A stretch of DNA of 64,000 bases from Acidobacteriota bacterium (lineage in GTDB: Bacteria > Acidobacteriota > Terriglobia > Acidiferrales > UBA7541). The stretch covers positions 25,489 to 89,488 of the forward strand of contig PMTV01000043.1 of NCBI GenBank assembly GCA_003167215.1, given 5' to 3'. Shown here one piece after another: positions 1-64,000 of the stretch; the first letter of the stretch is position 1; every line of letters begins with the position of its first letter. The notes beneath the pieces were generated by a model. It worked only from the letters and a program-made list of their open reading frames with translations. It did no database searches and was not told the origin of the DNA. The translations under genes and the position numbers were made by a program.

Positions 1-1672
1 CCATGCCTTGGCCATAGAGGATTGCTGCCTGCTCGACTTTATCGCCGCGGGGAATCCGGAGATTGAAATAAGTCACCCCAGCCATCCAGCAAAGCCCGGC
101 GAGCGCCAAAAAGGACCCGCAGCAGAATAAAATGAACGCCTCCTGCGTGCGTCCCATGCTGAGCGCCTGACCGAACAAGTAGAGGGCAATGGCAAAGAGA
201 GTGAGGGCCCTGAGGTAACGAGTCGAGGCCTTGCTCCAGGCCAAGCTGATTTCGTTTTCGCCGTCCCACTTAGCAAAGTCCGTTTGTTCTGTGGTTAGAT
301 CCTTGGCCATGAGCTGCCTGGGGAAAAACGCGTCACTATCCGGGCCTTGGGGCCCGTCGAGCGAGGCAGTAAGCGACTTGTGGTCCGACTGTTCGGTAAA
401 GTCCTGCCAAGGCTCCATAGCGAGTTTGCCATCTTCCATATCGGCGCCCGGAACTCGATTTTGGGCGAGGTCTAACCGCTGCTGACCCGCCCTAAACTGC
501 GCACGATATTCCTGTCCGTCAGCAAGCTCCTGCAGCATCTGGTTATTCTGCGCGGTCCTTCGCGTACTGCTCTTCACCATCTCCATCTGATAGCGAAGCG
601 CCTCGCCTGCAGTCTGGCTCTGGTGAATTCCCGCGACGCTATACAAGACGCCATCGAGGGCGCTGAGTGAGGCTGTGATGGCGATGGCGGCCACGTTCCA
701 TACATGAAATCGGTGCTTATCGAGGCCGACGTGGACGTGCTCGGCGCAATACGAATGCGGCCCAATTTCTCCGGCGTGGACGACTTCGTCGTCTTCCAGT
801 TCCTTGTCCAGCAGGAAAAACTCTTTGATTCTGCAAGTGGTGGAAAGCCAATATCCCAGGATCATTAGCACGGCAATCACTAAACTATATCTTCCGAACA
901 CCTTCCAGGAATCCAAGTCGCCCCAAACGGACAGTAGAATTCCGGCGATAGCAGTGACGCATGCCAGGCGTAGAAGCCAAATCACAACGCGGGGTTTGTC
1001 CCTATACAGTTGGGCAAAAGTAAACAGGGCCAGCGACATGACAAGGAGCACAACAGAAACTGCCAGGCGCTTTACGCGCCCCTGGGCAGCTCTTATTTCG
1101 CACTCCAGACCGTTCCAAATGCCGGCGTTTTCAACCGAGCATTGCTGTGGTCCGTTGGTTTCGAAGCCAAAGCCCGCCAGGGTGTTGGCAATAGCCAGCT
1201 GTATTTTGGCCGCCGGAAATACCTTGGTGTCCTCATATCGCAAGCCAAAGTTGGCGAAGTTCTTATAGAAGGGAATCTGCGATTTGCCCATGGCGGAACG
1301 TTGCTGAGAATAGAGATCCTGAAGGGCGGCGCCGGCAAGATCATGGTTCCGGCGAAGATCTTCGGCGTTCAGCCTGCGATTATAACTTTCCTGGTAGTGG
1401 AGGTCGCTCGTGGCCCAATACTTATTGTACTGAGAAAGATCGTAAAGATATTCCTGCCAGTATTTCAATTCGAGCAACTGGCCGTGTTCCAGCATACGCT
1501 CGTGGAGCGAAGCATCCAGCTCCGCTTTCCCAGCTTGAAAGGCGGTGACGGCGCCGAATATAGCCACTACAGCCATAACCATGGCCATGCGCAACGTTTT
1601 TTTCGCCAGCCAATTAGGGATGAAATCGAGCACACGATTGAAGCGATTAGGCGCCGCGCTAGTCTCGTTCAT
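1..1672 (-). CDS. Multi-pass membrane protein of unknown function, 3' end outside window
   Basis: The minus strand is open from an ATG at 1672 to the left edge: 557 codons with no stop, so the C-terminus is missing. I read about seven hydrophobic segments, near residues 28-46, 203-222, 229-250, 263-280, 326-346, 489-506 and 512-535. The stretch between segments 1 and 2 (about 150 residues) is rich in Tyr, Gln and Trp and looks like a soluble domain, as does the acidic stretch at 350-485. The last visible residues (about 542-557) could begin a helical repeat such as a TPR, but too little is present to say. I do not recognise the family. Plus-strand open frames over the same bases are shadows. 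Existence is well supported by the length of the open frame and its coherent membrane pattern; function is unknown. Confidence 0.8.
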   Translation of the reverse strand, partial: MNETSAAPNRFNRVLDFIPNWLAKKTLRMAMVMAVVAIFGAVTAFQAGKAELDASLHERMLEHGQLLELKYWQEYLYDLSQYNKYWATSDLHYQESYNRRLNAEDLRRNHDLAGAALQDLYSQQRSAMGKSQIPFYKNFANFGLRYEDTKVFPAAKIQLAIANTLAGFGFETNGPQQCSVENAGIWNGLECEIRAAQGRVKRLAVSVVLLVMSLALFTFAQLYRDKPRVVIWLLRLACVTAIAGILLSVWGDLDSWKVFGRYSLVIAVLMILGYWLSTTCRIKEFFLLDKELEDDEVVHAGEIGPHSYCAEHVHVGLDKHRFHVWNVAAIAITASLSALDGVLYSVAGIHQSQTAGEALRYQMEMVKSSTRRTAQNNQMLQELADGQEYRAQFRAGQQRLDLAQNRVPGADMEDGKLAMEPWQDFTEQSDHKSLTASLDGPQGPDSDAFFPRQLMAKDLTTEQTDFAKWDGENEISLAWSKASTRYLRALTLFAIALYLFGQALSMGRTQEAFILFCCGSFLALAGLCWMAGVTYFNLRIPRGDKVEQAAILYGQGM

Positions 1673-1851
1673 TCCGAAAAACCCTACCCCAGCTAACTCC
1701 TGGTGTCAATCCAGCGCCCGCCAAGCCGAATATGGAATCTTGGGGCGGTGAAAGTGTCTGATGGATCGGGACGGGTGAATTGAAGATCTTCAAGGGAAAC
1801 CTGGAGAGGTTCATAGTTCTGCGAGTTCACCTTCCCGATTTATAGCAGCTA

Positions 1852-3216
1852 TCACTGATTCCAAACTGCTTTGATGTTGGTGAACTCGCGAATTCCATAA
1901 ACTCCCAGTTCACGGCCGATGCCCGACCGTTTGGCGCCGCCGAAGGGAAGGCGCGGATCAGACACGACCATGCGGTTGATGAACACCATGCCCGCCTCGA
2001 TGCCATTGATGAACTGATCCTGCTCGCTTTTTTCGCTGGTCCACGCGCTGGCGCCCAATCCGAAAGGCGTGGCGTTAGCGATGCGAATCGCGTCGTTGAT
2101 ATCTTTGGCGCGAAACAGGGAAGCGACCGGGCCGAAAAGCTCGTCGCAAGCTGCGGGAGAGCCGTCGGGGATATTGCTCAGCACCGTGGGAGCGTAGAAA
2201 TTTCCGGGGCGGTTCAAAGGCTTTCCGCCGGTGAGTAATTTCGCTCCCGCTTTGATCGTTTTTTGGACATCTGCGTCGAGCGTGGTGACTCCGTCAGCCG
2301 TCGCTAGCGGGCCTAACTCCGTGGTTTCATCGAACGGATCACCGATTTTCAGGGATTCCATTTTCTCGACGAAGAGTTTTTCGAAGTCGTCGGCGATGCG
2401 CTGATCGACTATGAACCGCTTGGCGGCGATGCAGGATTGGCCATTGTTCTGCACGCGAGCTTTCACCGCGGCAGCGGCCGTTTCCTTAAGGTTTGCGCTG
2501 GGCATCACGATGAAGGGATCGCTGCCTCCAAGCTCCAGCACGATTTTTTTGATTTTCTTTGCCGCAGCTACGGCGACCTGAATTCCTGCGCCTTCACTCC
2601 CGGTCAGCGTGGCAGCAGCGATTCGAGTGTCGGCAATAATGCCGCCGACTTTGTCGGAACCGATAAGCAGAGTTTGAAACGCTCCTTGCGGGAAACCGGC
2701 GCGAAGGAAAATGTCTTCAATCAGAAGAGCGCACTGCGGGACATTGGAGGCATGTTTGAGGAGTCCCATATTGCCGGCCATCAGCGCCGGCGCGGCGAAG
2801 CGAAACACCTGCCAGAAGGGAAAATTCCAAGGCATCACGGCGAGCACCGGGCCCAGGGGCTGATATCGAATGAAACTGCGTGAGGCGCTGGTTTCGACTA
2901 CTTCATCGGCCAGAAAACGCTCGGCGTGCTCGGCATAATAGCGGCAGCCGACGGCGCACTTCGCGGCTTCGTCCACCGCGGCGCGAATGGGTTTGCCCAT
3001 CTCGAGTGTCATCACGCGGCCGAATGCTTCTTTTTCCTTCTCGAGAATTTCAGCCGCTCGCAACATCATCTCCGCTCGCTTCAAGTAGGGAACGCTTTTG
3101 TAAGAGCGAAAGGTTTCCGTTGCGAGATGAAGCTTTTGTTCAATTTGCGCGTCTGACAAGGCGTCGAAAGACTTTATAAGCTCGCCGGTGGCGGGATTGA
3201 TCGTCGCGATAGCCAT
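1852..3216 (-). CDS. NAD(P)-dependent aldehyde dehydrogenase, succinate-semialdehyde dehydrogenase type
   Basis: A 454-residue aldehyde dehydrogenase that oxidises an aldehyde to the acid in the cytoplasm. The catalytic Cys is C262 in NNGQSC and the general-base Glu is E228 in LELGGSDPF; the PWNFPFWQ segment lies in the cofactor-binding half. The N-terminal ATINPATGE and the overall length match the short GabD/Sad (YneI) group, which oxidises succinate semialdehyde, so that substrate is the best guess but not proven. I chose ATG at 3216 because GAGGAAAGA lies just upstream; an in-frame start at 3267 would add 17 residues unlike the family. No GABA transaminase or other pathway partner is adjacent; the neighbour downstream is the unrelated membrane protein. 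Confidence 0.9.
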   Translation of the reverse strand: MAIATINPATGELIKSFDALSDAQIEQKLHLATETFRSYKSVPYLKRAEMMLRAAEILEKEKEAFGRVMTLEMGKPIRAAVDEAAKCAVGCRYYAEHAERFLADEVVETSASRSFIRYQPLGPVLAVMPWNFPFWQVFRFAAPALMAGNMGLLKHASNVPQCALLIEDIFLRAGFPQGAFQTLLIGSDKVGGIIADTRIAAATLTGSEGAGIQVAVAAAKKIKKIVLELGGSDPFIVMPSANLKETAAAAVKARVQNNGQSCIAAKRFIVDQRIADDFEKLFVEKMESLKIGDPFDETTELGPLATADGVTTLDADVQKTIKAGAKLLTGGKPLNRPGNFYAPTVLSNIPDGSPAACDELFGPVASLFRAKDINDAIRIANATPFGLGASAWTSEKSEQDQFINGIEAGMVFINRMVVSDPRLPFGGAKRSGIGRELGVYGIREFTNIKAVWNQ

Positions 3217-3300
3217 TCTTTCCTCTTGTGAGAAGGGGGAAACAGGCTTTCCCCAGATTAATTTCAAGATCTCAATGCGTCCAATCAGACTACCACATGA

Positions 3301-3732
3301 TCATTTGAATCGGAGTTCGTTGGAGGGGCGGATCAGGGGTGCGGGAATACTAAGATTATTGCGGTGAGCTTCCGACGGGTGGTTGACCTTTGACGGCCGC
3401 CCGGATTGCTGAAGGCGCTGATGAGCTTCTTCCCAGGACGGCGGCTGCGGCGATTCCTGAGTCCAATGGGCGACGGCAGCCTCGTCGCACCACTGCGGCA
3501 AGCGCCGCATAACTTGGCGATGAACTCCCGAGAGCATATAAGCCTTCATGGCCTGCTCGGAGTTCCAGACCGTGCGAGTCCAAAACGTATTGTGGGCATC
3601 GCGGAGGACGGTAACAACGAGACTCCCTTCAGCGGACTTGGCCTGTTGCGCCGAGCGGAAAGCTTGGATGAAAAACGCCGGAAGGTAACGCCAAGATCGC
3701 ACCCGCAGGCGTGTGAGGGAAACGAAGAACAT
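3301..3732 (-). CDS. Small ABM/DUF3291-like protein
   Basis: A 143-residue protein starting at ATG 3732. Residues about 1-95 look like a dimeric alpha/beta barrel of the antibiotic-biosynthesis-monooxygenase type: a strand with SLTRLRVRS, a helix with AFFIQAFRSAQQA, the pattern VTVLRDAHNTFWTRTVW and a helix with AMKAYMLSGVHRQVM. This pattern resembles DUF3291/spheroidene-monooxygenase-like proteins, in which a heme or oxygen role is often suggested but substrates are mostly unknown. The last 40 residues are Pro/Ser-rich and probably disordered. It is monocistronic and diverges from the carboxylate-amine ligase at 3863, leaving 130 bp for two promoters. Fold call moderate; function unknown. 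Confidence 0.7.
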   Translation of the reverse strand: MFFVSLTRLRVRSWRYLPAFFIQAFRSAQQAKSAEGSLVVTVLRDAHNTFWTRTVWNSEQAMKAYMLSGVHRQVMRRLPQWCDEAAVAHWTQESPQPPSWEEAHQRLQQSGRPSKVNHPSEAHRNNLSIPAPLIRPSNELRFK

Positions 3733-3862
3733 GTCTATGCGATATTAAACCTAAACCCGAATGCAAGCAGCCCTTCTAACCATGCCCTAGCCATGTAATT
3801 CGGCCAAAGTTCGCGTATGATAGTAGCGAACTCCCCGTGTTTCGGACCGGAGAAGACCTCTC

Positions 3863-4984
3863 ATGAATCACCGGTTCACCATAGGTGTCGAAGAAGAGTT
3901 TCAAATTGTTGACCCGGCGACGGGAGAGCTGCGTTCGCACGTAAGCGAGCTTGTTGCCGCCACTTCGCCGGGCCTGGGCGAGCAGGTTAAGCCCGAGATG
4001 CATCAGTCCATCGTTGAAATCGGCACGAAGATCTGCAACAACGTGGACGAATTGGCGGCGGACATGCGGCGCACACGCGGCGAATTGGTGCGAGCTGCTG
4101 AAAAAGTGGGCCTGCAAGTTGCTGCCGCCGGCACGCATCCTTTTTCAAGCTGGATCGATCAGGTGATCTCGCCGGGAGAGCGCTACCAAAACATCGTTGA
4201 AGAGCTGCAGCAACTGGCGCGCTCGCTGCTAATTTTCGGAATGCACGTGCACGTGGCGGTGCCCGATCGCACGAGCATGATCGACCTGATGAATATGGCG
4301 CGCTATTTTCTGCCGCATCTCTTGGCGCTTTCCACCAGTTCGCCTTTTTGGATGGGGCGCGATACGGGCTTGAAGTCATTTCGCACGACGGTATTCCGGC
4401 GTTTCCCGCGCACGGGAATTCCGGACCACTTCAGCTCCTGGAGCGAGTACGAGGATTACGTAAATCTGCTGGTGCATCTGCACTGCATCGACAACGCAAA
4501 AAAGATCTGGTGGGACGTTCGGCCGCATCCCACGTTCGGGACACTTGAATTTCGAGTATTTGACGTGGCCACGCGATTGGACGAAGGCATCGCTATCGCG
4601 GCTCTGACGCAGGCTCTCGTGGTGAAGCTGCATCGGCTTTACACGCGCAATATCAGCTATCGCATGTATCCTCGCGCGCTGATCGAAGAAAATAAATGGC
4701 GGGCGGCGCGCTGGGGAGTGGAAGGCAAACTCATTGATTTCGGCAAGCAAGCGGAAGTGCCCATGCAGGAGTTGGGGGAAGAGCTTCTTGAATTCACATA
4801 CGATGTCGCGGGCGATCTGGGAAGCCGCGCAGCGCTTGAACCGATTCACAGGATTCTGCGAGAGGGCACCAGCGCCGAACGGCAGTTGCGCGTATTCAAG
4901 GAAACGGGCGATTTGAAGCAAGTAGTGAAGCACATTGTGGAAGAAACGAGCGAGGGTATAACCCAGCAAGCATCCTCGGCATAG
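3863..4984 (+). CDS. Carboxylate-amine ligase, GCS2/YbdK family
   Basis: A 373-residue protein of the glutamate-cysteine ligase type 2 family. Residues 8-17 carry the diagnostic GVEEEFQIVD metal/ATP-binding start; FGMHVHVAV, the middle WWDVRPHPTFGTLEFRVFD and the C-terminal helical part are also typical. The family joins the gamma- or alpha-carboxyl of an acidic amino acid to an amine using ATP; YbdK itself has weak gamma-glutamyl-cysteine ligase activity, so the true substrate here is open. ATG 3863 follows GGAGAAG. It is the first gene of a plus-strand run with two further ligases (5107, 6093) and an M29-like peptidase (7544), which argues for a dedicated small-molecule pathway rather than ordinary glutathione synthesis. 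Confidence 0.92.
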   Translation: MNHRFTIGVEEEFQIVDPATGELRSHVSELVAATSPGLGEQVKPEMHQSIVEIGTKICNNVDELAADMRRTRGELVRAAEKVGLQVAAAGTHPFSSWIDQVISPGERYQNIVEELQQLARSLLIFGMHVHVAVPDRTSMIDLMNMARYFLPHLLALSTSSPFWMGRDTGLKSFRTTVFRRFPRTGIPDHFSSWSEYEDYVNLLVHLHCIDNAKKIWWDVRPHPTFGTLEFRVFDVATRLDEGIAIAALTQALVVKLHRLYTRNISYRMYPRALIEENKWRAARWGVEGKLIDFGKQAEVPMQELGEELLEFTYDVAGDLGSRAALEPIHRILREGTSAERQLRVFKETGDLKQVVKHIVEETSEGITQQASSA

Positions 4985-5106
4985 GCCGTTTTGGGTGCGC
5001 CAAGATGGGCTGGAAGCGAATTGTTATGCTGAACGAGCGAAACTCGCCAAAACGAGATGCCTCACCAGACGTGAAGAGTTCCGTTCCCAATAAAGGAAGT
5101 GCTGCG

Positions 5107-6096
5107 ATGAAAATTGGACTTCTTTGCGGCCGCGAATACAGCTTCCCGCCGGCCTTTATCGAGAAAGTAAATGAGCTGGGGGAGCGCGACAACGTCACGG
5201 CGGAATTCGTTCACCTGGGCGGGGTGCGCATGGGCGAACCCGCGCAGTATCGCGTGATCGTGGACCGTATTTCGCACGAAGTGGACTTTTATCGGGGATA
5301 TTTGAAGCACGCCGTGCTGCAGGGCACTTACGTCATCAACAATCCTTTCTGGTGGACAGCGGACGACAAATTTTTCAACTACGCCGTGGCCTCAAAGCTT
5401 GGTATCGCCATTCCCAAGACGATTCTGTTGCCGCAGAAGTCCTATCCGTCCGATGTGGACATCACGTCGGAATCGTTGCGAAATCTGGAATACCCGATTA
5501 ACTGGGACGCTTTGCTCGATGCAGTTGGCCGGCCGGCGATTTTGAAGCCTTTTTCGGGCGGGGGATGGAAGCACGTTTACAAAGTGAATAATCGAGAAGA
5601 GCTGCTGGCCGCGTACGACGCCACCGGGCCCACCTGCATGACGCTTCAGGAATTTATCGATTTTGACAAGTATGTCCGCTGCTTCACGTTCGGCAAGATG
5701 GATATCATGCCAGTTGCTTACGATCCGAAGGAGCGCCGCTATCTGGTGGACCACAAGTATCTATCCGCGGAGCTGGGTTCGCGGATTGTGAGCGATGCGC
5801 AAACAATCAACCAAGCGCTGGGATACGAAATGAACACGATTGAATTTGCGGTCAAGCAAGGCGTGCCTTACGCCATCGATTTTCTGAATCCTGCGCCGGA
5901 TTTCGAGCGCGATCGCATTACTGAGTTTTACTTCGAAACTGTCGTGGACCGAATGGCTCGGCTGGTAATCGACCGCGCGCTTAACGGCTTGCCGGCAAAT
6001 TCCTGGCCTCGGTGGGAAGAAATGCTGGGCATCGGCGCTGCTAGCGGTTTTACGGGCGCACCGGAGAAGGGCCGCGCGGGAGCGAAAACTGCGTGA
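5107..6096 (+). CDS. ATP-grasp ligase
   Basis: A 329-residue cytoplasmic ATP-grasp protein. Visible parts are the ATP-binding Lys with glycine-rich loop (ILKPFSGGGWKHVY, K147), the adenine-contact segment TLQEFIDFDKYVR and a late IEFAVKQG...AIDFLNPAPD segment carrying the Mg-binding acidic/Asn residues. The family activates a carboxylate as acyl phosphate and couples it to an amine or thiol; the N-terminal third (LLCGREYSFPPAFIE onward) presumably forms the substrate domain. ATG 5107 is preferred over an upstream in-frame start at 5005 because AAAGGAAG precedes it and the core begins there. It follows the GCS2 gene by 122 bp, and its stop overlaps the GTG start of the next ligase, so those two are translationally coupled. 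Substrate unknown. Confidence 0.9.
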   Translation: MKIGLLCGREYSFPPAFIEKVNELGERDNVTAEFVHLGGVRMGEPAQYRVIVDRISHEVDFYRGYLKHAVLQGTYVINNPFWWTADDKFFNYAVASKLGIAIPKTILLPQKSYPSDVDITSESLRNLEYPINWDALLDAVGRPAILKPFSGGGWKHVYKVNNREELLAAYDATGPTCMTLQEFIDFDKYVRCFTFGKMDIMPVAYDPKERRYLVDHKYLSAELGSRIVSDAQTINQALGYEMNTIEFAVKQGVPYAIDFLNPAPDFERDRITEFYFETVVDRMARLVIDRALNGLPANSWPRWEEMLGIGAASGFTGAPEKGRAGAKTA

Positions 6097-7472
6097 GCGG
6101 TTCCGTCCGGGCTTCGCAAACACCGTCTTCTCCCGCTGAGCATTGGCACGGGCTCTTGCGTCCGGACGTGGAGCTTGCTCCCGCGTTTTGGGCTGAGTTG
6201 AATGCGCGCATGCGCGCGGAGAAACTCACATTTGGAGACCGCGTACACTGTCCATTCCTGCGGCCTTTCTTCCTCAGCACGCAAGATGAAAATCGTGTGC
6301 GCGAAGTCGCGGAACTGATCGCGGAGCTTGGCGAACGCGTTGTAGCGCGGGCGCTAGCCGATCCGGCATTGCTGGCGCAAGTAGGGCTGTCGCGCGAAGA
6401 AGAGCGCCTCGCGCGCATTTCGCCGCGGTACAAGACTGCCAGCACCGCTTCGCGTCTCGATGCTTTTCTGCTTCCCAACTCCTTGCAGTTCGCCGAATAC
6501 AATGCTGAGTCGCCTGCGGGGCCCGGTTACGCCGAGACTTTGGCGGGAGTATTTCGCACGTTGCCGATCATGGAACGTTTCGCGGAGCACTACACGGTTC
6601 GGCAGTTTTCGTTGATCGAGCAGTTGCTCGCGGCGCTGCTCGCGAGCTATCGCGAATGGGGCGGAACGGCTTCGCCTCCGGTAATCGCGATCGTTGACTG
6701 GCGCGAGGTGCCTACCTGGAGCGAGTTTGAAATTTTGCAGGCGCGTTTTGAAAAAGCGGGCGTGCCGACGGTTGTCTGTACTCCGTCCGATCTCGTATTT
6801 GACAGCACGAAGCTCATGGCGAATGGCCGCCGCATCGACCTGGTCTATCGCCGAGTGCTTATCAACGACATTCTTGCCCGTCCTGCTGAATGCGAAGCGC
6901 TGGTAAAGGCGTACGAAGCGGGGGCTGCCTGCGTGGCGAACGCGCTGACGTGCAAAATCGCCCACAAGAAAGCGTTCTTCGCAGTTCTTACCGATGAGCG
7001 AAACTCATCACTATTCAGCGCGAACGAGCGCGAAGTGATCCGCCGCCACATCCCGTGGACGCGTTTGCTAGAGGACGCCAAGACCACGCGCGACGGCGAA
7101 TCTTTCGGCATACTCGATTACGTTCGCAAGCGCAGAAATGATTTCGTGCTGAAGCCGAACGACGAGTACGGCGGCACGGGTGTGACGCTGGGCTGGGAAA
7201 TGGACGACCAAGCGTGGGACGACGCCCTGCAGCGGGCGCTTTCCGACCGCGATAGCAAATGGGTGGTGCAGCAGCGCATCGCGGTGCGGCGCGAAGTTTT
7301 TCCGGTGCGTACGCCGAACGGAATCGAGATGCGCGACATGCTCGTGGATTTCGCGCCATATCTGTTCCGCGGCCGCATGGCTGGATGCTTGACGCGGTTG
7401 AGTTCAACCGGTTTGGCGAACGTCACCTCCGGCGGCGGCCAGGTTCCTTCCTTCGTCGTCGATCCGCGCTGA
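6093..7472 (+). CDS. Circularly permuted ATP-grasp type protein
   Basis: A 459-residue protein starting with GTG at 6093, overlapping the previous TGA by 3 bases. Residues about 133-144 read FAEYNAESPAGP, as in circularly permuted ATP-grasp proteins where the NxES acidic segment comes before the Lys loop. The Lys loop is near the C-terminus (FVLKPNDEYGGTGVTLGW, K354), followed by VVQQRIAVRREVFPV. This order is the hallmark of the permuted family. Such proteins are usually found beside alpha-E or transglutaminase-like genes, or act as amide ligases; neither partner is present here. Tight coupling to the ATP-grasp at 5107 suggests consecutive ligations on one product. Substrate unknown. Confidence 0.88.
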   Translation: MSGSVRASQTPSSPAEHWHGLLRPDVELAPAFWAELNARMRAEKLTFGDRVHCPFLRPFFLSTQDENRVREVAELIAELGERVVARALADPALLAQVGLSREEERLARISPRYKTASTASRLDAFLLPNSLQFAEYNAESPAGPGYAETLAGVFRTLPIMERFAEHYTVRQFSLIEQLLAALLASYREWGGTASPPVIAIVDWREVPTWSEFEILQARFEKAGVPTVVCTPSDLVFDSTKLMANGRRIDLVYRRVLINDILARPAECEALVKAYEAGAACVANALTCKIAHKKAFFAVLTDERNSSLFSANEREVIRRHIPWTRLLEDAKTTRDGESFGILDYVRKRRNDFVLKPNDEYGGTGVTLGWEMDDQAWDDALQRALSDRDSKWVVQQRIAVRREVFPVRTPNGIEMRDMLVDFAPYLFRGRMAGCLTRLSSTGLANVTSGGGQVPSFVVDPR

Positions 7473-7543
7473 TGATAACCAGAGTTTGCTTTAGCGAAGG
7501 TTTATCCGTGGTAAAAACTCTGCGTCAAAATTACAATAACTGA

Positions 7544-8569
7544 ATGACTTTTGGAACTGTTAAGCCGGAGCTAATGCCCGGCGCCCGAAACGCGGTGGAA
7601 ACGTGCCTGGGGATACAGCCGAATGAGCGCGTGACGCTCATTGCGGATCGCCCGAGCGCGATTGTTGCAGCGAGTCTAGCGAAGGCGATTGTGGATCGTG
7701 GAGCGATCTGCGATCCGTTTCTGCTCGAGGATCTTGCTGCGCGGCCGCTGCTGCGCGCTCCGCAACCGGTGCTGGATTCGCTCGGCCGCGCTGATGCCGG
7801 AATTCTCTGCATGCAGCCGATGCTGGGAGAGCTGGCCGCACGCAAAGACATTGTGGGAGTGGTGGAGAGGCGCCACATCCGCTACGCGCACATGGTTGGG
7901 GTGACGCCGGAAATCATGCAGCAGGGAATGCGCGCGGATTACACCATGGTGGACAAATTGAGCGAGCGCCTGCTACAGCGCATGCATTCCGCGCGTTCGC
8001 TTACGGTGCGCACGGATGCGGGCACTTCTCTGGTTGCGAGTTTTGACGCCGCGCTCGACTGGGTGAAGACCAGCGGACTGATCAATCGGCGTTACTGGTC
8101 GAACCTGCCGGCCGGCGAGGTTTTCACTACGCCAGCGAAGGTGGACGGCACGTTTGTGTGCGACGGCACCGCTGGCGATCACTTCTGTGGAAAATACGGC
8201 GACCTGCAGAAAACGCCGCTCTCGCTTGAGATTAGCGGCGGCCGATTAGTGGCAGCGAAATGCGCGCGCAAGGATCTGGAAGAAGAATTCTGGAAATATT
8301 GCCACACGGATGAAAACAGCGACCGCGTTGGCGAGCTGGCTTTCGGGACGAACCTCAGCCTGTCAAACATGATTGGCGTTCTGCTACAGGACGAAAAGCT
8401 TCCTGGTGTTCATCTCGCTTTTGGCGATCCCTACGGCAGCCAAACGCACGCCGCGTGGACTTCGCGAACGCATGTGGACGTGCTAGCGCGGGCCTGCGAT
8501 GTGTGGATTGACGAAGAGCAAGTGATTGCCAAGGGCCGCTACCTACTTGACCGCTTGGGGTTGGCGTAG
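7544..8569 (+). CDS. M29 (AmpS/PepS)-like aminopeptidase
   Basis: A 341-residue protein with the layout of M29 metallo-aminopeptidases and their relatives (including NicX-type ring-cleaving dioxygenases). The N-terminal half has an alpha/beta substrate domain; the C-terminal half has GELAFGTNLSLS, GVHLAFGDPYG and HAAWTSRTHVDVLA, which carry the Glu/His/Asp metal ligands of the family. M29 enzymes use two divalent metals to remove N-terminal residues. The 71-bp gap from the permuted ATP-grasp and shared strand suggest the same transcript. In this context it could trim or recycle the ligase product, or be a metal enzyme of different chemistry. No clear Shine-Dalgarno precedes ATG 7544, so the start is only fair. 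Confidence 0.85.
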   Translation: MTFGTVKPELMPGARNAVETCLGIQPNERVTLIADRPSAIVAASLAKAIVDRGAICDPFLLEDLAARPLLRAPQPVLDSLGRADAGILCMQPMLGELAARKDIVGVVERRHIRYAHMVGVTPEIMQQGMRADYTMVDKLSERLLQRMHSARSLTVRTDAGTSLVASFDAALDWVKTSGLINRRYWSNLPAGEVFTTPAKVDGTFVCDGTAGDHFCGKYGDLQKTPLSLEISGGRLVAAKCARKDLEEEFWKYCHTDENSDRVGELAFGTNLSLSNMIGVLLQDEKLPGVHLAFGDPYGSQTHAAWTSRTHVDVLARACDVWIDEEQVIAKGRYLLDRLGLA

Positions 8570-8574
8570 CCGTT

Positions 8575-9306
8575 TCAAAATAGCCTGGTGATGTATTCCC
8601 ACATTTGATGTTTCCAGTAGGGCCAGTCGTGGCCGCCTTGCGGCCCCCAATCGTCGAGATGATGAGGAATTCCTTTGCTCGACAAGATATTCGAGAGACG
8701 GTAAGAGGGACCGCTGTGTTCCCACGGCCCGGAGCCTGTCGCGATGTGGATGTCGCACTGCGAGAGCTGCGCCATTACGTTTCCGTCTGAAAGATTTGAG
8801 AGGTAGTCCACCGGATTGTTGAAGTAGGTGTTGTCGTCGTACATCCCGTTCATGAAATTCTTAATGTCGTAAACGCCGGAAAGCGCGAAGCAGCGGCGCA
8901 CAACATCGGGATGCTTAAACAGAGTGTTTGCGGCGTGATAAGCGCCGAAAGATGCTCCCATGGTGGAAATCGCGATGTCCTGTGACTGACAGTTGTCGCG
9001 AATGAAAGGAACCACTTCGTTCCGCACATAGGCGTCGAATTGCGATTGAACCCAACTGCGATGAAAAGGGTGCGCACTCTTGTTATAGAAACCGGCGGAA
9101 TTCACGGAATTGATGCTGAAAAACTTCACGCGGCCAGCGTCGATCAAGGGCGACAAACTTCCGATGAGGCCCTGGCCCTCAAGCTCCCACTCATCGCCGG
9201 CGCTGGTGGGGAATCCCAGGAGCGGAGGCCCCCAGTGGCCGTAAACAACGACTCCCATATCGAGGCCGAGGCGATGCGAATACCACCGATGATATTCCCG
9301 TTTCAT
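8575..9306 (-). CDS. Esterase, enterochelin-esterase/esterase-D-like alpha/beta hydrolase
   Basis: A 243-residue alpha/beta hydrolase on the strand opposite its neighbours, ending 5 bp past the M29 stop. The nucleophile elbow is GASFG with S119 (preceded by IAISTM), and a late GPQGGHDWPYW supplies the probable catalytic His near residue 226. No signal peptide is visible, so it should be cytoplasmic. The N-terminal YSHRLGLDMGVVVYGHWG is typical of the putative esterase family that includes enterochelin esterase and S-formylglutathione hydrolase relatives. It diverges from the second esterase at 9522 with a 215-bp shared upstream region. It may act on the product of the ligase cluster; this is inference from position only. 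Confidence 0.88.
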   Translation of the reverse strand: MKREYHRWYSHRLGLDMGVVVYGHWGPPLLGFPTSAGDEWELEGQGLIGSLSPLIDAGRVKFFSINSVNSAGFYNKSAHPFHRSWVQSQFDAYVRNEVVPFIRDNCQSQDIAISTMGASFGAYHAANTLFKHPDVVRRCFALSGVYDIKNFMNGMYDDNTYFNNPVDYLSNLSDGNVMAQLSQCDIHIATGSGPWEHSGPSYRLSNILSSKGIPHHLDDWGPQGGHDWPYWKHQMWEYITRLF

Positions 9307-9521
9307 GTTGCTCCTGGTCTTGAGCTGCGGCTCGAAATTCGAGCCTAAGGTTGAGCGCGGTATTATACGGCGTTTACCGGCACAGAACCCGGAAACTCTA
9401 TGCCTCTGAATTTTTGCTCTGGTATTGTAATAGAATGCGCGATTCGACGAGGAGGCTTCTTGCTTAGTGATTCAGCCGGAGCGGATCTGGCGCGACGCAA
9501 TTTAAAGTGGAGGAATCCCGA

Positions 9522-10346
9522 TTGGTGCTTTCCCGAGAAATGGCGGCGGGATTGAGCGCGTCCGGGGCCGGCCAGTTGCGGAAACATGAAGGGTATCGCT
9601 CGCGCTTTCTTCCTCGCAAGCGCGACCTGATCGTCTATCTGCCCGCCATCTACGAGCAAAACCCGCAATTGCGCCTTCCGGTGCTTTATCTGCAGGACGG
9701 CCAAAACCTGTTTGATGGCGCGACGTCATTCATCCCGGGCATGGACTGGCACGTGAGGGAGACTGCTGACCGGCTGATTGCAGAAGGTGCGATTCGACCG
9801 CTCATCATCGTCGGCATATACAACACGGGCAAAGGGCGACTTGGCGAGTACACGCCTACGCGCGATAAAAAAATGGGCGGAGGAAGGGCCGGCCGCTATG
9901 GCCGGATGTTAATCGAAGAAATCATGCCGTTCATCAATTCTGAATATCGCACGCTCTCGGGACCTGCGAATACGGGCGTGGGTGGTTCATCGCTGGGAGG
10001 GCTCCTCGCGATTTACCTCGGTCTCCGTTTCCCAAAAGTGTTTGGCAAGCTCGCGATTCTTTCCCCTTCGGTATGGTGGAACCAAGGCTCGATATTGAAA
10101 CTTGCAGCACGGGCGAAGTTGCGCGATCGCCCCAGGATTTGGTTAGACGCCGGCACCAGGGAAGGCGGGCGCAGCGTAGAGAACGTGGAGAAGCTACGCG
10201 ACGTTCTTGCTGAGAAAGGTTGGCAGGAAGGCCGCGACCTACATTTCGAAGTGATTCCGGGAGCCGAGCACAACGAAGATGCTTGGGGACGACGCGTCGG
10301 GCCATTCTTGCAATTCCTATTTCCCTCCGGCGAGACCGCAGTATAA
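9522..10346 (+). CDS. Esterase, alpha/beta hydrolase (IroE/Fes-like)
   Basis: A protein of about 274 residues with the esterase motif [12 protein letters not shown] (nucleophile S157 in GSSLG) and late [10 protein letters not shown] providing the catalytic His near residue 250. The [15 protein letters not shown] segment is characteristic of the enterochelin-esterase/YbbA-like group. The start is uncertain: TGGAGGA at 9508-9514 would serve TTG 9522 or GTG 9525, whereas GTG 9507 would lie on the Shine-Dalgarno itself and ATG 9540 has none. Its 3' end overlaps an upstream extension of the following ATP-grasp frame. Two related esterases placed between ligase genes suggest hydrolysis of an ester or activated amide in the same pathway, but the substrate is unknown. 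Confidence 0.87.
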
Positions 10347-10407
10347 TCCGCATTACCGTCATAGCCGCAGAACCAGCTTAGTTCAGCAGCATCCGAGGCC
10401 ATCGTCT

Positions 10408-11613
10408 TTGCCCCCAGAGAGACCGCTAACCATTCTGTGCATCAGCTCTTACGAGAAAGGGCAGGAATTTCTGCGCGAGGCAAAGAAAGAAAACTGCCGC
10501 GTACTGCTCCTCACGCTGGAAAAACTCCGTAACGCGGACTGGCCGAGCGAGGCAATCGACGAGATGTTTTATACGCCGGAAGACCTTCCTACTCCGGACA
10601 TAATCCGCGCCGTCAGTTTCATGGCGCGTACGCAGCCGATCGACCGCATCGTTGCGCTGGACGAATTCGATATGGAAAACGTCGCGGCGCTGCGCGAACA
10701 TCTGCGCATCCCGGGCATGGGGCTCACCACCATGCGCTACTTTCGAGACAAGCTGGCGATGCGCGGCCGCGCCCAGGAATCCGGCATCCCGGTTCCGGAA
10801 TTCGTGCACGTTCTCAATTACGAAAATCTGAAAAGCTTCATGGCTCGCGTGAAGCCGCCGTGGCTGCTGAAACCGCGGTCGCAGGCATCCGGGATCGGCA
10901 TGAAAAAGATCCAGGAGCCCGCGGAGCTGTGGCCGTGGCTCGATCAACTGGGCGACCAACAGTCTTTTTTTCTGCTGGAGCAGTTCGTTTCCGGCGACGT
11001 TTATCACGTGGACAGCATCGTCTCCGAGCGCAAAGTGGTGTTTGCCGAAGCCCATGGCTACGGGAAGCCGCCGCTGGAGGTTTCTCACCAAGGCGGTATT
11101 TTTACTTCACAAACTTTGTCGCGGGCATCCGCGGAATCCAAGGCGCTACTGAAGATTAATCGCGAATTGATCGAGGCGCTCGGATTCGTGCGCGGCGTGA
11201 CCCATGCTGAATTCCTACGCGCGCACGAAGACGGGAAAATTTACTTTATCGAGATCGCGGCGCGGGTGGGCGGCGCTTATATTTCGGACGTGATCGAAGC
11301 CGCCACTGGAATCAATCTCTGGCGGGAATGGGCGCGCATCGAAGTGGCCGGAGGAAAAACGCCCTACGTCCTGCCCGATACGCGGCGCGACTACGCCGGC
11401 GTGGTGATTTCATTGGCGCGACAGGATAATCCCGATACTTCCGCCTATAACGACCCGGAGATCGTGCTACGCATTCCAAAGCATCATCACGCGGGATTCG
11501 TACTGCGTTCGCCCAAGCAGCAGCGAATAACCGAATTGCTTGACTCCTATGCGAGGCGGTTCCACCAGGATTTTTACGCCACCCAGCCGGTTCCTGACAA
11601 ACCCAGCGCATGA
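10408..11613 (+). CDS. ATP-grasp ligase (carbamoyl-phosphate-synthase-like fold)
   Basis: About 401 residues. ATP-grasp features are the Lys loop [17 protein letters not shown] (K155), the [17 protein letters not shown] hinge and the Mg/ATP segment [12 protein letters not shown] (E282). This order and the IAARVGG ending are typical of the BL00235/L-amino-acid-ligase and PurT-like branch, which makes dipeptides or other amides. The frame is open from 10279, overlapping the esterase gene, but its first 43 codons look like shadow sequence; TTG 10408 just precedes the first conserved strand ([12 protein letters not shown]). I therefore chose it, with low certainty, since no strong Shine-Dalgarno is seen. 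It is the third ATP-grasp in 6.5 kb and closes the cluster. Confidence 0.87.
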
Positions 11614-11651
11614 TTCCAGAAGTGGGAGCTTTGATTTTTTGAGGAACAGCG

Positions 11652-12800
11652 CTACTTACGCGGTGGACGTTCGAGACCGTAGAAATCCTCTGAATTAATG
11701 GGCTTACTTCCCAGGCCGAGCTGTAGGACCTGGAGATGGCTGCTGCGGTCAAAAACTTTGTCGGGGAAATAGCGTTTTACGACCAGCCTGATTCCTCCGA
11801 AGGCGATGCCGGATATTATCGCGAACATGCAAATGACGCCGGCACCAACGATTGTTCCGACGATCATGGCGCTGATGGGCGGCTCCTTGAACTGGAAGGT
11901 GGGCTCGTTCCAGGTAATCTCCTCTGATGACGCCACCTGCCGCAGCAAAGCATCCGCTTCGGCTTTGGTTCGCGCGCCCGAGACGATGGCCAGCAGCGTC
12001 ATGGATCGTTTGGCGAAAAGCGGCGACGAAGCTGGGTCGAAAGTGGTGGCGTTCACGTGATAGTTTTGTTGTATATCAAGCAGACGCTTTGCAGCAGTTT
12101 GGGGAGTGGGGAAGTCCACGAGCAAAAGCGTCAGCTCGCGGCCTTCCTTCCTGTACCGCGCAGATTCGGCCTCGGCTCCCTGCGAAAATCCCAGCCAATC
12201 GCTCGAGGCCACAGGTAGGAATTGATACAAAGCCGCCGGCCCCAAGAGATAATGATCCGACCGCTCGATCATTCCCTCGGCAGGCATTTCATCCGGAAGC
12301 GTCGGGAGCGGACCTTCTTCGGCGTGATGCTTTACGTTAGCGACGAGGGCCTTCAAATCTTTTTCACGCCTCGGAAGATCGGTCCCGCGAATATCCAATA
12401 GAAGATTGCCATCGAGAACCAGGGCCCGCGAGCTACCAAGGGCCGAATGCTCCGTCAGAGCGCCGTGCGGCAGATCCGCTGTCAGCATGTAGGAATAGAG
12501 CCCGTACGCTCCGCTCGGGTCCTTCATTCGATAGACCTGCACTCCCAACTTTTCCGAACTGCGCGTGTACTCGCACTGCTCCCCAGCAACGAAGCCGTAT
12601 TCCGCCAAGACATCATTTCCGGCTGAACTGGCAGTCTGCGAGGCGATCTGCGATGGCTGGGCAGGATTAAACGAGGATCTGCCGTTGCAACTCCATCCTG
12701 CAAATGAATCGGGAACTACGCCTTGGGCGGGCGTGGAAATTGCCGCGAAAGATAAAAGCAAAGCGGCGAGGGAAAGAGAAATGTAGTGGCGCATCCGCAT
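11652..12800 (-). CDS. Secreted, C-terminally anchored protein, DUF6599-like
   Basis: A 382-residue protein with a signal peptide (hydrophobic LSLAALLLSFAAI, cleavage near residues 25-27) and one membrane segment near residues 310-335 (MIVGTIVGAGVICMFAIISG), followed by a basic tail. Two similar modules seem to lie in the outer part: a VQVYRMKDPSGAYGLYSY segment and, later, LTLLLVDFPTPQTAAKRL, the pattern of the acidobacterial family I know as DUF6599. Function is unknown. It ends a minus-strand run with a cell-wall amidase and lytic transglycosylase, 21 bp after the amidase stop, so a role at the envelope is plausible. The family assignment is from memory and tentative; existence as a gene is secure. 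Confidence 0.8.
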   Translation of the reverse strand: MRMRHYISLSLAALLLSFAAISTPAQGVVPDSFAGWSCNGRSSFNPAQPSQIASQTASSAGNDVLAEYGFVAGEQCEYTRSSEKLGVQVYRMKDPSGAYGLYSYMLTADLPHGALTEHSALGSSRALVLDGNLLLDIRGTDLPRREKDLKALVANVKHHAEEGPLPTLPDEMPAEGMIERSDHYLLGPAALYQFLPVASSDWLGFSQGAEAESARYRKEGRELTLLLVDFPTPQTAAKRLLDIQQNYHVNATTFDPASSPLFAKRSMTLLAIVSGARTKAEADALLRQVASSEEITWNEPTFQFKEPPISAMIVGTIVGAGVICMFAIISGIAFGGIRLVVKRYFPDKVFDRSSHLQVLQLGLGSKPINSEDFYGLERPPRK

Positions 12801-12821
12801 CTTTGATTAGATGCCAGAATT

Positions 12822-14861
12822 CTACTTGGGGTTCCCGTTGGACGCCACTGCAGCGGTAGTTTCCGCGCCACTTGCGGACTGATCGATAGAAGCGCTTGCC
12901 GGCATGGCCGCCTTGACCGGGAAGCCTCCGGCGCGATTGTCTGAAACCAGCTTGGATTTGTCGTAGGAAAGGCTGTTGAGATTATCGAGATATGCAGCGA
13001 TGCCGCGGTAGAGGCCATCGGCAACGCGCTGGCGCTGATCGCCTTTGCGCAGCAGCTTTTCGTCGCTGGGATTGCTGATAAATGAAATTTCCGAAAGGAT
13101 GGAGGGCATATTCGCGCCGATCAGCACAACGAAGGGCGCTTTTTTCACGCCGCGATTCTTCTCGTTCTGGCTCACCAGCTGCATTCGACGCGCGAGCGAA
13201 TCCTGGACGTCGCTGGCGAACTCTTTCGATTCCTCGATTTTTTCATTGCGCGCAATCTTCTTCACCAAATCCTGCAAATCATGCAGCCCCTCTTGCGAGA
13301 GGGCATTTTCACGCGTGGCAACTTCGAGCGATTCTTCCGAGGTGGCGAAGTTCAAGTAGTAGGTCTCGATTCCGCGCGCCTCATGATCGTGGCTTGAGTT
13401 TGCGTGGATGGAAATAAACAGGTCGGCTTTGGCGTCGTTGGCCATGGCCGTACGCTGCTCGAGCGGAATGAAAGTGTCGTCTTTCCGCGTGTAAATGACT
13501 TCCGCGCCGGGAAGTTTCTGTTCGATAAGATGGCCCAGCCGAAGCGCGACGTCCAGGCAAAGATCTTTCTCCATCAAGCCGTGGGGCCCGATGGTTCCGG
13601 TATCGTGTCCGCCATGGCCCGGGTCGATGACGATGCGGCCGATTTTCAGGCCGAGCGCGCGGGTCAAAGAATGCTGTCCATCGCGCGTGGGCTTGGGCTC
13701 GGTAGGGGGCTGCAGTGCAGCGCTGCTCGGAGCTGTGGACTTCGATTTCAGAGGTGTACTTTTCGAAGCCGGCGTGGCAGCAAGTTTCGCCGCGAGTTTG
13801 GCGGTTGCAGAATCTTTTTCGCTGCTGGCGGAGACTGTTTCGTTCGTCTTCTCCGCGGCGTTCGTCTCGGCAGCCCCGGCGTCATCCTTCGATGGCGCGG
13901 ATGTGGGCGCATTCGCAGCGGGCTGAGCGGGAGTGCCGGTTCCGATTTTCGCGGTGGTAACGGCAGCTTGGCTGTGTACTTCAATCACCAGGCGATAGGG
14001 GTTGGAGAGAAGGTAAGCCGAATAGTCGCGCGCGCCATCGACATCCAGAACCAAGCGAACTACCCCCTCGCGGTTCTGCCCGACACGGACAGATTTCAGC
14101 AGGCCGTCTTGCACATCGATTGTTTTCTTTCCCAGCCCGGGGCCGAGGTTCGCTTTGTGTAAATCGAAATAGACCCGATCGGGAGAAGCAATATGCGCGG
14201 AATCAAATTTCACGGTGTCTTCGAGGTTCACGATAATGCGCGTGTAGGTTTCAGAGTTCCACGCGTGGACGTCGGTGACGTGGGGCGTGCCGTGCGCGCT
14301 CTCGCGCTGCTGAACGACTTGGCCTTTGATTTCAGGAGGTTTGTTATTCGCTCGTTCGCGCGAATCCGAGATTTCCTTTAGCGCTTGCCGCGCTTTGGGC
14401 GCCTTCTCCGATTTCGGGAAGCGCTTCAGAAAATCCTTGAAGGTAACTTCGGCAACTTCCGGCCGGCCCAAATCGTCTTTTTGGATTTGCGCGATGGAAA
14501 AGATCGCTTCAGAGCGGTAGCGAGTCTCGGGATATTGCTTGAGCAGGAAATTGTAAGTATCGATGGCGGACTGAAAATATTTTTCGTCGAATTGCCGCGC
14601 CATCTGCTGGTACAGCTCGGCCTCCGCAATCAGCGCAGGAGTGACTTCCTCGGCTTGCGGCGTGATCAAATAAACTTTCTGGTAGGCGGCTACGGTTTGC
14701 TTGTAATCGGCAAGAGTGCGGTCTTTTTCGGGACGTTCCTGCAGGGCGGTGCGGATTCTTACCGCGCGCTCGAATTGCTGGCGCGCTTCGGATTTTCGGT
14801 CGGCATAGGCGGGGGCCGCAAGCGACACAAGTATCGCGATCGCCAGCAGAAAAAACTTCAT
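12822..14861 (-). CDS. N-acetylmuramoyl-L-alanine amidase (TPR-like + AMIN + Amidase_3)
   Basis: A 679-residue exported peptidoglycan amidase. Order: signal peptide (MKFFLLAIAILVSLAAPAYA), TPR-like helices about 25-160, an AMIN domain about 170-265 (VTDVHAWNSETYTRIIVNL), a long Ala/Ser/Thr/Lys linker about 270-400, then Amidase_3. Zinc ligands are H416 in IDPGHGG, the Glu of LMEKD and the His of ISIHANSS; the catalytic Glu is E591 in ILSEISFIS. It cleaves the amide between MurNAc and the stem peptide. AMIN directs enzymes to septal peptidoglycan or the Tol system in relatives. ATG 14861 is chosen because it begins the signal peptide; GTG 14888 would add nine residues. The lytic transglycosylase gene lies 33 bp upstream. 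Confidence 0.95.
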   Translation of the reverse strand: MKFFLLAIAILVSLAAPAYADRKSEARQQFERAVRIRTALQERPEKDRTLADYKQTVAAYQKVYLITPQAEEVTPALIAEAELYQQMARQFDEKYFQSAIDTYNFLLKQYPETRYRSEAIFSIAQIQKDDLGRPEVAEVTFKDFLKRFPKSEKAPKARQALKEISDSRERANNKPPEIKGQVVQQRESAHGTPHVTDVHAWNSETYTRIIVNLEDTVKFDSAHIASPDRVYFDLHKANLGPGLGKKTIDVQDGLLKSVRVGQNREGVVRLVLDVDGARDYSAYLLSNPYRLVIEVHSQAAVTTAKIGTGTPAQPAANAPTSAPSKDDAGAAETNAAEKTNETVSASSEKDSATAKLAAKLAATPASKSTPLKSKSTAPSSAALQPPTEPKPTRDGQHSLTRALGLKIGRIVIDPGHGGHDTGTIGPHGLMEKDLCLDVALRLGHLIEQKLPGAEVIYTRKDDTFIPLEQRTAMANDAKADLFISIHANSSHDHEARGIETYYLNFATSEESLEVATRENALSQEGLHDLQDLVKKIARNEKIEESKEFASDVQDSLARRMQLVSQNEKNRGVKKAPFVVLIGANMPSILSEISFISNPSDEKLLRKGDQRQRVADGLYRGIAAYLDNLNSLSYDKSKLVSDNRAGGFPVKAAMPASASIDQSASGAETTAAVASNGNPK

Positions 14862-14894
14862 CGGCCTATGAACTTTGGCGGAGAACACTTGCTT

Positions 14895-15596
14895 TCATTC
14901 GTTCGTGTAAACTACGCGGCCTTTCGAGTCCACTTCTTTTCGCACCGGACGTCTTGGCGGAGTCCAGAACGTCGGGTTGCGGCCCGAGTCAGACCGGAAG
15001 TATGCTTCAGTTACTTTTTGCACGTACTGTTGCGTTTCTCTGTACGCCGGGACGCCCCCATTCAGGTCCACGGCGCGCTCGCCTGCATTGTATGCGGCAA
15101 GCGAAAGGGACAGATTATTGTCGTAACGATCCAGCAGCGATCTGAGATACGTCGTTCCAGCTTCCACGTTTTGAGCCGGGTCGTACGGATTCCCAGCGCC
15201 AAAGCGTTGTGCCGTACCCGGAATCAACTGCATCAAGCCAATCGCACCCTTGCGTGAGACTGCTCCCGCATTCCAACCAGACTCCTGGTTGATTACCGCT
15301 TTCACCAACGCCTGGTCCACGTGATGCCGGTCGGCCGCATCACGTACGATGCGATCGAGCCGCGGGTCCGTGACATCTGTTGCCGAGGTCGGCGACAAAG
15401 TCGTCGAATGAAAGCCCTTTGGAGCCGTTGGAGAACTTATAGTACTCCCACGACGGCCTGCTGGGGAATCTTCATTCACGAAGACTTGCTTACCATGATT
15501 GTCCAAGGTGCTGGCAATCTGGGCATGGGTTGGCAATGCCAGCGAGAAGAAGATCCCGGCGACCAGGACGGCGACGCTAATAGGGTGCTGACGCAT
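14895..15596 (-). CDS. Lytic transglycosylase, SLT (family 1) domain
   Basis: A 233-residue secreted enzyme with a signal peptide ending near THAQ at residue 25. The SLT domain covers about residues 78-200: catalytic Glu E105 in VINQESGWN, then GAIGLMQLIPGTAQRFG, NVEAGTTYLRSLLDRY and SLAAYNAGERAV, all signatures of the Slt70/MltC-type goose-lysozyme fold. It cuts glycan strands with formation of anhydro-MurNAc. A short N-terminal module (residues about 30-45, KQVFVNED) and the tail GRVVYTNE look like paired DUF4124-like strands. It precedes the amidase by 33 bp on the same strand, so glycan and peptide cutting enzymes are likely co-expressed. Confidence 0.93.
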   Translation of the reverse strand: MRQHPISVAVLVAGIFFSLALPTHAQIASTLDNHGKQVFVNEDSPAGRRGSTISSPTAPKGFHSTTLSPTSATDVTDPRLDRIVRDAADRHHVDQALVKAVINQESGWNAGAVSRKGAIGLMQLIPGTAQRFGAGNPYDPAQNVEAGTTYLRSLLDRYDNNLSLSLAAYNAGERAVDLNGGVPAYRETQQYVQKVTEAYFRSDSGRNPTFWTPPRRPVRKEVDSKGRVVYTNE

Positions 15597-15779
15597 TTGT
15601 TATGGTCCCTCGTCGCTAAACGCTTCGCGAGTAACCGAACGCTTCGAAACTTCCACTACGTGCCTCAGGGGAAGGCAGAGAGCGATTCAAACTCTTAGAG
15701 ACACAAATTCTCGAAATCACAGAACTGTTCCGCCGATAGAAAGGTGGCTGCTCGGCGTAAAGTTCTGGCGCTATTGACA

Positions 15780-18536
15780 TTATAACAAGCGGTCGAGGAG
15801 AGGGTATACCTGGCCGAGGGCGTTTTCTATGCCGGATGTGTCTTTTCCGCCAGCCTCTGCTAGATCAGGCCTACCGCCCCCGGAACCGCCGACAAACTTG
15901 GCGAGTTCCTGGATCAATTTGCCGGCATGGACGCGGGCGGTCAGGTCCTTCGTAACTGCTGTGATTAGAGCGACTTTGCCGTCTTCTGCGGTAGCCAGAA
16001 CCACCACTCCGGAGCCCAACTTTTGGCGCAGGGAATCGACGAGCTGGCGAAGGGATTCGCGGCCAAAACCATCAACTTTGGCGGCAATAAAGCGAACTTC
16101 CTTCACGAGGCGCACATCTTCGAGAAGCTGATCCGCGATGGACCCGGCGGCTTTGCGTTTCAGGGCTTCGAGCTGCTTTTCGAGCTGGCGGACGGACTCG
16201 AATTGGCGTTCGAGGGCGGCGACTACGTCGCTTTCGCCGGAATTCAGCATGCCGGCGACGGCGCGCAGGGTCGAAAGCGACTTCTGGTAATCGGCTAGAG
16301 CGCGGTCGCCGGAAATGGCCTCGATGCGGCGGACTCCGGCGGCGGTGGACTCTTCGCGGAGGATTTTGAAGACGCCGATCTGGCCGGTGCGCGAGACGTG
16401 CGTGCCGCCGCAGAGTTCCTTGCTGTAAAAGCCGCGCGATGAGGCGGTGTCGGGAATGGTGACCACGCGGACGTTGGACTCTGGATATTTGTCTCCGAAA
16501 AAGGCGAGGGCGCCGGAAGCGAGAGCTTCGTCAATATTCATGATGTCGGTCCGCATTTCGAGGTTTTTCCAGATTTCCTCGTTGACCTGCTGCTCGATTT
16601 CGGCGAGCTCGCTCGAGTCGACGGCGGCGAAATGCGAGAAGTCGAAGCGAAGATGGTCGGGGGCGACGAGCGAGCCGGCTTGCTTTACGTGCGTGCCGAG
16701 AATGTTGCGGAGCGCGGCGTTCAGGAGATGCGTCGCTGTGTGGTTGCGCATGTTGCGGAGACGGCGCTCGGCGTCGGCGACGGTGGCGACGCGATCACCT
16801 ACGTGCAAATCTTCTTTGGCTACGATGCGGTGCGCGATTAACCCGGTGACGGGGTAATACGCACCGCGCACTTCGGCTACTTCGAGAGATTCGGAATTGT
16901 CGAAGAGGCCGCCGATGTCGGCGACTTGGCCGCCGGATTCGGAGTAGATGGAGGTGCGGTCGAGGACGATTTCAGCTTCCGTACCTTTTTTGATTTCGTT
17001 TACCTGGCCCGTTTTTGTGACGATGGCTTCGATGCGGCAGTCGCGCGTGTCGGTACCGAAGTAAAAATCAGGTTCGGTCTTGTAGGTCTGCGCAAGCTTC
17101 GAGTACACGGGACTCGCGGCATCTTTGTGCACGCCTTTCCACGCTGCCCGTCCGCGAGCCTGTTGTTCCGCTTTTGCCTGGTCGAAGTCCTTCATCTCAA
17201 GTCTCATACCGACATCGCGGAGCGCGTCGACAATGAAATCCACCGGCAGCCCGTAGGTGTCGTACAGCTTAAAGGCGTCGGGCCCCGGCAGTATCGATGC
17301 AGACACTTTGGCGCTCTCGTGGATGTCTGCCTTCATATTGCCAGCTCGAATCTCTTCGATCTTATCGTCTAGTTTTCTTAGTCCCACATCGACGGTCCGG
17401 GTAAACTGGCGTTCCTCTTCGTCGAGAATTTTAGTGATACGGGAAACGTGCTCCTCAAGCTCGGGGTACGCCTCTTTCATCTCCGCCCGAACTGTACCCG
17501 ACATCAGAGAAAGAAAAGGCATCGGAGCCTGAAGCATCCGTGCATGACGCAAGGCGCGACGAATAATTTTGCGCAGGACGTAGCCGCGGCCATCATTCGA
17601 AGGAACCACACCATCGGAAATTAGAAAAGTGGAGGCACGAGAATGATCGGCGATGATACGTAACGACGGCTGAATCTTTGTGTCATGCACGTCGGCGTTT
17701 GCGAGCTTGGCGGCATCACGGATCAGCGGTTGGAATAAATCTGTATCGTAGTTGCTGATTTTGCCTTCTAAGACGGCGGTCATCCGTTCAAGGCCCATGC
17801 CGGTATCGACGGAGGGCTTGGGCAGGGGATTGAGCTTGCCCGAGGAGTCGCGGTTGAACTGCATGAAGACGAGGTTCCAGACTTCGACGTAGCGGCCGCA
17901 TTCGCAGCCGAATTTGCAATCATTGTGGCCCGCGTCGGAAGCTGTAGGGCCCATGTCGTAATGAATTTCGCTGCAGGGGCCGCAGGGGCCAGTGTCACCC
18001 ATGGCCCAGAAATTCTCCTTCAGGCCCGGGACTTCGATCACGCGATCTTTTGGAGCGCCGATTTTGATCCAGAAGTTGGCGGCTTCATGATCCGGAGGAA
18101 GTTTTTGTCCGGAGACTTCCGCGCCGCCGAAGACGGTGAAGTACAGTGTTTCCAGCGGGACGCCGTACCAATTCGGAGAAGTGATCAGCTCCCAGGCGTA
18201 GGCGATGGCTTTCTCTTTGAAATAATCGCCGAAGGAGAAGTTGCCGAGCATTTCGAAAAAAGTGTGATGGCGATTGGTGAAGCCGACGTTTTCGAGGTCG
18301 TTGTGTTTTCCGCCGGCGCGGACGCATTTCTGGCAGGACGTCGCGGTGTTGTAATCGCGCCGCTCGAGACCGAGGAAAACGTCCTTGAACTGATTCATTC
18401 CGGCGTTGGTGAAAAGCAGCGTGGGATCGTTGGTAGGGACGAGCGAAGAGCTACGCACGACGCGGTGGCCGCGCTCTTCGAAAAATTTCAGAAATGTTTT
18501 GCGAACTTCGTTGCCAGTCCAGTCAGTACGAGTCAA
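15780..18536 (-). CDS. alaS: Alanyl-tRNA synthetase
   Basis: A 918-residue class II synthetase. The aminoacylation core is at the N-terminus (FTNAGMNQFKDVFLG, HHTFFEMLGNFSFGDYFKEK), followed by the editing domain with zinc ligands NHTATHLLNAAL and LCGGTHVSRTG, then a coiled-coil and a C-terminal DHHA1-like domain (VGGSGGGRPDLAEAGG). Length is slightly above the usual 870-900, with no obvious insertion. The start is a TTG at 18536 preceded by GAGGG; the family's conserved beginning (GNEVRKTFLKFFEERGH) lies just after it, so this start is reasonable. It is the first gene of the minus-strand run with the cell-wall enzymes, but a 183-bp gap separates it from the transglycosylase. Confidence 0.98.
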   Translation of the reverse strand: MTRTDWTGNEVRKTFLKFFEERGHRVVRSSSLVPTNDPTLLFTNAGMNQFKDVFLGLERRDYNTATSCQKCVRAGGKHNDLENVGFTNRHHTFFEMLGNFSFGDYFKEKAIAYAWELITSPNWYGVPLETLYFTVFGGAEVSGQKLPPDHEAANFWIKIGAPKDRVIEVPGLKENFWAMGDTGPCGPCSEIHYDMGPTASDAGHNDCKFGCECGRYVEVWNLVFMQFNRDSSGKLNPLPKPSVDTGMGLERMTAVLEGKISNYDTDLFQPLIRDAAKLANADVHDTKIQPSLRIIADHSRASTFLISDGVVPSNDGRGYVLRKIIRRALRHARMLQAPMPFLSLMSGTVRAEMKEAYPELEEHVSRITKILDEEERQFTRTVDVGLRKLDDKIEEIRAGNMKADIHESAKVSASILPGPDAFKLYDTYGLPVDFIVDALRDVGMRLEMKDFDQAKAEQQARGRAAWKGVHKDAASPVYSKLAQTYKTEPDFYFGTDTRDCRIEAIVTKTGQVNEIKKGTEAEIVLDRTSIYSESGGQVADIGGLFDNSESLEVAEVRGAYYPVTGLIAHRIVAKEDLHVGDRVATVADAERRLRNMRNHTATHLLNAALRNILGTHVKQAGSLVAPDHLRFDFSHFAAVDSSELAEIEQQVNEEIWKNLEMRTDIMNIDEALASGALAFFGDKYPESNVRVVTIPDTASSRGFYSKELCGGTHVSRTGQIGVFKILREESTAAGVRRIEAISGDRALADYQKSLSTLRAVAGMLNSGESDVVAALERQFESVRQLEKQLEALKRKAAGSIADQLLEDVRLVKEVRFIAAKVDGFGRESLRQLVDSLRQKLGSGVVVLATAEDGKVALITAVTKDLTARVHAGKLIQELAKFVGGSGGGRPDLAEAGGKDTSGIENALGQVYPLLDRLL

Positions 18537-18700
18537 AGACGGCCCTCGGTTAAGTGAATCATTATCGCAGACGAATTCCAGAGCCGCAACGCGAAGAGGC
18601 GGCCGGTGATATTCTAGTTTGGATGTATCATTTTGTATCTTCGAGTTGCTTCGGTTCTGACCGGCTGCGTAGGTCGTAGAGACTAGCGGCGGGAGTGTCG

Positions 18701-19687
18701 ATGAAAGCTGCGTTCCTCAGTGCGCCGAAGACAGCGTTGCCTCTTACTATTGGGGAGGTTACAAAGCCCGAGCCCGGGCCGGGGCAGGTGCTGCTGCGCG
18801 TGCGGGCATGCGGAGTCTGCAGGACGGACTTGCACATTGTTGACGGAGAGCTGCCGGCGATTCTGCCAAAAATAATTCCGGGGCACCAGATTGTGGGCGA
18901 TGTAGTCGAGGGCGGATCGGCGGAACTTCCGGTTGGAGCGCGCGTGGGAGTGTCGTGGGTCGGCGGAACGGACGGCAGTTGCTGGTACTGCAAGCACGGA
19001 ATGGAGAATCTTTGCGACGTCCCAACATTCACTGGTTATTCGGTGAACGGCGGATATGCGGAATTTGCGGTGGCGCGCCGGGACTTTGTGTTTCCTCTTC
19101 CGCCGAATTTGGATGATTTACATGCGGCGCCGCTTCTGTGCGCGGGGATCATCGGGTTTCGGAGCCTGCGTGTGGCGGGAGTTGAACGCGGAGAACGAGT
19201 GGGATTGTTTGGCTTCGGATCGTCTGCGAGTTTGACGATTGCTGTGCTGCAGGCTTGGGGCTGCGCTGTTTATGTTTCCAGCAGGGGAACGTCCCATCGC
19301 GCACTGGCAAACTCTCTGGGAGCGACTTGGGTCGGGGGCGAGACAGATAAACCGCCCGTGGAATTGGATCGTGCGGTGACGTTTGCTCCTAGCGGAGATG
19401 TCGTCGTTGCGGCGCTCAAGAGTCTGCGGAAAGGCGGAGTGGTGGCGATCAACGCCATCCATCTGGACCGAATCCCTGAATTTGACTACGACAGCTTGCT
19501 TTGGGGAGAACGCCAAATTCGCAGCGTTGCCAACATGACGCGGCAAGACGCGAAGGATTTTTTACAATTGGCGGGCGAGATCAAATTGACTCCCAAGGTG
19601 ACGGTTTTTAAGTTGAATCGAGCGAATGACGCTCTCGCAGCGGTGAAAGCCGATGGCATCGATGGCGCTGCGGTGATCGTTCCCTGA
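18701..19687 (+). CDS. Zinc-dependent alcohol dehydrogenase (MDR)
   Basis: A 328-residue medium-chain dehydrogenase. Catalytic zinc ligands are C37 in RACGVCRTDLH and the His of IIPGHQIVGDV; the Rossmann domain has GLFGFGSSASLTIAVLQ near residue 170. The structural-zinc loop reads GTDGSCWYCKHGMENLCD: three Cys remain, but the position normally holding the first Cys (TCGxCxYC in AdhA-like enzymes) is Asp, so the structural site is either Asp-liganded or lost. The physiological substrate is unknown. ATG 18701 follows GGCGGGAG; an in-frame GTG at 18695 is less likely. The gene diverges from alaS with about 160 bp between them and looks monocistronic. Confidence 0.9.
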   Translation: MKAAFLSAPKTALPLTIGEVTKPEPGPGQVLLRVRACGVCRTDLHIVDGELPAILPKIIPGHQIVGDVVEGGSAELPVGARVGVSWVGGTDGSCWYCKHGMENLCDVPTFTGYSVNGGYAEFAVARRDFVFPLPPNLDDLHAAPLLCAGIIGFRSLRVAGVERGERVGLFGFGSSASLTIAVLQAWGCAVYVSSRGTSHRALANSLGATWVGGETDKPPVELDRAVTFAPSGDVVVAALKSLRKGGVVAINAIHLDRIPEFDYDSLLWGERQIRSVANMTRQDAKDFLQLAGEIKLTPKVTVFKLNRANDALAAVKADGIDGAAVIVP

Positions 19688-19717
19688 CAGAGTGCCTGAG
19701 CCACCTGAATCTGTCGC

Positions 19718-20635
19718 TCACTTCCCGACAGGTACGCGCAACTTATCGGTCGCGAAGGCGACCGGGCCTGCAAAGTTCGCACGAATTGATTTCCGCACGG
19801 CGTCCTCCTGGCTCTCGACATCTGGCGCAGTGTGGCTGAGCAACAAACTCTTTACTCCACTTTGTCGCGCGGCTTCGCCGATCTTTTTCGGTGGCGTGTG
19901 CAGGTCGTACAACTGCGGTGGCGAGGCCGGAGGATCGAGCACAGCGCAATTAAAAATCAGCAAGTCTGCATCCTTTGCCAGGCGTACCAGATTCGGCAGA
20001 GCTGAAGCGTCCATGTCGCCCGAGAAGACCAGCACCGCTCCCTTGTAGGAAATGCGGTAAGCGACCGAGGGGCAGTCATCGTGATGCGTCGCAATTTCTT
20101 CCACCACTAAGCCGTCGCGATCGATGATTTTGTTAAGGGTTGGATCCAAATTAATCGGCAGATCGCGAACGGCAAAGGTTTCGTCCGCGCCGAACGTCTT
20201 TTGATAGGCAAACGCGCCGCCAGTGCCCACCAGCAAATCGACAAAACGCGAAGTCTTGGGGAAAAGCCCTGCACCATCGGGTCCGAAAATATGGTACGTG
20301 ATTGGTCCGTCAGCGGAGAGCGCTCGGGCATTGAAGAAGGCTGCCAGGTCGCCGGAGTGATCGATATGCAGATGCGTCAACAAAACCGTATCTACTTTGT
20401 CCAAGTCCAGGCCCAACTCGCCGATTCGCAAAAACGCGCCCGGTCCGGCGTCCACCAAGATTCGAGGTTGACCGTCGAGGACGACGATGAAGCTGGATCC
20501 GCCCCTACCGAACGGGCGTGGACCCCCAGAACCGAGCACAACCACTTCCAGCGCCGGCTTTGCTGGAACAGCCTGCAGGCGAGTAGGGCTTAAAACTGAG
20601 ACGATGGCAATGATTGCAAAAATCAGCGTCTTCAC
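19718..20635 (-). CDS. Secreted metallo-beta-lactamase-fold hydrolase (RNase Z/arylsulfatase-like)
   Basis: A 305-residue MBL-fold protein with a signal peptide (KTLIFAIIAIVSVLS, cleavage near residue 22). The metal motif is H88-x-H90-x-D92-H93 in LLTHLHIDHSGD, with VFSGDMDAS supplying the bridging Asp and a late LLLSHTAPD His. The LGSGGPRPFGRGG start resembles tRNase Z and arylsulfatase-like members; export makes tRNA processing unlikely, so an ester or phosphodiester substrate outside the cytoplasm is inferred. GTG 20635 is chosen because TAGGAG lies seven bases upstream and the signal peptide begins there; an in-frame ATG at 20656 lacks such a site. It follows the MDR gene at 20690 on the same strand by 54 bp and may share its transcript. 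Confidence 0.87.
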   Translation of the reverse strand: MKTLIFAIIAIVSVLSPTRLQAVPAKPALEVVVLGSGGPRPFGRGGSSFIVVLDGQPRILVDAGPGAFLRIGELGLDLDKVDTVLLTHLHIDHSGDLAAFFNARALSADGPITYHIFGPDGAGLFPKTSRFVDLLVGTGGAFAYQKTFGADETFAVRDLPINLDPTLNKIIDRDGLVVEEIATHHDDCPSVAYRISYKGAVLVFSGDMDASALPNLVRLAKDADLLIFNCAVLDPPASPPQLYDLHTPPKKIGEAARQSGVKSLLLSHTAPDVESQEDAVRKSIRANFAGPVAFATDKLRVPVGK

Positions 20636-20689
20636 GGATTTTCTCCTAGCCTGCATTCGCTACTCTTATGTCCCGGAGGTGTGTCGAGT

Positions 20690-21688
20690 TCATGTGCCAT
20701 CCGCTGGAAAGGTGAAAACGGCCTTTCCGTGAAGAGTGCCTTCGTTTACCTGGGTAAACGCTTGCAAGGCCTCGTTTAGGCTGAAGCGTTTCGCTATGGG
20801 GATGGGTTTGAGCGCGCCCGATTCGAAACCGGGTGTCAGTCGTTCGAGAATTGCAGCGCAAGCCTCGGTGTCATAGGCGCGGCTGTCTACGCCAAAGAGA
20901 GTGAGACGGCGGTGATAGAAATCCAGCAGGTCGAAACAAACTCGCCGGTCGCCGACGGATGTGATGTTTACCTGGCGCCCTAGTTGGCCGAGAGTTTTGA
21001 GACAAGGCTCGAACAATGGACCGCCTACGCAATCGAACACGACATTCACACCTTTGCCAGCGCTGAATTGCAGTGCGCTAGCGATCATGCTCTTATAATT
21101 CTCGTTTTCGTCTGCGACAAGGAAGTGGTCGATTCCAAATTGTTTTTGAGTTTCCTGGGAGATCGGGCCACGGTCCACGCCGATAGTTCGTCCGCCCTTC
21201 CATTTTGCAATTTGAGTGACCGCGCTGCCGACACCACCCGCGGCGCCAGAGGCGAAGACAGTCTCTCCCGATTGGAAATGGGCGATTTCTACCAGTCCGA
21301 TCCAGGCGGTCACGAAATTTACTCCCACAACCGCGGCTTCTTCAAACGAAAGATTTTTGGGTTTGGGGCGCACTCCGCCAACGGGAACTACCAGCAATTC
21401 GGCGTGCGCGCCGTCACGAGTGAAGCCAATATCGCCGCCAGTGCCCCATACTTCGGTCCCGATCATCCGGGATGGCCCGTTGACGACGATTCCGGCAAAG
21501 TCACGGCCCGGCGTGCGCGGCAATGTTGTGCCTTCCATGCGACCGAGAACGTTCTTGGCGTCACTCGGGCTCAATGAGGCCGCGCGCACGCGGACGACGA
21601 CTTCGCCCGGTTTCGGCTGAGGATCGGGAATCGCTTCAACCTTTAGCTTGTCGAAACCGCCGAATTCATGGAATCGGAGTGCTTGCAT
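20690..21688 (-). CDS. Zinc-less MDR oxidoreductase (quinone-oxidoreductase-like)
   Basis: A 332-residue NADPH-dependent medium-chain reductase. The N-terminal GroES-like domain (residues about 1-120) lacks the catalytic zinc Cys; the PGRDFAGIVV segment and the cofactor loop ASGAAGGVGSAVTQIAKWKG (near residue 150) are those of quinone oxidoreductase/enoyl reductase-like enzymes. These reduce quinones or activated alkenes. AAAGGATC precedes ATG 21688. The MBL protein gene follows on the same strand. Substrate not predictable from sequence. Confidence 0.9.
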   Translation of the reverse strand: MQALRFHEFGGFDKLKVEAIPDPQPKPGEVVVRVRAASLSPSDAKNVLGRMEGTTLPRTPGRDFAGIVVNGPSRMIGTEVWGTGGDIGFTRDGAHAELLVVPVGGVRPKPKNLSFEEAAVVGVNFVTAWIGLVEIAHFQSGETVFASGAAGGVGSAVTQIAKWKGGRTIGVDRGPISQETQKQFGIDHFLVADENENYKSMIASALQFSAGKGVNVVFDCVGGPLFEPCLKTLGQLGRQVNITSVGDRRVCFDLLDFYHRRLTLFGVDSRAYDTEACAAILERLTPGFESGALKPIPIAKRFSLNEALQAFTQVNEGTLHGKAVFTFPADGT

Positions 21689-21802
21689 CTGACTGATCCT
21701 TTTTTCTTATTGGCAACGGCGTACTACGTCTTCACGAGTTCGAGTAGGCGCAAGATCACGCGGCTCGAGATCGGGGTAGCGCTCTAATTGGAAACCAGTG
21801 TT

Positions 21803-22153
21803 TCATTTCAAGCCTAAGGCCGTGGGGTGCTTCGGCTGATACAGACCGAGCTCGCCTCCACCGGGGAGCCGCATTTTTGTGATGGAACCCCATCGTTGTT
21901 CTTCAACTTTAGAGCACTCGACGCCTTTCTTTGCGAGGGAGGCCATTTCGGCTTTCAAATCGTCGCACATGAAATAGAGTTCTTGGGTACCACCCGCATC
22001 GGATGGGTGGATTGCGGCTTCCGCCGGCGGCAGGGCGAAGATCAGCCAGCCGTGACCCGCATCCACGGATTTGAAATCGAGGACATCACGGAAGAACGCG
22101 CGGTCCGCCTCGGCGTTTTTACTATAGACAATTATGTGAGCGCCAGAAATCAA
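21803..22153 (-). CDS. VOC-family (glyoxalase-fold) protein
   Basis: A protein of about 116 residues with a single beta-alpha-beta-beta-beta repeat pair typical of the vicinal-oxygen-chelate fold: HIIVYSKNAEADRAFFRDVL at the start and MRLPGGGELGLYQPKHP at the end, the latter containing the usual Glu metal position. Whether it is an enzyme or a binding protein (bleomycin-resistance type) cannot be told. TTG 22153 is preferred because GGGAGG ends four to five bases before it; TTG 22165 would overlap that site. It lies 114 bp from the next gene on the same strand. Confidence 0.8.
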   Translation of the reverse strand: MISGAHIIVYSKNAEADRAFFRDVLDFKSVDAGHGWLIFALPPAEAAIHPSDAGGTQELYFMCDDLKAEMASLAKKGVECSKVEEQRWGSITKMRLPGGGELGLYQPKHPTALGLK

Positions 22154-22239
22154 TTGCCCTCCCAAGAAATGGCCGGAACCCGTAGCAGGCTGCGGGTTCC
22201 ATGGGATCTCTAAAATCCAATCGAAATCAAATTAGGATG

Positions 22240-22809
22240 CTATCGAGATTTGGCGACTTTGGCGATGACGAAGCCGGCGAAGAGCCACATCAGCGTGAAG
22301 TCGATAAGGTTTACAGCGGTGTAAGCGCCGGAGAAGCCCCACCAGTTCCAATTGGGCAGATCGACGATTACGCTGGAGGCGAGTCCAACGACGGCGAGGA
22401 ACACGACGCGCCTTGTGTAACTTAAGCCGCTGGTTTGCATGAGCAGCCAAGTAAGTAGCGCTGCAGCAGCCATCAGGGAAAGAAGCTGAATGATCAGGCC
22501 GCGCGTGTACGATCCGAATCCGCCCGTCCGAACCGCCGCGAACATGATTGGTCCCTTCTGCATTTTTGCAATTTGAGTTGCTTGCGCGGCTTTCTTTTGA
22601 TCCGCGGTCAAGCCTTCCGAAGGCGCGCCAGGAAGAAGATAGATTCCGGATTGGGGAGTGTGAGACGCGATGACGGCTGCGACTTCGTCTTCGTTTTGAA
22701 AGGCAAGCATCGGCTTTTCGTGCCAGCCGAGAACTTCCCAGGAAATGCTGCTCCAGATAAATGCGGTCAAGCCACCGAGAATGGCCCCCAGCAAGAGCGA
22801 TTTGGTCAT
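22240..22809 (-). CDS. Four-helix membrane protein of unknown function
   Basis: A 189-residue protein with four hydrophobic segments: SLLLGAILGGLTAFIWSSI at the N-terminus, then after a soluble stretch of about 80 residues three more (GLIIQLLSLMAAAALLTWLL, VVFLAVVGLASSVIVDL, LIDFTLMWLFAGFVIAKV). The outer loop contains SGIYLLPGAPS and an Ala/Lys/Gln-rich helix. I do not recognise a characterised family, though similar proteins are common in Acidobacteria and Proteobacteria as uncharacterised membrane proteins. ATG 22809 follows GGGAGG; an in-frame start at 22821 would overlap it. It sits between two VOC genes on the same strand. Confidence 0.78.
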   Translation of the reverse strand: MTKSLLLGAILGGLTAFIWSSISWEVLGWHEKPMLAFQNEDEVAAVIASHTPQSGIYLLPGAPSEGLTADQKKAAQATQIAKMQKGPIMFAAVRTGGFGSYTRGLIIQLLSLMAAAALLTWLLMQTSGLSYTRRVVFLAVVGLASSVIVDLPNWNWWGFSGAYTAVNLIDFTLMWLFAGFVIAKVAKSR

Positions 22810-22884
22810 AGAGCCTCCCAAGCGAAATGCGGACTAGCGCCGCGCGGATGCGTGATTCTCTTCAGAAGCGAATGGTTTTGCAAA

Positions 22885-23274
22885 TTATTTTGAAGCGGGA
22901 TCAGCGTGCTGCGAGATTCCTAGAATGTTCCCGTCCGGATCTTTGAACCAAGCCACCTGGTCGCCGCCGGGCGCGGTCCAAATGCCGAGTTCCTGATCCT
23001 GGGCGAATGGATATTTTTCAAAAATAACGCCCCGATCACGAAGCCAGGTTACTACCGAGCGGAGATTTTGGGCCTCCCAGCCTAGGATGGTGCCTTGAAG
23101 CGGAGTGAAACTCGGGATTTTTGCGATGCGAATCTTGTGCCCGCCGATGCTTACGACCAGTGCAAATTGGTCGAGGCTGACGAAATCACACCCAAGCTTA
23201 CCCTCGTAGAACGCTCGGGCCTTGTCGTAGTCCTTAGTGGGAACGAACCCGACCATTTTTGCTGAAGCCAACAT
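22885..23274 (-). CDS. VOC-family (glyoxalase-fold) protein
   Basis: A 129-residue vicinal-oxygen-chelate protein. Residues 3-25 (ASAKMVGFVPTKDYDKARAF) and the end (WFKDPDGNILGIS) are the classic paired motifs, the Glu/Asp and His-equivalent positions being partly replaced. It diverges from the AraC-type regulator at 23350 with only 75 bp between them, so the regulator is a natural candidate to control this gene. Catalytic or binding function is unknown. Confidence 0.85.
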   Translation of the reverse strand: MLASAKMVGFVPTKDYDKARAFYEGKLGCDFVSLDQFALVVSIGGHKIRIAKIPSFTPLQGTILGWEAQNLRSVVTWLRDRGVIFEKYPFAQDQELGIWTAPGGDQVAWFKDPDGNILGISQHADPASK

Positions 23275-23349
23275 AGTTGCCTCCTGACGGCCTACAGGTT
23301 TAGAAATAGCACTTGCGCGGCTTTGTTTCTCTCGCTATTGTGACAACAA

Positions 23350-24168
23350 ATGTCGCATAGGTGCCAAAGCGTACTTCTGGATCAAGACGGCCGTTTTGCC
23401 GCAGAGATTGCAAGCCTGTCTGTCGAGCTTAAGAACGGCCACGTGATCGTCGAGCACTCCCATCCTGAGGCCCAACTGCTGTTTGCTTCAGAAGGCGTGA
23501 TGACAGTGAACACGGAACAGGGCGTATGGGTGGTTCCGCCGCTGCGCGCCGTGTGGATTCCAGCGGACACGTCTCACTCCGTGGTTATGTCGGGGCCGGT
23601 GTCGATGAGGACTTTGTACTTCTCACCTAAACTTTGCCGCGGATTTCCCAGGAAATGCTTTGTGATGAATGTGTCTTCGTTACTAAAGGAACTGATTCTT
23701 CATGCCTGCACGTTTCCAAAATTGCACAAGAGAATCCCGGCTGAGAGACGGATCGTTGAGATCATTATCGATCAGTTGAAAGCGGTGGAGTCGATACCGC
23801 TGCAGTTGCCGCATCCTTCGGACTCACGAGCAAAGAGAGTAGTAAAGACTTTGCTTGCGGAACCCGGTGATGAAAGAACGCTTGAAAAGCTGTGTGAGGA
23901 TTGCGGGGCAAGCAAGAGAACAATTCAGCGTCTCTTCCTTGATGAAACAAAAATGACTTTCAACAAGTGGCGGCAGCAGCTTCGGCTGCTTCATGGGATG
24001 CAGCGGCTGGCCGCAGGAGAGAAGGTGACGGCAGCGGCTCTGGAAGCTGGATATAACAGCACTAGCGCGTTCATATCGATGTTCCGGAAACAATTGGGAA
24101 CAACGCCGACACGATATTTACACGGCGGAGTCGAGCAAGGTCAAGGTGTGAAGTCCACTTCTCCCTAG
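23350..24168 (+). CDS. AraC-family transcriptional regulator with N-terminal cupin
   Basis: A 272-residue regulator. The N-terminal half is a cupin sensor (HVIVEHSHPEAQLLFASEG, then VVPPLRAVWIPADTSHSV), the type seen in AraC_binding proteins that respond to small aromatics or drugs. The C-terminal 100 residues hold two helix-turn-helix motifs (LEKLCEDCGASKRTIQRLF and VTAAALEAGYNSTSAFISMF) with the family ending FRKQLGTTPTRYL. It is divergently transcribed from the VOC gene at 22885, the arrangement of a regulator and its target. ATG 23350 is at the start of the fold; the preceding bases show no strong Shine-Dalgarno. Confidence 0.92.
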   Translation: MSHRCQSVLLDQDGRFAAEIASLSVELKNGHVIVEHSHPEAQLLFASEGVMTVNTEQGVWVVPPLRAVWIPADTSHSVVMSGPVSMRTLYFSPKLCRGFPRKCFVMNVSSLLKELILHACTFPKLHKRIPAERRIVEIIIDQLKAVESIPLQLPHPSDSRAKRVVKTLLAEPGDERTLEKLCEDCGASKRTIQRLFLDETKMTFNKWRQQLRLLHGMQRLAAGEKVTAAALEAGYNSTSAFISMFRKQLGTTPTRYLHGGVEQGQGVKSTSP

Positions 24169-24240
24169 ACCCGGTCCACAGCGATGCCCAGCGGGGCGGA
24201 GAGCCATGGCCGGATTGGCTCCCCCGTCCAGTCGACTGCG

Positions 24241-24864
24241 CTACTTCTGGGACTCCTGAGCCTTCTTCGCGGCTGCGGCAGCTGCAACGGTCCACGGAGG
24301 TACGATGGCATTGACGCGCGCGTAGGCGATGGCCTGTCCTAGGTGCTCGTGGGCGTCGGCGACAAGAATGTAGATAACATCGCCTTCATTTGCATCGGGA
24401 CCAAGCTTTGGCAGAAGCTTCGCGAAGTCAGAGTTGGCCATGCCTTGAATCGTCTTCTGCGCGTATTCCCACGACTTATTCAATTCCTCGATGATCTTGG
24501 CCTTATCCGTGGTCGATTTCTCGAAGGTTTTCCGATCGTATCCCGCTGGCGGCGCGGCACCCATCAATCCCAAAATGCCGTAGCGTTCACCGGCGACGTG
24601 AAGAAAGACTTCGGCAAAGGAGCGAGAATCTTCCGAAGGGCGCCAAGTGAATTTGTCTTGAGGTAGGGCTTCAGCGAGACTGATGAACTTCTTGTTCACA
24701 CCGTCGAGGTCTACGAGGGCCTGACCCTTCATGTCATAACTCGGCGCGGTTTTGTCGGCAGATTGCGCCGTTTGTGCAGTTTGCGCTGAGGGCAAGCCAG
24801 CTCGCGTCACCCCGGCACCCGCAAGCAGTGTGAGACCCAAAATTGAAAAGGCTAACTTTTTCAT
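24241..24864 (-). CDS. Secreted DinB-like protein
   Basis: A 207-residue protein with a signal peptide (KKLAFSILGLTLLAGAGV, cleavage near ARAG) followed by a four-helix DinB/YfiT-like domain: LVDLDGVNKKFISLAEALP, FTWRPSEDSRSFAEVFLHVAGE and a late DAHEHLGQAIAYARVN with the metal-site His. DinB-like proteins bind a divalent metal through three His; many are thiol-dependent transferases. Export is common for this subgroup in Acidobacteria. ATG 24864 follows AAAGGAG; an in-frame start at 24897 would add sequence unlike a signal peptide. It converges on the AraC gene. Confidence 0.85.
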   Translation of the reverse strand: MKKLAFSILGLTLLAGAGVTRAGLPSAQTAQTAQSADKTAPSYDMKGQALVDLDGVNKKFISLAEALPQDKFTWRPSEDSRSFAEVFLHVAGERYGILGLMGAAPPAGYDRKTFEKSTTDKAKIIEELNKSWEYAQKTIQGMANSDFAKLLPKLGPDANEGDVIYILVADAHEHLGQAIAYARVNAIVPPWTVAAAAAAKKAQESQK

Positions 24865-25072
24865 TTTTCCTGCTCCTTTGTTCGCCGCCGCACACATTTC
24901 GGTTGGTAGTCTCGATACCGAACAGGTGTAGGGCGTAAATGTTCTAGGTAATTCTGATTTTGTTAGACGGTCTCTCGAAGAAAAGACTTCAAGGGAGTTT
25001 ACATTTTTTTTGTTTTTTCGGGAGCAAAAGGGTTACAGCGGCCGGGACGCTCGGCCAAAAGGATTCTTGGGG

Positions 25073-25606
25073 CTAACCCTCGTCGGTGACGGAAGGGTCG
25101 GGCAAGTCGGGGAGGTCGCCGTGGGTGATGCCGCGGAGCTCGGCGCGAATGACGTCCGAGGAGAAACCAGCGCTGAGAAGGCTGCGATAAAGCGACGCGA
25201 TTTTGCGCTGATCGAGCGCGCCGCGAAGGTGTGCGAGGCGGCGTTTTACGCGGGTGCGAACCAAAGTGGATTCGTCCGTTTCCGCAAAGACAGTCTGAAG
25301 AGCAGCTTCGATATAACGGTCGGGCACGCCGCGGGCGCGGAGTTCCCGCGCGATGCGAAAGCGTCCCTGGCGGCGCAATTTCGCGTGCTGATTGGAGTAG
25401 TCGAGGGCGTAGCGTGCGTCGTCAAGGTATTTCAGTTCGCGCAGACGCGCGACGACGGGCGGAATGAATTCCTTGTCCTCGGAGCGGCGTTCGAGATAGT
25501 CCTTCATTTCGTGGATCGAATATGCGCGGCGCATCAGGGCGCGAAGCGCGGAATTGTAAAGTTCCTGTTCGGTGGAAACTTTGCGAGGTGAAGAGCGCTG
25601 TCGCAT
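25073..25606 (-). CDS. recX: Regulatory protein RecX
   Basis: A 177-residue all-helical protein with the RecX tandem three-helix repeats: ALRALMRRAYSIHEMKDYLE, VARLRELKYLDDARYALDY and RQGRFRIARELRARGVPD, followed by a third repeat about 110-160. RecX binds the groove of RecA filaments and modulates strand exchange. recA is not in the window. The start at ATG 25606 matches the family's usual length; the open frame extends upstream to 25786 but that part overlaps the AhpD-like gene and has no conserved sequence. A short Ser/Arg-rich leader precedes the first repeat. Confidence 0.9.
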   Translation of the reverse strand: MRQRSSPRKVSTEQELYNSALRALMRRAYSIHEMKDYLERRSEDKEFIPPVVARLRELKYLDDARYALDYSNQHAKLRRQGRFRIARELRARGVPDRYIEAALQTVFAETDESTLVRTRVKRRLAHLRGALDQRKIASLYRSLLSAGFSSDVIRAELRGITHGDLPDLPDPSVTDEG

Positions 25607-25689
25607 CGGAACAACGAGAATAGAGGCAAGGGAGGCGCGAAGCAAGGAAGGCGTCGTCGCCGATCTGCGCAAAGTGTTCCAACGAGAAT

Positions 25690-26181
25690 TTATTTTTGCG
25701 TGGCGGCAGCTCCGCGGAGTTTTACCCGATCGGTCGGCTGGTAGTGGCCCGGTTCGGCGCGAAAAGTGATGGCCAAGCGGTTCCAAGTATTGATCGTTGC
25801 AACGGCCATGGCTAAATCAACGAGCTCGGCATCGCTGAACTGCGCGTGAGCCTGATCGTAAACATTGTCGGGGACGTGGTCCACGCTGACTAGGGTGACG
25901 GTTTCGGTGAAAGCGAGCGCGGCACGTTCGCGTTCGGTGAAGAAGGGAGTTTCGCGCCAGGCGGCGACGGTGTAGAGCCGCTGCTCGGTTTCGCCTATGG
26001 CACGCGCGTCCTTGGTGTGCATATCGAGGCAGTAAGCGCAGCCATTGATTTGCGAAGCGCGGAGCTTGATCAATTCGAGCAGCAGAGGCTCGAGACCGCA
26101 CTGGTCAACATATTGCTGCATGGCAGAGACGGCAGCATAGACTTTGGGATTGAATTTCTTCATGCTGATTCGCTGATTCAT
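25690..26181 (-). CDS. AhpD/carboxymuconolactone-decarboxylase-family protein
   Basis: A 163-residue all-alpha protein with the peroxidase-type CxxC: C48 and C51 in INGCAYCLDMHTKDAR, with H55 downstream completing the AhpD-like site (Cys-x2-Cys-x3-His). In AhpD this center reduces partner peroxidases; the subgroup with the RALAFTETVTLV segment is a general alkylhydroperoxidase-like set. AAGGGAGC precedes ATG 26181. It lies 84 bp before recX on the same strand. A redox role is likely, the partner unknown. Confidence 0.9.
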   Translation of the reverse strand: MNQRISMKKFNPKVYAAVSAMQQYVDQCGLEPLLLELIKLRASQINGCAYCLDMHTKDARAIGETEQRLYTVAAWRETPFFTERERAALAFTETVTLVSVDHVPDNVYDQAHAQFSDAELVDLAMAVATINTWNRLAITFRAEPGHYQPTDRVKLRGAAATQK

Positions 26182-26290
26182 TGCTTGCTCCCTTTGATGT
26201 TCTGCGCCGATCGGCTTCTATCAGCATAGCGCCACGTTGGGCGCGCGAGAAGGCGATTCGTAAATTTCAGTTAGGGCGATCTTGCGCGGT

Positions 26291-26887
26291 TTAAAAAATG
26301 TAAGGAATGAGACGGTGAGTACGGCGAATGTATTTCTCGTATGGTTCTCCGAGGGCCGCGACCAGGGCAGATTCCTCGATTGGAATTCGGTAACCGTATG
26401 CGACTGCCATACAACCAAGAAGTGCGATCAGGCCGGCCCAATTTCCGAGGGCTAATCCAAGTCCGGTTATGGTGATCAGTGCTCCGGAATAGGAAGGGTG
26501 CCGGATATAGCGATAGGGGCCAGCCTCGATGACCGGCTGATCCGCATGAACTGCGACTTCAAAAGTGAAATAGCGGCCAAGAAGAGAGATGGAATATGAT
26601 CGCAGAGCCATTCCGGCAAACATCAATCCGATGCCGACAAAAAAGATCGGCACGCGCTGCGAGCGAATGGCGGCTTGCGGCAATTGGAAAGAAAGCGCGA
26701 AGTCCGAGGCGATTCCGATCCACAAAAGCAGCATTACCACAACGAGAGAGCCGCGATCGGACTTGGAGGAAAGTTTGGGCGCTCTTCTTTTAGAAACTAT
26801 GAACTCCGGAACGATCCAGAGAATGAAGGTGATCCAAGATATTACTGCGTAGGTGGTGTTGACGAACGGCAACGGGCGCAAGATCAA
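26291..26887 (-). CDS. Isoprenylcysteine/phospholipid methyltransferase-like membrane protein
   Basis: A 198-residue membrane protein with about four or five hydrophobic segments. The C-terminal half carries the ICMT/PEMT SAM-binding signature: GPYRYIRHPSYSGALI followed by a hydrophobic helix, then RIPIEESALVAALGEPYEKY with the conserved Glu-Glu and Tyr. Bacterial members methylate lipid or small-molecule acceptors; the substrate here is unknown. It diverges from the GNAT gene with little spacing. Confidence 0.88.
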   Translation of the reverse strand: MILRPLPFVNTTYAVISWITFILWIVPEFIVSKRRAPKLSSKSDRGSLVVVMLLLWIGIASDFALSFQLPQAAIRSQRVPIFFVGIGLMFAGMALRSYSISLLGRYFTFEVAVHADQPVIEAGPYRYIRHPSYSGALITITGLGLALGNWAGLIALLGCMAVAYGYRIPIEESALVAALGEPYEKYIRRTHRLIPYIF

Positions 26888-26931
26888 TCTCCTGGGTGGC
26901 CGTCAGTTTATATGAGCGCAAGGAGAAATTG

Positions 26932-27477
26932 TTGATTCAGACTGAGCGATTGCTACTTCGGCGTTGGCGGGAAGAGGACCGCGAACCGTTTTACCGCCTG
27001 AATTCGGATCCTCGGGTGATGGAATTTATGCCGGCGTGCCTGACGCGCGCGGAGAGCGATGTGCTTCTTGAACGCATCAACGAGCATTTCCGCAAGCACG
27101 ATTTTGGATTATGCGCGGCGGAGCTGCGCGAGGGCCGCACATTTATAGGTTATGCAGGGCTTGCCGTGCCGACGTTTGAGGCGAGCTTCACTCCATGCGT
27201 TGAAATTGGATGGAGACTATCGGCCGACCACTGGGGGCGCGGTCTGGCGACGGAAGCAGCGCGCGCGATGGCCGGCTATGCGTTTGAGAAGTTGGGGCTC
27301 GAAGGGATCGTGTCGTTCACGGTTCCCGAAAATATGCGATCCCGACGGGTGATGGAGAAGATGGGGATGACGCATGATGCTTCAGATGATTTCGATCACC
27401 CGAACCTGCCTGAGGGCCATCCGCTCCGGCGGCACGTGGTCTACCGATTGCGGAAGCGGGAGACACGGCCTGAATAA
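26932..27477 (+). CDS. GNAT acetyltransferase, RimJ/RimL-like
   Basis: A protein of about 181 residues with the N-acetyltransferase fold: IQTERLLLRRWREEDREPFY at the start, EIGWRLSADHWGRGLATEAA as the acetyl-CoA pyrophosphate loop (motif A), and FTVPENMRSRRVMEKMGM (motif B). The group acetylates N-termini of ribosomal proteins or small amines. The start is set at TTG 26932 because AAGGAG at 26920-26925 lies six bases before it; an in-frame GTG at 26896 would read through that site. Substrate unknown. Confidence 0.87.
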   Translation: MIQTERLLLRRWREEDREPFYRLNSDPRVMEFMPACLTRAESDVLLERINEHFRKHDFGLCAAELREGRTFIGYAGLAVPTFEASFTPCVEIGWRLSADHWGRGLATEAARAMAGYAFEKLGLEGIVSFTVPENMRSRRVMEKMGMTHDASDDFDHPNLPEGHPLRRHVVYRLRKRETRPE

Positions 27478-27553
27478 TAAAAAACCGAGTGCGGAAATAC
27501 TTGCCAGGAGAGAAACAGCGCAATGGACGGCGCCGCGCGCCGACTCTTAAACC

Positions 27554-27569
27554 CAGGGCTAAAGCCCTG
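27554..27569. repeat. Short palindromic (REP-like) element
   Basis: CAGGGCTAAAGCCCTG has perfect 7-bp arms around two bases. It lies in the 127-bp gap between two convergent genes (GNAT and pilT). I recall similar CCCAGGGCTAAAGCCC palindromes as scattered intergenic repeats in acidobacterial and other genomes; only one copy is in this window. It lacks a following T-run, so it is not a typical intrinsic terminator, though a hairpin at this place could stop exonucleases. Confidence 0.55.
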
Positions 27570-27604
27570 ATCCAAAAATTGAAGGATGGAACTTCGCCGT
27601 ATTT

Positions 27605-28750
27605 TTATCGGTGGCCAAGGCGGTCGAATTCCGTCATGGCGCGTTCCATTTCTTCGCGAGCGGCGTCGGCAGAGGAGCGGACACCTTGAACGCGGAGGCG
27701 GAAGTCGTCCGGGTTGGAAGCGCGCATGAGAGCTTCTTCGAGAGTGATCAGATTGCGCGAATAGAGATCGAAGAGCGATTGGTCGAAGGTCTGCATGCCG
27801 TACTGGCTGGTGCCGGCGGCGATGGCGTCGCGAATCATGCGCGTTTTGTCAGGATTGATGATGCAATCACGGATGTAGCCGGTGCAGACCATTACTTCAA
27901 CGGCTGGGACGCGGCCGCTGCCGTCGGCTTTACGCACGAGGCGCTGGCTGATGACAGCCTTCAGCGTTCCGGCAAGCTGCAAGCGAATCTGTTTTTGTTC
28001 GGGCGGCGGAAAGACGGCGATGATGCGCTGAATCGTTTCCGTGGCGTCGAGTGTGTGCAAGGTGGAGAGCACCAGGTGGCCGGTTTCAGCGGCCAGCAAG
28101 GCGGTGGAAATTGTTTCCAGGTCGCGCATTTCGCCGACCAGGACGACGTCAGGGTCCTGGCGAAGCGCGGCGCGGAGCGCTGTCGAGAACGAGGAAGTGT
28201 CGACTTCGACTTCGCGCTGATTGATGAAACCTTTCTTGTCGCGATGCAGATATTCAATGGGGTCTTCAATGGTGATGATGTGCTCGGCGCGCAGAGAATT
28301 GATGCGGTCGATCATGGCTGCGAGAGTGGTGGATTTACCGGAACCGGTGGTTCCTGTGGTCAAGATCAAGCCGCGCTGCTCTTCGCAAATCTGCGAAAGG
28401 ACGCGCGGAAGTTCGAGTTCTTCGATGGTGCGAATTTTCGTAGGGATGACGCGTAGAACCATGCCGACGTTGCCGCGCTGCTGAAATACGTTCACGCGGA
28501 AGCGGCCGAGACCGGCGACGCCGTAAGCCATGTCCAGCTCGGCTGTTTCCTTGAATTTCTGCTTTTGCCGGTTGGTCATCATGCTGAAAGCCATCGAGAG
28601 CATTTCTTCGGGAGTGATGCGCGGCACGTCGGTAAGCCCGTTCAGGATACCGTCCACACGCAAGTAGGGATGGTTACCGACTTTGAGATGCAAGTCGGAG
28701 GCTCTGTTTTCTACCGCGCGGCGCAATAAATCATCAATGCTGATGGCCAT
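27605..28750 (-). CDS. pilT: Type IV pilus retraction ATPase PilT
   Basis: A 381-residue secretion-type ATPase. The N-terminal domain (DDLLRRAVENRASDLHLKVG, PYLRVDG) is the PilT PAS-like module; the RecA-like domain has Walker A GTTGSGKSTT (K139), the Asp box, Walker B LVGEMRDLETI and the His box GHLVLSTLHT. The PilT-type AIRNLI-like C-terminal helix (about SRNLITLEEALMRASNPDDF) is present, separating it from PilB. PilT drives pilus retraction and twitching. ATG 28750 begins the conserved N-terminus; an upstream in-frame start at 28798 adds unrelated residues. Other pilus genes are not in the window. Confidence 0.95.
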   Translation of the reverse strand: MAISIDDLLRRAVENRASDLHLKVGNHPYLRVDGILNGLTDVPRITPEEMLSMAFSMMTNRQKQKFKETAELDMAYGVAGLGRFRVNVFQQRGNVGMVLRVIPTKIRTIEELELPRVLSQICEEQRGLILTTGTTGSGKSTTLAAMIDRINSLRAEHIITIEDPIEYLHRDKKGFINQREVEVDTSSFSTALRAALRQDPDVVLVGEMRDLETISTALLAAETGHLVLSTLHTLDATETIQRIIAVFPPPEQKQIRLQLAGTLKAVISQRLVRKADGSGRVPAVEVMVCTGYIRDCIINPDKTRMIRDAIAAGTSQYGMQTFDQSLFDLYSRNLITLEEALMRASNPDDFRLRVQGVRSSADAAREEMERAMTEFDRLGHR

Positions 28751-28900
28751 AGCGAAAGTCCTCGGCTGTGGAGCTTCAAACCACGCTAGCACGCGCATCA
28801 GGGGGTAGCAAGAAAACCCCGGAGAGGCATTTCTAAACTGCCAACCTGTACTTTGGGTCAGGTATTGCGTCGGGGTAACCTAACGAGGGCAAGTTCCGCT

Positions 28901-29593
28901 TTAAACGGGAGGCTGGTCGGCAAGGAAGAGGCGGTCGTAAATCACGGCAGCGAGGACGCCACCCAAGAGCGGACCTACCCAATAGACTCCGTGATTGGCC
29001 CAGTAGCGGGCCGCAAGAGCCGGGCCAAAGGCGCGTGCCGGATTGATCGCGGCGCCGGTGAAAGGACCGCCGAAAAGCACGCCTACGGCGACCGTGAGGC
29101 CAACGGCAAAGGCGGACGTTCTGTTAAGCGCGCCTCTGGCGTCAACGAAGGTGGCGAAGACGACGAAGACGAGAAAAAACGTCATCACACTTTCGAGCAG
29201 CATGGCGTGCAGGCGCGTGAAGTCCGGCGCCAGAAGCATGATGCCTCTTCCCGCAGAACTCCAAATGGTGTCCGGGACGATCGCGATGAGAACATAGGTG
29301 GCTGCAACGGCGCCGAGAAGCTGCGCGATCCAGTAGAAAAGAGCTTGCAAGGTGCTGAGGCGTCTGGTGACCCAAAAGCCGACGGTGACTGCGGGATTCA
29401 AATGACCGCCGGAAATGTGGGCCACAGCGCTAACCATGATTGCATAGGTGAGACCGTAGGCGATGGCGATACCGAGAATGCCAATGGAAGGCTGGCCGGC
29501 GGTGCGGAGATATTGATCGGCGCAAATCGCGCCGATGCTGAAGAAAATCAGCGCAAATGTGCCGAGGAATTCCGCGAGAAGCTTCTGAGGCAA
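28901..29593 (-). CDS. MIP-family aquaporin/glycerol channel
   Basis: A 230-residue channel of six membrane helices with both NPA boxes, HLNPAVTVGF and AINPARAFGPAL. The second-box context and short loop lengths suit a water channel (AqpZ-like) more than a glycerol facilitator, which carries NPARD with Asp after Arg; here it is Ala, favouring water. It is a single gene between pilT and ilvE with about 150-190 bp on each side. Confidence 0.93.
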   Translation of the reverse strand: MPQKLLAEFLGTFALIFFSIGAICADQYLRTAGQPSIGILGIAIAYGLTYAIMVSAVAHISGGHLNPAVTVGFWVTRRLSTLQALFYWIAQLLGAVAATYVLIAIVPDTIWSSAGRGIMLLAPDFTRLHAMLLESVMTFFLVFVVFATFVDARGALNRTSAFAVGLTVAVGVLFGGPFTGAAINPARAFGPALAARYWANHGVYWVGPLLGGVLAAVIYDRLFLADQPPV

Positions 29594-29781
29594 GCTATAC
29601 AGAGAATTCCTCCCAGTGCGCTCGGCTCGAACAGAATTTGCAGGGCCGCGCGCGATTTTACTGAATTCGCCGGGAGAAAGCGAGTTGACAGATAGGGGTC
29701 AGGAATCGAGGCTCTAGAATTGCCAGGGATTAATGCGTGGGAGCCGGATGACTTGCGCGCGGCAGTCTTTGACCGGCGACA

Positions 29782-30738
29782 CTAGGTGCGGATGGCGACG
29801 CCGGCGCTGGCGGTAACGTTGACCGGCGATAGCCAGTGATGACGGTCGGGCTTGACCCCGCCGGTAAGCGCGAAGAATTCGTCCTGGATACGCTTGGTCA
29901 GCGGACCACGCGAGCCTATGCCAATTTTGATCCTGTCAATCGAGCGAATCGGTGTGATCTCCACGGCGGTGCCGCAGAAGAAAACCTCCTCGGCGATATA
30001 AAGCATTTCGCGAGGGATAATTTGTTCGGCGACGGGAATATTCAGATCGCGGCAAATCGTGAGTATCGAGTGGCGAGTGATTCCGGGCAGTGCAGAATTG
30101 GAAAGCGGCGGAGTGACCAGCGTGCCGTCCATTACCAGGAAAATGTTTTCGCCGGAACCCTCGCTAACGTGGCCATGGACGTCGAGCGCGATGCCTTCCA
30201 CGTAGCCGTTCGCCCGCGCTTCCATACGGATGAGCTGGGAGTTCATGTAATTCGCGGCGGCCTTAGCCATTTGCGGCAAGGTGTTGGGGGCGGGACGATT
30301 CCAGGAGCTGATGCACACATCCACTCCACTGCGGTGCGCTTCTTCACCGAGATATTTTCCCCAGTTCCAGCAAGCGAGATAGACCTCGATAGGACAGCCT
30401 TTGGGGTCCACGCCCGCTTCGCCGTAACCGCGCATAACAATCGGCCGCAGGTAGCACTCGCTAATGTTGTTGACACGGACGAGATCGAGATTCGCAGCGC
30501 AGAGTTCGTCGAGGGTGAATGGAACTTCCATGCGGTAGATGTAGGCCGAATTCAACAGGCGTTGGATGTGATCGCGAAGGCGAAAAATGGCGGGGCCTTG
30601 CTTAGTGTCGTAGCAGCGAATACCCTCGAAAACCGCGGAGCCGTAGCTGACGACGTGCGAAAGGACGTGAATGTTAGCGTCGTCCCACTCGATAAACTTT
30701 CCGTTATGCCAAATCTTTTGGGTTTTCGGGATGGGCAT
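29782..30738 (-). CDS. ilvE: Branched-chain amino-acid aminotransferase
   Basis: A 318-residue class IV PLP enzyme that interconverts Leu, Ile and Val with their keto acids. The PLP Lys is K159 in MAKAAANYMNS, the same number as in E. coli IlvE; VSEGSGENIFLV and the start IWHNGKFIEWDDANIHVLSH are diagnostic. The HVVSYGSAVFEGIRCY segment also matches. No other ilv/leu genes are adjacent. The 149-bp gap upstream shows no recognisable leader peptide or T-box. Confidence 0.96.
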   Translation of the reverse strand: MPIPKTQKIWHNGKFIEWDDANIHVLSHVVSYGSAVFEGIRCYDTKQGPAIFRLRDHIQRLLNSAYIYRMEVPFTLDELCAANLDLVRVNNISECYLRPIVMRGYGEAGVDPKGCPIEVYLACWNWGKYLGEEAHRSGVDVCISSWNRPAPNTLPQMAKAAANYMNSQLIRMEARANGYVEGIALDVHGHVSEGSGENIFLVMDGTLVTPPLSNSALPGITRHSILTICRDLNIPVAEQIIPREMLYIAEEVFFCGTAVEITPIRSIDRIKIGIGSRGPLTKRIQDEFFALTGGVKPDRHHWLSPVNVTASAGVAIRT

Positions 30739-30887
30739 TAGGGCTGCTCCGGCGCGTTAGCGAGGCCTTTTATTGTTGCGCAGAACGGATTATAGCATAC
30801 CGGTTTTCAAGTCCATGTCCGGCGGGAAGCTGGATTACGGAGCACGGCACGTCCAAATTGGCCGCGTCTACCTAGGGCGACAGTATT

Positions 30888-32248
30888 TTATTCTTCGCGC
30901 AGAGCTATGAGCGGCTCCACACGGGTCGCGTGCCGGGCGGGGATGTAGCAGGCGAAAAACGCGACGCCGGCGAGAATGCCGGAGATGGCGGCAAAGGTGA
31001 GCGGGTCAACGGGGCTCACATCGAACAGCATGGTACGGACGAATCGCGTAAGGACCGCAGCTCCAACAAGGCCGAAGGCGAGGCCGATTACAACAAGCCG
31101 CATGCCCTCACCCACAAACAGGCGGAGGATGTTTATGCGCTGCGCACCGAGTGCGATGCGGATACCGATCTCGTGCGTGCGCTGGCTGAAGGAATACGCC
31201 ATCACGCCGTAGATGCCGATAGCCGCAAGCAGAAGCGCCACCATGGCGAAGGCGCCGAGAAGTTGAAGGGCGAAGCGCCGCTCGGCCATCGATCTGGCGA
31301 TGACTTCATCCATCGTCCGCACGCTGAACACGGGAATGTTGGGATCGAGAGATTGGACTTCGTGACGGATGGCTTCGCCGAGACTTTCCGGATTGGCTCC
31401 GCTGCGGAGGTAAATTACAGACGCGTAGGCAGGATTTTGACGAACGGGCAAATATATGTGCGGGGCCGTTGGAGCGTCGAAACCGTCCGACTTCGTGTCA
31501 CCTACTACGCCGACGATCGTAAGCCAACGGTTCTGCTGGTTCGCCGGACCGATTTTAAGTTGTTTTCCAAGTGGATCCTCATCGGGCCAGTATCGCCGCT
31601 GAATAGTTTGATCTATCAAGACAACCGGCTGAGCTTTTTCGGCGTCAGATTCAGCGAAATTTCTACCGGCAAGCAGCGGGATTTGCAGTACGTGGAAGTA
31701 TTCAGGAGTGACGGTAGCGAATTCCGAAATCGGCGCGCGCTCCGAATCAGTCGGACGCCCTTGAATAGTGAACGGGTATTGGTTTCGAGCTTGTTCCAGG
31801 GGCAGGCTGTTCGTGCTGCCGATCGCGGCTCCCTCCACTCCCGGAAAAGCAGAGACGCGGCGGAGGATTTCCATCAGAAAAGCAGCCCGCTTGTCCGTAG
31901 TACGGTAAGGATCGGTGTTCGGGTTATTAGGAACGGGAATCCAAATCTGCGCAGTGGTGACGTGGCTCGGATTAAAGCCGGGATGCACCTCCAATACATG
32001 CCAGAAGCTGCGAAGAAGAAGTCCGGCGCCTGCGAGCAATATGAGAGACAGCGCTACCTCTGAGACTACGGGCACGCGCGAGAGGCGCGTGTGCCGCTTG
32101 CCGGAACCAGAGCCACGGCTGCCTTCGCGAAGGTTCTCAACCCGATTCGGATTCGCAGATTGCAGCGCCGGCGCCAAGCCGAAGAGCAGGCCTGTAAGAA
32201 TAGCAACATTCGCACCGCGTAGTGCAGGTCTTGAAGGAATGAAGGCAT
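30888..32248 (-). pseudogene. FtsX/MacB-type permease (ADOP), first half deleted
   Basis: Acidobacterial ADOP permeases are about 800 residues: a short N-terminal segment, a MacB_PCD domain, an FtsX domain with three helices, then a second copy of both. Here the second copy is intact (frame 30888-32177, 429 residues: SEVALSLILLAGAGLLLRSF, then the FtsX core GAFAMVALLLAAIGIYGVMA and the ending RHATRVEPLIALREE). At 32248 an ATG opens the family's usual beginning (PSFLQDLHYAVRML), but after about 14 codons the DNA continues directly into the mid-protein linker (ILTGLLFGLAPALQS) in another frame. About 1.1 kb has been lost. Only a TTG at 32177 could start the remaining half. I call it a pseudogene; a functional half-length permease is possible but less likely. 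Confidence 0.8.
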
Positions 32249-32366
32249 GGCACCCACCTGGCGCGTTTGGTAAAGCTGCGGCCGCGACTAACCCTTTCGG
32301 TATATGGACGAGCGACGGCTCTTCATTGTTAGCAGCAAGTTAAGGATTTGATGAGGCTCCAAGCTA

Positions 32367-33500
32367 CTAAGAGTGGTCGTCCTGTGCGCGTTCAACTTGG
32401 GTCTGTGCCGTAAAACCGGAGATGCGGCCCCATGCGCTGGTTTTCCAATTGTCTGCGCTTTCTTTGGCCAAGATCCAAGGTGGGAGATCAAAATACAGAA
32501 ACTGGGACAGAGCCTCAACGTAAGGCTCGTACATATCGCGTAGCTTGATTAGCTTCTCGTTTGATTCCGGCGTGTCGTGAAGTTTCAGGCCCGATTCCGC
32601 GACAGCCCCACGAAGGCGAAGAAGTTCGGATGCAGGCAAGCGATTCTCGTTGTGAGCTAGGGGAGCAGCATGAAACACCTGAGCCAAATCCACGACGGCA
32701 TGGCGGCACATGGCAAAGGTCAGCCGAGCCTGGCGCTGGCATGCGCCCTCGGCGCCTGAAACGACCAGGGCAGAGGTGTCGAGTATCGCGGTCAGCGCCG
32801 AGAGCCAGGACTCGTTATTGTGCTGCGAACGAAAATAAGTGAGCACGGGGTAAGACACGTGACTCTCGAGCAGTTCCGCACCCCAGCGCTCCCAGTCGCG
32901 CAGAAGCCTTTCCAAAGCGTCGAGGCCATGAACACCGGCGTGACGCCGAAGAAGTTCGGCGGCGGTAGGTGGCGAGCCTGCGCGCGCGTCGAGCAGCACG
33001 ATGGCAACCTCTCTGCGCGAAAACGCTTGATAGATGACGGGCAAGTAACTGAGTACCAGCGCCAGGAAGCCGAAGCCCAGCCCGCTTTCAAATACCGCCA
33101 GCACCCGCTCCATGGTAGTGTGCGGTGTGACGTCGCCAAGGCCCAAGGTGAAAAAAGTTGTGCCGCTTAGATAGAAGCACGTCTCCAGAGTCGGATGCGT
33201 TTGATCTATGCGGGCGTCGCTGAAATACAAAAACCCGAAGCCGATGATTAACATCGCCGCCCATAGCGCAAACAATCCCAGCAGGGAAAGCGGACCGAAA
33301 TAACTCAGAAATCCTTCGCGGCTTCTGGGTGATTTCACTAGGCGGGCAATCTTGCGCCAGGGAATCCACAGGACGCGATAGTAGAGCCTGGTCAGTCGGA
33401 AACGGCGCGTCACCCTTCGCGGAAGAACGATCGTTTCAAACGCTTCCAGCAAGATGCCTGAGATGATGAGGAAGCCGGCGACGACCGGAAGAATCCTCAT
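32367..33500 (-). CDS. Two-TM-type potassium channel with atypical GLGD filter
   Basis: A 377-residue protein. An N-terminal helix (ILPVVAGFLIISGILLEAF) is followed by an ion-channel module: outer helix LLGLFALWAAMLIIGFGFLYF, pore loop GTTFFTLGLGDVTP and inner helix VFESGLGFGFLALVLSYLPV. The selectivity filter reads T118-L-G-L-G-D123, where K+ channels normally have TVGYGD or TVGFGD; the Tyr/Phe position is Leu. The C-terminal 230 residues are soluble, helical and unlike RCK domains. Its ATG overlaps the stop of the OsmC gene by four bases, so the two are translationally coupled. Channel fold strong; ion specificity uncertain. Confidence 0.85.
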   Translation of the reverse strand: MRILPVVAGFLIISGILLEAFETIVLPRRVTRRFRLTRLYYRVLWIPWRKIARLVKSPRSREGFLSYFGPLSLLGLFALWAAMLIIGFGFLYFSDARIDQTHPTLETCFYLSGTTFFTLGLGDVTPHTTMERVLAVFESGLGFGFLALVLSYLPVIYQAFSRREVAIVLLDARAGSPPTAAELLRRHAGVHGLDALERLLRDWERWGAELLESHVSYPVLTYFRSQHNNESWLSALTAILDTSALVVSGAEGACQRQARLTFAMCRHAVVDLAQVFHAAPLAHNENRLPASELLRLRGAVAESGLKLHDTPESNEKLIKLRDMYEPYVEALSQFLYFDLPPWILAKESADNWKTSAWGRISGFTAQTQVERAQDDHS

Positions 33501-33928
33501 GCCGCTTGCTCCAGTACGGCGCTCAGCGTGATTTCAGCCTTAAGAAGGCGCGACACGGGACAATTGGCTTTCGCGCTAGAGGCCGCGGACTGGAAGGCGG
33601 CGTCAGAAATGTCCGGGATGCGCGCGGCTACGTCGAGATGGATTTTCGATATGGTCCAGCCGGCGTCGAGCTTCTCCAGCGTGACGGTCGCAGTCGCGCG
33701 GATCGTTTGCGGCGTAAAATTCATGGTACCGAGCTGAGCTGAGAGGGCCATGGCAAAGCAGCCTGCATGAGCCGCTCCGATTAATTCTTCCGGATTCGTA
33801 CCTTTTGCGTTTTCGAAGCGCGTGAGGAAGGAATAGGGCGAATCAGAGAGTACGCCGCTTTGCGTCGAGATGGATCCTTTGCCGTCCTTTACTGCTCCAG
33901 TCCAGACCGCGGTAGCTGTGCGCTGCAT
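33497..33928 (-). CDS. OsmC/Ohr-type peroxiredoxin-like protein
   Basis: A 143-residue protein with both redox Cys of the OsmC family: C57 in HAGCFAMALS and C123 in KANCPVSRLL, plus the NPEELIGAAHAGC helix. OsmC reduces organic hydroperoxides with thiol cofactors. The sequence is nearer to OsmC (osmotically inducible) than Ohr. ATG 33928 follows GGAGGG; an in-frame TTG just upstream is less favoured. It is the first gene of a coupled pair with the channel at 32367, which suggests a joint response to osmotic or oxidative stress. Confidence 0.93.
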   Translation of the reverse strand: MQRTATAVWTGAVKDGKGSISTQSGVLSDSPYSFLTRFENAKGTNPEELIGAAHAGCFAMALSAQLGTMNFTPQTIRATATVTLEKLDAGWTISKIHLDVAARIPDISDAAFQSAASSAKANCPVSRLLKAEITLSAVLEQAA

Positions 33929-33949
33929 CAATCCCTCCGTTTGTTTTAT

Positions 33950-34855
33950 TTATGCGGCGCTTGCGGCTTTGTAGGAGCCCTGGCGCAGTTCATCCATAAC
34001 GCGCGGCGCTTTTGGCTCCCACCCAAGTTGCGTCCTGGTCTTAGCGCTTGAGATTTGCTGATCAAGCGCCAAAGCATCGGCGAACAAGCCGAGAGTTTCT
34101 CGGGCCTCGGCGAGGGGCCAAGGCGAAATCTTTCCAGGGATGCCGGCGCCTTCGCTAGCGGCGATGGCGATATCCCGAACCTTGACGGCCTCTTCGCTGA
34201 TGCCATGGAAGACTAATCCGCCTTCTTCTATCCTAAGAACTCGGACATAAAGATCCGCGAGATCATCGACGTGAACGACGGGCCAGTGGTTTTCGCCATC
34301 TCCGACGAAAATCACGGTGCCGCGCTCTTTCGCGGATTGAAAGAATGACGCTGGTATTCCGCCGTCGCGGCCGTAGACGACTCCGGGACGCAAGACCGAA
34401 GCGCGAATACACGAATCACCTTTCGCCGCGGCCAGCACTCGTTGTTCGCAAACAGCGCGCCACTTGACCAGATCGATGGGATAAAGGGAGGAATCTTCGT
34501 CGGCAACTTTATTTCCCGTTTCTCCGATCACCCAAATGCCGCTGGTGTAAATGAACGGTTTGTCAGTGCCTTGCAATGTCTCGCATACCGTATCAATTAC
34601 GGCGTTGTCTGCCTCGGCGGACGTGGAGTCGTTGGGAGACGCCGCGTGAATCATAGCGTCTGCTTCGCGAGCCGCAGCGCTGAAGGAATTCTTATCTCGA
34701 ATGTCACCCCGAAATGGCTCGACGCCGCAGTTCTTAAGCTTCTGGGCCGATTCGGAGGATCGCGCGAGACCGATTACAACGTGACCATGTTTTAGAAGCG
34801 CAGCGGCAACAGAGGATCCGATGTAGCCCGTAGCGCCGGTTACGAATACTTTCAC
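33950..34855 (-). CDS. NAD(P)-binding epimerase/SDR-e family protein
   Basis: A 301-residue extended short-chain dehydrogenase. Cofactor loop VFVTGATGYIGSSVAAALL opens the protein; a YSS/Tyr-Lys type catalytic site is less clear, with SSLYPIDLVKWRAVCEQRVL carrying the Tyr and Lys. The RPGVVYGRDGG segment is typical of epimerase-like members. GTG 34855 is chosen because AAAGGAGA precedes it by six bases and the Rossmann start follows at once; an in-frame start at 34879 lies upstream of that site. Substrate unknown. Confidence 0.9.
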   Translation of the reverse strand: MKVFVTGATGYIGSSVAAALLKHGHVVIGLARSSESAQKLKNCGVEPFRGDIRDKNSFSAAAREADAMIHAASPNDSTSAEADNAVIDTVCETLQGTDKPFIYTSGIWVIGETGNKVADEDSSLYPIDLVKWRAVCEQRVLAAAKGDSCIRASVLRPGVVYGRDGGIPASFFQSAKERGTVIFVGDGENHWPVVHVDDLADLYVRVLRIEEGGLVFHGISEEAVKVRDIAIAASEGAGIPGKISPWPLAEARETLGLFADALALDQQISSAKTRTQLGWEPKAPRVMDELRQGSYKAASAA

Positions 34856-34980
34856 GATGGCTCTCCTTTTTCTATCCACTTGTAAGGCAGGCCTAAGTCG
34901 TAGCCTAGGTATTTAACCTCTGAAACAGCCGAGGCGGTGAACCCGTTGGTAAAATCAGTATCTTCGTGCCGGCCCTTGCG

Positions 34981-35892
34981 TCAGTGAGACCTGGATGGCG
35001 GCTCAGCCGTCGCCGTACGATTCATCATTTGAAAATCCTGGCGAATGCGGGCCAGACGATCGCCCTTGACGTTTTCGTATGTTCCAAAAGCAAGGAAGGG
35101 AATCAAGGCGACAAGTACCCACAATTTCGCGCTTCCGGGAACTTTTGCTTCCGGCTCCCAGCGAAAGAGTTGCCGCGAGATTTCGAAAGCGACGAGAACT
35201 CCGATGGTCAGAGCGATCAAGTCGGTGATGATTTCGCTGTTGGTGGCCAGGTTCGTGGCTGCGTTTTCAAGGCCGGTGGCGAGATATGTGGCGGGCATGA
35301 AAAGAGAAGCGCCTTGAATCCAATGCGGGAATCTGGCCAGCGGGACGGTGGCTCCGGAGAGAAATAGAAAAGCGGTCCAGATTACTTGGTTGATGACCTG
35401 CGTTTCCTGCATGGTGTTCGTCACGCTCGCAACGATCAGACCGAAAGAGGAAAAGGTAGCCGAGCCGATAGTAACCAGAAGAAAAATGGCCCACAAATTT
35501 CCCCAGCCGTGCATGTGCAAGACGAATTTGGTGACGAGAATCTCGATGGCGACGGACGGTAGCACAAGGATGTAGTTCGCCAGAATGCTGGACGCGAGCA
35601 TGGGCCCGGCACCCAAAGGCGCGAGGCGGAAGCGACGAAGTATGCCGGCTTCGCGGAACATCACCAGTTGCACGCTGAGTCCCCAGAAGCTGCCCATCAC
35701 CGTCATGGTGAGAATCGCGCCGAGGATGTAAGCAGTCCAAACCGGATCGTTTTTACTGAATATGGTGACGAAGAAGAATAGAAATCCGAGCGGCATGATC
35801 AGGCTGAAGAAGAGAAACGTCCGGTTACGCATGGCAAGGCGCACGCGGATTTTTGTGAGCGTCAAGGTATTGCCAATGGGATTCGATGCCAT
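34981..35892 (-). CDS. ABC-2 type exporter permease
   Basis: A 303-residue six-helix permease (NTLTLTKIRVRLAMRNRTFLF at the start; SAFLFLSGATVPLARFPHWI before the last helices), typical of ABC-2 exporters of drugs, polysaccharide or lipid. The last 40 residues form a soluble tail after the final helix. ATG 35892 follows AAAAGGACG. Its partner ATPase ends 27 bp upstream, so the two form an operon. Confidence 0.92.
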   Translation of the reverse strand: MASNPIGNTLTLTKIRVRLAMRNRTFLFFSLIMPLGFLFFFVTIFSKNDPVWTAYILGAILTMTVMGSFWGLSVQLVMFREAGILRRFRLAPLGAGPMLASSILANYILVLPSVAIEILVTKFVLHMHGWGNLWAIFLLVTIGSATFSSFGLIVASVTNTMQETQVINQVIWTAFLFLSGATVPLARFPHWIQGASLFMPATYLATGLENAATNLATNSEIITDLIALTIGVLVAFEISRQLFRWEPEAKVPGSAKLWVLVALIPFLAFGTYENVKGDRLARIRQDFQMMNRTATAEPPSRSH

Positions 35893-35919
35893 GTTCGTCC
35901 TTTTATTCAATTGCCCGGC

Positions 35920-36840
35920 TCAATCACGGAGCCTGCGGCCGGTGAGTTCGATAAAAACATCTTCCAGCGACGGCGAAAACATTTCGAGACTTTGGAGCTC
36001 GTTATTCTCCGATTCAAGTTCCTTCACCAGAGCGACGATGGTTTGTGGGGCGCGCGTGGAGTGCACCACGTAGGTGCCGTCGAATTCGCGGCAATCCGCG
36101 ACACCGTCCAGACGCGCCAGAATGCCATCGGACACCGGTCTGGCGAGGCGAACTTCGATGCGCGTTGTGCCAGCCGAAGTGTGCTTCAGCTCGCGAGGTG
36201 TTCCGGTTTTGATTACGCGGCCATAATCGATGATGGCGACGCGGTCGCAGAGGCGCTCGGCTTCTTCAATATAATGCGTGGTGAGCAAAACGGTCTTCTT
36301 CTCGCTTTTTAACTCTTCAATGATGTCGTAAATCTCACGGCGAACCTGCGGGTCAAGGCCGGCGGTCGGTTCGTCCAAGAAAATGACCTGGGGGTTATTC
36401 ACCAGAGCCATGGCCAGCGCGAGCCGCTGTTTTTGGCCGCCGGAGAGCTGGTTGTAGAAAGCATCGCGTTTTTCATCGAGCTGAAATCGCTTCAGCAAAT
36501 CATCCGTATTGGCGCGAGCGCTATAGAATTTCGCGAACAACTCGATGGCTTCTTTCACGCGGATTTTATCGGGCAGGGAAGTGGATTGCAGAACGGCGCC
36601 GATCATTTCCTTGAAGCGGTTGCCGCTCTTTTCCGGATTGAGGCCGCAGACGCGCGCGAGGCCGCGGTCCGGGGTGCGCATGCCTTCCAGTATTTCCACC
36701 GTGGTTGTTTTGCCGGCGCCGTTGGGGCCGAGAAGGCCGAAGACTTCTCCTTGTTCGACGGAAAAATCCACGCCGCGCAGAGCAGCTACGGTGCCGTAAT
36801 TCTTATAAAGGCCTTCGACCTGGATAACGGGTTCCGTCAC
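35920..36840 (-). CDS. ABC transporter ATP-binding protein
   Basis: A 306-residue ATPase with Walker A GPNGAGKTT (K44), signature NQLSGGQKQRLALAMALV, Walker B VIFLDEPTAGLDP and the switch His in LLTTHYIEEAERL. The extra C-terminal 80 residues (after about 225) are the DrrA/CcmA-type extension. It pairs with the ABC-2 permease 27 bp downstream, giving a two-gene exporter. The GTG start at 36840 begins the conserved strand. Exported substrate unknown. Confidence 0.95.
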   Translation of the reverse strand: MTEPVIQVEGLYKNYGTVAALRGVDFSVEQGEVFGLLGPNGAGKTTTVEILEGMRTPDRGLARVCGLNPEKSGNRFKEMIGAVLQSTSLPDKIRVKEAIELFAKFYSARANTDDLLKRFQLDEKRDAFYNQLSGGQKQRLALAMALVNNPQVIFLDEPTAGLDPQVRREIYDIIEELKSEKKTVLLTTHYIEEAERLCDRVAIIDYGRVIKTGTPRELKHTSAGTTRIEVRLARPVSDGILARLDGVADCREFDGTYVVHSTRAPQTIVALVKELESENNELQSLEMFSPSLEDVFIELTGRRLRD

Positions 36841-36900
36841 GAAATATTCCCCTGCCTTTTCGAGTGTTCCTCTATATCACAATCGCCGGAGATTTGAGCG

Positions 36901-37245
36901 CTATCGACGTAACTTTGACCGCGTTTTCTGCCGCGCGATGGTGGCTTTCGATCTGCTAAACGACCATCCGTAAACCTGCATGTCAACGGTTACTCCAATT
37001 GTAACGCCCTCGGTTTCCAGCAGCTTGCGCTGTAATGCAGCGTGCGGTTCCGGCACGCGAATCTTTCCTCCGGCTCCGAGCACGCGATGCCAGGGAATGC
37101 CTTGCCCGCTGGGGCATGCGGCCAGCGCGTAGCCCACGGCACGCGCTCCAGCGGGGAAACGCAGCGCTTTCGCCACTTCGCCATAGGTTGTTACGCGGCC
37201 GCGCGGGATCTTTTTCACGAGGCGATAGACCGGGTCCCACGACAT
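36901..37245 (-). CDS. Alkyltransferase-like DNA-repair protein (ATL, MGMT family)
   Basis: A 114-residue protein with the DNA-binding part of O6-alkylguanine-DNA alkyltransferase. The usual PCHRV active site reads P51-W52-H53-R54-V55, so the acceptor Cys is replaced by Trp. This is the hallmark of ATL proteins (Atl1, YbaZ), which bind alkylated guanine, flip it and recruit nucleotide-excision repair. The RGRVTTYGEVA segment with Y21 is present. Start ATG 37245 follows GAGAGGGG. It is adjacent to the exporter pair but functionally separate. Confidence 0.9.
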   Translation of the reverse strand: MSWDPVYRLVKKIPRGRVTTYGEVAKALRFPAGARAVGYALAACPSGQGIPWHRVLGAGGKIRVPEPHAALQRKLLETEGVTIGVTVDMQVYGWSFSRSKATIARQKTRSKLRR

Positions 37246-37467
37246 CTCGTCCCCTCTCGACACGCTGCGCGGCTAAGTTTCACTTGCAGGTAAAGAGTAC
37301 GGTAAAGGTAGATCGATTCCGAAAGGTAATTTCCCCGCGCGACGCCAGTACGATTCGCAGGTTCGAAGCTCGCATTGAAAGCTGTTCCACGCCGCTACAC
37401 AGAGCGCTTCGAGACTAATAACTGATTAGCAGCATTTGGAACGTCCACCGCATCGTACCATTGACGG

Positions 37468-37492
37468 CGTAGTGGACGCTTTCTACACTACG
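37468..37492. repeat. Inverted repeat upstream of the 37518 gene
   Basis: CGTAGTG and CACTACG form 7-bp perfect arms around 11 bases, 26 bp before the start codon at 37518. In RNA it would be a 5'-leader hairpin just before the Shine-Dalgarno; in DNA it could be an operator. The 272-bp gap between the divergent ATL and 37518 genes holds no other structure that I can see. Confidence 0.4.
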
Positions 37493-37506
37493 TACGCTGA
37501 ATCAAA

Positions 37507-37515
37507 AAGGAGGTG
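37507..37515 (+). promoter_or_regulatory. Strong ribosome binding site
   Basis: AAGGAGGTG matches the anti-Shine-Dalgarno end of 16S rRNA at all nine positions and lies two bases before GTG 37518. Most genes here have weaker sites, so the downstream pair is probably translated at a high rate. The very short spacing is counted from the end of the extended match; from the GGAGG core it is about four to five bases. Confidence 0.6.
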
Positions 37516-37517
37516 TT

Positions 37518-37952
37518 GTGGCTTTCGTAAGACGCAAAGGCAACACTTATTTCCTGGTGCATAACGTACGGCGCCAAGGAAAGGTTCAGCAGCTACACCT
37601 GGCGCGGCTGGGCGAGAGGCCGCGGATCACGGACGATGTGGTGCGAAAGGTTTCGCGCAACCACCCGTTTCTTGATCTCGATTGGTCAAGCCTGCGCGAG
37701 CAGGTGAACAGCCGAATCGAGCTATTCGATATCCGCTCGCCGTACGTACAGAACCTGATGCATTCGTTACGAAACCTTCACATGGACCTGGCCGATCTGT
37801 CACCGCCGATGCTGCTGTTGACGGACCGAGCCAATTCGAGCCGTGAACTGGTCACGCAATTACGATTGTTGCGTTCGACGCTCGACATCAAGCTGGATCA
37901 ATTCGAGCGAACCGAAATCCGCAATCCTGAAAGCGGCAGGGAGTTCCGGTAG
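37518..37952 (+). CDS. Conserved small protein with transposase-like N-terminus
   Basis: A 144-residue protein from GTG 37518. Residues 1-33 (VRRKGNTYFLVHNVRRQGKV then QLHLARLGERP) look like the small N-terminal domain of IS1634/IS4-type transposases (RKKGxxYYxLVExxR-GxKVRQKxLxYLG), but no DDE catalytic domain follows. Instead there is a segment with FLDLDWSSLREQVNSRIELF and a helical tail with ELVTQLRLLRSTLDIKLDQF, which looks like a coiled coil. No membrane segment or signal is seen. It is directly followed, 13 bp on, by a Clp-type AAA+ ATPase, so it may be an adaptor or regulator of that ATPase; this is inference from pairing. Function unknown. Confidence 0.8.
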   Translation: MAFVRRKGNTYFLVHNVRRQGKVQQLHLARLGERPRITDDVVRKVSRNHPFLDLDWSSLREQVNSRIELFDIRSPYVQNLMHSLRNLHMDLADLSPPMLLLTDRANSSRELVTQLRLLRSTLDIKLDQFERTEIRNPESGREFR

Positions 37953-37965
37953 AGGGAGCACGACA

Positions 37966-39186
37966 GTGGGAGCGCAAGCGCTACAACTTGACCCGACACA
38001 ACGCAGTCTGGAGTCACGGGATTTTGAATCAGGGCTGCGGCGGAAGATCGTCGGCCAGGACGAAGCGGTACAGGCGGTCGTTGACCTCTACCAGGTATTT
38101 CGCGCCGGCTTGAATTCGCCGGGCCGTCCGGTCGGCAATCTATTGTTTCTGGGGCCCACGGGCGCCGGGAAAACACGCGTGGTGGAAGCCACCGCCGAAG
38201 TCTTGTTTGGCGATCCGCGAGCCGTGATCAAAGTGGATTGCGCCGAGTTCCAGCACTCCCATGAAATCGCGAAGCTGATTGGCTCGCCTCCGGGATATTT
38301 GGGGCACCGCGAGACGCATCCGCTGATCACGCAGGAAGCGCTGGCGCAGTATCACACCGAGAAATTAAAGATCAGCTTTTTGTTATTCGATGAAATCGAG
38401 AAAGCTTCCGATGCGCTGTGGCAATTGCTGCTCGGCATTCTGGACAAAGCCACGCTAACGCTGGGAGACAACCGCCGCGTGGATTTGTCGCAGACCATGA
38501 TTTTCATGACCTCGAACCTGGGAGGCGGAGAAATCACCGAGTTGATGACCGGAGGGATGGGCTTCGCTCCCAAGGTGCAGGCCGATACCCAAGTGCGTCT
38601 GGACGAAAAAGTTGAAAAGACAGCGGCGGAAGCGGCGAAGCGCAAGTTCGCACCGGAATTCATGAACCGCATAGACAAAGTCATCGTGTTTCACCCACTG
38701 CGGTCGCAGCAGCTCGAACAGATTCTGGAAATCGAACTCGGGATGGTGCAGCAACGCGTGCTGGAGACGGCGAAGGGGCGCTTTTTGTTCCGCGTAACAT
38801 CGGCGGCGCGAGAATTTCTGCTGCGCGAAGGCACGGACATGAAATACGGCGCGCGGCATCTGAAACGCGCCATAGAGCGGTACGTGGTGTATCCGTTGGC
38901 CAGCCTGCTGGCAACGGAGCAAGTATCACTTGGCGATGTGATCTCTATTGGTTGGGATGGGCACGAACTTGGATTAACCTTCCTAAAGGAAGCGGAAGGC
39001 GCGCTGGTTCCAGTGACGGCAGCGGCGAAGGAAAGAACGACTAGCGCCGCGGCCGCAAGCTCAGACGGGCGTCCAGTAGTGTTCCCTGCTGCAACGGCGG
39101 CAATGGAAGTCACTGCGCAAAACAGGACAACGCCCACGGCAGGCCGGAGCATACCGGTGGAAAAGGCGAAGAACGAGAAGAAGTAA
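37966..39186 (+). CDS. Single-ring AAA+ ATPase, ClpA/ClpB D2-like
   Basis: About 406 residues from GTG 37966, with GAGGGAG eight bases upstream. The body is one AAA_2 module plus the C-terminal D2-small domain: Walker A FLGPTGAGKTRVVE (K69), pore loop SPPGYLGHRE (Gly-Tyr-Leu-Gly type), Walker B SFLLFDEIEKA (D142-E143), sensor-1 FMTSNLGG, arginine-finger FAPEFMNRIDKV and the sensor-2 stretch MKYGARHLKRAIE. The N domain, first AAA ring and middle coiled-coil of ClpA/ClpB are absent. The last 60 residues are Ala/Thr-rich and probably disordered. No ClpP-type IGL/IGF loop is evident. It would remodel or unfold proteins; substrate unknown. The small protein at 37518 is its likely partner. Confidence 0.9.
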   Translation: MGAQALQLDPTQRSLESRDFESGLRRKIVGQDEAVQAVVDLYQVFRAGLNSPGRPVGNLLFLGPTGAGKTRVVEATAEVLFGDPRAVIKVDCAEFQHSHEIAKLIGSPPGYLGHRETHPLITQEALAQYHTEKLKISFLLFDEIEKASDALWQLLLGILDKATLTLGDNRRVDLSQTMIFMTSNLGGGEITELMTGGMGFAPKVQADTQVRLDEKVEKTAAEAAKRKFAPEFMNRIDKVIVFHPLRSQQLEQILEIELGMVQQRVLETAKGRFLFRVTSAAREFLLREGTDMKYGARHLKRAIERYVVYPLASLLATEQVSLGDVISIGWDGHELGLTFLKEAEGALVPVTAAAKERTTSAAAASSDGRPVVFPAATAAMEVTAQNRTTPTAGRSIPVEKAKNEKK

Positions 39187-39368
39187 AGCTGCCGCCGACA
39201 ACGAGCGGTCTTTGGTCCATTTCTAACAGTCGTGGGCGTGCGTTGACCGAATTCTGGCGCGCGCCACGGCTTCTCTTTTTTTCCTCAACAATACGGTTGC
39301 GAAGATTTCGAGAGATACCGACCCATATAGTCCCGGTAACCGGCAAGACTAATAACTAGATTTGACGA

Positions 39369-39884
39369 CTATGATTCGGAGGAATGCTGCATTGGTTCGT
39401 CGAAGCTGCCGCCATAAATACTGGGTACCTTCGCGCCCATGGGACGGAGATACGAGGAAAGCTGGCCACGATGGTGAATCGAATGATTGAGCATGAACTG
39501 AAGGTACAGCACCGCGGGGAGATCGAACATTCCGAATAAGGGCAGAGGCGTAGCCCAAAAAACGGCGGGCAGTTTCGCGACCTCATCGAGCTTGGTGGAC
39601 AAGTTGTCCTCATAATAAGAGGCCACGTCGGCGGCACTGCTGAAATCCGCGGGCATGGTGTCGTCGTCCATTTCGAATTTTCCGGCGAGGAATCCGTCCA
39701 GGAACCAGATATCGGCGGAAGCGAGATGCCAGGCAAGCTCGAGGGCGCTGTACGAATTCGGATGTGGGCGGTAGCCGCTTTTGTCCGCGGGGACGGCCAA
39801 CAGGACGCGCAAAGTGGTTAACGATTCCCGTTTGACTTCGGGAATAAATATCGTTAGCAGGAATGCAGCTTGGTCGGAAGTCAT
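39369..39884 (-). CDS. DinB-family protein
   Basis: A 171-residue cytoplasmic four-helix protein with DinB features: LLVAVPADKSGYRPHPNSYS-like loop, ALELAWHLASADIWFLDGFL with the first metal His, and the late FMLNHSIHHRGQLSSYLRPM with two more His. Such proteins bind Ni/Zn and may act in thiol-linked transfer. Its ATG overlaps the TGA of gcvPB (ATGA), so it is translationally coupled to the glycine cleavage operon although no role there is known. Confidence 0.88.
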   Translation of the reverse strand: MTSDQAAFLLTIFIPEVKRESLTTLRVLLAVPADKSGYRPHPNSYSALELAWHLASADIWFLDGFLAGKFEMDDDTMPADFSSAADVASYYEDNLSTKLDEVAKLPAVFWATPLPLFGMFDLPAVLYLQFMLNHSIHHRGQLSSYLRPMGAKVPSIYGGSFDEPMQHSSES

Positions 39885-41413
39885 CGTGAACCTCTTTCTT
39901 CAGGTTTCCATCGCAGGATGGGTTTGCGCGCAGCGGCGACTTCGTCGAGCCGGCCGACGCGCGTGGAATGCGGCGCGGTTTTCACCAGTTCGGGATTCGC
40001 TTCAGCTTCGGCCGCGATCGAGCGCATGGCTTCGATAAAAAAATCGCACTCCTCTCTCGATTCCGATTCGGTAGGCTCGATCATCATTGCACCCGGAACG
40101 ATCAGCGGAAACGCAGTGGTATAGGGATGAAAGCCGTAGTCGATCAGGCGTTTGGCGATGTCCATCGTATTTACACCGTGCTTTTTCTGACGCGCGTCGC
40201 TGAAAACGACCTCGTGCATGGAGGGAAGATTGTAGGGCAAATCGAAAAGGTCCTCGAGATTCTTGCGAATGTAGTTGGAGTTCAGCACGGCATCTTCCGT
40301 AGCCTGCCGCATTCCCGGGCCGTAAGCCAGCGTGTAGGCGAGGGCGCGCAAGAGTACTCCGAAATTTCCGCAATAGGCGCGCACGCGCCCGATGGATTTT
40401 GTGCGGTTGTAATCCAGCGCGAACTTGCCATCTTCCTTTTGGAACACGACCGGCACAGGGAGGAAAGGCTCGAGAATTTTCTTTACCAAGACGGGGCCGG
40501 CGCCCGGACCGCCCCCGCCATGGGGCGTCGAAAATGTTTTGTGCAGATTCAAGTGCATCACATCCACGCCGAAATCGCCCGGGCGAGTGACGCCGGCCAG
40601 CGCGTTCATGTTTGCGCCGTCCATGTAAAGAAGGGCGCCGCGTTCGTGCAAGATAGCGGCAATCTCCGCGATGCGCTCTTCGAACACGCCGAGGGTGCTG
40701 GGATTCGTGAGCATGAGAGCGGCAACATCTTCGGTGCAAAACTCACGGAGATGATCGGTATCAATCTGGCCGCGCGCGTTGGATTTGATGTTTTTTACTT
40801 CGTATCCGGCAATCACTACGGACGCGGGATTCGTTCCGTGCGCGGAATCGGGAATCAAAACTGTCTTGCGCGGATTGCCCTGGCTCTGAAGATACGCGCG
40901 AATCATCAACAAGCCCGTAAGCTCGCCCTGCGCGCCGGCCACGGGCTGAAGCGTGGCGGCGTCCATGCCGGTGATCGACAGCAGACATTTTTGCAAGTCG
41001 TAAAGAATGCGCAGGCAGCCCTGGGAAACCTCCGCGGGCTGCTCGGGGTGTTCGGTTGCAAGGCCGTCGAGACGCGCCACGAATTCGTTCACGCGAGGGT
41101 TGTACTTCATGGTGCAAGACCCGAGCGGATACATTCCGAGATCAATCGCGTAGTTCCAGGTGGAAAGCCGGGTGAAATGCCGAATCACTTCGATTTCGCT
41201 GACTTCGGGAAATCCTTCGATTGCGTCGCGTGTGAATTCTTTGCCGAGCGCCTTCGCAGGATCCACAACCGGCACATCGAGCGGCGGAAGCTCCATCCCG
41301 CGCTTGCCAGGCGCAGACTTCTCGAAGATCAGCCCTTCGTTCTGGCTGGGGTGCTGGCGGACCTTCAGAATCTTTCCAACCTGGGCTTCGATATCGATGG
41401 ACTTGGAGTTCAA
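39881..41413 (-). CDS. gcvPB: Glycine dehydrogenase (decarboxylating) subunit 2
   Basis: The PLP-binding P-protein subunit of the glycine cleavage system. Diagnostic parts are YPLGSCTMKYNPRVNE, the PLP site region DVMHLNLHKTFSTPHGGGGP (Lys in LHKTF) and GNFGVLLRALAYTLA. It decarboxylates glycine with subunit 1 and passes aminomethyl to GcvH. The frame is open to an ATG at 41476, inside gcvPA, but AAGGAG just after the gcvPA stop serves TTG 41413, giving about 510 residues; I prefer that start. Fourth gene of the gcvT-H-PA-PB operon. Confidence 0.95.
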   Translation of the reverse strand: MNSKSIDIEAQVGKILKVRQHPSQNEGLIFEKSAPGKRGMELPPLDVPVVDPAKALGKEFTRDAIEGFPEVSEIEVIRHFTRLSTWNYAIDLGMYPLGSCTMKYNPRVNEFVARLDGLATEHPEQPAEVSQGCLRILYDLQKCLLSITGMDAATLQPVAGAQGELTGLLMIRAYLQSQGNPRKTVLIPDSAHGTNPASVVIAGYEVKNIKSNARGQIDTDHLREFCTEDVAALMLTNPSTLGVFEERIAEIAAILHERGALLYMDGANMNALAGVTRPGDFGVDVMHLNLHKTFSTPHGGGGPGAGPVLVKKILEPFLPVPVVFQKEDGKFALDYNRTKSIGRVRAYCGNFGVLLRALAYTLAYGPGMRQATEDAVLNSNYIRKNLEDLFDLPYNLPSMHEVVFSDARQKKHGVNTMDIAKRLIDYGFHPYTTAFPLIVPGAMMIEPTESESREECDFFIEAMRSIAAEAEANPELVKTAPHSTRVGRLDEVAAARKPILRWKPEERGSR

Positions 41414-41426
41414 TTCAAACAGCTCC

Positions 41427-42773
41427 TTAAACCGGGCGTTCGAGAATTCGCTTAATGGCGGCGGCCAAGCGTTCAATTTCGGCGCGCGGCGTTGTTTCGG
41501 TCACGCAAACGAGCGCTCGCTTGGTCAACTCCGGGTAATGAATTCCCAGAGCGAACGGTCCGATGATTTTTTCGCGCAAGAGGTCGGTATTCACCATTTT
41601 TATCGAGCGCGGAAACTCGAGCACGAATTCGTTGAATGAAGGTCCGGAGAAAACGCGGCGCACACCGGGAATTTTTTCAAGTTCGGCCTGAGCGAAGCGC
41701 GCTTTGGCGAGATTCTGAAGGGCTTGTTCGCGCAGCCCCTCTTTGCCAAGCAAGCAAAGGTGGATCGTAGCCGCCAGGGCGTAGAGCGCCTCATTCGTAC
41801 AGATGTTTGAGGTGGCTTTTTCGCGGCGGATATGTTGCTCGCGAGTTGCCAGCGTGAGAACGAATCCTCGGCGTCCCTGTGCGTCCGTCGTTTGGCCCGC
41901 GAGGCGGCCGGGCATTTGGCGGACGTACTTGTCTCGCGTGGCAATCACGCCGACGTAGGGTCCTCCGTAGCTGGGAGGAATGCCGAACGATTGGCCCTCC
42001 ATGGCCACAATATCGGCCTCGACAGGTGGACGAACGATGCCGAGCGAAACAGCTTCGGCAATACTGGTGACAAGCAACGAGCCAGCGGCATGCGCCACCT
42101 CTGCCAGCGCAGGAAGCTCTTCGATCACGCCGAAAAAGTTTGGCGACTGGACCACGATAGCGGCAGCTTGCGCGAGGCTTTCCTGTTTCAGCGCCGCGCG
42201 ATCGAGCTGGCCGGATTTCGTATAGCCCACTTCTTCGATCTCGATGCCGAGATTTTTCGCATAGGTCTGCAATACGTGGCGATATTCGGGATGCACGCTG
42301 CGCGCGACAAGCACGCGATGGCGGCTAGTGAGCCGTTCCGCCATCAACACAGCTTCGGTGAGCGCGGTTGAACCGTCATACATGGAGGCGTTGGCGACTT
42401 CCTGGCCGGTTAATTGGCACATCAAAGTCTGGAACTCGAAAATCGCAGTCAGGGTGCCCTGCGCAAATTCAGCCTGGTAAGGCGTATAGGAAGTGAGGAA
42501 CTCGCCTCGCTGGATGAGCGAGTCGGTGACCACCGAACGCAAATGCGAATAAACTCCCGCGCCGAGAAAAGACGTGTAGCCGCGGGAATTTTCCGCAGCG
42601 CGCGCTTGAAAATATTGGATGATCTCGGCTTCCGAAAGCGGCCCGGGCAGCGCGAGCGGGGCGCGCAGCCGGAATTTTTCAGGGATGGACTTAAAAAGCT
42701 CTTCGATTGAACGCGCGCCGATCGCTTCGAGCATTTCCTGGCGTTCGGAAGGACTCTTGGGAAGATAGCGCAT
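41427..42773 (-). CDS. gcvPA: Glycine dehydrogenase (decarboxylating) subunit 1
   Basis: A 448-residue P-protein subunit 1: [19 protein letters not shown] at the start, [14 protein letters not shown], the [20 protein letters not shown] segment and [19 protein letters not shown] are all family signatures. It forms a heterotetramer with GcvPB. Its ATG shares one base with the gcvH stop (TGATG), giving tight coupling. The two-subunit form (rather than a single fused GcvP) is usual in Acidobacteria, Gram-positives and archaea. Confidence 0.97.
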
Positions 42774-43171
42774 CAGGCGGAGTGTTCCTTCGCTTGGGCG
42801 GCGATATAGGCTTCGTAAGCGGCGGCGTCCATCAGCGCCGCGGCCTCCTTAGGGTCCGCGAGCCGCACTTTTATAAGCCAAGCAGCGCCGTGCGGATCTT
42901 TGTTAATTAGCTCGGGAGAATCCGCGAGCGCGGGATTTGTTTCAGTAACTTCGCCGGAGACGGGGCTGAAAATCTCGCTGACCGCTTTAACGGATTCGAT
43001 GGTTCCAAAAGACTGCCGCGGTTTGAGCTGCGTGCCGACTTTGGGCATCTCGACGAAGACGACATCACCGAGCTCGTGTTGCGCATAGTCCGTGATGCCG
43101 ATGGTTCCATTCGAGCCATCAACTTTCACCCACTCGTGCTCTTTGGTGTAACGATAGTCCTTAGGGTACAT
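42773..43171 (-). CDS. gcvH: Glycine cleavage system H protein
   Basis: A 132-residue lipoyl carrier. The lipoyl-Lys is K62 in [23 protein letters not shown] and the SPVSGEVTE turn are typical. The last 8 residues (AAQAKEHSA) are a short tail. It shuttles the aminomethyl group between GcvP, GcvT and the lipoamide dehydrogenase, the last of which is not in this window. Stop overlaps the gcvPA start. Confidence 0.97.
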
Positions 43172-43210
43172 AAGCGCTCCGTGAACCCAGCGTATTTGGA
43201 TGCTTCCAGC

Positions 43211-44362
43211 CTATTGCGGTCGCTTGTAAAATGGCAGAGCGACGATTCGTGCCGCTTCTGACTGGCCGCGAATACCGATCGAGACATCTGTTCCGACGGC
43301 GGTCGATTTCGGCGGCACGTAAGCCATGCCGATATTTTTCTTCAGGAACGGAGCAGGTCCACCGCTGGTAACGCGCCCTGCTTCCTGGCCGTTGATCAGA
43401 ACCGGATAGCCATCCCGGCCGATGCGCTTGTCGAGCATTTCGAATCCGATCAACTTGCGCACGAGGCCGTCCTTCTTTTGTTGAGCCAGGACGTCGCTGC
43501 CCAGAAAGGGAGCCTTTTCCATTTTGCAGATCCACCCTAGGCCTGCTTCCCAAGGCGTGGTCGTGTCGTCAATCTCGTGGCCATAGAGGCACATGCCCGC
43601 TTCGAGACGAAGAGTATTCCGCGCGCCCAGTCCGCAGGGAATCATACCGGCCGGTTGCCCGGCGTGCATTAGATCGCTCCACAGTTTTTCGGAATGTTCG
43701 GGCGCAAAGTAGATTTCGAAGCCGTCTTCGCCGGTGTAGCCGGTGCGGGCGATCAGGCAATCGATGCCGCTCACTTTGCCGAAGGCGAAATGATAATAGT
43801 GAATTGAGTCGAGCGGAGCGGGAGTAAGGCGCTGAAGGATATCCTTTGCGCGGGGCCCTTGAATCGCGAGTTGGGAGTAACGCGGGCCGGCGTTTTCCGC
43901 CTTGGCATCGAATTTGTTGTGCTCGACGATGTGCTCGAAATCGTGATCCTGATTGCCGGCGTTGACGCAGAGCAAGTAGTGCGTGTCGGAAATTTTGTGC
44001 ACCAGCAAATCATCGACGAAAGTTCCGCGCGAGGTCATCAGCCCTGAATAGTGAGCCTGCCCGACCGCGAGCTTCGCGGCGTTGTTGCATGTGACCAATT
44101 GGACCAGGCCCAGCGCGCCAGGGCCTCGAATTTCGATCTCGCCCATATGACTTACGTCGAAGAGCCCCGCTCGCGTGCGTACGGCTTCATGCTCAGCCAG
44201 AATGCCCGAGTACTCGAGTGGCATGTCCCAGCCGCCGAAATTCACCATCTTGGCGCCCAGTTGGCGATGGATGGAATTCAGAGCTGTCTTGCGCACTTCA
44301 GCGGTTGCCGGTGTGGTCACAGAGGATTTCTCATTATTGCGACGAAACATCGAAGCTAGCAT
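43211..44362 (-). CDS. gcvT: Aminomethyltransferase (glycine cleavage T protein)
   Basis: A folate-dependent T protein that moves the one-carbon unit from GcvH to tetrahydrofolate with release of ammonia. Signatures: [18 protein letters not shown], the [15 protein letters not shown] segment with the conserved folate-site Asp, [12 protein letters not shown] and the C-terminal [19 protein letters not shown]. From ATG 44362 it is 383 residues; the first 14 are unlike the family, so GTG 44320 (giving [11 protein letters not shown]) is an alternative, but neither start has a clear Shine-Dalgarno. First gene of the gcv operon; a 38-bp hairpin lies upstream at 44389. Confidence 0.96.
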
Positions 44363-44388
44363 GCGTGTTTTCGAGTGTCAAGGAACGC

Positions 44389-44426
44389 GGCCGGGAGTAA
44401 CTTTGGGTTTCTCCGTTACTTCGGCC
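44389..44426. promoter_or_regulatory. Hairpin between gcvT and the 44594 gene
   Basis: Arms GGCCGGGAGTAAC and GTTACTTCGGCC pair over about 11 positions with a one- or two-base bulge and a 13-base loop. It lies 27 bp before the gcvT ATG on the minus strand and 168 bp before the Cys-rich gene on the plus strand. No T-run follows on either strand. It could be a 5'-leader structure for gcvT. I looked for glycine-riboswitch core motifs here and did not find them. Confidence 0.4.
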
Positions 44427-44593
44427 TGTACGAGTTCGAGTTCGAAGCGGTATGGAAACCCACAGCAATATAAGGCGTATAGTGCGATTGTAGTGCTGCG
44501 AGGGAATTCCCGCGTGCAAGGCGCTTGTCCGGCGCACGCGCATGACCTAAGATTGAGGAAAGGCGATATCCTGGGCCACTGGAGAGCGGGCAG

Positions 44594-44767
44594 GTGGTAA
44601 CTCTTTGCGCGATATGCGAAAAGCCGGAACAGCAATGTGCTTGTGAAAAGTACTGCTGCTTCTGCCAGTCGCAGTTCAACATTCGCATGGGCGTAGATGG
44701 GCTGTATTATTGTCCCGATTGCCGCGAAGCTTGCGACGTGCGGCTTGCAGACACCGATGAGCACTGA
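44594..44767 (+). CDS. Small Cys-rich, zinc-ribbon-like protein
   Basis: A 57-residue frame from GTG 44594 with GAGAGCGGG upstream. It contains ten Cys: [19 protein letters not shown] then FCQ in the first half and [12 protein letters not shown] in the second, i.e. CxxC pairs at residues about 5/8, 24/27 and 46/49 with others between. This pattern fits one or two zinc-binding knuckles. Its last 11 bases overlap the ATG of the next gene, so the two are translationally coupled. Short, so coding status rests on the Cys spacing, coupling and a suitable ribosome site. Function unknown; a zinc-dependent partner of the 44757 protein is possible. Confidence 0.65.
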
Positions 44768-45200
44768 TCCAAGCAGGACGGAGTTAACGCTGCACGACGA
44801 CCCGCGCCTGATGGCGGGAGTTGTTGCAATCGTGTCTTTCGCCGCGCACCGTTGCGGCCTTTCGAGTGGAGCGCAGGAAGGACTTGCCGCCGCCGCTGCG
44901 GAAGCGTGCCGCGAGACCTTTCCGCTGGTGAATAGCAATGGGAGTAAGGATTCCGTGCTAAAGGTGATTGTCTCGGATTTTCCCGACCGCGTGGAGGTTT
45001 CTATCGAGCATTCCGGTGAATCGCTCCCATCGGCCGGACTCGATACTTTCTGCCACGCCGCAAGTAGCGCAGGCTCGCAAGCGGGACTGAGCGGAGCGTT
45101 ACAGAAGATGAGTGTAGATCGCGTGCAGTACGAAACGCGAGACGGCGTATCGCGGATGACGCTGATCAAGTATTGCGACGAGCGGCGCGCGAAAGCCTAA
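44757..45200 (+). CDS. Degenerate histidine-kinase-like (anti-sigma type) ATPase-fold protein
   Basis: A 147-residue protein from ATG 44757. The pattern LHDDPRLMAGVVAIVSFAAH, GLSSGAQEGLAAAAAEACRE, then VIVSDFPDRVEVSIEHSGES and the C-terminal DRVQYETRDGVSRMTLIKY follows the HATPase_c_2 (RsbW/SpoIIAB) fold. The N-box usually reads EAxxNAxxH; here it is EACRETF, and the G1-box Asp (xDxG) is replaced in IEHSGES, so ATP binding is doubtful. Such proteins usually hold a sigma factor or antagonist. None is next to it. An in-frame upstream start at 44697 overlaps the Cys-rich gene and is less likely. Confidence 0.7.
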   Translation: MSTDPSRTELTLHDDPRLMAGVVAIVSFAAHRCGLSSGAQEGLAAAAAEACRETFPLVNSNGSKDSVLKVIVSDFPDRVEVSIEHSGESLPSAGLDTFCHAASSAGSQAGLSGALQKMSVDRVQYETRDGVSRMTLIKYCDERRAKA

Positions 45201-45232
45201 CCGCAATCGGGGATCGTCCCTTCGAATTCCTC

Positions 45233-46234
45233 TTACATCGACGACGGCGCAAGAGCCTTGGTGCGAATCAACGATAGCAACTCATCCTGGCTTACCGGCG
45301 CGTCTATTTTCAGGCGATCTCCCGAAGGTTTCACGCTAACGTGATCCAGTGCCTTCGCGAAATCCGGGTTGGACTGCGCTTCCTGGTAGCGGCGGTACAT
45401 GATACCCGCCTGCATTGCCGCGCCCAAAACATTGGCGTCGTCCACGGAATCGCAGACGGCTTGGAATTGGACATCGATGCCGCTATCAGCACTCACGCTG
45501 ATGATCATGGCATGAATGCGGGTGACTATTGCTGCAGCCTGGGGAAACTGGCTGGCTTGAGGAAGCAGTTCATGCATAGCCAGGTTTGTGGAGTTCTTAT
45601 CCAGGACCGCCCAGATGAGGCCGCTGCCGTTTGCTTCGGTGATCAGCGGATAGATCTTATCGTTGGTGAAAAGGCTTTCCGCTGTGCCCATCCGGACCTC
45701 AATCAGCTTTTCGAGAGCAGAACGATTGCCGAAAGCCGCAGTATTGGAGTCGATAAAAAAGAACAGGATGTCACCGGCACCGCCGCCGCTTCCGAAGGCA
45801 TATAGATGATAACCGTTGCTCTCAATCATAGGCAGCTTCTGAGCCTTGAATCGAGCTTCCGTGCTGGAGGGATCGAACGCGCCCAGAGCAACGCCCAGGA
45901 TTTGTCCGGTGGAACCATCTGCTGACATGATCGCTCCCCAGGCCAAGTCAGTCACTTGCGAGTTTGGATCGATGCCCGAGGACGAGAGAAACGTTTCGAA
46001 GTCGCGCATCTGCTTGGGAAGCATTTGGTCCTGCATTTGCGCGAACCAGGGAAGCTTTCGGGCGGACTTCAAATCAGCATAGGCGAACTCGTCGGTGGAC
46101 TTTGGAAACATTCCGATGACAGCGGTGCTGATTGACCCCGCGTCGGTTCGTGAAGGAGCCGCAGTGAAAAAGGCGAGCAGCGCGACCGCTGCCAAGGCTG
46201 TAAAGAGAACGATTCGAATGATTGGCTGTCTCAA
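45233..46234 (-). CDS. Membrane-anchored or exported protein of unknown function
   Basis: A 333-residue protein with an N-terminal hydrophobic segment (IIRIVLFTALAAVALLAFF) that is a signal peptide or anchor. The rest is soluble with repeated alpha/beta pattern: MFPKSTDEFAYADLKSARKL, LGVALGAFDPSSTEARFKAQ, FFFIDSNTAAFGNRSALEKL and IWAVLDKNS, the alternation seen in DUF3352-like or similar periplasmic proteins. I do not recognise a named function. It stands alone between the HATPase-like gene and ftcD. Confidence 0.8.
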   Translation of the reverse strand: MRQPIIRIVLFTALAAVALLAFFTAAPSRTDAGSISTAVIGMFPKSTDEFAYADLKSARKLPWFAQMQDQMLPKQMRDFETFLSSSGIDPNSQVTDLAWGAIMSADGSTGQILGVALGAFDPSSTEARFKAQKLPMIESNGYHLYAFGSGGGAGDILFFFIDSNTAAFGNRSALEKLIEVRMGTAESLFTNDKIYPLITEANGSGLIWAVLDKNSTNLAMHELLPQASQFPQAAAIVTRIHAMIISVSADSGIDVQFQAVCDSVDDANVLGAAMQAGIMYRRYQEAQSNPDFAKALDHVSVKPSGDRLKIDAPVSQDELLSLIRTKALAPSSM

Positions 46235-46351
46235 GTTATTTTCCCCTCTGATTGATTAATGAAACTGCCGGGCCGCAGGAATGCGTTTAGCGACGATTGG
46301 ACCGCGACACAGTACCTCTACAGTATAGATGCTAAGACCTTCCTGGCGGAA

Positions 46352-47869
46352 TCAACTTTTGGCCAAGCGCGCCGAAAGTGACTCGGATTCCGAGCGCATC
46401 TGGCTTGAGAATCCGGCGTCCGTAATGGATTCTAGATTGATGGCTACGTTCGCGAGCGCGCCTTGAACCGCCGCTGTAGCCATTAGACGCCCCACACGTA
46501 TATCGGAAAGCATGGACGGGCTGGCTATCTTTTCCAATTGCCCGAGAAGGTCAAATAAGTGCGCGGCTTTGCGCGCCACTTCCATGGGAACTTCGGCCGC
46601 GCCTTGCAGGGCACTTTGAATCGCGGACTCGCGGCGCCCTTGTTCTTCGGGCGTCGATTGCGGCAACTTGTACGCCGCCATCACGAATTCAAAGGAGGCA
46701 GCGTCACGATCAATCGCTTCCGCCAGCGCGCGCGAAGTAGAATGAAATTCCGCCAAAGCGTCGCTGAGCGGCTCGACAAAAGCTGCTTGGGACTTTTTCT
46801 TGCGTGAAAGCCCGGCAACCATCTGGCCCAGGCTGGCTCCCAGCGCGCCTGCAAGCGCCGCCACGGAGCCTCCGCCGGGAGTCGCCGTAGGTTGCGCGAC
46901 GGCGTCGAGAAATGGTTGCGCAAGCGCCGCGAGTTTTCCGGGCCCTTCCGCCGATGCAGCGCCCGCAAAGGAAGCTTCAATACGGTTCTCAAACACTTGC
47001 GCGGGCGAAAAGTTCTCGAGTTGCAGATAAAAGTCAGCGGTCAGTTCGATAGCCCGCTTGGGAATCAAGCCGACAATTTCGCTGCCTACGATCGAGACGC
47101 CGTAGCGTTCGGCTTCGCGCTTGACCATTTCGAATACGCGATGGATGGGAGTCTGCTCGAAATCGGTCAGGTTAATGGACACCTGGGCCAGGTTCCTGCC
47201 GCGCAAATCCACTCCCATGGCCTTCACGTAACGCAAGCCGCCATTTGAGAAACGGATATTCTTGCCGATGCGGTTGGCGATGGCGACGTCGGAGGTGTTC
47301 AGATTGATATTGTAAGCGATCAAGAATTTGCGCGCGCCGACTACGGTAGCGCCGGCGGTGGCATGAAGACGCTGCTCGCCAATGTCGGGAGCACGATTAG
47401 GATTGCGCGGAACTTCTTCGAGCAGGCCTTCGAATTGGCCCTTGCGAATATTTTCGAGGTTCGCGCGTTCCGGCCGCTGGGCTGCGGCTTCATAGAAATA
47501 TACCGGAATGCGAAAACGTTCCCAGATTTCGCGGCCAACTTTCCTGGAGAGAGCGACGCAATCCTCGATGGTTACGCCTTCGATGGGGATGAATGGGACC
47601 ACATCCGTGGCGCCCATGCGCGGATGCGCGCCGGAGTGCTTGGTTAAATCGATCAGCTCGGCAGCTTTGCCCACTCCGCGCAGCGCAGCTTCGGCGACAG
47701 CTTCGGGTTCGCCGGCGAGCGTCACCACGCTGCGGTTGTGATCGCTGTCGCTTTCGCGGTCCAGCAAATACACGCCGGGAACTTCGCGCATCGCGGACAC
47801 GATGGCATCCACTTTCGATGCGTCGCGCCCTTCGGAAAAGTTGGGGACACATTCGACGAGCCGTTTCAT
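46352..47869 (-). CDS. ftcD: Glutamate formimidoyltransferase / formimidoyl-THF cyclodeaminase
   Basis: A 505-residue bifunctional protein. Residues 1-about 300 are the formiminotransferase (VECVPNFSEGRDASKVDAIV, HSGAHPRMGATDVVPFIP), transferring the formimino group of formiminoglutamate to tetrahydrofolate; residues about 315-505 are the cyclodeaminase helical bundle (TATPGGGSVAALAGALGASL), which forms 5,10-methenyl-THF and ammonia. Both halves look complete compared with the 541-residue animal enzyme. Start ATG 47869 lies three bases after the hutI stop. It replaces HutG/HutF in the final steps of histidine breakdown, feeding folate. Confidence 0.95.
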   Translation of the reverse strand: MKRLVECVPNFSEGRDASKVDAIVSAMREVPGVYLLDRESDSDHNRSVVTLAGEPEAVAEAALRGVGKAAELIDLTKHSGAHPRMGATDVVPFIPIEGVTIEDCVALSRKVGREIWERFRIPVYFYEAAAQRPERANLENIRKGQFEGLLEEVPRNPNRAPDIGEQRLHATAGATVVGARKFLIAYNINLNTSDVAIANRIGKNIRFSNGGLRYVKAMGVDLRGRNLAQVSINLTDFEQTPIHRVFEMVKREAERYGVSIVGSEIVGLIPKRAIELTADFYLQLENFSPAQVFENRIEASFAGAASAEGPGKLAALAQPFLDAVAQPTATPGGGSVAALAGALGASLGQMVAGLSRKKKSQAAFVEPLSDALAEFHSTSRALAEAIDRDAASFEFVMAAYKLPQSTPEEQGRRESAIQSALQGAAEVPMEVARKAAHLFDLLGQLEKIASPSMLSDIRVGRLMATAAVQGALANVAINLESITDAGFSSQMRSESESLSARLAKS

Positions 47870-47872
47870 CGG

Positions 47873-49129
47873 TTAAAGGTTCTTCATGTGCAGGATGGCG
47901 CCGCGTTTCATGGTGAAGCTGCAAAGGTTCACGCCAAAATAATACGGGATTTCGCGGTAGTCGGCCACGTCAAAGGCGGCCAGGTCTGCATACTTGCCAA
48001 CTTCAAGCGAGCCGACGCGATCGTGCACGCGCAACGAGTAGGCGGGATTAATCGTGGCGGCTGCGATGGCTTCGGCGGGCGTCATGCGCATTTGCGTGCA
48101 GGCGAGAGACAAAATCATGGGCATGCTCAACGTGGGGCTGGTGCCGGGATTGAAGTCGGTAGCGATGCCGACCACCGCACCGGCCTCGATCAATTGGCGC
48201 GCGGGTGCGTAATGCTTCAGTCCCAGATGAAAACAGCAGCCCGGCAACAAAGTGGACACGACGTTGGAAAGGCTCAGCGCGCGGATGTCTTTACGATCGA
48301 TTTTTTCCAGGTGATCGGCGCTCGCGGCTTGCAACTCGATCGCGAGGCGAGCTGCTCCGGTATGCGCCAGTTGTTCTGCATGAATGCGCGGAACCAGACC
48401 GCCGGCGCGTCCGGCCATCAAAATCCGCCGCGCTTGCGCAACCGTGAAAGCACCGCGATCGCAGTAAACATCACAGAATTCAGCGAGTCCGGCAGTCGCG
48501 ACCGTCGGGATCCACCGGCGCACGAGGACATCTACGTAAGCATCCGGGCGGCGGCGAAATTCAGGAGGAACGACGTGCGCTCCCAGAAATGTTGCATGGA
48601 TATCCAGGGGATGCTCCTGATGAAGGTCGTAGAGAATCTGGAGAATTTTTAACTCGCTCTTCCAGTCCAGCCCGTAGCCGCTCTTGGCCTCGATGGTGGT
48701 TGTGCCGTGCGCTGCAAACTCTCGCAGGTTTTTCAGCGCGCGAGTCTTCAAGGTGCTTGCAGAAGCGCGGCGCAGACCTTTGACGCTCGAACGAATTCCG
48801 CCGCCGGAGCGGGCGATTTCTTCATACGTCGCGCCGGCGATGCGCTGCTCGTATTCAAGGGCACGGCTTTCGGGGAAAATCAGGTGCGTATGCGAATCGA
48901 CAAATCCGGGTAAAACAACGCGGCCGCCTAAATCCAGTTTCTCCGCGCGCCGTGCCTTGGGCAAACGATCGACGCGCCGCCGCGACCCAATTGCGACGAT
49001 GCGATCGTCGTGGGTCAGCAGCGCGCCGTCTCGAATAATTTCAATTTCGCCGAGTGCGCGGCCGCGCCGCGGCACAGGGCCGCGCAGCGTCAGAAGCTGC
49101 GAGCAGCCGGTAATAAGCCAGTCAGGCAC
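47873..49129 (-). CDS. hutI: Imidazolonepropionase
   Basis: A 418-residue amidohydrolase that opens imidazolone propionate to formiminoglutamate. Metal site HxH in GFVDSHTHLIFP, later FLGAHVVPPEFR and HAEQLAH with further His, and the GVVGIATDFNPGTSPTLSMP segment are family signatures. The start is GTG 49129. It is transcribed with ftcD (three bases apart). Third step of the hut pathway. Confidence 0.96.
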   Translation of the reverse strand: MPDWLITGCSQLLTLRGPVPRRGRALGEIEIIRDGALLTHDDRIVAIGSRRRVDRLPKARRAEKLDLGGRVVLPGFVDSHTHLIFPESRALEYEQRIAGATYEEIARSGGGIRSSVKGLRRASASTLKTRALKNLREFAAHGTTTIEAKSGYGLDWKSELKILQILYDLHQEHPLDIHATFLGAHVVPPEFRRRPDAYVDVLVRRWIPTVATAGLAEFCDVYCDRGAFTVAQARRILMAGRAGGLVPRIHAEQLAHTGAARLAIELQAASADHLEKIDRKDIRALSLSNVVSTLLPGCCFHLGLKHYAPARQLIEAGAVVGIATDFNPGTSPTLSMPMILSLACTQMRMTPAEAIAAATINPAYSLRVHDRVGSLEVGKYADLAAFDVADYREIPYYFGVNLCSFTMKRGAILHMKNL

Positions 49130-49207
49130 GGAAGCGACGATACTAACGCGTCAACACGCAAAAAACTACCGTTGCTGCCCACAATATGCGCCTCGGAGAG
49201 CGCGCTT

Positions 49208-50107
49208 TCACGCACTGGCGGACTGAGCTAAAAAAGCGGGTGCGAATACTTCCGTCACGAACGATTCTATTGTGGTGGGTGTCGTATTTATTGCCGAGCG
49301 CTTCTCTTGCGGCGCAAGGAGACCGGAGTTGCCGGCCTTCCACATTTCGATAAGCAACTTGGCGAAGTTCTTCGGCATGCCGGTCTGCACTAAGGCCGGC
49401 TCCTGCATCATGAAGGGCACTTGCATATAACCAAGCTTGGGTTTGCCGATAGCATTTCCAACTGCTGTTGCGATTTCCTTCATAGTGATGTCGCGCGGTC
49501 CGAGTAGCTCCTGAATCGAGCTTCCGGAAAAATCGTGGGCGTGGAGACGTTTGGCGGCATAGGCCCCGATATCTTTGGTGGCAATCATCGACAGCGGCGC
49601 ATCGCCCGGCGCGCCGCCGGGAAGGAAACCCATGGTACGAAGCGGCGTCATGCTCATAAATAAATTTTCCATGAATGGCCCGGGCCGTAAATGCAGGACG
49701 TTGAGCCCCGGCACACTGTTCATTTTTTGTTCCAAATGGTGGGAACCAACGATCGGACCAGTCTTTTCCGGATGTTGCGCGCCCAAGCTGCTTAGCGTGA
49801 CGGCGTACGGAACGCGCGCGTTCGTAACTGCGGTTAAGTAAGCATCAGAGACGCGGTCTTGATACGCTCGGTAATCTTCGTCAATTAGTGGCGGAATCAT
49901 CAGATAAACGGCTGTCGCGCCCTCGAAGGCTTTCGACATCTGCGCCGCGTCTTCAGCCTTTCCGACGAAGGCCTCCGCGCCTTTTTGAGTAAAGGGTTCG
50001 AGCTTTTTTGCGTCGCGGCCGATGACGCGCACTTTTTCGCCACTCGCAAGCAGCGCTTGGACGGCAGGCTTTCCTGTGTTTCCGGTGGCTCCCGTTATAG
50101 CAATCAT
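49208..50107 (-). CDS. NmrA-like NAD(P)-binding protein
   Basis: A 299-residue Rossmann-fold protein of the NmrA/HSCARG group: IAITGATGNTGKPAVQALLA at the start, then VIGRDAKKLEPFTQKGAEAF, no YxxxK active site but a SLGAQHPEKTGP segment. Members sense the NAD(P) state or act as reductases. It lies between hutU and hutI on the same strand (31 and 78 bp gaps), so it is likely co-transcribed with histidine catabolism, though it is not a usual hut gene. ATG 50107 follows CTGGAGAAAAA. Confidence 0.88.
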   Translation of the reverse strand: MIAITGATGNTGKPAVQALLASGEKVRVIGRDAKKLEPFTQKGAEAFVGKAEDAAQMSKAFEGATAVYLMIPPLIDEDYRAYQDRVSDAYLTAVTNARVPYAVTLSSLGAQHPEKTGPIVGSHHLEQKMNSVPGLNVLHLRPGPFMENLFMSMTPLRTMGFLPGGAPGDAPLSMIATKDIGAYAAKRLHAHDFSGSSIQELLGPRDITMKEIATAVGNAIGKPKLGYMQVPFMMQEPALVQTGMPKNFAKLLIEMWKAGNSGLLAPQEKRSAINTTPTTIESFVTEVFAPAFLAQSASA

Positions 50108-50138
50108 TTTTTCTCCAGGCTGAAGTTGTTAGCGGCCT

Positions 50139-51815
<1,677 letters not shown>

Positions 51816-51938
51816 CGGAAACCTCCAGGAACATCTTAGCTCACCACAGGAGGGTTTTTATAGGTCGGCGACTTCATTAGGAACTGTGCGGCCGCGTTGC
51901 GCGATGCTGCCCCATACGCTAAAGTAAAAGTTACAACG

Positions 51939-53750
51939 ATGGACTACCCTCCGCTCACAAAATCTTTTCTCGATGCCGTTGACCGCTTCGCTAGTCCACG
52001 CGCGCAGATGTACCGGACCGCTGACGGTTGGCAGGCGATTACTGCGCGGGAAATGCTGCGCCGCGTGGCGGGCTTGTCGAAGGCGTTCGGCGAATTAGGA
52101 ATCAAATCCGGCGACCGAGTGGCGATCTTGGCGCCGAACTGTCCTGAATGGCACATCGCTGATTTTGCGATACAAGGAGTGGGCGCGGTAACCGTACCGA
52201 TTTATTTTAACGAATCGCTCAACCGGCTTGCCTACATCATGAACGATTCGGGCGCGCGCATCATATTCACGTCTGGAGAAGCACAGGCGCAAAAAATCGC
52301 CGAGTGCCGCGATCGCCTTGGGGCGCTCGAACAAGCGATCGCAGTGGCTCCGCTTTCGGATTTGCACGGCGACGTTCTGCGTTACGAGACTCTGATTGCC
52401 ACGGCGGGTGACGCCGACATCTCTGAGTACCGCAAGCGCGCTGCCGAAGTTTCCGCGAGCCAATTGCTGACCATCATCTATACCTCGGGCACCACGGGCG
52501 AGCCCAAGGGAGTGATGCTGACCCACTCGAACGTGAGCTCGAACGTCGTCGACTCGCTGGAGGCGTACGATTTCTCTCCGGAAGATCTCGCATTGTCCTT
52601 CCTTCCTCTTGCGCACATCTATGAACGCACGGTGGACTACGGCTATCTATTTCGGGGTGTTTCGATCGCGTATGTGGAGCAAATAGAATCTGTTCCGCAG
52701 GCGTTTCTTGAAGTGAAGCCGACATGCGCCGCCGCAGTGCCGCGTTTTTTCGAAAAGATATACGCCAGCATTCTGGACAAGGGGCGTCGCGAGACGGGCT
52801 TGAAAAGGAAGGTTTTTGACTGGTCTTTGCGTGTGGCGCAGGAATCGATTCCGTGGCGAGCGTACGGCAAGAATCCATCGATTTGGACAAAACAACGCTG
52901 GCAAATTGCCGACCGCATCGTGTATTCGAAGATTCGCGCCGGTCTGGGAGGAAGAATTCGATATTTTTTCTCTGGTGGCGCGCCGCTGGCACCGGAGCTT
53001 TCCGAATTTTTCTGGTCGGTGAATTTGCCGGTCTTGCAGGGTTACGGGCTAACCGAGACCGCGCCGGTGGTCGCTTCGAACGTGCCCAAGAAATATAAAG
53101 TGGGGACGGTCGGGCTCCCGATCTCGCACGTGGAGGTGCGCATCGCCGCCGACGGCGAAATCCTGGTAAAGGGCCCATGCGTGATGCAGGGCTATTACCA
53201 CAAGCCCGAAGAGACTCGAGAAGTGTTGACCTCCGACGGCTGGTTTTCCACTGGAGATATCGGGCGTCTGGATGCAGACGGATATCTGATCATCACCGAC
53301 CGCAAAAAAGAGCTGTTGAAAACCGCGGCCGGGAAATTCGTGGCACCGGCGCCGATTGAGAATCTGCTGAAACAGTCTCCATTTATCACCAACGCGATTG
53401 TGGTGGGCGACAAACGCAAATTCGTTTCCGTGCTAATCGTTCCGACTTTTGCGGGCATCGAGAATGAAGCGCGAAAACAGAATAATGATTTTTCCGGTCC
53501 GGCGCAGATGATTTCGGATCCGTGGGTGCGCGATCTGCTCTCACGCGAAATCGAGCGGCTTACGGCGTCGCTGGCACAGTACGAAAAACCGAAGCGATTC
53601 GCGCTGATCGAACAGGACTTCACATTTGCCAGCGGCGAACTGACCTATACGCTGAAGATCAAGCGGCGCGTCATCGAGGACCGCTACAAAGATGTGATCG
53701 CGCGGCTCTATGCCGACGTGGAAGAGCCTCGCCCCCAGCATTTGGCGTAG
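51939..53750 (+). CDS. Long-chain acyl-CoA synthetase (AMP-forming)
   Basis: A 603-residue adenylating enzyme. Motif LTIIYTSGTTGEPKGVMLTH (ATP/AMP loop, about residue 185), GYGLTETAPVV, and the hinge GWFSTGDIGRLDADGYLIIT with later DRKKELLKTAAGK are the AMP-binding family signatures; size and the LAHIYERTVDYGYLFRG segment fit the FadD/FACS-like bacterial long-chain group. ATG 51939 begins the family-like sequence; an in-frame start at 51897 adds 14 residues. It is followed 48 bp on by thiG. Confidence 0.93.
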   Translation: MDYPPLTKSFLDAVDRFASPRAQMYRTADGWQAITAREMLRRVAGLSKAFGELGIKSGDRVAILAPNCPEWHIADFAIQGVGAVTVPIYFNESLNRLAYIMNDSGARIIFTSGEAQAQKIAECRDRLGALEQAIAVAPLSDLHGDVLRYETLIATAGDADISEYRKRAAEVSASQLLTIIYTSGTTGEPKGVMLTHSNVSSNVVDSLEAYDFSPEDLALSFLPLAHIYERTVDYGYLFRGVSIAYVEQIESVPQAFLEVKPTCAAAVPRFFEKIYASILDKGRRETGLKRKVFDWSLRVAQESIPWRAYGKNPSIWTKQRWQIADRIVYSKIRAGLGGRIRYFFSGGAPLAPELSEFFWSVNLPVLQGYGLTETAPVVASNVPKKYKVGTVGLPISHVEVRIAADGEILVKGPCVMQGYYHKPEETREVLTSDGWFSTGDIGRLDADGYLIITDRKKELLKTAAGKFVAPAPIENLLKQSPFITNAIVVGDKRKFVSVLIVPTFAGIENEARKQNNDFSGPAQMISDPWVRDLLSREIERLTASLAQYEKPKRFALIEQDFTFASGELTYTLKIKRRVIEDRYKDVIARLYADVEEPRPQHLA

Positions 53751-53798
53751 GCTGCCTGCGGCGAACGCAAGCGGTACAATATATCAGGGAGAGCGTTC

Positions 53799-54575
53799 AT
53801 GGCGGACCAATTGCTGATTGCCGGGCGCGCATTTAATTCGCGTCTGATCGTGGGGACAGGGAAGTACCGCAGCTTTGAAGAGATGCGCCGCGCGCATGAA
53901 GCATCCGGCGCCGAGATGGTGACGGTTGCCATTCGCCGCGTGAACCTTACCGATCGCACGAAAGAATCTCTGCTCGATTACATCGACCGCAAAAACTTTT
54001 TCATTTTGCCGAATACTGCGGGTTGCTACTCCGCGGACGAAGCCGTTCGCACGGCTCGCCTCGGGAGGGAAGTGGGATTGTCCGAGTGGGTGAAGTTGGA
54101 AGTAATCGGCGATCAGCAGACGCTTTTCCCGGATACCGAGGAGCTGATTCGCGCCACGAAGACACTGGTGGCCGAAGGCTTCGTCGTATTGCCCTACACC
54201 AACGACGACTTAATCGTTGCGCGAAGATTGATTGATGCAGGCGCCGCGGCCGTGATGCCGCTCGGTGCGCCGATTGGCTCCGGAATGGGGATTCAGAATG
54301 TTGCCAACATGCAGATTTTGCGTGAGCGCGTGACGGAAGTGCCGCTGATCGTGGATGCCGGCGTCGGGACCGCATCCGATGCTGCCATCGCGATGGAACT
54401 TGGCGCGGATGGCGTCCTGATGAACACGGCGATTGCCGAAGCTCAGGATACGGTGTTGATGGCCGAAGCGATGGGCGCTGCAGTTGACGCGGGCCGCAAA
54501 GCGTTTCTTGCCGGGCGCATTCCGAAAAAACTGTATGCCACAGCGTCGAGCCCTCTTCACGGCGTTGTGCGCTAG
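53799..54575 (+). CDS. thiG: Thiazole synthase
   Basis: A 258-residue TIM-barrel enzyme that makes the thiazole of thiamine from deoxyxylulose phosphate, dehydroglycine and ThiS-thiocarboxylate. The Schiff-base Lys is K99 in [44 protein letters not shown] and the early [17 protein letters not shown] are signatures. Other thi genes (thiS, thiF, thiO/H) are not adjacent. A GGGAGA site precedes ATG 53799. I saw no TPP riboswitch in the 48-bp leader. Confidence 0.97.
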
Positions 54576-54594
54576 TCGCCCGCGCCAAATCGCG

Positions 54595-55575
54595 CTAGCG
54601 AAATAAAACATGCCATGAAACGTCCACCAGCGCGTGGACGAGCGCGCCCGGAAACAGCGAGCCGGTCTTCATCCACACGTGGCCGTAAAACAATCCTGCG
54701 ATGGTCGCGAGAAAGACATATTTCCAGTTCGGGAACGGCGCGTGCAGAATGTGCGACAAGCCAAAAATGACGGACGCAATCGCCAGTCCCGTCCATTGAT
54801 TCTTGAATGTTCGTGAAAGAAGGTTTTGCAACACGCCTCGAAACAGAAATTCTTCCGGCCACGCGGTGAAGAACGTAATTCCCACCACCGCCAGTGGGAG
54901 GGAACGCAAACGAGCGAGCGTCGGATCAAACTTCAGAAACCCGATCTCGATTCCCAGTGCTACTGCAATTGCTGCGAAAATTAGGAAATGAAGGGCCACA
55001 TTCGGGCCAAATCCTTTGCGCCAAACGATTTCGTAGCCGATGCCGTCCATGCGGCGCAACAGGACAAACCCAGCAACCCCAGCGCCGAGTGCCATCAAAA
55101 TCGTGAGGGAGTGGGTTAGTTCCGTTGGATACGGGAATACCCGGTACATCCAGCGAAATTCAACCGGCAGCCAAACGAGCATCATCGCGGCATAGTCTTC
55201 CCAGGTCCCCGGTGGCTTGCCCGTGCTGCTTGCGACGAGCAGGGCAGGCAACACGCTATAGGCCGCGCCAACGAGCGCCATCTTCCAATTGCCCGTGACG
55301 GTCAGCGTATAGATTAGGACTGCAAACAGAGGCACAAGCGGCGCGAGCACGCGACCGTGCTCGCCAAGCATCCCGCGCGCCCATTCGAGAACGCCCGGAC
55401 AAGCGAGGAAAAATTCAAAGGCGAAGAGAACAGCGGCCACTCCAAGAGCTATGCCAAAGCGCGGCCCTCGGTAACCCATGCGCAAGCCCAGAAGCGCCAC
55501 GAATACGACAATTGGCGTCCACACCCCGACCGCAGTCGGCAAATCCATCTGCCAGGATTTTGAAGGCGGGGCCAT
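54595..55575 (-). CDS. CPBP-family intramembrane metalloprotease
   Basis: A 326-residue membrane protein of about seven or eight helices. Near the C-terminus the CPBP/Rce1 motifs are seen: EEFLFRGVLQNLL (EExxxR) and, after two helices, FGLSHILHA, with the two Glu and His of the metal site. The family includes CAAX prenyl proteases and bacteriocin-immunity proteins; bacterial targets are mostly unknown. It converges on thiG with 19 bp between their stops. Confidence 0.88.
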   Translation of the reverse strand: MAPPSKSWQMDLPTAVGVWTPIVVFVALLGLRMGYRGPRFGIALGVAAVLFAFEFFLACPGVLEWARGMLGEHGRVLAPLVPLFAVLIYTLTVTGNWKMALVGAAYSVLPALLVASSTGKPPGTWEDYAAMMLVWLPVEFRWMYRVFPYPTELTHSLTILMALGAGVAGFVLLRRMDGIGYEIVWRKGFGPNVALHFLIFAAIAVALGIEIGFLKFDPTLARLRSLPLAVVGITFFTAWPEEFLFRGVLQNLLSRTFKNQWTGLAIASVIFGLSHILHAPFPNWKYVFLATIAGLFYGHVWMKTGSLFPGALVHALVDVSWHVLFR

Positions 55576-55662
55576 GCCAGGATTTTACTGAAGTGCACGA
55601 GGGTTACGAGAAAAACTTGCTTTGCGTTTGCCTCTCGGCGATTCTTGTGCGGCTTGAGTGCC

Positions 55663-56784
55663 ATGGTCCAGCCCGGTAAACCACAGCGGCTCGCCTATAT
55701 TGATTGGATGCGCGGGTTTGCTTGTTTGCTGATGTTTGAAGTGCATTCCTACGATTCGTGGCTTGGCGGCAGCGCGCGCGATTCACATTTCATGCAATGG
55801 TCGCAGCTGAGCGGCACGATTCCCGCGCCGCTTTTCCTTTTTCTCGCCGGTGTTTCCTTTGCGCTGGTCTCGGACAAAATGCGCGCGAAGGGAGCTACGC
55901 CGAATCAGATCGCGCGAACGACGATTCTTCGGGGCGCGGAAATCCTGGGGCTCGGCTTGCTATTTCGAGTGCAGGAATACCTGCTCGGCATACCCTGGGC
56001 GCCCTGGACGGACTTGCTACGCGTGGACATCCTAAACACGATCGGCATTTCGATCATGCTGATGGGAGTAGTCGGGCGCCTGACTCGAAGCCGCGCAGGG
56101 AACATTGCAGTTGCGCTCGCGGCAACAGCCGGAATAGCGTTTGCCACACCGTTTCTCTACACCACCTGGCGCCCGCGCTGGCTGCCTTGGTACCTCGAGT
56201 CCTACATAAACGGCGTACATATCTACGATTCGCCTCGACCGTGGCTTTTCCCGATTTTTCCCTGGGCTGGATTTGCGTTCGCGGGATTGGCTCTGGGGTA
56301 TCTTCTCTTCAGCGAATGGGGAAAGAAAAATCTGTTGCAAATCGCGGTCTCGTGCGGGTTCGGGGGCGTAGGACTATTTTATCTTTCGAACTGGCTCGAC
56401 GCGCGGGCGTTGCAACTCTATCCCGATTACGACTACTGGCACACGAGCCCGAATTTCTTCCTCGCGCGTGTTGCCATCATCCTGGTGATTGTTTTCGCCA
56501 GCTACATGTGGTGCCGCTGGGGACTAGGCCAAGTGGGATTTAGCCCGATGATTCAGATGGGACAAACTTCGTTGCTTGTGTACTGGGTGCATATCGAATT
56601 CGTTTACGGAAGATTCTCGATATTGACCAAGAACGGCGAGTCAATTCCGATGGCGACGTTAGGATTTCTGATTATTACCGGCGCCATGGTGCTTCTCTCG
56701 ATAGCTCGAACGCGCTGGACGGATCATCGAGCGGAAATACTCAGTTGGTTCAAACGAAATCGAGGCTCGGTGGCGGAAGGCTAA
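55663..56784 (+). CDS. HGSNAT/DUF1624-type membrane acyltransferase
   Basis: A 373-residue protein of about ten membrane helices. The start LAYIDWMRGFACLLMFEVH, the pore-like LFLFLAGVSFALVSDKMR and RVDILNTIGISIMLMG match the heparan-alpha-glucosaminide N-acetyltransferase-like/DUF1624 family, which transfers acetyl across membranes in animals; bacterial acceptors are mostly unknown. ATG 55663 is preferred over an in-frame start at 55645. Its stop overlaps that of the FtsB-like gene on the other strand by three bases. Confidence 0.87.
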   Translation: MVQPGKPQRLAYIDWMRGFACLLMFEVHSYDSWLGGSARDSHFMQWSQLSGTIPAPLFLFLAGVSFALVSDKMRAKGATPNQIARTTILRGAEILGLGLLFRVQEYLLGIPWAPWTDLLRVDILNTIGISIMLMGVVGRLTRSRAGNIAVALAATAGIAFATPFLYTTWRPRWLPWYLESYINGVHIYDSPRPWLFPIFPWAGFAFAGLALGYLLFSEWGKKNLLQIAVSCGFGGVGLFYLSNWLDARALQLYPDYDYWHTSPNFFLARVAIILVIVFASYMWCRWGLGQVGFSPMIQMGQTSLLVYWVHIEFVYGRFSILTKNGESIPMATLGFLIITGAMVLLSIARTRWTDHRAEILSWFKRNRGSVAEG

Positions 56785-57203
56785 GGTTTTTTCACTGGAT
56801 CACCGGAAGTTGGCGGAGCGCTGTGTAAGTCAACGCCGGGCTTCGGGTGCGTTTCGAAGATGATTTCACCTGGTCGCTTCAGTTTCATCTGTTCGCGCAT
56901 GATTTTCTCTATGGCCGCGGGATCGGTCTTCAGCGACTTCACGCGCTCCTGTAGCTTTTGGTTATCCTCGTCGAGCCGTAAGATGTCTTTTCGAATTTCC
57001 TGTGTTTCTTTCTTTGAACGTCTCATTGCCAGCACACCGTGCGTCCCAAACGTGTCTTGAAGCAACAGCAGAGCGAAGCCCACGATCAAGAACCAGTACA
57101 TATTTCGACGGAAGAATTGACCGAGCTGTTCGAAGAAGCTGACGCTCTGATCGTTGATTTCGTCCTTCATCGTTTTTTGTTCGTCTACCCGGTGGCCATT
57201 CAT
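56781..57203 (-). CDS. FtsB/DivIC-like septum protein
   Basis: A 140-residue membrane protein: short cytoplasmic N-terminus with Lys/Glu-rich sequence, one membrane helix (FFRRNMYWFLIVGFALLLLQ, residues about 30-50), then a coiled coil (IRKDILRLDEDNQKLQERVK) and the FtsB/DivIC signature region KIMREQMKLKRPGEIIF, followed by a Pro-rich tail. It would join the divisome complex with FtsL/FtsQ. The ATG overlaps the stop of the phosphohexomutase gene. Confidence 0.85.
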   Translation of the reverse strand: MNGHRVDEQKTMKDEINDQSVSFFEQLGQFFRRNMYWFLIVGFALLLLQDTFGTHGVLAMRRSKKETQEIRKDILRLDEDNQKLQERVKSLKTDPAAIEKIMREQMKLKRPGEIIFETHPKPGVDLHSAPPTSGDPVKKP

Positions 57204-58606
57204 TTCGTGATCCACGCCTGGGCGTCCTCAGCCAGCTTCTTCGAAGCGGCCATGCTCGCCGTCTCCGTGTAAATCCGCACTACCGGTTCTGTTCCAGATG
57301 GACGCATCAGCACCCACGAACCATCTTCGAATCCCAGCTTCAACCCATCCAGTCGATTCACGTTTACCACGGGCTTGCCCGCGAATTCCTTGGGGTCGGC
57401 TTTCAGTCGCTCGAGCAGCTTCTTGTGCGCATCATCGGAAAGTGGCAAGTTCACGCGAACGGGCCAATATTCGCGCCCGACTCTGCGAAACAGATCCTGA
57501 AGCTGATCGCGCAGGGAAGTTTGGCGCGCGGCAATCATTTCTGCTATCAGCAGGCACGCCAGGATGCCGTCTTTCTCCGGCAAATGCCCGCGTATGGTCA
57601 TTCCCGCGCTTTCTTCGCCGCCAATCGCGATTTTGTCGTCGCGCAGGAACGGCCCGACGTACTTGAATCCCACGGGGCTCTCATAAATTTGCACGCCGTA
57701 CAATTTTGCGACCCCGTCCAGCAGGTGGGAGGTGGCCACGCTGCGTGCAGCGCCCAGTTTCTTTCCACGCGTCTCCAGCAAATAATCGAACGCGAGGCCG
57801 AGAATGTGGTTCGGGTCGATAAATGAGCCGTCGCGGTCCAGAATTCCGAATCGGTCAGCGTCTCCGTCGGTCGCAAGCCCCGCCAAAGCTTTTTTCTCGA
57901 GTACAGTTTTTTTAAGCAGCCCGAGATTTTCTTCCGACGGGTCGGGGCCTTTGCCTTCGAATAATACATCGCGATCCGCGCGGATTTCGGTAATCGCGAG
58001 GCCGTGTTCTTTCAGGATTCGGTCGAGCCATCCTGCGCCGCAGCCGTGCACCGCGTCGCAAACGAAATTGCCCTTGGCTTTCGCCAGTACGTCGAAGCGA
58101 ATCATCTTCTTCAGTTGCGCGAAGTAAGCTTCCCGTGGATGAATCGGCTCGAATTTATCGGCGATTTCGTGAAACGGAGTTGTATCCTCCGGCAGAGCGG
58201 CCGCGCGCTTCTCAATATCGTTGGTCGTATCCACCGACGCAGGTCCGCCCTCGGGGCCGGAATATTTCAGTCCGTTATATTGAAACGGATTATGGCTCGC
58301 GGTGATATTCACGCCGCCGGCTAGTTTGTTGAAAATAATCGCATGGGCAATCACCGGAGTCGGGGTCGCTTCCTGGCAGAGCAGGATCCGGCAGCCGTGC
58401 GCTTTCAGGACTTCCGCCGAGGTGAGCGCAAATTCAGGGGAGAAGAAGCGCAAGTCATAGCCCACGACGACTGTCGGCGATTTCGTTTCCGCCAGCACGT
58501 GCTCCGCCACCGCAGCGGACGCGCGACGCACTCCCGCAAAAGTGAAGTTGTCGGCAATCACGCCGCGCCAACCTGAAGTCCCGAAATGAATCGCTTGGTT
58601 CGTCAC
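57200..58606 (-). CDS. Phosphoglucomutase/phosphomannomutase family enzyme
   Basis: A 468-residue alpha-D-phosphohexomutase. The phospho-Ser is S104 in VNITASHNPFQYNGLK, the metal loop LATDGDADRFGILD, the sugar loop region GGEESAGMTIRG, and the phosphate-binding end RPSGTEPVVRIYTET. The family moves phosphate between C1 and C6 of glucose, mannose or N-acetylglucosamine derivatives. The branch with AGLATDGDAD and a short length suggests a general glucomutase/mannomutase rather than GlmM (no MNSN-like pattern is visible). GTG 58606 is the start. Confidence 0.93.
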   Translation of the reverse strand: MTNQAIHFGTSGWRGVIADNFTFAGVRRASAAVAEHVLAETKSPTVVVGYDLRFFSPEFALTSAEVLKAHGCRILLCQEATPTPVIAHAIIFNKLAGGVNITASHNPFQYNGLKYSGPEGGPASVDTTNDIEKRAAALPEDTTPFHEIADKFEPIHPREAYFAQLKKMIRFDVLAKAKGNFVCDAVHGCGAGWLDRILKEHGLAITEIRADRDVLFEGKGPDPSEENLGLLKKTVLEKKALAGLATDGDADRFGILDRDGSFIDPNHILGLAFDYLLETRGKKLGAARSVATSHLLDGVAKLYGVQIYESPVGFKYVGPFLRDDKIAIGGEESAGMTIRGHLPEKDGILACLLIAEMIAARQTSLRDQLQDLFRRVGREYWPVRVNLPLSDDAHKKLLERLKADPKEFAGKPVVNVNRLDGLKLGFEDGSWVLMRPSGTEPVVRIYTETASMAASKKLAEDAQAWITK

Positions 58607-58697
58607 GGACGGCTATTGTATCTTGGCCCTCAAGCCGCAAACCCACAACATTCAAAATGATGCGCGGCGTACTAGTAAAGACACAGAGAATTTTGAG

Positions 58698-59039
58698 ATG
58701 ACGGATAAAATAGTCGTTCTAGTCACGTGCGGCTCGGCCAAGGAAGCCAGGAAGATCGCGCGGGCGGTGGTCGAGCAACGCATGGGCGCTTGCGCGAGCA
58801 TCGTAGCGTCTCCCGTGCACTCAATCTACCGCTGGAAGGGAAAAGTAGAGTCCGCAAAGGAATTCTTGCTCATCATCAAGACCACTCAAACTCTGTTCGC
58901 TAAATTGGAAGTCGCGATCAAGCGCCTGCACAGCTATGACGTCCCCGAAATCATCGCCCTGCCTGTCGCCCACGGCGCCGCGGCCTACCTCGCCTGGATT
59001 TCCGATTCCGTCAGACCGCCGCGAGGAAAAAAGAAATAA
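58698..59039 (+). CDS. cutA: Divalent-cation tolerance protein CutA
   Basis: A 113-residue trimeric ferredoxin-like protein: VVLVTCGSAKEARKIARAVV, QRMGACASIV, IYRWKGKVESAKEFLLIIKT and YDVPEIIALPVAHGAAAYLAWI are all CutA signatures. It is linked to copper and other cation tolerance, with an unsettled biochemical role. The ATG at 58698 begins the conserved strand; the frame is open upstream to 58623. Confidence 0.95.
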   Translation: MTDKIVVLVTCGSAKEARKIARAVVEQRMGACASIVASPVHSIYRWKGKVESAKEFLLIIKTTQTLFAKLEVAIKRLHSYDVPEIIALPVAHGAAAYLAWISDSVRPPRGKKK

Positions 59040-59083
59040 AGGCGCTACGGCTTCAACCGAGAAAATCTTTCCGGCAGCGCAAA

Positions 59084-60223
59084 CTATACTCTCGCCAGCG
59101 CTTGATCCAGGTCGGCGATCAAGTCTTCCACATCCTCGATTCCAACGGAGAGGCGGATCAGGCCTTGAGTGATCCCGATTTCCTTCTGTTTCTCAACCGG
59201 AATGGAAGCATGGGTCATAAGAGCTGGAAGCGAAATTAGAGTTTCCACCCCGCCTAGGCTTTCGGCTAGCGAGCAAAGCTTCACATGATTCAAAAGCGCC
59301 TTGGCGGCATCCAGTGATCCCAGGTCAAACGACAGCATGCCGCCAAATCCCGACTGTTGCCGTTTGGCCACTTCATGTTGCGGATGAGACGCAAGCCCAG
59401 GGTAAATCACCTTTTTTACTTTCCGGTGAGACTCCAGAAACTTTGCCACCGCCATTCCATTTAGATTGTGGCGATCCATGCGCACGGCAAGCGTTTTAAG
59501 TCCGCGAGAAACCAGGAAGCAATCCATCGGCGCGAGACCCGCTCCAGCGGACCGCTGCACGAAATATATTTTTTCGGCGTCTTCCGGACGCGTAAGGATC
59601 ACGGCGCCGCCAATGCAATCACTGTGGCCGTTGAGGTATTTCGTCATCGAGTGGACGACGATGTGCGCCCCGAGCGCGATGGGTTGCTGCAGATAAGGGC
59701 TGAGGAATGTGTTGTCCACTACAAGCGTCAGATTTCTTTCGCGCGCCAGCTTTGCAGCGGCGGCTAGATCCGTGACTATCATCGTAGGATTTGTAGGCGT
59801 CTCGACATACATCATTTTCGTGTTTGGTTTGATGGCGGCCTTCACTTTTTCGAGGCAAGAAGTGTCCACATAGCTGAATTCCATCCCGAACTGGACGAGC
59901 AATTGAGTCGTCAGGCGGAATACTCCGCCGTACACCGCCTGGGACAGGATGGCGTGATCGCCGGGACGCAAAAGCCGGAAGACCGAATCAATCGCCGCCA
60001 TTCCCGAGGTGAAAACATAAGCGGCGTGGCCCGCTTCCAACTTCGTAATCGTGCGCTCCAGCGCCTGACGGTTCGGATGGTTCGTCCGGGCATAGTCGTA
60101 GCCCTTGCTTTTTCCCATCTCCTCAATCACATACGTGGACGTCTGGTAGATTGGTTTTACGATCGCGCCGGTTAGAGCGTCAGGCTCCTGCCCCACATGA
60201 ATCGCGTCGGTGGAAAAACCCAT
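59084..60223 (-). CDS. Trans-sulfuration PLP enzyme (cystathionine gamma-synthase/lyase type)
   Basis: A 379-residue Cys/Met-metabolism PLP enzyme. The PLP Lys is K195 in SMTKYLNGHSDCIGG; GYDYARTNHPNRQALERT, TSGMAAIDSVFRLLRPGDH and the ending RLSVGIEDVEDLIADL are family signatures. It is not possible by eye to separate gamma-synthase, gamma-lyase and beta-lyase. TAGGAGG precedes ATG 60223; an in-frame start at 60253 is upstream of that site. No other methionine-pathway genes adjoin it. Confidence 0.92.
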   Translation of the reverse strand: MGFSTDAIHVGQEPDALTGAIVKPIYQTSTYVIEEMGKSKGYDYARTNHPNRQALERTITKLEAGHAAYVFTSGMAAIDSVFRLLRPGDHAILSQAVYGGVFRLTTQLLVQFGMEFSYVDTSCLEKVKAAIKPNTKMMYVETPTNPTMIVTDLAAAAKLARERNLTLVVDNTFLSPYLQQPIALGAHIVVHSMTKYLNGHSDCIGGAVILTRPEDAEKIYFVQRSAGAGLAPMDCFLVSRGLKTLAVRMDRHNLNGMAVAKFLESHRKVKKVIYPGLASHPQHEVAKRQQSGFGGMLSFDLGSLDAAKALLNHVKLCSLAESLGGVETLISLPALMTHASIPVEKQKEIGITQGLIRLSVGIEDVEDLIADLDQALARV

Positions 60224-60377
60224 CACTTGCCTCCTATCGGGAATAATCATCATACGTCAGAGCACCTAAACTCCACAGCTTCAACGAGAACTCCGTCGCT
60301 GAGCCAGTGAAGCCATTATGGATTGCAGTTTTTTAGAACTTGAGAGCGACTGGCTATTCCTGTAAAAGAAAGGTGCG

Positions 60378-60878
60378 ATGAGTTCCACTTCGAGCCGCCG
60401 GCAATTTTCGTCCGGTTTCTTAACGCTGGCCCTGTTTGCGGCACTCTTGAGCATTGCCCCTTCGTCGCCCGCTCAATCTGCTAATCAGGACCAATCCTCC
60501 GCCAAGGACCAGCCGTCCACGCAGAGCGAGCAACCTCAACCTGACAAGGCCGACAAAAAGGATAAAAAGTCGTCCCAATCGGCCACGGTAAAGCTGAGAA
60601 TCGAGGTAGCAAGCGCGGCCGATGGGAAACCCATTGGAAACGCTAGCGTCTATGTCCGATTCAATGAGTCGGGCGGCTTCCTCCATCGCGAAAAGCTGAC
60701 TGAACTGAATTTCAAGACGAACCAAGACGGCTCAGCAAAGGTTCCGGAAATTCCGCAAGGAAAAATTCTGATCCAGGTGATAGCCAAAGGCTGGCACACG
60801 TTTGGGAAGTGGTACGACATCGAAACCGACGAGCAAACAATTCAAATCAAGCTCGACCCGCCGCCTCACTGGTACTAG
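60378..60878 (+). CDS. Secreted protein with carboxypeptidase-regulatory-like domain
   Basis: A 166-residue protein with a signal peptide (SGFLTLALFAALLSIAPSSPA, cleavage near residue 33), then a Gln/Lys/Asp/Ser-rich low-complexity linker (about 34-70) and a beta-sandwich of the CarboxypepD_reg type at about 72-162 (LRIEVASAADGKPIGNASVY, KTNQDGSAKVPEIPQGKI). The latter resembles TonB-plug-like or adhesion accessory modules common in Acidobacteria. No partner is nearby. Function unknown. Confidence 0.82.
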   Translation: MSSTSSRRQFSSGFLTLALFAALLSIAPSSPAQSANQDQSSAKDQPSTQSEQPQPDKADKKDKKSSQSATVKLRIEVASAADGKPIGNASVYVRFNESGGFLHREKLTELNFKTNQDGSAKVPEIPQGKILIQVIAKGWHTFGKWYDIETDEQTIQIKLDPPPHWY

Positions 60879-60939
60879 GATTCCCTCAGTCGAACGAAAA
60901 TTTTTCCTGATTTGACAAAAATGCCGGCACAACATTTTC

Positions 60940-60959
60940 ACTTCGGTTCGAACTGAAGT
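60940..60959. repeat. Near-perfect 20-bp palindrome
   Basis: ACTTCGGTTCGAACTGAAGT has 10-bp arms with a single G/T mismatch, which would be a wobble pair in RNA. It is 62 bp past the stop of the secreted-protein gene. It may be an operator or part of a terminator hairpin; no T-run follows. Confidence 0.4.
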
Positions 60960-61070
60960 TAAGAAGTTGAAGATCACCTGTAAATTATTTCTTTTGAAAA
61001 AAACTGCACAGAAATAGTGCAAAGTGAAGTAAGCCTTTGCCAGACGCTCGATTCCGGTGTTGCGGCGTTC

Positions 61071-61114
61071 TTTTCCACATAGTTTTCAACAGAACTGTTG
61101 AAAACTTTTACACT
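61071..61114. repeat. Inverted repeat with DnaA-box-like 9-mers
   Basis: GTTTTCAACAG (61082-61092) and CTGTTGAAAAC (61095-61105) are perfect 11-bp arms around AA. Four 9-mers resemble the DnaA box TTWTNCACA: TTTTCCACA at 61071 (full match), TTTTCAACA at 61083 and its inverse at 61096 (one mismatch each) and TTTTACACT at 61106 (one mismatch). This could be DnaA-bound or an operator of another factor. No dnaA, dnaN or other origin gene is near, so I do not call it an origin. Confidence 0.4.
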
Positions 61115-61291
61115 TCCTTAACATTTCTTTCGTTCTCTTCACATGAATGGCTTCTGAATTGCTTTCTGCGGGAATTTCTATTTTCACCATGGCATCGCAG
61201 AATCTTCGACTCTCCTACGCCCGCAACTAGCTTTGTCGTTCGTTGCCCCATGATATGATTATCTTTCCGCTTCGCATATGCTTCCAGCTAA

Positions 61292-62158
61292 ATGAAACAA
61301 CTCATCCTGAACGCAGACGATTTCGGAATGACGCGAGGCGTAAACGAAGGAATCATTCGCGCCCATCGCGACGGCGTCCTCACCAGCGCCACCTTAATGG
61401 CCAACGGCGCGGAATTCGATGATGCCGTGTCGCGCGCCAAATCAAATCCAAAATTGGGAGTTGGATGTCACTTAGTGCTGGTCGGGGGTCCGGCGATCGC
61501 TCCGCGAGAGAAAATCTCTTCTTTGGCGGACGCGAACGGAAATCTGCCGGAGTCTTTGGCGGGACTAGTAGCGAGATTGAGCTCCGGATTCATTCGGATG
61601 AAGGCCATCGAGCGGGAATTGCGCGCTCAAATCGAAAAAATCCGCTCTGCGGGAATCGAACCGACCCATCTCGACACGCACAAGCACACTCACGCGCATC
61701 CCAAAGTGATGGAGGCCGTCGGTCGTGTGGCCAAGGAACTTGGAATCACGCGGATACGCAAGCCCATGGAGAATCTTCGAGATTCCTGGGAGACGACTCG
61801 CCATGAAAGTTCGGGCCGCACCAAGGAGTTGATCGCTGCCGCGGCAGCTCGCGCCGTCACGCCATGGTTTCAGACCATCGCACGCAAATATGGTTTGCGT
61901 TCTCCCGACCATTTTCTAGGGTTGGCAATGACGGGGGGACTGGGCCCCGCTGCTCTCCGTCGCATGATTGACACACTTTCCGACGGCAGTACCGAGATTA
62001 TGCTTCATCCAGGCATTTGCGATACCGACTTGGCGAACTCCGGCTCCCGGCTCCAGGACCAACGAGAAACCGAATTGCAGGGGTTGCTCGATCCCGGTGT
62101 TAGAAGTGCACTAACCGAAAGGGACATTCGCCTAATTAGCTATCGGGAGTTACACTAG
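61292..62158 (+). CDS. ChbG/HpnK (YdjC) family deacetylase
   Basis: A 288-residue carbohydrate deacetylase-fold enzyme. Metal site: D9-D10 in LILNADDFGMTRGVNEGI and the His cluster HLDTHKHTHAHPKV near residue 127-137; GSTEIMLHPGICD near the end also fits. The family removes acetyl groups from sugars, e.g. chitin oligosaccharides (ChbG) or a hopanoid glycan (HpnK). It is followed four bases later by a polyprenyl-type glycosyltransferase, favouring a lipid-linked sugar substrate (inference). Confidence 0.92.
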   Translation: MKQLILNADDFGMTRGVNEGIIRAHRDGVLTSATLMANGAEFDDAVSRAKSNPKLGVGCHLVLVGGPAIAPREKISSLADANGNLPESLAGLVARLSSGFIRMKAIERELRAQIEKIRSAGIEPTHLDTHKHTHAHPKVMEAVGRVAKELGITRIRKPMENLRDSWETTRHESSGRTKELIAAAAARAVTPWFQTIARKYGLRSPDHFLGLAMTGGLGPAALRRMIDTLSDGSTEIMLHPGICDTDLANSGSRLQDQRETELQGLLDPGVRSALTERDIRLISYRELH

Positions 62159-62162
62159 CAAA

Positions 62163-63203
62163 ATGCCGGCGAGCCAAGGCGTGCCACCTCGATACTCGAT
62201 CGTCGTCCCTTTTCACGACGAGCAGGATAGCGTCCGTGAGCTGCATCAGCGGCTAAGCGAAGTAATGACTGGACGCTATGATCCGGTTGAATTTGTGTAT
62301 GTGGACGACCAAAGCTCGGACGCCACGCCGCAAATCCTCGCAGCCATTGCCGAGGAAGACCCGCGCGTGGCCGTCCTTCGGCTAAAACGGAACTACGGGC
62401 AAACGACCGCGCTGGCGGCAGGGTTCGACTTCGCTTCCGGTGACATCATCGTTTCGATGGACGGCGACCTGCAGCACGACCCCGCCGACATCCCCACTCT
62501 GCTCGACGCCCTCGAAGCCACTCATTGCGACATCGTCAGCGGCTGGCGCCAGAAGCGGGTGGACAATTTCATGATGCGCCGCCTGCCCTCGCGAATCGCC
62601 AACTGGATGATGAGCAAGCTTTCCGGCGTGGACATCCACGATTTTGGAACCACGTTCAAAGTCTATCGTCGCGAGATTATTAAGGACATTCCACTTTATG
62701 GCGAGATGCACCGGTTTATTCCTGCGCTAGCGGCCTGGAACGGGGCCAAAATCGTGGAAGTGCCGATCCGAAATATCGTGCGTCCCGGAGGCAAGTCGCA
62801 TTACGGAATTTCGCGGACCTTACGCGTTTTCTTTGACATCATAACCATCCGTTTTCTAATGCGGTACATGACGCGGCCTCTGCACTTTTTCGGTCCTCCA
62901 GGCCTGCTGGGAATGTTCTTGGGCGCGGCAATTCTGGTGGTCCTCCTCGTTCAGAAGATCTTCTGGGACGTCTCAATCTTCGTTCAGCACGGACCTCTTC
63001 TCGTTTTGGGGATGATGTTATGTCTATTCGGGGTTCAACTGCTTGCCGTCGGGCTGGTGGGTGAGTTGCTCATGCGCACGCACTTCGAATCCGGGGAGAA
63101 CCCGGTTTATCGCCTGGAGCGCGTCTTCGGGGCATCGCGCGCGTCCGAAGCACCCGCCCACGCGGATAAAAATGCGCTTGCGGCCAAGCCGGTGAGTCGT
63201 TAG
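62163..63203 (+). CDS. Family 2 glycosyltransferase with membrane tail (GtrB/ArnC-like)
   Basis: A 346-residue enzyme. The GT2 domain (about 1-230) has IVVPFHDEQDSVRELHQRL, VDDQSSDATPQILA, the acceptor region VSMDGDLQHDP and IHDFGTTFKVYRREI; two membrane helices follow (LGMFLGAAILVVLLVQ and LVLGMMLCLFGVQLLAVGLV). This arrangement is that of undecaprenyl-phosphate sugar transferases such as GtrB/ArnC and DPM1. With the YdjC deacetylase directly upstream it resembles an ArnC-ArnD-like sugar-lipid pair. It likely acts at the cytoplasmic membrane. Confidence 0.93.
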   Translation: MPASQGVPPRYSIVVPFHDEQDSVRELHQRLSEVMTGRYDPVEFVYVDDQSSDATPQILAAIAEEDPRVAVLRLKRNYGQTTALAAGFDFASGDIIVSMDGDLQHDPADIPTLLDALEATHCDIVSGWRQKRVDNFMMRRLPSRIANWMMSKLSGVDIHDFGTTFKVYRREIIKDIPLYGEMHRFIPALAAWNGAKIVEVPIRNIVRPGGKSHYGISRTLRVFFDIITIRFLMRYMTRPLHFFGPPGLLGMFLGAAILVVLLVQKIFWDVSIFVQHGPLLVLGMMLCLFGVQLLAVGLVGELLMRTHFESGENPVYRLERVFGASRASEAPAHADKNALAAKPVSR

Positions 63204-63257
63204 AGTACGGCCTATATGCCGGGCCATGGCATAAAAATTCCAGTAAGGGAAAATCCT

Positions 63258-64000
63258 ATGCGCAAAGTCGTCTTCCTAAGTTCTGCGGTGCTCGTTGTGG
63301 CCGCTTTGGTTTTCGCTGGTGGCGATCCTTGGAAATCAAAACCTTATCAGCAGTGGGACGCGAAGGACGTCCAGAGAGTACTTGAAGATTCTCCGTGGTC
63401 AAAAGTAATCCAGGTCGAGGCTACTTGGAAGACCGGCAAGGACAATTCAGGCAACGATGCGAGCGGGCCAGCGGTTGCCACAAACCAGCAGGCCCCTGCG
63501 GGTGGAGGCGGAGGAAACGGAAAGGCAATGGGCGGATCGGCGCCTGGTGCGGTCAGCACTCCTGTCGCCGGAGCCGGAGATTCCGGAAACTCATCCGGAT
63601 CAGCATCATTTCTTATACGCTGGGTGTCATCCAAAACGGTCGAGAAGGCCGTGTACCGCAAAGCGGAACTGGCCGGGCAGATGAAACCGGAAGACGCCGA
63701 AAAGGAGCTGGCAAAGCAGCTTGATGTTTATGAACTCGTCGTCTTTGGGCCGGACATGAAACCGTTCCAATCGGCGGATGAGGATATGCTCAAGACCGAC
63801 GGCTATTTAATCGAAAAGAAAACGAAGCAGAAAATTTCGCCAATGAAAGTTGAAATTACCCGGGCGCAGGATGGAACAAAAGTACAAGCCGTCGGGTTCA
63901 TTTTCCTAAGGAAGGCGGCCAATGGAGAGCCAACCATCGCGGACGACGAAAAGAGCGTCGATTTTATTTGTTCCGTGAACGGCGCAAAAATTCACACGAC
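63258..64000 (+). CDS. Secreted acidobacterial protein of unknown function, cut by the right edge
   Basis: The frame is open from ATG 63258 (TAAGGGA upstream) to the window end, 247 codons, so the C-terminus is missing. A signal peptide (VVFLSSAVLVVAALVFA) is followed by a conserved-looking start YQQWDAKDVQRVLEDSPWSK, a Gly/Ala/Ser-rich linker (about residues 60-115), and a domain with SFLIRWVSSKTVEKAVYRK. This pattern recurs in secreted proteins I associate with Acidobacteria, possibly in the neighbourhood of the GWxTD family; function is unknown. It may follow the glycosyltransferase in the same transcript (54-bp gap). Confidence 0.75.
   Translation, partial: MRKVVFLSSAVLVVAALVFAGGDPWKSKPYQQWDAKDVQRVLEDSPWSKVIQVEATWKTGKDNSGNDASGPAVATNQQAPAGGGGGNGKAMGGSAPGAVSTPVAGAGDSGNSSGSASFLIRWVSSKTVEKAVYRKAELAGQMKPEDAEKELAKQLDVYELVVFGPDMKPFQSADEDMLKTDGYLIEKKTKQKISPMKVEITRAQDGTKVQAVGFIFLRKAANGEPTIADDEKSVDFICSVNGAKIHT

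Follow-up and report, generated by a model that had tools for sequence, protein, structure and literature searches.

A compact island of seven genes, four encoding ATP-dependent ligases and three encoding hydrolases, occupies positions 3863-11613 of the window, the 64-kb stretch of acidobacterial DNA that was analyzed, and soil Acidobacteria share this set of genes, which behaves in inheritance as one working unit, also in genomes where the genes lie far apart. In our judgment the chances are even that the seven genes form one module, in which the ligases would join small building blocks into a peptide-like metabolite by a non-ribosomal, template-free route. All seven open reading frames were intact and found at or very near the coordinates first given in a preliminary description, and the family matches obtained with Pfam, NCBIfam and structure comparison confirmed that an island with four carboxylate-amine ligases is real.

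The genes for GCS2 (3863-4984, 373 aa), ATPg1 (5107-6096, 329 aa), CPATPg (6093-7472, 459 aa, GTG start) and M29 (7544-8569, 341 aa) all follow one another on the plus strand with little space between them, and the ATPg1 stop and CPATPg start overlap in the 4-nt sequence GTGA at 6093-6096. EstA (8575-9306, 243 aa) is encoded on the minus strand; it faces M29 in convergent orientation, and EstB (9507-10346, plus strand, 279 aa) diverges from it. Due to this antisense gene the island must comprise at least two transcription units and is not a single operon. ATPg2 (10408-11613, 401 aa) is again encoded on the plus strand. The largest intergenic gap within the island is 200 nt, a limit that would also hold for a precursor peptide gene next to an ATP-grasp enzyme, the mark of graspetide (RiPP) clusters. 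Pfam scans of the seven proteins revealed no extra domains, and Rfam and tRNA scans of the whole window gave no matches. A promoter scan, which is uninformative for Acidobacteria, found no consensus sites. None of the seven proteins matched the PADLOC anti-phage defence models, and a role as a defence system was rejected.

The first ligase, GCS2, belongs to the GCS2/YbdK family. It scored 217 bits against PF04107 and, over its full length, 525 bits against PRK13515 (cut-off 371), and it matched the YbdK structure 1r8g with an E-value of 4e-65. The GhExE active-site signature described in PMC2588565 is present as GVEEE at residues 8-12, of which G8, E10, E11 and E12 are invariant in 15 homologues. 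Judged by the curated profile score and this signature the protein is a predicted carboxylate-amine ligase of the YbdK/GCS2 type, and activation of the gamma-carboxylate of glutamate is, by family analogy, its most likely reaction. It shares the intact catalytic signature and scores above curated cut-offs with the YbdK/GCS2 ligases (PRK13515, TIGR02050); unlike these it forms part of a multi-ligase set.

Gamma-glutamyl-cysteine ligase activity of E. coli YbdK is reported in the title of Lehmann et al. 2004, as listed in PMC2588565, and to that extent would fit a low-molecular-weight thiol pathway leading to glutathione or an analogue. We consider such a function very unlikely. Glutathione synthetase (TIGR01380) was not found over cut-off in G000 and 13 other genomes, while control genomes including E. 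coli were positive, and the bacillithiol protein BshC was detected in all 14 genomes (above cut-off in 13), with or without the island. Furthermore, the island is patchy among close relatives (14/61), which is ill-suited to a core redox thiol. Glutathione or another main thiol was thus rejected as the product, in agreement with the earlier view that the island differs from glutathione synthesis.

ATPg1 had no Pfam match and gave a weak match to the RimK family (35 bits) in the Pfam and NCBIfam scans. Its AlphaFold model (pLDDT 84) has an ATP-grasp fold and matched D-Ala-D-Ala ligases (Ddl), LysX/ArgX and RimK in Foldseek with E-values of 1e-12 to 1e-11, which places the protein among the ATP-grasp ligases, in an unnamed family that lacks a Pfam model. 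Residues K147, GGG151-153, E246, D258 and N261 are invariant in 23 homologues and align with the ATP/Mg site of Ddl.

CPATPg is a circularly permuted ATP-grasp type 2 ligase that scored above cut-off against PF14403 and matched 3n6x (E 6e-5). Its residues K354, D419, R435 and N443 are invariant in 14 homologues. A second ligase subfamily without a Pfam model, here called X, is a distant match to CPATPg (hhalign probability 72%, E 3.5e-5). The two tend toward mutual exclusion (p 9e-11), X largely replacing CPATPg where the latter is missing; of the 78 genomes with a strong ATPg1 match, 72 carry CPATPg or X. Pfam detected no Anbu or alpha-E domains in the seven island proteins or the two flanking proteins. 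Assignment to the Anbu/alpha-E/transglutaminase type of CP-ATP-grasp cluster was rejected since no NTN-hydrolase Anbu or alpha-E partner lies beside CPATPg.

The gene at 10408 had been described as a CPS-like ATP-grasp enzyme, a label that we replace: the closest PDB structures to ATPg2 are L-amino acid ligases (4wd3, E 1e-25; BL00235 3vot, E 1e-15), and an ExxxRxGG motif is common to all three. ATP-grasp fold and motif make ATPg2 a putative L-amino acid ligase, resembling the dipeptide-forming enzymes 4wd3, BL00235 (3vot) and BacD. It differs from them in being distant in sequence and in being tied by co-occurrence to the other ligases and EstA.

Among the hydrolases, M29 scored above cut-off against PF02073 and its Foldseek matches were NicX (7cn3, 6e-20), AmpT (2ayi, 1e-18) and PepS (4icq, 7e-18). 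E192, E264, H290, Y297, H310 and D312 are invariant in 17 homologues, and we take E192, E264, H290, H310 and D312 to be the E/E/H/H/D set of metal-binding ligands. With this conserved set on an M29 fold the protein is a predicted metallohydrolase of the aminopeptidase type; the M29 aminopeptidases AmpS, AmpT and PepS have the same fold but are longer. E192, E264 and H290 align with AmpS (1zjc). The dioxygenase NicX, also of this fold, has F and H where M29 and AmpS have the two glutamates. Since M29 keeps the AmpS-type metal-site glutamates a peptidase-type site is favored, and a NicX-like dioxygenase was rejected because of the different metal ligands.

EstA belongs to a subfamily of PF00756, in which S119, within a GxSxG motif, and H226 are invariant in 16 homologues. 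It is a putative serine hydrolase, with the catalytic triad assigned for S119 and H226 only. EstB is a second, accessory PF00756 hydrolase (100 bits); homologues occur near the core genes at loci L018, L041, L058, L060, L062, L063, L071, L072 and L075. In the homologue alignments catalytic residues are thus conserved in GCS2, ATPg1, CPATPg, M29 and EstA.

A scan of species genomes yielded 80 loci with an ATPg1 relative. The order GCS2-ATPg1-CPATPg, within 500 bp, was found at 51 other loci, and GCS2, ATPg1, CPATPg and M29 occurred together at 36. Only seven other loci (L018, L041, L058, L062, L071, L072 and L075) have EstB as well as ATPg2 adjacent, and in five of them (L058, L062, L071, L072 and L075) the order of these two genes is swapped. 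Arrangements vary between lineages: EstA-ATPg1-GCS2-M29-X in Acidobacteriaceae, ATPg1-CPATPg-GCS2 in Blastocatellia, and in Chloroflexi either EstA-ATPg1-CPATPg-GCS2-GCS2 or a bare EstA-ATPg1 pair. The distances of the island genes were strongly correlated over 29 loci (r 0.88-0.96), as co-inheritance predicts.

A gene resembling succinate-semialdehyde dehydrogenase is located upstream of the island at 1852-3267. Together with the GCS2-type gamma-glutamylation and the hydrolases, it could indicate use of an amine or amino acid, the substrate being gamma-glutamylated and otherwise protected, processed and released by the hydrolases as in the degradation of gamma-glutamylated putrescine. This is quite unlikely because several different ligases exceed the needs of a catabolic protection step and because the dehydrogenase gene accompanies the core only in the near-identical locus L018. 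Amine degradation via the upstream aldehyde dehydrogenase was rejected on account of this lack of conservation.

Co-occurrence across 297 acidobacterial genomes, judged with score cut-offs set after the score gaps had been seen, gave the best evidence for a real grouping. ATPg1 was found in 88 genomes, EstA in 87 and both in 84 (Fisher 7e-65). Fisher values are a guide only, as they take no account of shared ancestry; a further caution is that many of the genomes are incomplete MAGs. All 52 genomes with ATPg2, a gene that is mostly unlinked, and all 42 with CPATPg (matches above 370 bits) also had ATPg1. ATPg1 and EstA are near-invariant and EstA is the most constant partner of ATPg1. In a 76-genome sample a high-scoring GCS2 was found in 24 of 36 genomes with ATPg1 and in 1 of 40 without. 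EstA, ATPg1 and CPATPg are retained without GCS2 in genomes such as G084, G112, G183 and G324, and most CPATPg carriers lack M29. The seven genes differ in how essential they are: the presence of M29, ATPg2 and GCS2 is lineage-dependent, and EstB recurs in few loci. The absence of GCS2 or M29 in some carriers implies that no single reaction scheme fits every carrier.

Family f11 divides evenly: 15 genomes carry ATPg2, X and M29, the other 15 not one of the three (ATPg2 versus X, p 6e-9). Here ATPg2 lies on a different contig or at a distance of 27 kb to 947 kb. Objections based on kinship or choice of cut-off weigh less against this all-or-none distribution and against the patchy occurrence in close relatives. 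The suggestion that the genes belong together had been offered with absence of co-occurrence as its refutation, and such absence was not seen. Chance neighborhood or plain vertical synteny could draw on the flanking GlgC-like and enolase-like genes, which related gp2 genomes likewise conserve. It is nevertheless extremely improbable in view of the rearranged gene orders, the co-occurrence of unlinked genes, the all-or-none loss in f11 and the replacement of CPATPg by X, and chance grouping is refuted by the co-occurrence data.

In Acidobacteriaceae ATPg2 adjoins genes that we named from sequence, not by profile, as heptosyltransferase-like, RfaE/HldE-like and cellulose-synthase-like, and X likewise adjoins these polysaccharide-type genes in two Acidobacteriaceae loci. 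This context suggests that amino acids or a short peptide could be placed on a macromolecule, either a protein or an envelope or exopolysaccharide polymer, and be removed by EstA, EstB and M29. The GCS2 fold of the Pup ligase PafA (PMC2588565) is in line with such a modification, as are the match of EstA to PS1 (6sx4) and the inclusion of mycolyl-type acyltransferases in PF00756. However, the polysaccharide context is confined to one lineage, and the neighbors of unlinked ATPg2 copies are lineage-specific only. Moreover, the gaps in the island leave little space for a tag gene and its proteins carry no extra domain. We regard macromolecule modification as possible but doubtful.

Plasmid records also included EstA relatives, from Peptoclostridium acidaminophilum, rhizobia and Thiodictyon. 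An ATPg2-like ligase directly adjoins the EstA homologue in Peptoclostridium, Pararhizobium and Sinorhizobium, and no ATPg1 relative was found among the plasmids. The pairing in Peptoclostridium and rhizobia makes the combination of an EstA-type hydrolase with an ATP-grasp ligase look like a widespread two-gene unit.

Returning to template-free assembly of a metabolite, a set of four ligases with accompanying hydrolases suggests that the product is a small amide or resembles a peptide, as was proposed in the preliminary description. From family precedent GCS2 would couple an activated carboxylate to an amine; the carboxylate is probably the gamma one of glutamate, which would give a gamma-glutamyl bond. 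ATPg1, CPATPg or X, and ATPg2 may then extend the chain by further units or cap it. EstA would probably act on an intermediate, from which it removes or transfers an acyl or ester-linked group, and M29, as a dedicated aminopeptidase, would probably trim the product or recycle it. We infer this order of reactions, the substrates, the role of each hydrolase and the release of a free small molecule. Since not all carriers have all parts, the product probably varies between lineages.

Each island enzyme lies in or near a known family, and no description of this set of ligases and hydrolases was found in the open-access literature searched. In 2009 Iyer, Abhiman, Burroughs and Aravind reportedly noted mixed ATP-grasp and GS-fold ligases clustered with peptidases and predicted novel peptides or tags as products, and the island appears to resemble these amidoligase-peptidase neighborhoods in general kind. 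The operon for the osmolyte N-acetylglutaminylglutamine amide (NAGGN), which comprises an amidotransferase, a GNAT/ATP-grasp fusion and an M42 peptidase, is similar in that a ligase set with its own peptidase makes a dipeptide-type solute, but none of its enzyme families is present in the island.

Acidobacteria are abundant in soils and their small-molecule chemistry is poorly known. Cluster finders that rely on NRPS, PKS or RiPP signatures may miss gene sets composed only of ligases and hydrolases. Here co-occurrence defines a parts list that includes distant genes, namely EstA, ATPg1, CPATPg or X, ATPg2, GCS2 and M29, and the pathway can therefore be rebuilt and tested. The EstA-ligase pair occurs in more than one phylum, which suggests a reusable step of biochemistry, apparently without a name so far. 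Tentatively, and with somewhat less than even confidence, we propose that the island represents a modular system for template-free amide or peptide assembly, with an EstA and ATP-grasp core and interchangeable extra ligases, that would produce a new class of small metabolites or conjugates in about 30% of the sampled acidobacterial species, reaching into Chloroflexi and with related pairs in Firmicutes and rhizobia.

Among genomes with the RimK/Ddl/LysX-like ligase ATPg1, the circularly permuted ATP-grasp CPATPg was largely replaced by X, a ligase-like family of ca. 395 aa (L080, L084, L086, L088-L090, L095-L097; e.g. L097:13425-14606). X resembles CPATPg at a distance, and it had no match in Pfam or NCBIfam. 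One version of the cluster, from Caldilineaceae, carries two GCS2 ligase genes in tandem (L077:3725-5586), suggesting two gamma-glutamyl-type steps. An acidobacteria-like cluster was also found on a contig labelled Betaproteobacteria (L045); its ATPg1 is 80% identical to that of the window, and L045 is probably a MAG with a wrong taxonomic label. The succinate-semialdehyde-dehydrogenase-like gene adjoining the island (window 1852-3267, minus strand) was kept next to it in the near-identical L018 alone.

In Peptoclostridium, Pararhizobium and Sinorhizobium, an ATP-grasp gene resembling the L-amino-acid-ligase-like ATPg2 is directly followed by a homologue of the serine hydrolase EstA (L124:6788-8753; L126:6828-8756; L128). 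This pair looks like a two-gene unit beyond Acidobacteria. In Acidobacteriaceae, ATPg2 is adjoined by genes named from sequence only as heptosyltransferase-like, RfaE/HldE-like and cellulose-synthase-like (L110, L111, L112, L121). These neighbours are a possible tie to envelope polysaccharide.
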